From the IMG/VR virus record IMGVR_UViG_3300040801_006091, positions 1 to 23,633 of that record: DNA of 23,633 nt, one strand, 5' to 3'. The notes beneath the pieces were generated by a model. That model searched no databases. It saw nothing but the letters and a program-made list of their open reading frames with translations, and was not told where the DNA came from. A program made the position numbers and the translations under genes. Numbering within the stretch: the first letter of the stretch is position 1; every line of letters begins with the position of its first letter. Positions 1 through 23,633 of the stretch are shown here, in pieces. The stretch comes from a virus.

Positions 1-168
1 ATTGAAAAAAATGATTTTAGTTGTCGATCACTTTCATACGGAATCACAAAAGCCGACAAAGAAGATATGAAAATTTTAAAAGAGAAGTGGGGTAAACTTC
101 TTGGAATACAAGAAAATACCAAAGAAATGAGAAACCTTAAAAAAGAATTAGAAAATGAAAACAATTAA
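1..168 (+). CDS. IbrA-like PAPS reductase family protein, C-terminal end (partial)
   Basis: Frame 1 is open from the first base to a TAA at 166-168, giving 55 residues. The tail reads NDFSCRSLSYGITK, then a lysine-rich helix. This resembles the end of IbrA/DUF3440 proteins (PAPS reductase-like, ATP-pyrophosphatase fold), where an N-D-x-x-C-(K/R)-(S/Y)-(L/M) motif lies near the C-terminus. The stop lies 14 nt inside the next gene, an IbrB/ParB-like gene, and an ibrA-ibrB pair is a recurrent arrangement in phages and E. coli genomic islands. Neither the catalytic N-terminus nor the start is in the window, so the family call rests on the short tail plus the neighbour. Confidence 0.5.
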   Translation: MEKNDFSCRSLSYGITKADKEDMKILKEKWGKLLGIQENTKEMRNLKKELENENN

Positions 169-664
169 ATTTCCAGTATTAGACGTTAAATTAGTAGATA
201 TAGATCTAGTTGAAGCAAATGATTACAATCCAAATAGCGTGGCACCACCAGAAATGAAGTTGCTAAAGCTATCAATTGAGGAGGACGGATATACGCAGCC
301 AATTGTCACTTATTTTGATGGCGAAAAATACACTATTGTAGACGGTTTTCACAGGTATAGATGCGCTAAGGAATATTTTAAATTACCACAAGTTCCAGTT
401 GTTGTAATAAACAAAGATATTGACCAGCGTATGGCTTCAACTATTCGCCACAATAGAGCGAGAGGAACACACGCTATTAAAGGAATGAGTGATATTGTTT
501 TATCTTTAACCTCTGGTGGATGGTCTGATTCAGACATCGCAAAACATTTAGGAATGGATGCCGAAGAGGTGTTAAGATTAAAGCAAATCACAGGACTAAA
601 AGAAGCGTTTGCAAATCATGAATTTTCAAAAAGTTGGGAAGAATTTGAATCAAAATTAAAATAA
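155..664 (+). CDS. IbrB-like ParB/sulfiredoxin-domain protein
   Basis: 169 residues. Residues 12-90 form a ParB/Srx-type domain: a short strand, a KLLKLSIEEDGYTQPI helix-turn, then the core VDGFHRYRCAKEY (62-74), equivalent to the ParB GxHR box. A second conserved stretch, HNRARGTH (99-106), is typical of the IbrB branch. Residues about 124-147 look like a helix-turn-helix (SDSDIAKHLGMDAEEVL). In the family this fold can bind or hydrolyse nucleotides and often accompanies PAPS-reductase-like proteins. The exact activity of IbrB is not established; E. coli IbrAB acts as a regulator. The gene overlaps the upstream ibrA-like gene by 14 nt, so the two are probably translationally coupled. Confidence 0.75.
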   Translation: MKTIKFPVLDVKLVDIDLVEANDYNPNSVAPPEMKLLKLSIEEDGYTQPIVTYFDGEKYTIVDGFHRYRCAKEYFKLPQVPVVVINKDIDQRMASTIRHNRARGTHAIKGMSDIVLSLTSGGWSDSDIAKHLGMDAEEVLRLKQITGLKEAFANHEFSKSWEEFESKLK

Positions 665-665
665 T

Positions 666-827
666 ATGCTAGAAAAACTAATCCAAAAAATAAACGAATC
701 AAAACTCTCGCCTGCGGAAATATCCCGCAGGTCGGGAGTTCCAAAAAGCACAATAAGTAAGATTCTAAACGGCATTCAAGAGCCACGAATATCTACTTAT
801 GAAAAGTTAATTAAAGCACTCGAATAG
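666..827 (+). CDS. Small XRE-family helix-turn-helix protein
   Basis: 53 residues, ATG at 666, TAG at 825-827, starting one base after the preceding stop. Almost the whole protein is one Cro/CI-type HTH. Helix 2 is around SPAEISRRSG (15-24), the recognition helix around PKSTISKILNG (26-36), and a closing helix follows at STYEKLIKAL. It has no oligomerisation or peptidase domain, so it is either a minimal Cro-like regulator or an accessory DNA-binding protein of the early operon. It is the last + strand gene before the convergent lysis genes; only 15 bases separate its stop from the amidase stop. Confidence 0.8.
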   Translation: MLEKLIQKINESKLSPAEISRRSGVPKSTISKILNGIQEPRISTYEKLIKALE

Positions 828-842
828 GGTCCTTTTTTATAT

Positions 843-1268
843 CTAAGAATATTCATCCGCAGCATCAAATCTAGGACATATCTTAGTCCACTCATCTGGC
901 TGAATTATTCCGTCACCGTCTAGGTCTTTCGATAAATCTCTATGCCCTAGAATTTCAGCATCAGGAAACATTGATTTCATAACCTTAACAACAGCAAGCA
1001 TCGACTCCTTTTGTTCGTCTGTTCTATCGTCTTTATGTTTTCCTCCAATATAGCTAATATGAATAGAGTTAGCGTTATATCCGGCAACACCATTTGAAGG
1101 CTTTTCAATAGGTTGTAAGTTGTGAATCTTTCCATCCGATTCGATTAAAAAATGATATCCTGGATTCCTCCATCCAAGACGTTCTTTCCAAAATCTTTTG
1201 ATTGATTCAACAGTAGCTTTTTGACTTGTAGCCGTACAATGGCATACTATGTATTTTATTGATCTCAT
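843..1268 (-). CDS. N-acetylmuramoyl-L-alanine amidase (endolysin)
   Basis: 141 residues, amidase_2/PGRP type; it should cleave the lactyl-amide bond of peptidoglycan at lysis. Likely zinc ligands are His10 (in CHCTAT), His109 (in LGHRDLS) and Cys131 (in ICPRFD), the arrangement of the T7 lysozyme class. Between His109 and Cys131 lies an EF-hand-like loop at 115-126 (D-x-D-x-D-G-x-I-x-x-x-E), so calcium binding is plausible. There is no signal peptide, so export should depend on a holin. Its start overlaps the holin-like gene by 4 nt (ATGA), making it the last gene of the lysis cassette. The length is normal for compact phage amidases of this phylum. Confidence 0.88.
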   Translation of the reverse strand: MRSIKYIVCHCTATSQKATVESIKRFWKERLGWRNPGYHFLIESDGKIHNLQPIEKPSNGVAGYNANSIHISYIGGKHKDDRTDEQKESMLAVVKVMKSMFPDAEILGHRDLSKDLDGDGIIQPDEWTKICPRFDAADEYS

Positions 1269-1483
1269 TTATTCCGTATTTTATCGACTACCGTTAACGC
1301 CAATGTTCCGCCACCTAACCCAAGGAAGCCGTAGAAAACACTGATAGCGTAAATGTTCACTTCAGGAACTGCGATAATGTACCAACCGACAGCGATCGCA
1401 TTAATGAATGATACTAATGTAGTCAATGATTTTCTTGACCATTTACCTTCTGGGCTTTTTAAAGTGTCGTTAATTAATTTCAA
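1265..1483 (-). CDS. Putative holin (two membrane segments)
   Basis: 72 residues. Two hydrophobic segments, about 20-39 and 43-65, are joined by a short loop with prolines and acids. The N-terminus is charged and the C-terminus short and basic (VDKIRNK). This matches a class II-type holin, which would permeabilise the inner membrane and release the amidase. It overlaps the amidase start and its own upstream neighbour by 4 nt each, so all three are translationally coupled. No holin family is recognisable from sequence alone; the call rests on topology and position. Confidence 0.6.
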   Translation of the reverse strand: MKLINDTLKSPEGKWSRKSLTTLVSFINAIAVGWYIIAVPEVNIYAISVFYGFLGLGGGTLALTVVDKIRNK

Positions 1484-1758
1484 ACCGATTCTTTTAATTG
1501 GTTAAGTTCAGCTTCGTGAACTGCTAATATTTTGCTATTTTGAATCTGTGCTTTTGTTACTTCATTGAGCAAATGCGCATGATCGTTAAGTCTTTGATCT
1601 GTTATTCGTTGATCTTTTTTATACCACGCCACCAATATCAGCACGATCAGAGAAAAACAGAACACGATAACGCCTGCGATAATTAATAATGGCACGTAGT
1701 TACCTTGCCCTGATTGCTCAATGATTTGCCGTATCTCCTCTACTTGGCTCTCTTTCAT
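1480..1758 (-). CDS. Single-pass membrane protein with coiled coil (lysis cassette)
   Basis: 92 residues. A short N-terminal amphipathic helix precedes one strong membrane segment (about 21-46), then a charged helical region (about 47-92) with heptad-like spacing. The topology recalls i-spanin-like or holin-accessory proteins, and the place just upstream of the holin-like gene supports a lysis role. A direct spanin claim is not safe because no o-spanin lipoprotein is visible in this cassette. It could instead be a second holin. It overlaps the next gene by 4 nt. Confidence 0.5.
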   Translation of the reverse strand: MKESQVEEIRQIIEQSGQGNYVPLLIIAGVIVFCFSLIVLILVAWYKKDQRITDQRLNDHAHLLNEVTKAQIQNSKILAVHEAELNQLKESV

Positions 1759-1763
1759 TACAA

Positions 1764-1970
1764 TTAAATCTTTTCTTTTTCTTGTTCTTCTTCCCAGTCT
1801 AGATATTCGGCTGGCGGTTTTTCAGACCAAAAAAAGCCGTCTTTCTCGAAATCATGATTATTTTCATCCATAACTTCACCATCTGGAAATTCTACTTTAT
1901 AATACCGATTCCAAATAACTTGTTCTTCATCGTTTTCATCAGTATAGAAACTCTTTTTATATATGTTCAT
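1764..1970 (-). CDS. Small acidic hypothetical protein
   Basis: 68 residues, strongly acidic, rich in aromatics and glutamate (FYTDENDEEQV near the start, EEEQEKEKI at the end). No membrane segment or recognisable domain. It sits tightly between the large terminator-fibre protein (14 nt) and the lysis genes (5 nt), so it is part of the late transcript. Small acidic proteins next to a fibre gene can be fibre chaperones, but nothing in the sequence shows that here. Confidence 0.6.
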   Translation of the reverse strand: MNIYKKSFYTDENDEEQVIWNRYYKVEFPDGEVMDENNHDFEKDGFFWSEKPPAEYLDWEEEQEKEKI

Positions 1971-1984
1971 TTTTATTTTATTTT

Positions 1985-3871
1985 TTAACTGTAAGCTACT
2001 GTATATCCTTTATTAGTAAATACTGAAACGTCTTGTCCGTTTACAAATAATGGTAAAGTAATTGTTTGTGCACCATTTGCAGTACCTAATGAATCGCCTA
2101 AATCTTGTAAATATTGACCTGATATTTGTGTATCTGATATATCAAAACCCACTCTCATATTAGGTAGAATTAATTCTTTAAGCGAATAACAATTCAAAAA
2201 TGCTTGAAAACTACCAGTTACTCCGCTCATATCACCACTGAATATTACTTTAGGTAATGAACTACAATTGCTGAATATCCTAAAAATTATCGTCACATTA
2301 GTGTCAATATAGATAATTCCTACTCTTCTTAGATAACTACAATTACTGAAAACATCTTGCATATTGCTATTTTTACTAAGGGTAACATCACCAACTACCT
2401 GTATTCTTGAATTCACAAAAGCACCAAATCCTTCAACCGTTACATTTCCAATTTCAGATATTAATGAACCATTAAACATTTGTGAAGTTACTTCTATATT
2501 ATTTAATACATTACCACTATTATCTCTAATGTCACCAGTTTCTTGTAGAATTAAATTACCATCATATACACCAGCTTCATACTCCAAAACTCGTAAAGCC
2601 TTAGAAAATCTCCAAGCTGACGCAGCGTTACCTGTCATTACACCAGTTATCCATATTCTTTCTAATTTTTTAGCTTCTAAATTTTGAAATGAAGTAACGT
2701 AAAGTCTAGGACTATCTATAAAAACAGGTACGATATTCAATCTTACATCTAACCAATTCTGCGTGAGATTACTATTGAAATTAGATAAATTACTTGTAGG
2801 TGCTGATATATTAAATTTGCCCATTCTACCATCAAATTCAACGTCAACCAAGACCATTTTGTAGTTGTAGCCATTTTCATCAACCAATATATCACTATTC
2901 ACTGCTGAATAATCATAGGTGTACTCATAGCTATTTAAACCACTTTCAATTGTACCATCACCCCAGTCAACCGTAAAACTTTCTTGCGCTGTTAATTTAA
3001 CAGTTTTAAAACCGTATTCATATACTGCATATAGACCAACAAACCTAAACTCATCTGTTGCAATTTCTGGTATATCTAACCAATCTGGATTTCTATTCCA
3101 CCAAGTGTTTAATGTAACATCATCATCACTTCTATTTGTAATCTCTAATTTTTCACCTTCTTGATTTAATAAATTGAAATTTTGAATACCACCGCTTTCA
3201 ATTGATTCTGTTAATTCATTTGTGTTAATTGTTACAGTTACAGGATCACAAGATGCGGGAGGAATTGGGGCATTATTTCCTGAAAAAACATATCCCTCAT
3301 CTGTATTACCAATTAACACAGATGTATCATAGCCGTCAATTAAATTGAGTGATTTAACCTCAACTGATTCTGGTATACGTACCTGAAACTCTAAACGCCC
3401 CATTACAGAGGTTGTGGAATCCTTATTGTTTGATGGCTCTGCAAATGTAATTCCGTTTACTTGGACCCGTTCAACAGATGGACGTTGCCAACCTAACGTT
3501 ATGTATTTACTATCTGAAAGTATTGCCTGACAAACACCAACTAAACGCTGTAATTTTTGAAATGCTAATTCATCCGCTCTATCGTTTCCAGTGTAATTTG
3601 CTTGCGTATAAACGTCAATATGATAAATGTATGTTCCATCTTGTGTGATCGTGGTGAACATATTATAATCACCACGCGCAAGCATAACGTTTACCAATGG
3701 CAGTTCGGTGTCCTTTACTGGAACAAAACGTTCAGTTTGAATCGTAGCGTTTAAATCTGAATTCCCAGTTAGTGTTGCCTGTGATGTTAGTTCAATTGCT
3801 AAAATGTTAGCAATACGATCACGAACTAATTCAAAATTCCTTTGCGATATTGGGTTAACAATCTCTGCCAT
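1985..3871 (-). CDS. Tail terminator-like domain fused to BspA-type repeat adhesin domain
   Basis: 628 residues, apparently two proteins in one. Residues about 10-170 resemble a phage tail terminator/completion protein: an N-terminal helix, then LPLVNVMLARGDY, YIYHIDVYTQ, a helix with a conserved Leu pattern, and a closing GRLEFQVRIPES strand. A linker (about 171-215) leads to a beta-rich part containing VDWGDGT (301-307), a motif seen in BspA/DUF285-type surface proteins. Three repeats of period 25 follow (F508, F533 and F558, each followed by x-N-C-x-x-L) and a C-terminal KGYTVAYS. BspA-like repeats usually mediate binding to surfaces, so the C-terminal part is probably a receptor-binding or decoration domain. 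The gene lies at the end of the head/neck cluster, where a terminator would be expected. Confidence 0.6.
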   Translation of the reverse strand: MAEIVNPISQRNFELVRDRIANILAIELTSQATLTGNSDLNATIQTERFVPVKDTELPLVNVMLARGDYNMFTTITQDGTYIYHIDVYTQANYTGNDRADELAFQKLQRLVGVCQAILSDSKYITLGWQRPSVERVQVNGITFAEPSNNKDSTTSVMGRLEFQVRIPESVEVKSLNLIDGYDTSVLIGNTDEGYVFSGNNAPIPPASCDPVTVTINTNELTESIESGGIQNFNLLNQEGEKLEITNRSDDDVTLNTWWNRNPDWLDIPEIATDEFRFVGLYAVYEYGFKTVKLTAQESFTVDWGDGTIESGLNSYEYTYDYSAVNSDILVDENGYNYKMVLVDVEFDGRMGKFNISAPTSNLSNFNSNLTQNWLDVRLNIVPVFIDSPRLYVTSFQNLEAKKLERIWITGVMTGNAASAWRFSKALRVLEYEAGVYDGNLILQETGDIRDNSGNVLNNIEVTSQMFNGSLISEIGNVTVEGFGAFVNSRIQVVGDVTLSKNSNMQDVFSNCSYLRRVGIIYIDTNVTIIFRIFSNCSSLPKVIFSGDMSGVTGSFQAFLNCYSLKELILPNMRVGFDISDTQISGQYLQDLGDSLGTANGAQTITLPLFVNGQDVSVFTNKGYTVAYS

Positions 3872-3872
3872 A

Positions 3873-4253
3873 TTAGTCTTTTTGTGCTAAAATAAGTACA
3901 GTCATCCCGAGTGTTTCATCTGGGTAATTTTCTCTCACAACATAGCTACGCGTAATACCTGAAGCATCAGCAACCGTTACCGAATGACCTAAATAAGTAA
4001 CATCATTTTTTGCATTCGTATAGGAATAGATCAAATTTGCCTCCTCGATTTTCTCATTGGCCACCGCAATGCTAGATATCCGGACGTTCGTTTCAACGCC
4101 TTCAGGTGTGTATGCTGTATTGTGCTTGGTGTGCAAAACATTCACTTCAGCGATTTCACCCGCCAAATCCGTAAACGTAGCGGGAACAGCAAAATCAGTT
4201 GCTTTGCTCGTTATCGTTTGCATATCTTTTCGGCTGCGTTCTGTTAGACTCAT
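3873..4253 (-). CDS. Putative neck / head-closure protein
   Basis: 126 residues; mixed beta-rich protein with no recognised motif. An N-terminal helix (SLTERSRKDMQTI) is followed by alternating strands, including VRISSIAVANEKIEEAN and GHSVTVADASGITRSYVV. The place between the capsid cluster and the terminator-like protein suggests a head-completion or stopper role (equivalent to lambda gpFII), but that is inference from order. Its start shares an ATGA with the stop of the 44-residue gene upstream, and its stop lies one base before the start of the terminator-like gene. Confidence 0.5.
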   Translation of the reverse strand: MSLTERSRKDMQTITSKATDFAVPATFTDLAGEIAEVNVLHTKHNTAYTPEGVETNVRISSIAVANEKIEEANLIYSYTNAKNDVTYLGHSVTVADASGITRSYVVRENYPDETLGMTVLILAQKD

Positions 4254-4384
4254 TGACCTCTACGTATTACGTTTAAATACCAACCGTTAACAACTACATT
4301 GCAGGTCTTATCAGATTTAACTTTCAACTCTGCGGGGTTATTAAGCGTAAAATAATTGCCTTCAATGTAAATTTTATCTGCCAT
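4250..4384 (-). CDS. 44-residue late protein, unknown
   Basis: ATG at 4384-4382, TGA at 4252-4250 overlapping the next ATG (ATGA, 4 nt). The product runs from MADKIYIEGNYFTL to VIRRGQ. It looks like a small beta-hairpin protein with a conserved-looking NGWYLNV segment near the end. It is believable because it fills the gap between the terminator hairpin and the next gene and is coupled to that gene by the stop/start overlap used throughout this operon. No function is recognisable. Confidence 0.65.
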   Translation of the reverse strand: MADKIYIEGNYFTLNNPAELKVKSDKTCNVVVNGWYLNVIRRGQ

Positions 4385-4399
4385 GGTGTTTGTTTTTAC

Positions 4400-4432
4400 A
4401 AAAAAACCGAATAATTCTCACTATTCGGTTTT
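4400..4432 (-). terminator. Rho-independent terminator within the head unit
   Basis: Perfect 11-bp inverted repeat: arms 4403-4413 and 4422-4432 (AAAACCGAATA / TATTCGGTTTT) with an 8-nt loop. On the - strand the stem runs into seven T (4406-4400). It lies between the HeH-protein gene and the 44-residue gene, so it probably lowers expression of the neck, fibre and lysis genes relative to the capsid genes. Confidence 0.7.
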
Positions 4433-4455
4433 AATAATACTGTGATTAATGTGAG

Positions 4456-4797
4456 TTATTTAAGTAATTCGTATAACTCTGCTTTTTTCGCTAATGGATT
4501 AAATGATATTTCACGCTCTTTTAGGATCGCTATAATATCATCTTTATTGTAGCTTCCTATTGGTTTGATTTCACCCGTTTCTTCCTCCTTAGTTTCTTCT
4601 TCAGATTCAACCTCCTCAGTTTCTTCAACTTTAGGCTCCTCTTTATCCTTCCATTTAAGTTCCTTAAGGAAACCCATTTCAACAAGTGTTTCAGCGTTGC
4701 CGCTCGGGAACATATCTTCAGTTACTTCAGCGCCCTTTTCATGCGTCTTATTTCCGAAACCTCCAACGTTTCCTTTGATTACTTTATATCTTTTCAT
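4456..4797 (-). CDS. HeH/LEM-domain protein downstream of the capsid gene
   Basis: 113 residues in three parts: an N-terminal globular piece (1-48), a very acidic glutamate-rich linker (51-77), and a C-terminal HeH/LEM-like helix-extended-loop-helix (82-113: YNKDDIIAILKEREISFNP, then a second helix). HeH domains occur in phage proteins encoded beside head genes and are thought to bind DNA or protein partners. This one may help head completion or packaging, comparable in position to lambda FI, though no sequence evidence shows homology. It follows the capsid gene after a stem-loop. Confidence 0.7.
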   Translation of the reverse strand: MKRYKVIKGNVGGFGNKTHEKGAEVTEDMFPSGNAETLVEMGFLKELKWKDKEEPKVEETEEVESEEETKEEETGEIKPIGSYNKDDIIAILKEREISFNPLAKKAELYELLK

Positions 4798-4818
4798 GAC
4801 TGCGTATATTTAGTTGAA

Positions 4819-4846
4819 TTAAGGGGGTGTATTTCAACCCCCTTAA
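4819..4846 (-). terminator. Stem-loop directly after the major capsid gene
   Basis: Perfect 10-bp inverted repeat TTAAGGGGGT / ACCCCCTTAA (4819-4828, 4837-4846) with an 8-nt loop, starting six bases after the capsid stop codon. The GC-rich stem is striking in this AT-rich sequence. On the - strand it is followed by TTCAACTAAATATA, not a clean T-run. It may therefore act as a leaky terminator or as a 3' stabiliser that raises capsid mRNA. Confidence 0.6.
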
Positions 4847-4851
4847 TAAAA

Positions 4852-6036
4852 TTAGTTCAATACCGTTACCGTGTAAAGTTGGTCAATCGCTACTGGGATT
4901 GCAACTGGTGCGGATTTAATGTGTATCTCATGTGCCGTTTTCTTACGATCCATAAACTCCTGTACTAAATATGCGCCTCTTTGTGGAATAGTTCCGTTCT
5001 CAATGAGTTGAGGAACAGCAGCATAAGCCAATGTAAATTTCGGAGATTCAGGCATTACAATAACTTTCTTAGGGTCAATGTAAGGCGTTGATGTTCCCGA
5101 TGCATTATCGTAATACTCTGGGTATGTCCATAAATTAACCTTGTAAGCTCCACAAGACAATTGACCGTGAAGTGTTGCGCCAACAGCATTACGTTGTGGT
5201 TCTCTTATGTTCATTAGGTCATAATCCCGAACGTCTCCACGCTCTTTGATGATATCGTTGTTAATAAGCGCGTTTAAGGCCTCACCACCTAAGATAGAAT
5301 TAAACGTTCCTCCTTGTGATTTACCTTTTTGTCGGATAAATTCACATCCAGTTCTAATTACAGCGGATGGATCAACCGTGTTTACACTGAAATCATTAGC
5401 AGCGTTGTATGCTACAATAGAGGCTGCCTTACGTTTAAAGTCAATATCAGTATTACTATTCAAGGTAATTATACCCGTCTGCATGATCTGAGCACATTGA
5501 AGTTCAACAGCACGTTCAATTTTATTTTGAAGCTCCATTAAGTCCTCAGCAAGTTCAGCCGTCATTTCAGCAAAATACGTTGTGTTCCCTTCAGCTAATG
5601 CCGTGATAACTTGATCGTACAATCTGTGATCGTTTGCCGTCAAATATTCATGGTACAATGGCGGTACGAATAATTTTTCACTTGACTTATCGAACGTATT
5701 TCTGTTACCGTCAGAGTATCGTACAACGTCAGTTGCGACCTTTTCCGTTCCTCTACGTACAGCAATAGAAACCTCTTTCGTCATACTCTCAACTGGAGTA
5801 AAGAACGATCTCAAAAACGAGGTTACCGTTGTTTTTTCCTTATAAACAGAAATCAATCCTTTCGTAAATATACCACGCGCATCCTGTACTGGAATATTAA
5901 ACAACACCCCAGACGGCGCGAAATGATATGCAAGCGCTCCGAGCCCTAAAAGACCTAGAGAAACCTCCAATGAGTATTCACCAGCAAATGGCGCCACACA
6001 AAGGATAGTTAGTAATAATGCGAATAAACTTTTCAT
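4852..6036 (-). CDS. Major capsid protein (lambda gpE-like)
   Basis: 394 residues. The body (about 60-394) fits lambda gpE-type capsid proteins: an FTPVESMTKEVSIAVRRGTE strand near the N-arm, a long helix around DLMELQNKIERAVELQCAQI, and C-terminal beta segments with KVIVMPESP. Position supports it: directly downstream of the decoration protein and protease/scaffold. Residues 1-44 are unusual for a capsid protein: a signal-like hydrophobic run (MKSLFALLLTILCVAPFA) and a second hydrophobic stretch at 26-40. No other in-frame Met occurs before residue 85, so this start is the only one compatible with the fold. The N-terminal part may be removed during maturation. Confidence 0.85.
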   Translation of the reverse strand: MKSLFALLLTILCVAPFAGEYSLEVSLGLLGLGALAYHFAPSGVLFNIPVQDARGIFTKGLISVYKEKTTVTSFLRSFFTPVESMTKEVSIAVRRGTEKVATDVVRYSDGNRNTFDKSSEKLFVPPLYHEYLTANDHRLYDQVITALAEGNTTYFAEMTAELAEDLMELQNKIERAVELQCAQIMQTGIITLNSNTDIDFKRKAASIVAYNAANDFSVNTVDPSAVIRTGCEFIRQKGKSQGGTFNSILGGEALNALINNDIIKERGDVRDYDLMNIREPQRNAVGATLHGQLSCGAYKVNLWTYPEYYDNASGTSTPYIDPKKVIVMPESPKFTLAYAAVPQLIENGTIPQRGAYLVQEFMDRKKTAHEIHIKSAPVAIPVAIDQLYTVTVLN

Positions 6037-6048
6037 TTTCCTACTTTT

Positions 6049-6492
6049 TTATTGGTTATCGTAACTCGTCATTGACGTAGAAGCTACTAAATTGATTCCT
6101 ACTGTATCACCTTCGATACGATCTCTCAATTGACGGCCACTTACAACGGTGTCAAGATCATCAGATCCATCAAAAATGATTTTATCTTCGGCGACATCTC
6201 CCTCATTACAATAAGTAAGAGTTACAGTAGCGCCGTTAGCAACTGTAATGTTATGAGATAGAATTCCAACAGGTATATTACTGTCGTCAGTCGCTCCAGA
6301 TGCAAGAGGCAAAAGTTTACCAGATGCCGAAATACGACCTAAAAGCGTTCCCGCCTCCAAATCTACTGATGATCCTGTTGAATTCGTATATTCCGCAGTG
6401 CTGTATCGATTACAACCTAAGAATATGATACTATTATCGTAATCAGTGTGTAACTGATTTGATGTTTGATTTACTGTCGTTCCTGTACTCAT
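6049..6492 (-). CDS. Head decoration protein (lambda gpD-like)
   Basis: 147 residues, beta-rich, with the pattern of HDPD-type decoration proteins: a disordered N-terminus, then LEAGTLLGRISASGKLLPLA, then NIPVGILSHNI and TVTLTYCNEGDV. Such trimers bind the outside of the expanded head and stabilise it. It is encoded between protease/scaffold and major capsid protein, the classic lambda C-D-E order. Spacing to neighbours is 2 and 12 nt. Confidence 0.82.
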   Translation of the reverse strand: MSTGTTVNQTSNQLHTDYDNSIIFLGCNRYSTAEYTNSTGSSVDLEAGTLLGRISASGKLLPLASGATDDSNIPVGILSHNITVANGATVTLTYCNEGDVAEDKIIFDGSDDLDTVVSGRQLRDRIEGDTVGINLVASTSMTSYDNQ

Positions 6493-6494
6493 GA

Positions 6495-7526
6495 TTACTT
6501 AGTTTCAGGTTTTCTTAATCCAGCTTCAATAAGCGCGTCATTCGCTGCTTTTTCCGCTTTTTGCGCCGCTGTCAATTCAGGTTTAGCACCTTCCCCGTCA
6601 GCACTTGGGGTTACGTCTTTAGGCGTATCATTTTCAACACCTTTTTTCTGAGCCGCTTTAAGTGCGTTCACTTGGAACTCAGAAATATCAGACGGCTTAA
6701 TTTCTTTTCCGCTTTCAATTCCAGCAATTGCCTTTTCAGGATCAATCTCTTTCCATGCTCCCCACGCTTTTACACGCTCAGATTCTTTTTCAACGCCGTT
6801 TTCTACGCCGCTATCAAACACCTGAGCATACAATGCTGGGTGCTTCTCTTTCAACTCTTTTACAGTCATATTTGTATTTGTTTCAGGATTATCCTCTTTT
6901 TGGTTTGGTGATTTTGGCGCCTCAACAGTAATATCACCGTCGTAAGATGCTGCCAATTTTGCTACACTGTTAATTTCAGCCGCTTTTTTCGGTGTGATTT
7001 TCTCAATTTTAGAGATCAAACCTACTTTTTTAGCTTCTTGAGCCGTCAAAAATACGTCGATTCTATCCTCCATTGAAAAAATATCCTTCACTTTAACGCC
7101 TTTCAACTCCTCGAATTTTTTAACGTCAATTTTATTTCGAAGCGCTTTTTCGAGTGATGAATTGATCGACTGAACGTTTTCAAGCATACCGGGATTGTAA
7201 TATTCTGAATCTGGATTAAAATAAAAATCCTCAACCCAACTTGAATATGCTGCACGGTGAATTAAAAAACGCGAAACATCAAGTGCCGTAACATTGTCGG
7301 CATACATTGCGATAAATGCACCCATTGAATAGGCTTTGCCGTCAACCTTAACGTTTTTAGTGCCATCAAACTCTTTAAATTTAGCTACCATTCCCCAACC
7401 GTATTCAGGCTCACCTCCATCCGTATTAATACGAACAGTGATTTCCCCGTCAGCCTCATTCATTGAATTAATGAACTCAGTTGCGGTCAAAGAATTGATA
7501 CCACCATATATAAGAATTTCACTCAT
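6495..7526 (-). CDS. ClpP-like prohead protease with C-terminal scaffold
   Basis: 343 residues. Residues 1-180 are a ClpP/S49-type serine protease: substrate-groove strand ITVRINTDGG, nucleophile Ser67 in KAYSMGAF, His90 in RFLIHRAAY, and the LTAQEAKKVGLI segment that ends this fold. Residues about 210-343 are charged and helical, as in a scaffold domain (TVKELKEKHPALYAQVFDSG onwards). The arrangement matches lambda gpC/Nu3, where an internal start makes free scaffold; Met220 (ATG at 6869) could serve that way. First gene of the head unit, with its own promoter region containing the 29-bp late box. Confidence 0.85.
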   Translation of the reverse strand: MSEILIYGGINSLTATEFINSMNEADGEITVRINTDGGEPEYGWGMVAKFKEFDGTKNVKVDGKAYSMGAFIAMYADNVTALDVSRFLIHRAAYSSWVEDFYFNPDSEYYNPGMLENVQSINSSLEKALRNKIDVKKFEELKGVKVKDIFSMEDRIDVFLTAQEAKKVGLISKIEKITPKKAAEINSVAKLAASYDGDITVEAPKSPNQKEDNPETNTNMTVKELKEKHPALYAQVFDSGVENGVEKESERVKAWGAWKEIDPEKAIAGIESGKEIKPSDISEFQVNALKAAQKKGVENDTPKDVTPSADGEGAKPELTAAQKAEKAANDALIEAGLRKPETK

Positions 7527-7533
7527 TGGTGTA

Positions 7534-7585
7534 AAAATATAGGTTTATAAATATTTGTTTTTTATTTATGCCTATTTTCGGCATA
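7534..7585 (-). promoter_or_regulatory. Late promoter region with palindromic box, copy 1 (head unit)
   Basis: Palindrome TATGCC-N7-GGCATA at 7567-7585, extended by ten further bases to 7557. These 29 bases match the copy at 22025-22053 at 27 positions. A -7-like element TATATTTT lies on the - strand at 7541-7534, 16 bp downstream of the box and 8 bases before the protease ATG. There is no clear TTTG -33 element, which suggests activation by a protein at the palindrome. Confidence 0.6.
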
Positions 7586-7592
7586 TTAATAT

Positions 7593-7600
7593 TATATTTG
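7593..7600 (+). promoter_or_regulatory. -7 element (TATATTTG) of the moron promoter
   Basis: An exact TAnnTTTG, the Bacteroidota -7 consensus, eight bases after the palindrome and five bases before the moron ATG at 7605. The palindrome would cover the -33 position, as expected for repression. The closeness to the ATG implies a leaderless or nearly leaderless transcript if this element is used. Confidence 0.45.
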
Positions 7601-7604
7601 GGGT

Positions 7605-7973
7605 ATGGAAGTAAATAAATTAAGAATAGGGAATTGGATTGAAATTGGAATTGAAAAAGGTAAGGTGATTGAAATTTCACAAGACAATTGCTTAAAAATA
7701 AATATCAATAATAAAGAAAACATTTCTGCACCAAATGAGAGGTTTGACCCTATCCCACTAACAAAGGAATGGCTTGAGAAGTTTGGGTTTGTCATGGATA
7801 CTTATTGCTATTTTCATTTAGATGATATTATAGGTAAGTTCGATATTCTCATGGATGATGACAAGTTTTTTGCTTTAAAATTATGTAAAATCAAATACGT
7901 CCACCAACTCCAAAACTTATACTTCGCGCTAACTGGCGAGGAACTGAAAATACAGAACCAATGCAAGAAATAA
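7605..7973 (+). CDS. Moron: conserved Bacteroidota phage hypothetical protein
   Basis: 122 residues. The N-terminus LRIGNWIEIG, the middle PIPLTKEWLEKFGF, and the C-terminal KYVHQLQNLYFALTGEEL (98-115) form a pattern I recognise from many uncharacterised Bacteroidota phage and prophage proteins. The function is unknown. It lies on the opposite strand to the late genes, interrupting them between portal and protease, and its end overlaps the next gene by 13 nt. The start is fixed by the conserved RIGN segment near the N-terminus. Expression is probably independent of the late operon. Confidence 0.75.
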   Translation: MEVNKLRIGNWIEIGIEKGKVIEISQDNCLKININNKENISAPNERFDPIPLTKEWLEKFGFVMDTYCYFHLDDIIGKFDILMDDDKFFALKLCKIKYVHQLQNLYFALTGEELKIQNQCKK

Positions 7974-8272
7974 GACTTCGTGCCGTCCCCGAAAACCTGC
8001 ATAGGGATTTATTAGACATAATGGATTTCGAAACAAAAACCGCTCCTGAGTTTTTACGCCCTATGCTTAACGATATTTTGGATGATTATTCTGAGGACAT
8101 CAAAAAAAACATGTCGATAGGAAACAAAAAACACATTCGTATAACAGGGGTATCACCTAAAAAACACCAGCAATTAATAAATATAGCTAGTCATTTAGGC
8201 ATAACGGTAGAGCAATTAATAAAAACTCACATGCAAAAAGTAGTTGAGGAATATCCTATAAAGTTTAGGTAG
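7961..8272 (+). CDS. Moron: tandem ribbon-helix-helix-like DNA-binding protein
   Basis: 103 residues made of two similar halves. Residues 4-43 align without gaps to 59-98 (offset 55): IRLRAVPENL against IRITGVSPKK, then Leu/Ile/Thr/Tyr positions L17-L72, I20-I75, T27-T82, Y43-Y98, with many conservative pairs. Each half has a short IRxxxV strand followed by two helices, as in Arc/MetJ-type ribbon-helix-helix proteins, which bind operators as dimers. Here one chain would carry both halves. It is co-transcribed with the upstream moron gene, and the palindrome at 7567-7585 lies just before that operon, making it a candidate operator. Confidence 0.6.
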   Translation: MQEIRLRAVPENLHRDLLDIMDFETKTAPEFLRPMLNDILDDYSEDIKKNMSIGNKKHIRITGVSPKKHQQLINIASHLGITVEQLIKTHMQKVVEEYPIKFR

Positions 8273-8288
8273 TACTTGTGTAAAATAA

Positions 8289-9899
8289 TCACTCCTCCAC
8301 AACCTCATCAACTTCGTCAGGTTCCGTTCCCTTCAGTCCGTTTTCCTCTGCAATGCGTAGTTCTTTAGCGAACTGTTCAATATTACTTTTTGAATCACCG
8401 CCAAACAACGCTTCAGTTGATCGCTCTAAAGATGTTAATGGTAAATGAGCTCCTAATGGCCCGAGTTTCGCACGCTCTGCGTTCACCTCTTTTAATGGAT
8501 CGATATGCGGGAACATTGGACCAGTGAAACGTGCGTTTCTGTATGCCTCTAAAACTAATTCGTCGTCGTCTCTAAATGCTGGTAAATATCCAGGTAAATC
8601 AATATTTCCTTCGATCACCTGAATATGCAAGAAAAACGAGAATATACGAGAATAAAATTGATTCGTGAAGTCGTCACGCTCAAATGAAATCGTGTGCTCC
8701 CAGTCTTTAGTTGCAGCACGCGAGGCACTGAACGAATCGTTATACAACGAAAACGCAACGTTTGGAGGTATCCCAACTGATGCGCAAATTATGTTCGCAT
8801 TCGATTCGTAAAAATCTTTGAACGCCATTTTGCCGTTACCGTGGTTTAATGGTTTTATTTCAGCTCCTCTAGGGTTGTTGAATGTTTGTTTGTTGGTAGA
8901 CGCTTTTACAGTGTCGGCAAGTTTGTTTCCTAATTCATCCATCGGGAAAGCGTCCTGATTTCGGTCATCACCTACGTTAGCCATCTGCATCAACTGTTTG
9001 GCGAATGGACTTTCGCCGTCTGAAAACGCCTGATGAACTACCTGATAAGCTACCTTTGCGATTTCCTCAGCCGTTGCAACCTCAGCCTCTTTGTATCGCT
9101 CGATTTTCTTCATTGATTCCAGCGACGTAGAAATAACAGGAATACCGCGATTATCATCTATGCGATAACGGGCGCCGTAAACTAAAAAAGCCTGATCCAT
9201 TTTAGCAGTTTTATTAAACGCTTCGATTCGTTCAAATTTCAGCGGGTCTTTTTTAACCCAATATGCAACATGTTTTCCTTTGTCGTCAACTTCAATTCCG
9301 TTTATTATCTTACGACCTTCATTTGTCGTTGAATTGGTTGGTGTTCCTACGTGTTTACCATCAATAACCTGAACAGTGAATTTTCCATCACGATAACGCA
9401 TAACAACTAAAACGTCACCTCCTATTTTCGAGTATTTAAATGCGTCTTTTGCTACTTCGTTAAACGTTTTATTTCCTGTGTAGCTAGATTTCTTACTGTT
9501 TGCCCATGCTGAAAAACGAGCCTCAATGATATCGTTAAATTCTTCGGTGTCTCCCAGATCAATTCCAGCGGCTTTGAGTAGCTTTTCACGTGGTTCGCAT
9601 TCCAAACGTAAACCTTTATCAACAATCCAAATAGCGAATCGATTCAGTACAGTTCTGGCAATCTCAGACTCCAAATAGGCTTGTTCTGATCGGCGACGAA
9701 GTCCAATATAGTCCATTCGGTAATCAATGATTGGACCCATATCTCCGAAATTCTTTTCGCCGTCAAATGATTTAGCGTAAGTTCGACCCCACTGGCCAGC
9801 TGCGGAAAAATTCGCCTCGTAACTTGGAACCGTTTGTGATAGTGGTAATTTAAACGACTCCTCTTTTTTACCACCTATTTGTAATCCGAGTATTTTCAT
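8289..9899 (-). CDS. Portal protein (lambda family)
   Basis: 536 residues. It shows the lambda portal pattern: an LRRRSEQAYLESEIARTVLNR segment near the N-terminus, GLRLEC, a long-range core with GGDVLVVMRYRDGKFTVQVID, and NIICASVGIPPNVAFSLYNDSFSASRAA in the C-terminal half. It forms the dodecameric DNA gate of the head. Unusually it is the last gene of the tail unit and not next to a terminase; its stop faces the moron stop 17 nt away. The start overlaps the connector gene stop by one base (TAATG). Confidence 0.88.
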   Translation of the reverse strand: MKILGLQIGGKKEESFKLPLSQTVPSYEANFSAAGQWGRTYAKSFDGEKNFGDMGPIIDYRMDYIGLRRRSEQAYLESEIARTVLNRFAIWIVDKGLRLECEPREKLLKAAGIDLGDTEEFNDIIEARFSAWANSKKSSYTGNKTFNEVAKDAFKYSKIGGDVLVVMRYRDGKFTVQVIDGKHVGTPTNSTTNEGRKIINGIEVDDKGKHVAYWVKKDPLKFERIEAFNKTAKMDQAFLVYGARYRIDDNRGIPVISTSLESMKKIERYKEAEVATAEEIAKVAYQVVHQAFSDGESPFAKQLMQMANVGDDRNQDAFPMDELGNKLADTVKASTNKQTFNNPRGAEIKPLNHGNGKMAFKDFYESNANIICASVGIPPNVAFSLYNDSFSASRAATKDWEHTISFERDDFTNQFYSRIFSFFLHIQVIEGNIDLPGYLPAFRDDDELVLEAYRNARFTGPMFPHIDPLKEVNAERAKLGPLGAHLPLTSLERSTEALFGGDSKSNIEQFAKELRIAEENGLKGTEPDEVDEVVEE

Positions 9900-10216
9900 T
9901 ATTGTTGAATATTTCGTGAGTCAATTGATCTAACCATACGGGGTTGGTATTTATTAACTAAATACTGTCGAAGTCGTTCGTACTTCATTAATGCCGATTC
10001 AATTTCAGCTGTTGAACGATATTTCACAGACTGTTTTGTTTGCCCCGTGTCAATTTCATATTCGGCAACACCACCGTCAGTAACCTGAGCAAGTGCGGTA
10101 TTCAACAATTCATCAATTATCTGGTCGATAACTGCAATTTTAGCATTTATTTGAGCCGCAGTTTGATTTCCTGATGGAATCTTAAAAAAAACTATACCGT
10201 CGTTATTTGTCGCCAT
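9899..10216 (-). CDS. gpW-like head-tail connector (putative)
   Basis: 105 residues, mostly helical. TAAQINAKIAVIDQIIDELL is followed by a beta-hairpin-like segment (VAEYEIDTGQTKQSVKYRS) and a second helix (AEIESALMKYERLRQYLVNKY). Helix-hairpin-helix with this spacing fits the gpW family, which docks under the portal. It is encoded directly before the portal with a one-base overlap, as lambda W is next to B. The protein is longer than lambda gpW (68 residues), and the assignment is by pattern only. Confidence 0.5.
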   Translation of the reverse strand: MATNNDGIVFFKIPSGNQTAAQINAKIAVIDQIIDELLNTALAQVTDGGVAEYEIDTGQTKQSVKYRSTAEIESALMKYERLRQYLVNKYQPRMVRSIDSRNIQQ

Positions 10217-10239
10217 ACTTGCAAATGTAATAAAAATTA

Positions 10240-10770
10240 TTATAAGGTCTTTATTTCTTGTATTTCAGCCCCTGAAATATCTGCGCTGGAGGGGTTAACA
10301 GATGATGCAGTCGGAGTGGTGGAGCTAGGCGCACCAGACGCCACCCCTACAAACGGATGGATGTGTGAATTATACGCCGCCACATGAGCGTTAAAGTCAC
10401 TTTTCAACTGGTTAAATGCCGATTCTAACTCCTGATAACGCACCATTGTACGACTGTCGCCTCCAAATTCAGCGGTTCCGTCATTCTTTAAGTGCAAAAA
10501 AAACTGAACGTTACCATCACTATCAGTTGAAAAAATACGATTTTCACCAACATCTGCAATTTGGTTTTTATTCACATATCCTATGATCACATTTTTACCA
10601 TCCTCCCCCGTCTTTGAATATATCGCTACCATGTTCTCAATAGGGTTTGAATCCATCCCATACGGTGCAATTTGTCGGCATTCCTGAACGTCAGATTTCC
10701 CCATACGCAGGAACTTCACAAAACGGACTGCGTTTTTAACTGATGTCGATATGGTTTTAACTACATTCAC
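10240..10770 (-). CDS. Baseplate spike, Mu gp45-like
   Basis: 176 residues. The N-terminal part contains the gp45/gpV-type RQIAPYGMDSNPIENMVAIYS stretch, followed by a beta-rich central part (FLHLKNDGTAEFGG) and a helix. Near the C-terminus NSHIHP gives an HxH motif (His136, His138), which in P2 gpV-type spikes binds iron at the membrane-piercing tip. The GAPSSTTPTAS stretch after it is typical. It sits at the centre of the baseplate below the hub, and its start overlaps the hub gene by 4 nt. Confidence 0.75.
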   Translation of the reverse strand: MNVVKTISTSVKNAVRFVKFLRMGKSDVQECRQIAPYGMDSNPIENMVAIYSKTGEDGKNVIIGYVNKNQIADVGENRIFSTDSDGNVQFFLHLKNDGTAEFGGDSRTMVRYQELESAFNQLKSDFNAHVAAYNSHIHPFVGVASGAPSSTTPTASSVNPSSADISGAEIQEIKTL

Positions 10771-11867
10771 TCCTCTACGTCGTTTGCATGTAAATTTATT
10801 TTCCTAAATATTGATTGCGGTGTTTTCCCATTATATACTTCTGGAAGCACACAATTCAGCGTTGCAATCGTTTGAGTTTCGTCGCCTTCAAAGTTAATTG
10901 ACTCGATAAAAAACCGCTCCTTTCTGTATATATACAATTTTGGAGCCTTAATTGTAATAATATTATTAGGTCTCAATATTTTACCGTCTACAATCCAACG
11001 ATCTGTTTGTATCTCTAATGTAACGTTTTTCAGCTCATTCGATAACGCTCTTTGAGCCGCTGAAAACGTTTGATTGTCGTCACCAGATGTTTGTGATTTT
11101 ACAGCTGGACGGTAAACGGATCCGATTACATAAGGATTACGAATAGTTTCTTCACCTGCGTTACCTCCATCAATTGAAGCCTGTTTTTGAACCGTTATAT
11201 GCGAGTGCATACCTTGGCCGTCATAATTCATTGAGAATTGAGTTCCTGGAATTGATTGTTCTTTAGTTAAATCAAAATCTAATATCGGATCAATATCTGT
11301 TTTCGCCTCAGTAAACAATAACCGCCCTTTTTCATCATGGGAAATAATAATATTTTTCTGTTTGGCTATCCCTGACAAATAATCAATAATCGTTTCTGTT
11401 TCGTTTGCTGTCGAAGTTTCAAACGGTTGATTCATTCGAGACTGCACGGCAGGATCAACAACCATTTCAAGCCCGTAATTACGTCTAAAAGGCTGTATTA
11501 ATTTATTAGCTATCTGTTGCAACGATAACCCGTCAGATTGAAGCGGATAAATGCTTGGGGGTATCTGACAGTCAGATAAAACACCAGGTAATGAATAACC
11601 CGAAAAACTACATAGCTCTTTTACTGATGAAACTCTAAAATTCTGCGAAGTAATAACACCTTTTAATAACATTTCGCCATCCTCCTCCAAAGTCACCTCA
11701 TGAAAATGAGTAACACATGCCAACTCTTTATGTTCTGGGTTGGTAGGATCAAAATAAAATTGAAAACGAAACTGCGAAGCATTAGAATTGTAGACCAGAT
11801 TCAAACTAAATTGGTTGAAAAATAAAACCTTTCGATTTCTAAATCTGTCATTTATCTTTAGAATCAT
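10767..11867 (-). CDS. Baseplate hub, Mu gp44-like
   Basis: 366 residues. Order and size match Mu gp44, the hub at the tip of the tail tube, homologous to T4 gp27. Sequence support includes an N-terminal beta domain ending around LKGVITSQNFRVS, a LQQIANKLIQPFRRNYGLEMV helix, and FLVDGKILRPNN-like WIVDGKILRPNNIITIKAP near residue 300. It lies between gp43- and gp45-like genes with 4-nt overlaps on both sides, exactly the Mu order. Confidence 0.75.
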   Translation of the reverse strand: MILKINDRFRNRKVLFFNQFSLNLVYNSNASQFRFQFYFDPTNPEHKELACVTHFHEVTLEEDGEMLLKGVITSQNFRVSSVKELCSFSGYSLPGVLSDCQIPPSIYPLQSDGLSLQQIANKLIQPFRRNYGLEMVVDPAVQSRMNQPFETSTANETETIIDYLSGIAKQKNIIISHDEKGRLLFTEAKTDIDPILDFDLTKEQSIPGTQFSMNYDGQGMHSHITVQKQASIDGGNAGEETIRNPYVIGSVYRPAVKSQTSGDDNQTFSAAQRALSNELKNVTLEIQTDRWIVDGKILRPNNIITIKAPKLYIYRKERFFIESINFEGDETQTIATLNCVLPEVYNGKTPQSIFRKINLHANDVEE

Positions 11868-13090
11868 ACGTAATATATTACTTCACGCCCCTTTTTTAAT
11901 TGTAAAATTTCGTTTATTCCAATGTTGTTTTGGCTGATAAAACGGTCTAAATTACTATCATCCTCCGATGGACCATAAAAACGATGTGACAATATGATTG
12001 GGTTGCTATCTACTGATAAAACATAACGCCTTTGCTGTTGAGCTCCAACCGCAATAACAAATAATTGTGACAACGTGAAATTAATCAACGTAGATAAACT
12101 ACTAATAAACGTAAAATCTGGTAAATAAGAATTGAGTTCACCTCCGTTTATTGTTTGCAACGCGTCTAAATTCGTTATGTACTGGTTATTTATTTCAACC
12201 AAATCATTGATCACAACATCCACTTCAGTTATCGTTTCATAATCAGTATCAATCGGATTTATAGCCGACTGAGCAATTGCCGTCAGTATAGCACCTGAAT
12301 TTGTTTCGTAAATCTTTTTTTCAGTTGGCGACTCAAGATCATCAATACTATTCATCAATTTATAAAACTGAGCTTTTAAAATTGATATTCGAATGTCAAC
12401 CGGTATATCAAAATTAGCAACTGCCGTAATAAAATCAACAATAGATTGAGCAGCTAAAACAGTATTTTGAGCACCATCAAGAATATTTGATTTCGCTTCA
12501 TTGTATGCGTTTAAATATTCATTCGCTTGACTCTCCGAAATATCGTTTGTTCCCGTCTCGTTTTCGATATCATCCATTTGATCACCTAGCGAATTAATAT
12601 CCCCAGCCTGCAAAGTAACATTGTTCGAAAATGATTCAACGTTACTTTCATTAACAGTTGATGCTTGATTATTTGCAAAATCCTGCGGATCAATTTCTCC
12701 CTTCGGGTAGTCATCTGAAATCGTTTCAATAATTTCTCCCGTTATTATGGACGTATTCAACCCTTTAGTATCGAATCTTAAACCCTTTGGATGAACTGAT
12801 AGCTGACCGTAAAAAGGGTGCGAAATAGTCCATGTTCTACGGTCATCTGCCGATTTCTCAAACGCTTCTCGAACGTCCAAATGATTTTCACCCTGAAAAA
12901 TAATCTCTAAATTATAACGAGCGCCTCGATGAGTACCACGTTTAACTAACGTTCCTTTAACCCCTGGAAAATTAAACTCCGCAATATTATAATCCTTGCG
13001 TTTTTCAGTGATCATATATAACGGCTCATACGACTCACCATCCCCGCAAGTGATAACAATACCCTCTTTTATTTTTTCAATCCAGCTCAT
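11864..13090 (-). CDS. DNA circularisation N-terminal domain protein, Mu gp43-like
   Basis: 408 residues. The DNA_circ_N domain covers about 25-130: NFPGVKGTLVKRGTHRGARY, LEIIFQGENHLDVREAFEKS, TWTISHPFYGQLSVHPKG. The name is historical; in Mu-like phages this protein is a baseplate or tail-tip component. The remaining part is helical and acidic without a recognised domain, apart from a C-terminal LKKGREVIYYV that recalls a LysM-like or baseplate-anchoring tail. 4-nt overlaps with both neighbours. Confidence 0.8.
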   Translation of the reverse strand: MSWIEKIKEGIVITCGDGESYEPLYMITEKRKDYNIAEFNFPGVKGTLVKRGTHRGARYNLEIIFQGENHLDVREAFEKSADDRRTWTISHPFYGQLSVHPKGLRFDTKGLNTSIITGEIIETISDDYPKGEIDPQDFANNQASTVNESNVESFSNNVTLQAGDINSLGDQMDDIENETGTNDISESQANEYLNAYNEAKSNILDGAQNTVLAAQSIVDFITAVANFDIPVDIRISILKAQFYKLMNSIDDLESPTEKKIYETNSGAILTAIAQSAINPIDTDYETITEVDVVINDLVEINNQYITNLDALQTINGGELNSYLPDFTFISSLSTLINFTLSQLFVIAVGAQQQRRYVLSVDSNPIILSHRFYGPSEDDSNLDRFISQNNIGINEILQLKKGREVIYYV

Positions 13091-13806
13091 CGTAGTTTCC
13101 TTAGTTCTCTATCGGCTTGTTTTCTGAATAAATCAATTTCTTTTTTCATGGTTTTTTTCGTTGCTTTCTCCATGAAGTGAGTCGCGTTTACACGAACAGA
13201 ACGGTTTTCTTCGAATGAATATAATCTATCAAAACGAAATTTCCAACTACCATCTTTGTTTCGCTTAATACTTTTTACTCTCAACAGATTTTTATCAGTA
13301 AGCAAAACACCCTTTTTACCAACATGAACAACTGTTTTTATGAATCGCTCACCTTTAGATTTTCCTTTTGCTTGTGATACACGGGCAACTCCTTTTATGT
13401 TTCTCAACTGATTACGCCTTGCAACTGTTCTTGTTTGTGATTTTGTTGTTCTAGCCTCTTTGGTTGGAACAAAATCACGCTTATCAATTTTACCTCCACG
13501 CTCCTGTTGTTCTAAATTTTCAACCGCTTGATCATTTTTATCCGAAGTAGGTAAAAAACCAACTCGAGACTCCATCGAATTAATGTGAGATCCTCGAGCC
13601 ATTTGAACATTCGATTTACTTTTAAAAAAATTCTTTTTACGATTGGTGAAACTTTTCTCAGCTTGCGCTGGCATTGTAGATTTTTTAACATCAAACGCCA
13701 ACGAATTTAAAGTGCCACGCACGGCATTTGGTAGTGCTGTGCGTGACATCTTTTCAAGCCTATTGGCGTGAATTACTATTTCATCGGTGTTGATGTCTAG
13801 TTTCAT
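13087..13806 (-). CDS. Basic minor tail protein, Z-like (putative)
   Basis: 239 residues, very basic, lysine- and arginine-rich throughout. The N-terminus (HANRLEKMSRTALPNAVRGTLNSLAFDVKK) matches the opening pattern of lambda gpZ-type tail-completion proteins, in which a helix with ALP-x-A is followed by an LN-x-xAF motif. The middle (130-160) is low complexity. It is encoded between the fibre-like protein and gp43. Tail completion at the head-proximal end is a possible role; homology is not certain. Confidence 0.5.
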   Translation of the reverse strand: MKLDINTDEIVIHANRLEKMSRTALPNAVRGTLNSLAFDVKKSTMPAQAEKSFTNRKKNFFKSKSNVQMARGSHINSMESRVGFLPTSDKNDQAVENLEQQERGGKIDKRDFVPTKEARTTKSQTRTVARRNQLRNIKGVARVSQAKGKSKGERFIKTVVHVGKKGVLLTDKNLLRVKSIKRNKDGSWKFRFDRLYSFEENRSVRVNATHFMEKATKKTMKKEIDLFRKQADRELRKLR

Positions 13807-14399
13807 TAATCGTGTATTCTAATTTCCACATAAATAGGGTCAGGGTGAAGCCCAGTACCTACATTCACACCAGCAGCAGTTGCTCCTCCAGAATCCATAT
13901 TAATAAACGCCATACATGTGATTTTAACTTTACTTATAGATTCAACACCGCCACCAGTAACAATCAATGTACTAGAGCCTTGAGCCGTGTTTTGATTAGT
14001 TGTAATTACAGATGTTTTGTTTGCCGTGAAAGCAGTTCCTGTAATATTTAAGTCATAATTACCTTGATTAACATAATCAAAGGTTACAGTCTCACCAGTA
14101 TCATTGTATAATTCTGTAAAGCTACTGTTATCAATAAAACCTTGTATAACTCTATATTTACGTGTGAACTTTCCGAATGCTTCCCACAATTGAAAACCAT
14201 TAGCTTCATTGTCTAACTCTCCATTGTGTACAACACCAGCTTCACTCATTAATTTTTCAAAGAACTGAAAGTGGTCAGATATTGTGTTTTTGTCGTACTT
14301 AGTACCACCAACTGAGATTGTTTTGTCCCTAACCTCTCCGAACGGCCAATCCACAGATGCTGGATCTGTATTTGTTTTATCTGTTAATTTAATTGCCAT
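13806..14399 (-). CDS. Tail fibre-like protein
   Basis: 197 residues. The N-terminal part (WPFGEVRDKTISVGG, DHFQFFEKLMSEAGV, NGELDNEANGFQLWEAF) is a module I recognise from Bacteroidota phage fibre or appendage proteins. The C-terminal half is beta-rich with glycines and threonines, as in a fibre tip. It lies directly after the gp48-like gene, where Mu carries its fibre gene. At under 200 residues it is short for a fibre, so it may be an attachment piece for a longer receptor-binding protein or a short spike. Confidence 0.6.
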   Translation of the reverse strand: MAIKLTDKTNTDPASVDWPFGEVRDKTISVGGTKYDKNTISDHFQFFEKLMSEAGVVHNGELDNEANGFQLWEAFGKFTRKYRVIQGFIDNSSFTELYNDTGETVTFDYVNQGNYDLNITGTAFTANKTSVITTNQNTAQGSSTLIVTGGGVESISKVKITCMAFINMDSGGATAAGVNVGTGLHPDPIYVEIRIHD

Positions 14400-14410
14400 A
14401 ATCTTTAATT

Positions 14411-15181
14411 TTAAACGTAATTTATGAATAAAAAACCAACTGTTCTAACTGGTTTTGTTTTTAATATTAATTGCCTAAACTCATCTTTTCTACTTGCATC
14501 TACATTTGCAAAATTGCCTAGTACATCACGCCCAATAAAGAACGTCCTTTTTAGGTTGTTGCCATAATTAAATGTTGAGTCTGCTAATTCATTTATTCTG
14601 TTGGCAATAATGTTGTTGTATGTTATATCTCCCATTTCTGGTGAACCCATTTCAATGACTCCCATTTCTGAAAATTGAAATAAAGATGGATATACAGATT
14701 GTGCGCTACCCATTTCAACTTCTCCCATTTCGGCTTCTGTATCTCCCATTTGCCAAAGACTAAGGGCTTCGGATATAACGTAAGACGGGGTTAAACCTAA
14801 AGGGTTCTCATGAACATAAACATCAAAACCTGCAGCACGTAAACGATCTTCTAAATAATCAGGTGACTGACGTGCAGGAATATCTCCAGGGTGATTCAAC
14901 TTGACAATGATCGCCGCTTTTCTGTCGGCAAGCGAAACTGATGTATTTGTAATCATACCCAAGCGCTCCTCCCAACGTGCGGCATCATCAGCTGTGAAGT
15001 TATCATTGTCAGGTAACACAGAATCTAACGTCAATGCAGAATCATAAACAGCACGATCCATGCTTTCAGATAGCGCATCGTACAATTTCTTCTTAGTGTC
15101 ATCGTTTTCACCACTAAAAGAACGGCCAGTTGGGAACAACTGACGTGTTAATTTTGATATTTGATTCTTGAACTTAGACAA
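14411..15181 (-). CDS. Baseplate wedge protein, Mu gp48-like (DUF2313/YmfQ)
   Basis: 256 residues. The gp48/YmfQ family pattern is clear: a helical N-terminus with QLFPTGRSF, WEERLGM, DRKAAIIVKL, DYLEDRLRAAGFDVYVHENP, and a C-terminal hydrophobic strand (TVGFLFINYV). It attaches to the J-like protein and connects fibres to the baseplate. Between residues 144 and 184 there is a short-period repeat of EMG triplets (151, 156, 172, 177, 182, plus QMG at 144), absent from the core family pattern. Its start overlaps the J-like gene by 8 nt. Confidence 0.78.
   Translation of the reverse strand: MSKFKNQISKLTRQLFPTGRSFSGENDDTKKKLYDALSESMDRAVYDSALTLDSVLPDNDNFTADDAARWEERLGMITNTSVSLADRKAAIIVKLNHPGDIPARQSPDYLEDRLRAAGFDVYVHENPLGLTPSYVISEALSLWQMGDTEAEMGEVEMGSAQSVYPSLFQFSEMGVIEMGSPEMGDITYNNIIANRINELADSTFNYGNNLKRTFFIGRDVLGNFANVDASRKDEFRQLILKTKPVRTVGFLFINYV
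14630..14752 (-). repeat. EMG micro-repeat inside the gp48-like gene
   Basis: Six copies of a (E/Q)-M-G codon triplet (residues 144-184), mostly five residues apart in two groups. On the + strand they appear as recurring ccCAT(T/C) units. In-frame and without stops, so expressed as a small insertion in the baseplate protein. Confidence 0.7.
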
Positions 15182-16328
15182 AAGTGATTGAATTTAAGTA
15201 AGGAATATCACCATCTTCAAAAGTAAACGTTGTTACTGACGAACCGTCAACGGAATAATCAGTAATTCCGAATGTTGAACCTGGAACTGCCTGCAAAATA
15301 ATTGAAACTATTCTGTTTGTATCAAAAATATCATTCTTTTCTGACAGTACGTCAATAGAATCGACAAAAGGTCTAACATCGTTCAATGCTGCCTCAATTG
15401 AATTTTCAATCAATGTTTGTTCAGCCGCCGTAAACGGTGAAGGGTCGATTGTAATATCAATATCTAATGGGGTTACCGCTAAATAATCAACCGTATCTGT
15501 TAATGGTTTTCTAGAAGGTCTTGACGCTGTAGGATCCTCAATTTGTGATTCCACTTCAGTAAGTATTGCTGTTGTAGGCGTTCCTTTTCCGTCAACTGAA
15601 TCAGCAATATTCGCTTCAACGTATAAATTCACTTTATTATTATCACCCGGTGCGGTGTACGGATAAGACTGTTTAACTCCTTGCGCATCTGAAGCCCATA
15701 AACGATAATCAGCACCTGCACCCCCTTGTGGTAAAAGCCTGAACGCCTCTATTGCCTTACGCCTGTACTCCTCAATATCTTCTGCGGCTTGCGGTTCTGT
15801 ATTTTCATTAGTTACAGTTGCTTGTGAGTCTAATCCTGCAATTGGAGCCGTTACAGTCATCGTGTCGTTAACCTGTAATTGAGATTCAAGTCCTGCTGTC
15901 AACGCTCTAACCTCTAGCGTTAATGGTGATGCTAATGTATACGTAGAATCAACAACGAATAAATAGCCAGCGTTTAACGAATCATCATCTGATTTAAAAG
16001 TAGTTCCCGCAGGAATAACAGTTCCAAGTGTTCCAGAAACCTGAATCTCATATTTCCCCTGAGTAGCTTTAAACGGATAACGACCCAATTTTATAAACCC
16101 CCAACGTTCCAATGTACCACCCTGAGCAACTGGATCAGCTGTATCAACAAAAATATTCTTTTGGACCTTACCAGTAAGTAGATAGTACAGCCTCAACTGG
16201 CCAGCAATAACAGATGCGTACGCTCGTAAGAATGATTTTCCAAACGACGGTATTGTAATATTATACTGAGCTTCTAAATCAGCTATAATATTACTGTATA
16301 TTTGCTCAGTTGTAGGTATGTTTATCAT
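15174..16328 (-). CDS. Baseplate J-like protein, Mu gp47-like
   Basis: 384 residues. Baseplate_J features in order: an N-terminal helix (IYSNIIADLEAQYNI), a RWGFIKLGRYPFKATQGKYEIQ segment, a beta region GTVIPAGTTFKSDD, EEYRRKAIEAFRLLPQGGAG, and the DYRLWASDAQGVKQSYPYTA motif. It forms the wedge that, in T4 terms, combines gp6-like functions. It is followed by the gp48-like gene with an 8-nt overlap. Length agrees with Mu gp47. Confidence 0.88.
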   Translation of the reverse strand: MINIPTTEQIYSNIIADLEAQYNITIPSFGKSFLRAYASVIAGQLRLYYLLTGKVQKNIFVDTADPVAQGGTLERWGFIKLGRYPFKATQGKYEIQVSGTLGTVIPAGTTFKSDDDSLNAGYLFVVDSTYTLASPLTLEVRALTAGLESQLQVNDTMTVTAPIAGLDSQATVTNENTEPQAAEDIEEYRRKAIEAFRLLPQGGAGADYRLWASDAQGVKQSYPYTAPGDNNKVNLYVEANIADSVDGKGTPTTAILTEVESQIEDPTASRPSRKPLTDTVDYLAVTPLDIDITIDPSPFTAAEQTLIENSIEAALNDVRPFVDSIDVLSEKNDIFDTNRIVSIILQAVPGSTFGITDYSVDGSSVTTFTFEDGDIPYLNSITFV

Positions 16329-16852
16329 GCTGTGATAATTTGGTAAACAATATTAATTTTTAAGTATGATGCAGCTCCTCCACCAGTAACATCTGAGGCA
16401 CATGAAATTTCTAATGGATTTTCTATTATTTCAGTTCCAGCACCTGCCTGTAAATTAGAAACCTTTTTGATAGACAAAGACGTTAATAATGAGGTGTCGA
16501 TTACGGCTGAAACAGCTGTTGAACTATTAAGTCCTACAAATATATCGTCGCTTGCAGAGAAAAGAGTTCCGTCAGGATCTATTTCTGCGGTACACAACTG
16601 AGGTATTATATTAATAGTTTCCCCTGACTCACAACCTAAGTCAGACAAAGATACCGTTACAGATCCAGTTGTATTTAAGTTGTTGAGTTGTGTTTTACTC
16701 AACTCAACTTCATATGATTTTAATTGCACGTTGTCATAGATGCTGTTTACCGATCTTTTTATATCATTAACATCATCCGCTCCAATATAATTTTTACGTG
16801 GTAAATCAACTTTACGAATATCCTCTTTGTCTGCAAATGTAATTTTACTCAT
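16325..16852 (-). CDS. Beta-rich virion protein, function unknown
   Basis: 175 residues. A short helical N-terminus (ADDVNDIKRSVNSIYDNV) leads to a beta-rich module starting YEVELSKTQLNNLNTTGSVT, a pattern that recurs in phage virion proteins with a jelly-roll-like head-fibre or baseplate-decoration module. It is placed between gp46- and gp47-like genes and overlaps each by 4 nt. This extra gene is not present in the Mu baseplate order. Role unknown; a baseplate-associated binding protein is one possibility. Confidence 0.6.
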   Translation of the reverse strand: MSKITFADKEDIRKVDLPRKNYIGADDVNDIKRSVNSIYDNVQLKSYEVELSKTQLNNLNTTGSVTVSLSDLGCESGETINIIPQLCTAEIDPDGTLFSASDDIFVGLNSSTAVSAVIDTSLLTSLSIKKVSNLQAGAGTEIIENPLEISCASDVTGGGAASYLKINIVYQIITA

Positions 16853-17370
16853 AATCCAAAATTAAGTGTATTTGGCAATCCAATACCGCTACCAAAAGTA
16901 TTAATATTACTTTGATTTTCCAATTCACCTTCGGTTGCGTTCCAAATATACGTGAATTCATTTGATTCTAATTCTGTAGGCTGGGTTAAAACAACCGATA
17001 TTTGAACACGATCAACCCCTAATATAGAAACGCTAACTGATATATTGGCAAAATCCTGTATGAATTGGAGGTCTTTATTAACTGATTGCTCTATAAATAA
17101 CCTACCTTTAGAATTTAATGATACGTTATTTAACGTTCGCTCGGTTTCACTGTTATATTGAATATCTGGGCTATTATCGTAAAGCAATGAATTGCCCCAG
17201 TAATCAAAACGTTCCTCGTTTTCGTCGTAATCTTTTGTAGATTGTTCAATATTGCCGCCAAAAAGGGCTAAATAAACCATATTTTGAAGGCCATCAATAA
17301 CAGAAAGATCGTTACCTGACTGGATTAAATCACCCCCATCAAAAGATTCTATGAGTTGTAAATCTGACAT
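16849..17370 (-). CDS. Baseplate protein, Mu gp46-like
   Basis: 173 residues. The gp46 pattern is present in the first 65 residues: LSVIDGLQNMVYLALFGGN with a following KDYDENEERFDYWGN, the W-G-N motif typical of the family, then a helical-beta tail. It probably lies between the hub and the wedge protein. Length is a little above Mu gp46. The start overlaps nothing and lies two bases after the tape-measure stop. Confidence 0.72.
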   Translation of the reverse strand: MSDLQLIESFDGGDLIQSGNDLSVIDGLQNMVYLALFGGNIEQSTKDYDENEERFDYWGNSLLYDNSPDIQYNSETERTLNNVSLNSKGRLFIEQSVNKDLQFIQDFANISVSVSILGVDRVQISVVLTQPTELESNEFTYIWNATEGELENQSNINTFGSGIGLPNTLNFGL

Positions 17371-17372
17371 AA

Positions 17373-19439
17373 TTAATTAGTTGTTGGTGCGTAAGGGAAT
17401 GAAACTCCAGACGCTCCACCGTTTCCTCCTCTATTCATATTCAACAGCCCTTTTAAATCCTCACCCATGGTTAGTTCGATTTGCTCTTTAGTTGTGTTTT
17501 CAACCGTTTCGCGCATACCATCTTGACGTGCTTTGTCGGGGTTTGCGACTCTCTTATCTTCTTCAGGAATATCTTGATTTAACCTAGATCTAAGCATAGT
17601 CCTTTTTTCTCTCGCTTCAGCTAACCTTTCTATTAATCTAGTTTTTGTGTTATCATAATCTCCAAAGCCCTGAATAAACTCAGAAAAAGCACCTTGATCT
17701 TTCTGAGTTTTGAGTTTTTGCTCTAACTCCAATATATTTTTTGATGATTCAGTAAGCATTTGCTGAGCGGCATCCCTTTCGGCTTTCTTATCCATTTGCT
17801 CAATTAGATCTTTATGAGCGATTGTTAGATCATCTATAGCCCCTTTCTGTAAGTTGTACTGCTTAGTAACTCCAGGCTGTAACCTTTCTAATTTAGCTAG
17901 ATTATTCTTATAAGATTCGCTCTCAGGATTAAGCTTCTTTAATTTCCCAAACAACAAATCCATTTCAACCCGCTGATCAATCGTATTGTCAAGCGCTCGT
18001 TTTTGAACCTCATTGTTTAAACGCTGCGCGCGTGTTTGGGAACTAAACTCACTGCTTAATGCGGCAACCGCAGCACCAGCAGCAACAGCAACACCAATAA
18101 ATAAACCTAATGGATTCGCAGACATTGCTGCATTCCATGCTATTTGGGCAATTCTAGCCGCTTTCACAACTGCATTAAAGGCTATAACGCCGTATTTATA
18201 GATTGCAAATGCTTTTGTAGCAATACCAACAATTCCTGAAACCGCCGAAACAGCAAGTGCTAAACCTCCAACAGCCGCCGCGACTTTCATTATTGTTTTC
18301 ACAGTACCTCTGTTTTCCGAAACCCACGTTGAGAATTTTTCGATTAATGGGGTTATCTTCTCAACAGCTTTAGATACTAATGGAATTAATGCTTCACCTA
18401 ATGAAATGGCTACGTTTGTCAGCCTTGTTTTCATCTGCTCTAATTTGAAACCTGAAGTGTTAGTTCTATTTTCAAATTCTTTTTGAACACTGCCAGCGTT
18501 AGCCGTAGCGTCTCTAGAAGCGTTTATTTTAGATTCTAAACCGTCAAAATTCTTAGCCAACAATTGTATTTGTAAACCGTATTCACCGAAATTACTAAAA
18601 TATTCGTCCTGAGCTTTTCCTGATAACTTAGATCCTTTCTCAATTATAGCCATCATTCCAGCTGCACCACCTCCAGCCTCTTCAAAAACAGGTCTAAGCT
18701 GTTTGTTTTGCATCGTTGTTTTAATAAAACGCTGCATTATAGTTGCTGAAATTTCAGCACTTTTACCCATAGATATAAACTGAGAACCAAATGCGGCTAA
18801 TTCACTACCAGATGCCTCGGCAACTCTAGCCACTGAAGAACCACCTTTTGCCATGAAGTTAACTAATTGATCAGATGCTGCAGCTGTGGTGTTACCGAAC
18901 ATGTTAATCGTGTCCATTACTGCTTCTGTTTGCTTTATAGTCCCTCCTAATGCGTTTCTAGTTTTAATAAAAGCTTCTCCAGCTAAATCACCACTAATAC
19001 CAAACGCGACCCCCATTTTACCAGCAATTCTGGAAACCCTATCTAAATCTTTAATAGCCACACCACCCTGAGCTAGATTAGCCATCAATCCAGCTGCTTC
19101 CTCGGAGCTAGTTCCTAAATCTATCCCTAATGCTTTAGCTTGATCTCCGAGTTGTTTAAATTGAGATGAGCCGATTTCTACATTTGCTACTTTTGCAACA
19201 TCAGCCATTGCACTCTCAAATTTAACGGCTTCCCTAGTCGCCAAAGCTAAAGGTGCAATAATAGCCGCCCCCATCATTGCAGATTGTCGCGAAATAGAAA
19301 AGGCCCGATCACTAATTTTGCGAGATTTTCGTTCCATACGAGCCATTGACGACTCCGCCGATCGACTCATCTTGTTTACCGGTCCGCTGAATTTATCAAC
19401 TGCGGTAAAAATTGAAGGAACTACATACTTTTTACTCAC
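17373..19439 (-). CDS. Tail tape measure protein (TP901 family)
   Basis: 688 residues, started at a GTG (19439-19437). The TP901 core is around 60-260: LATREAVKFESAMADVAKVA, then helical repeats with LGIDLGTSSEEAAGLMANLAQGG. Long hydrophobic segments lie at about 385-465 (VAAAVGGLALAVSAVSGIVG and AWNAAMSANPLGLFIGVAVA). The C-terminal part is charged coiled coil. The length suggests a tail of about 100 nm if the usual 0.15 nm per residue holds. The GTG overlaps the stop of the frameshift extension of the chaperone, as usual for this cassette. Confidence 0.88.
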   Translation of the reverse strand: MSKKYVVPSIFTAVDKFSGPVNKMSRSAESSMARMERKSRKISDRAFSISRQSAMMGAAIIAPLALATREAVKFESAMADVAKVANVEIGSSQFKQLGDQAKALGIDLGTSSEEAAGLMANLAQGGVAIKDLDRVSRIAGKMGVAFGISGDLAGEAFIKTRNALGGTIKQTEAVMDTINMFGNTTAAASDQLVNFMAKGGSSVARVAEASGSELAAFGSQFISMGKSAEISATIMQRFIKTTMQNKQLRPVFEEAGGGAAGMMAIIEKGSKLSGKAQDEYFSNFGEYGLQIQLLAKNFDGLESKINASRDATANAGSVQKEFENRTNTSGFKLEQMKTRLTNVAISLGEALIPLVSKAVEKITPLIEKFSTWVSENRGTVKTIMKVAAAVGGLALAVSAVSGIVGIATKAFAIYKYGVIAFNAVVKAARIAQIAWNAAMSANPLGLFIGVAVAAGAAVAALSSEFSSQTRAQRLNNEVQKRALDNTIDQRVEMDLLFGKLKKLNPESESYKNNLAKLERLQPGVTKQYNLQKGAIDDLTIAHKDLIEQMDKKAERDAAQQMLTESSKNILELEQKLKTQKDQGAFSEFIQGFGDYDNTKTRLIERLAEAREKRTMLRSRLNQDIPEEDKRVANPDKARQDGMRETVENTTKEQIELTMGEDLKGLLNMNRGGNGGASGVSFPYAPTTN

Positions 19440-19614
19440 TTTCTTCTATATTTATGGATAACGACTTTTCCAACTCTATACTGTCATTATACCAATATAT
19501 TAAACCAAAATGATCCCTATCGTTTAAATAGAGATCATCTACAGTTTTCGGGCTCCAATGATAAGTTCTAACAACAGAACGAATCATGGCATCGATCTCT
19601 ACTTCGCTTAGAAG
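19432..19614 (-). CDS. Frameshift extension of the tail-assembly chaperone (Mu gp42/gpGT-type)
   Basis: Reading in the -1 frame from the slippery site gives 60 residues up to TAA at 19434-19432: LLSEVEIDAMIRSVVRTYHW, then SPKTVDDLYL and DRDHFGLIYWYND. The pattern of small helices with a YHW and an L-I-Y-W-Y motif matches the C-terminal part of Mu-type chaperone fusions. It has no clear start of its own, only an internal ATG at residue 10, so production by frameshifting from the upstream gene is likely. A fused product would be 194 residues. Its stop overlaps the tape-measure GTG. Confidence 0.75.
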   Translation of the reverse strand, partial: LLSEVEIDAMIRSVVRTYHWSPKTVDDLYLNDRDHFGLIYWYNDSIELEKSLSINIEESE

Positions 19615-20015
19615 AAAAAAATCGCAATGCTCGAGGCTAGGCTGTTATCTTCAGAACTTAATTCGGAAATAACATTGAAATGCTGTCCGGTAAGCGCTGA
19701 GATATATGCTAGAATACGACCGTCAGAATCACCGGCCTGAACACGACCAGAATTTAAACGCTGCCGGTATTCCTTAACCTTCAATTGTGTTTTAAACTTC
19801 AATTCACTAACAGATCCGTTCTCACCAATTGGAAAAACCAACGGCATTACGATCTCTTTTGTATCTTCATCAATTGTAATATCACCATTTTCAACGGCTT
19901 CAATCAACTGATCAACATACTCTTTGTTGCTTTCTATTTTACGTTTACGAAAACGGCATTCTTTTAACCATCCGTGAACTTCCTGTTCTGCAACTTCATA
20001 ACTGACTGCTGACAT
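19608..20015 (-). CDS. Tail-assembly chaperone, short form (gpG/gp41-type)
   Basis: 135 residues, mainly helical and beta mixture: EQEVHGWLKECRFRKRKIES, a beta stretch around residues 46-70 (EIVMPLVFPIGENG), KTQLKVKEYRQRL, and LAYISALTGQHFNVISELS near the end. It should bind tape measure protein during tail assembly. It lies between tube and tape measure, the conserved place, and ends in ...IAIFFF at a T-rich slippery site that allows a -1 extension. The size matches Mu gp41. Confidence 0.8.
   Translation of the reverse strand: MSAVSYEVAEQEVHGWLKECRFRKRKIESNKEYVDQLIEAVENGDITIDEDTKEIVMPLVFPIGENGSVSELKFKTQLKVKEYRQRLNSGRVQAGDSDGRILAYISALTGQHFNVISELSSEDNSLASSIAIFFF
19614..19620 (-). promoter_or_regulatory. 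-1 frameshift slippery heptamer T TTT TTC
   Basis: Codons are ATT TTT TTC TTC TAA in the chaperone frame, giving the classic X XXY YYZ heptamer two codons before the stop. A weak hairpin (CTTC-TAAGC-GAAG) follows at once. Slipping back one base enters the 60-residue extension. The site occurs in the same place as in lambda G/GT and Mu-like phages. Confidence 0.75.
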
Positions 20016-20033
20016 ATTTATCTGTTTTTAAGA

Positions 20034-20441
20034 TTATCCAACTATTTTTCTGAATTGACCCGATCGAATAGTCAACTGAAACGTTCCTGCATTGATGTCT
20101 GGCTGAATATCACCAACAGGGAATCCCGTCCCTTTCCATGTTGTCCCGTTCACTACGGAAAACGTCCATGTTCCGGAAACGGGATTCGCAGCCAGTTGGT
20201 TTACAAAATCAGCATCCTCGCGAACGTTCATATCGTTCTCAATCGTAGCCTGCAACATTCCAAGAACACGATTCATTTGCCGAATAGGTGATCCATCACC
20301 TGCAACTTGGCTTTGGTCATCGTTGGTTCTAAACCCTCCTTGATCGTAAGTGTTCCCTTCATTTGCTTTTGGAAAAAAACTGCGATCTCCCAAAACAGGG
20401 TGTGATACAGTTATTTCCGTAATATCTCCGTGTGTAGCCAT
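20034..20441 (-). CDS. Tail tube protein (Mu gpM-like)
   Basis: 135 residues, beta-rich. Recognisable segments: EITVSHPVLGDRSFFPKANE, YDQGGFRTNDDQSQVAGDG near residue 35-50, LQATIENDMN, and a C-terminal GTFQLTIRSGQFRKIVG. It forms the inner tube, stacked in hexamers below the sheath. It directly follows the sheath gene (12 nt), the fixed order of contractile tails. Confidence 0.82.
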   Translation of the reverse strand: MATHGDITEITVSHPVLGDRSFFPKANEGNTYDQGGFRTNDDQSQVAGDGSPIRQMNRVLGMLQATIENDMNVREDADFVNQLAANPVSGTWTFSVVNGTTWKGTGFPVGDIQPDINAGTFQLTIRSGQFRKIVG

Positions 20442-20453
20442 TATCTATAATTT

Positions 20454-21965
20454 TTATGATCCGAAATTAAAACCTGCCTGAACAGTTGTTGATGCAATTC
20501 TCACCGTTCCTGTACGCTTATACTTGAAGAACGTTTCCAGTCGATCTGGATTAGTCCCCGAAATATTGACGACAATTGAATCCTGCATAAATGGAGCGTC
20601 TGCAATTAACGCTCTACGCGACAAATCATCTGCGTACTCATCGATAACAGCTGTCCACGTCTTAGGTTTAACAACATTTGAAGCCGTCACAATATCATCA
20701 TCGTTACTGATTGAATGATCAATTACGTAAATATCCTGAAGTAAGTAGTAACCGAACTTCACATTGAAATCAATCATTAAATTACGTGGGTATCTGAATT
20801 GTGGCGGAACCTCACCAACAGGATGGTAAGTAGTTACAAAGTCCTCCACCTTATATTGACCAGACGACAACGTTACTGTCGAATTTCCTTTTTTTACGTA
20901 TGCGTCACGATTATTGTAATCTGACATCGTTCCAATCAACGTTGGTGTAGGCATATCTGGATATTTATTACCCGCAACATCCAGGTTTGGAGTATCCTGA
21001 GCAATATTAGCAAACAAGACAGTCATGTTTGCAGCAGCCTCTAATGGGTGACCTTTAGAAAGCGGTGCTGGTGCTACTGCGTTTGTAACCTCAGTTTTTC
21101 TTGCGTCAGTAATTGTTGTGTCGTTGTCAGCAACCGATCCTGCAATTGCGATAAATGGACGCATGATAATTCCAGTATAACGACCAGTTGGCGTTGTTGG
21201 ATCAGGTTTACCGTTGAAAGTTTCTAATTCATTTAACGTCGCAGTAACCAACCCGTAAGTATTCAGAACAATTGTATTCCAATCATCACCGAAGTTATTC
21301 AACGCTGCTGTTAAGGTTGGAGTTCCTGACCCTGTAGCTGTTTCAGCAATAGCATAAGTAAGTGCCGCATCCTCATCACCTGTATCAACCGAAACGGTTA
21401 AATCTTGAGAGGTAAGTCCTGCCCATTTAGCCGTCAAAGTAACAACTCCTAATGCGGATGAGGCTGTAAAAGGGCAACCAAGAACATTATTTATAACATC
21501 CGTTATTTTAGTTGCTACTTGTGTAGCTGTATCACCGTCCTCGATGTTAACACCATACGAATCGCCGTCAAGAATATAACGTCCACCAATAACCACTGTA
21601 TGAGTCGTATTAGCGTCAGCCGTACCTGTAACGGTAATAGTTTGCTCGTTAGCAACAGCTCCAGCAGCTTCTTCTTGAGAATAAACGATTGTAGGAATAC
21701 CCCCAACTCCACCAGCGTTAGGACGTAAAATACGCATCGCCATATGAATTGGCGAACCGTAACCATAAATTTCACCAGCCTGTTGAGCTGATGTTATTTC
21801 TTTTGGTTCATCAAACGTTACCGTTCCTTGATTTGCTGTGTTTGCTTCTCCTAGAATTGCGATTCTCTGAGGCAAGTTTGGAGTTGTATTTGAAAAATCC
21901 CCTTTGATTATTTTATAACCAACTACTCGGGAAATTCTTTCAGTGCCTACTGCATTACTCGACAT
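20454..21965 (-). CDS. Contractile tail sheath protein
   Basis: 503 residues. It carries the sheath pattern: LPQRIAILGEANTANQGTVT, ITSAQQAGEIYGYGSPIHMA, MRILRPNAGGVGGIPTIVYS in the N-terminal third, a variable insertion (about 110-230, protruding domain), and a C-terminal domain with FKYKRTGTVRIAS. It forms the outer contractile layer. It is the first gene of the tail unit, immediately downstream of the late promoter region at 22000-22053. Length is typical of Mu gpL-type sheaths. Confidence 0.88.
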   Translation of the reverse strand: MSSNAVGTERISRVVGYKIIKGDFSNTTPNLPQRIAILGEANTANQGTVTFDEPKEITSAQQAGEIYGYGSPIHMAMRILRPNAGGVGGIPTIVYSQEEAAGAVANEQTITVTGTADANTTHTVVIGGRYILDGDSYGVNIEDGDTATQVATKITDVINNVLGCPFTASSALGVVTLTAKWAGLTSQDLTVSVDTGDEDAALTYAIAETATGSGTPTLTAALNNFGDDWNTIVLNTYGLVTATLNELETFNGKPDPTTPTGRYTGIIMRPFIAIAGSVADNDTTITDARKTEVTNAVAPAPLSKGHPLEAAANMTVLFANIAQDTPNLDVAGNKYPDMPTPTLIGTMSDYNNRDAYVKKGNSTVTLSSGQYKVEDFVTTYHPVGEVPPQFRYPRNLMIDFNVKFGYYLLQDIYVIDHSISNDDDIVTASNVVKPKTWTAVIDEYADDLSRRALIADAPFMQDSIVVNISGTNPDRLETFFKYKRTGTVRIASTTVQAGFNFGS

Positions 21966-21999
21966 ATATTTGAAATTTTAAGTTCAATAACTTTGACTC

Positions 22000-22053
22000 C
22001 AAAAATAAAGCGATTTAAACCAGCGTTTTTTGTTTATGCCTTTTTTCGGCATA
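22000..22053 (-). promoter_or_regulatory. Late promoter region with palindromic box, copy 2 (tail unit)
   Basis: Palindrome TATGCC-N7-GGCATA at 22035-22053 with the same ten-base extension (to 22025) as copy 1. A consensus -7 element TATTTTTG lies on the - strand at 22007-22000, 18 bp from the box and about 35 bases before the sheath ATG. The -33 position lacks TTTG, as in copy 1, so activation by a bound protein is likely. Confidence 0.65.
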
Positions 22054-22126
22054 AAATAATAAAACCGATTGAAATTGATTATGTTTACGCAGGTGTTATT
22101 TTAATAATTAGTTATTTTTTAGTTTT

Positions 22127-22163
22127 AATCCGATTGTCGCCAGATGATCGGATTTTTTTTTTT
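22127..22163 (+). terminator. Rho-independent terminator on the + strand
   Basis: Arms AATCCGAT (22127-22134) and ATCGGATT (22147-22154) with a 12-nt loop, followed by T at 22153-22163. On the + strand it is a textbook terminator. No + strand gene that it could end is visible between it and the sheath promoter, so it may end an unidentified small RNA, or read-through on this strand, or be a remnant near the phage end. Confidence 0.65.
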
Positions 22164-22271
22164 GCCCGCATAAATCCCGTTCGTTGTCGCCCACAAATGT
22201 TCAGCCAAAGAAAACGTTTAACTCGTCAGAGGTAAAGGATTTTTCGACGCTGATAAAAATAAAATGGAAGG

Positions 22272-22490
22272 ATGGAGGAAATTACAAAAGTGGTATTTGT
22301 ACCAACAAAAGATTTTTCAATAATAAAAGAAATTCAAAATCAATTAAGACTAACTGGTTACACTGGTATTAGTTGAAGGATAAATGGATACGGAAGTGGA
22401 CATAACTTTATTGTGTCATCGACAGATAATAATCTCTTGACAGAATATATTCGGCACCTCCAATCTGTACAAGAACGGTTGATTGATTAA
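22272..22490 (+). pseudogene. Small gene with in-frame TGA, function unknown
   Basis: From ATG 22272 the frame reads MEEITKVVFVPTKDFS, IIKEIQNQLRLTGYTGIS, then TGA at 22374-22376 (codon 35), then INGYGSGHNFIVSSTDNN and YIRHLQSVQERLID, TAA at 22488-22490. The composition on both sides of the TGA looks protein-like and continuous. A TGG to TGA change (Trp in GISWRING) would explain it. The TGA is more likely a nonsense mutation than recoding, because TGA ends other genes here. I do not recognise the family. It could be host DNA flanking the prophage or a phage gene. Confidence 0.4.
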
Positions 22491-22811
22491 TTGATTTTAC
22501 CAAATAATTACTTTGTTTATACTTATATTTTGATAATATCCTCAAATAAACAATTAAAATCTGCTTCCTAATAAACCAATACAATTTCATAGTGGACGTT
22601 CTTTGTGCGGCTATTTAACATAATATTAATTATAAGACAAAAGTATTGTTTATTTAATTGAGAACATTACAATCATATCATTCCTATAACGCTGATGAAG
22701 AAATCTCAAGTATAACTTCCCATTTAACTATTATCATTTTAATCGCGCGCGCTCCTATTAAATCAATTTACCTTTAGCCTAATTGTTCATTTAAATTATT
22801 TTTCATTCCAA
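22491..22811. other. 320-nt AT-rich intergenic region
   Basis: No convincing gene on either strand; the short - strand frame at 22408-22590 lies antisense to the broken gene and looks spurious. AT-rich with scattered TTTG and TATA-like words but no convincing -33/-7 pair. A short GC-rich patch (CGCGCGCG at about 22744) stands out. A phage/host junction could lie here or just left of here, but no target duplication or terminal repeat is visible. Confidence 0.5.
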
Positions 22812-23633
22812 ATGCTAAATATTATGAAGATAGCTAAACGTATAGTTTCATTATTCATCGCTGTATCTCTGGTAACTTCTTGTGCACTGATCGAAGAGAA
22901 AACGAATGGATTAAATAAGTTAGATCCCGAAAATGTAATAGAAGTTTCAGATATTACTGAGAATTATAGTTATTTCACAGTTTTTGCTGATGCTGAATTT
23001 GATCATACGAATGCTTTTGGTTTACATATAAAGTACGGTTCAATGCGTTTTCGTAGTCTTGATGTCATGAGTAACTATAATATTGCTGGTGGGATTGCTT
23101 TTACAAATAATATAACTGGTCGCGATATAAATTTTGACAATTTCGATGGTAGTAACCTATTGACCTATAGAGCAACCTATAGTTATCCAATATTTTCGAA
23201 ACTCCGTAAAAAAAGGTTTCCTACTCCGATCCAACAAACAACAAATAATAATTCTAGTCAGAAATTTACTCAAGAATCTACTGGTAAACTGCTTTATAGC
23301 GACAGATATCTTGTTGATAACCTTAGTGTCAGTCTAGGATTTGAAAGTGTTTTTACTGGTTTTAGATCAGATGATAGATTGGCTTATGGTTTTCCAGAAT
23401 TTAACAATGATCCAATGGATTATTTTGCAAGCGATTATTTTGCAATTTACAGCAATACTCAATTTTTAACTGCCGGGATGAAACTTAGTCGATTAGTAAA
23501 TTCAGTTATAAATGTGAAGTTAGATGGCGAAGAATATAACGGTCATTTTTTATCTATTCTTGATCTTGGTCTTAATGTTTTGGTGGTACTTCAACCCAAG
23601 TTAATTCCTTTGAATTTAATGAAGGTGCTATGA
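22812..23633 (+). CDS. SpII lipoprotein of unknown function, probably frameshifted at the end
   Basis: 273 residues to a TGA at the last window base. ATG at 22812, or Met5 at 22824 as the more usual start for the signal peptide. The signal (IAKRIVSLFIAVSLVTSC) ends in a lipobox V-T-S-C at Cys24, so an outer-membrane or periplasmic lipoprotein is predicted. The body is beta-rich with alternating strands (YFTVFADAEFDHT, ADYFAIYSNTQFL-like) and an asparagine-rich loop. No family recognised. Near 23578-23581 a four-T run seems to lack one T: the frame with five T continues as NVFGGTSTQVNSFEFNEGAM without a stop to the window end, more protein-like than the present LVVLQPKLIPLN tail. The gene thus probably continues beyond the window. 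Confidence 0.6.
   Translation: MLNIMKIAKRIVSLFIAVSLVTSCALIEEKTNGLNKLDPENVIEVSDITENYSYFTVFADAEFDHTNAFGLHIKYGSMRFRSLDVMSNYNIAGGIAFTNNITGRDINFDNFDGSNLLTYRATYSYPIFSKLRKKRFPTPIQQTTNNNSSQKFTQESTGKLLYSDRYLVDNLSVSLGFESVFTGFRSDDRLAYGFPEFNNDPMDYFASDYFAIYSNTQFLTAGMKLSRLVNSVINVKLDGEEYNGHFLSILDLGLNVLVVLQPKLIPLNLMKVL

Follow-up and report, generated by a model that had tools for sequence, protein, structure and literature searches.

Mor and C of phage Mu and Ogr of phage P2 are phage-encoded activators that bind just upstream of several late promoters. The late gene control proposed here for a Bacteroidota phage shares this principle, but Mor/C and Ogr have other folds and act with the sigma-70 of E. coli rather than with sigma-ABfr, and their genes are not divergent from a head protease gene. 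To our knowledge, their sites are shared across relatives. Arc and Mnt of phage P22 are small phage ribbon-helix-helix (RHH) proteins that act on a phage promoter via dyad operators, and in size, likely fold and type of operator they resemble the regulator proposed here. They repress, however, and do so in one control region; neither duplicated late operators nor a fixed register upstream is part of their systems, and activation is proposed here. In the lambdoid cI groups, the regulator and several operators diverge together such that each phage acquires its own specificity, as in the phages studied here; that divergence concerns lysogeny and superinfection immunity, whereas the sites described below belong to operons of structural genes. 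AvtR of Acidianus filamentous virus 6 is a tandem RHH protein with autorepressor activity that can also activate a neighboring gene (PMC5569661). Like the protein discussed below, it is encoded by a virus, contains two RHH units per chain and has imperfect inverted-repeat sites, but its eight potential sites are conserved across its genus (PMC5569661), it works with the archaeal transcription machinery and it is not a switch of head and tail operons. By analogy, the switch proposed here would be most like AvtR, in the role of Mor/C or Ogr.

The window, the entire 23,633-base virus record that was analyzed, contains the dyad TATGCC-N7-GGCATA without mismatches at exactly two sites, 7567-7585 and 22035-22053, and no further copy was found in the whole record. 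When up to three mismatches were allowed, five matches were obtained as compared to 7.1 expected in shuffled sequences, so that the three additional matches are at chance level. Each dyad is part of a 29-bp box, a putative operator. Box 1 (7557-7585, minus strand; dyad center at 7576, followed by an A-tract extension) is located upstream of the head operon, the first gene of which encodes the head maturation protease (6495-7526, minus strand). Box 2 (22025-22053, minus strand; dyad center at 22044) is located upstream of the tail operon, which begins with the tail sheath gene (20454-21965, minus strand). The boxes are identical at 27 of 29 positions and are oriented alike relative to the minus-strand late operons. 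A preliminary description of this DNA had reported the two boxes, their common orientation and the lack of a third copy, all of which the search of the window and the record bore out. The most likely function of the boxes is to bind a small, virus-encoded switch protein by which head and tail genes are activated in concert.

The positions of the boxes relative to the promoters are exact. Sequences that conform to the -7 element TAnnTTTG of sigma-ABfr promoters precede the head operon (TATTTTTA, 7532-7539, minus strand, 5 nt before the ATG of the protease gene), the tail operon (TATTTTTG, 22000-22007, minus strand) and the divergently transcribed regulator gene pair (TATATTTG, 7593-7600, plus strand), and most relatives have elements close to the consensus. 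At both late promoters the dyad center is 36.5 bp from the -7 element and the 29-bp box is 17 bp from it, which replaces the distances of 16 and 18 bp given previously. If the T of TAnnTTTG is placed at -12 (PMC6847099), the late-side dyad centers lie at about -48.5 and the 19-bp dyad covers about -39 to -58; the dyads of the late promoters are therefore upstream of the -33 region, not on it. At the divergent promoter, the dyad center is 16.5 bp upstream of TATATTTG, and box 1 spans the spacer and the -33 region, as had been claimed. A -33 element TTG/TTTG was found in only one of 22 late promoters, with shuffled sequences yielding 9%. Its absence is weak evidence, because the -33 region is also weak in ordinary Flavobacterium promoters (PMC6847099); in light of that study, the missing -33 element was dropped as proof of activation.

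The same geometry recurs in the relatives. In 49 RHH-protease intergenic regions, where dyads and -7 elements were picked independently of each other, a distance of 36.5 bp from the dyad center to the -7 element was obtained in 17 regions, and any other value in at most three. With exact 4-bp arms separated by N9, the distance of 36.5 bp was found in 18 of 43 cases on the protease side (other distances in at most four) and in 8 of 32 on the sheath side (other distances in at most three). The dyad and the -7 element are separated by an A/T tract, with a GC content of 13% between 17 and 26 bp ahead of the -7 element. Both late operons are preceded by the site, at a distance suited to an activator. 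Toward the regulator gene, the distance is smaller and less fixed (half of the significant dyads fall at 14.5-19.5 bp), which puts the dyad over the spacer and the -33 region of the regulator promoter itself. Rigid spacing on the late side and loose spacing on the regulator side fit activation and occlusion, respectively, and we infer that a rigid upstream site at the late operons combined with a loose overlapping site at the regulator gene is what would be expected of a self-repressing late activator.

Most known RHH regulators repress, and PHROG labels some members of the family found here Arc-like repressors. An RHH protein might accordingly silence all three promoters in an Arc-like manner during lysogeny or early infection, until repression is lifted when the late phase begins. 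The overlap of the box with the RHH promoter would suit such a function. The late-side dyads, however, are positioned farther upstream than the core promoter, with a rigid spacing of 36.5 bp, and a fixed register is needed for contact with the polymerase but not for occlusion, so that we regard repression of the late operons as unlikely.

The idea that the boxes act as intrinsic terminators, or insulate the late operons as RNA hairpins, has very little to commend it. In three relatives (G027, G028 and G023), a T-run follows the dyad in the late direction, but among 22 cases A-runs after the dyad are about as frequent as T-runs (six versus seven), the box of the window is followed by an A-tract, and the box is upstream of the predicted transcription start. 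Moreover, the direct-repeat boxes of G006 and G438 (see below) are not hairpins of this type.

In most relatives, the -7 element of the protease promoter is only about 4-11 nt ahead of the ATG, which predicts a leaderless or near-leaderless mRNA of the head operon. The sheath leader is usually 14-50 nt long. Transcripts of F. johnsoniae are mostly leadered (PMC6847099).

The relatives were gathered by similarity of the sheath and of the protease, in a search seeded with the window's own proteins; the frequencies given are therefore valid for this clade only. For each of 37 phages, the 150 bp upstream of the sheath gene was compared with the 150 bp upstream of the protease gene, and the phage's own pair was scored, without gaps, against all 1,332 cross-phage pairs. 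Where an RHH gene is divergent from the protease gene, the own pair exceeded the 99th percentile of the cross-phage pairs in 26 of 31 cases and the highest cross-phage pair in 16 of 31. Among phages without a divergent RHH gene, this percentile was exceeded by one of six (G020). Most relatives have a box of their own at both places, and also a variant of their own of the proposed switch protein; the spelling of the box usually differs from phage to phage, but some spellings are common to relatives, such as TTACC-N7-GGTAA in both L125 and L003. In most of the remaining five RHH phages, pairs are recognizable by eye: G439/G441 and G010 contain TTCC-N9-GGAA with differing spacers, and G016 and G021 have weaker pairs. 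The ungapped score underrates G010, G439 and G441 because only the arms are kept, and anchoring to the dyad and the -7 element was added since such scoring ranks boxes too low when they are inverted or differ in the spacer. The box is confined to the two sites in the larger records G027 (48.7 kb), G450 (51.7 kb) and G025 (28.8 kb), as it is in the window.

A few phages are without a clear dyad. The boxes of G019, G024, G031, G006 and G438 are not dyads but AT-rich or composed of direct repeats. G006 contains a repeat of nearly 60 bp at both places, which is unlike the box of the window. Boxes of 11-bp direct repeats precede both late operons, with about five units in G438 (L130 upstream of the protease gene, L190 upstream of the sheath gene) and three units in G006 (L023, 6897-6955; L024, 181-237). 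Both a clear box and an RHH gene are missing from G030.

Conservation of the box sequence is a different matter. When 2.9 million viral contigs (IMG/VR) were searched for the extended box, four matches were obtained, all of them in coding sequences of unrelated phages, and sequence conservation was rejected as a test for this reason. A search of the first eight relatives for the box with two mismatches resulted in noise, and about 400 genomes of the phylum, when scanned, revealed no prophage beyond one already known. The preliminary description had recommended a search for the box in relatives and had taken a lack of conservation as grounds for dismissal. The search succeeded in that position, pairing and geometry are conserved, but it failed for the box sequence, which usually is not; since the layout is kept and the sequence is not, the proposed test would have wrongly discarded a true finding. 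The lesson for method is to seek a conserved position and a sequence paired within a genome, not a sequence conserved between genomes. The paired boxes of the relatives support the claim that a phage regulator is shared by both late units.

Pairing could also arise if the boxes were recombination seams at module boundaries, kept alike by gene conversion. In G011, G023, G031, G438 and G445, identity extends over roughly 70-95 bp, including the promoter. Many phages, however, retain little beyond the dyad (G439/G441, G010), the box is inverted in some (G014, G026, G033), and neither the fixed register with the -7 element nor the link to the RHH gene is explained by conversion, which makes this origin of the pairs highly improbable.

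Box 1 is adjoined by a divergent gene pair. The first gene (7605-7973, plus strand) encodes a 122-residue protein of phrog_10066, a family annotated without a function; in several relatives, homologues are found near the terminase or the sheath region. The second gene (7961-8272, plus strand) encodes a 103-residue protein with tandem RHH units, the proposed box-binding regulator. Nearly all relatives with the gene order sheath-tail-portal-protease-capsid encode a protein of 55-120 residues divergent from the protease, usually separated from it by 55-110 bp, with the box in between. RHH units are strand-helix-helix elements of about 45 residues in which the strand has an alternating pattern. 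In alignments, the RHH pattern of a strand (typically EIRIxxVP), a helix, a turn with G and a second helix is clear. A profile of the proteins of 13 relatives, from which the window protein was excluded, recovered the window protein at both repeats with E values of 1.3e-16 and 1.8e-10. Matches to libraries were weak and many were of the RHH kind: no curated RHH family model reached its cut-off, the best Pfam models being RHH_5, HicB and FitA-like_RHH (E about 0.004), the PHROG Arc-like repressor was matched at 8e-5 by three of the 13, and the profile matched 4hv0 (AvtR) weakly (E 0.006), with no alignable kinship beyond that match. The AF2 monomer model has two helices per unit and no strand. 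In a Foldseek search with the window model, 9f0x_G and 9f0z_E scored best, followed lower down by single-chain Arc (1u9p; TM 0.56-0.59); TM over all these matches was 0.54-0.61, with E >1. The chains 9f0x_G and 9f0z_E belong to the F-plasmid relaxosome and are assumed here to represent TraY, which has tandem RHH units. Foldseek with the model of a single RHH unit gave nothing useful. From its sequence pattern and its position, the window protein likely belongs to the RHH (MetJ/Arc/CopG) superfamily.

The relatives in which the head genes come first and the sheath later (L043, L062, L084, L006 and phage FCV-1, L026) were not matched by the RHH profile, and the four with usable upstream pairs are without a box pair; the switch seems to go along with the gene order. 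The RHH gene is a near-constant neighbor of the box in this clade and not a moron, as it had been called: because it is found in most relatives of the same order and is absent from the head-first ones, it looks like a core regulator. The physical link between late control and the divergent gene pair, by contrast, was upheld. Classification of the phage as Mu-like was not supported either, since G006, a relative that shares the layout, encodes a tyrosine integrase as well as a terminase of the lambda-gpA type. No Mu-type gene (DDE transposase A/B) was among the proteins scanned in the window, which is a fragment.

Of the binders proposed at the outset, which also included the XRE protein encoded at 666-827, the RHH protein is by far the best candidate. 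The boxes might nevertheless be bound by another protein of the phage or the host, with the RHH gene as a linked passenger. G020 contains a box pair and no recognized RHH gene, and the XRE protein is an alternative DNA-binding candidate. A host factor is unlikely because the boxes differ between phages, and any passenger role is hard to reconcile with the joint occurrence of box pair and RHH gene (26 of 31 versus one of six) and with RHH strand residues that track the half-site; we consider it quite improbable.

This tracking was seen as follows. In phages with TCC half-sites (e.g., TTCC-N9-GGAA), the two outward strand positions are [E/D]-x-R in 13 of 13 single-RHH phages, whereas in those with TGT half-sites (G011, L172, L155, L163 and G018) the RHH strand carries [R/K/Q]-x-[V/L] in five of five. 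The association of the TCC and TGT classes with the residues has a Fisher p value of 1.2e-4, for classes set by eye after the data had been seen. In relatives with tandem units like those of the window, the strand of the second unit reads KHI[R/Q]I where the box is ATGCC or TTTGCC, and KEILL where it is TTACC. In an RHH tree built without the strand, which is poorly resolved, the TGT group is scattered, implying three to four changes. The covariation supports the RHH protein as the binder but is not proof. RHH proteins contact dyads or tandem repeats of DNA via the strand, a trait to which the covariation and the 11-bp direct repeats of G006 and G438 point indirectly.

We therefore favor, with good though not full confidence, a model in which the boxes are RHH operators and the RHH protein activates both late operons and represses its own gene. 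The RHH protein would bind to both boxes and, positioned at about -48.5 in fixed register with the -7 element, would recruit the host sigma-ABfr RNA polymerase. Recruitment would switch on the tail operon, from the sheath gene, and the head operon, from the protease gene, together. Box 1, when occupied across the regulator's spacer and -33 region, would shut off synthesis of the regulator. The recognition sequence would diverge fast between phages, with both operators and the DNA-facing strand changing together, and this joint change would keep the late switch of each phage private. Somewhat more cautiously, we think it probable that the clade possesses very small, fast-diversifying RHH proteins that activate the Bacteroidota sigma-ABfr promoter. 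Each would have a pair of operators to itself at one fixed position, about -48.5, and be autorepressed via one of them, and together they would amount to a natural collection of regulators matched in specificity to their operators.

The control of late transcription in tailed phages of Bacteroidota appears to be little described; the open-access literature searched yielded no such description and mentioned neither RHH late activators of tailed phages nor late operators that diverge between phages yet are paired within each. A named candidate regulator, its putative sites and their exact geometry are now supplied. The dozens of candidate regulator-operator pairs, in which the layout is constant and the sequence is swapped, are useful for learning the RHH recognition code and for orthogonal switches in Bacteroidota. 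They also raise the question why an operator of the lytic phase changes so fast, one possibility being escape from cross-activation by co-resident prophages.

In G020, a 56-residue basic ORF (L057:3172-3342) follows the phrog_10066 homologue, which thus neighbors this ORF in G020 and the RHH gene in the window; the ORF possibly encodes a divergent replacement regulator. In the window, the terminase gene that precedes the sheath gene in many relatives is missing from 22054-23633. Instead, this region holds a stretch of about 750 bp, in which a hairpin (about 22128-22170) resembles a terminator, and a gene for a lipoprotein-like product (22812-23633) that matched neither PHROG nor Pfam. In L005, L015, L016 and L057, genes that resemble those of glycosyltransferases and acetyltransferases, most of them on the other strand, form a block between the terminase and sheath genes, adjoining box 2. 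These functions are guessed from sequence; the block may mark a cargo site beside the tail promoter.
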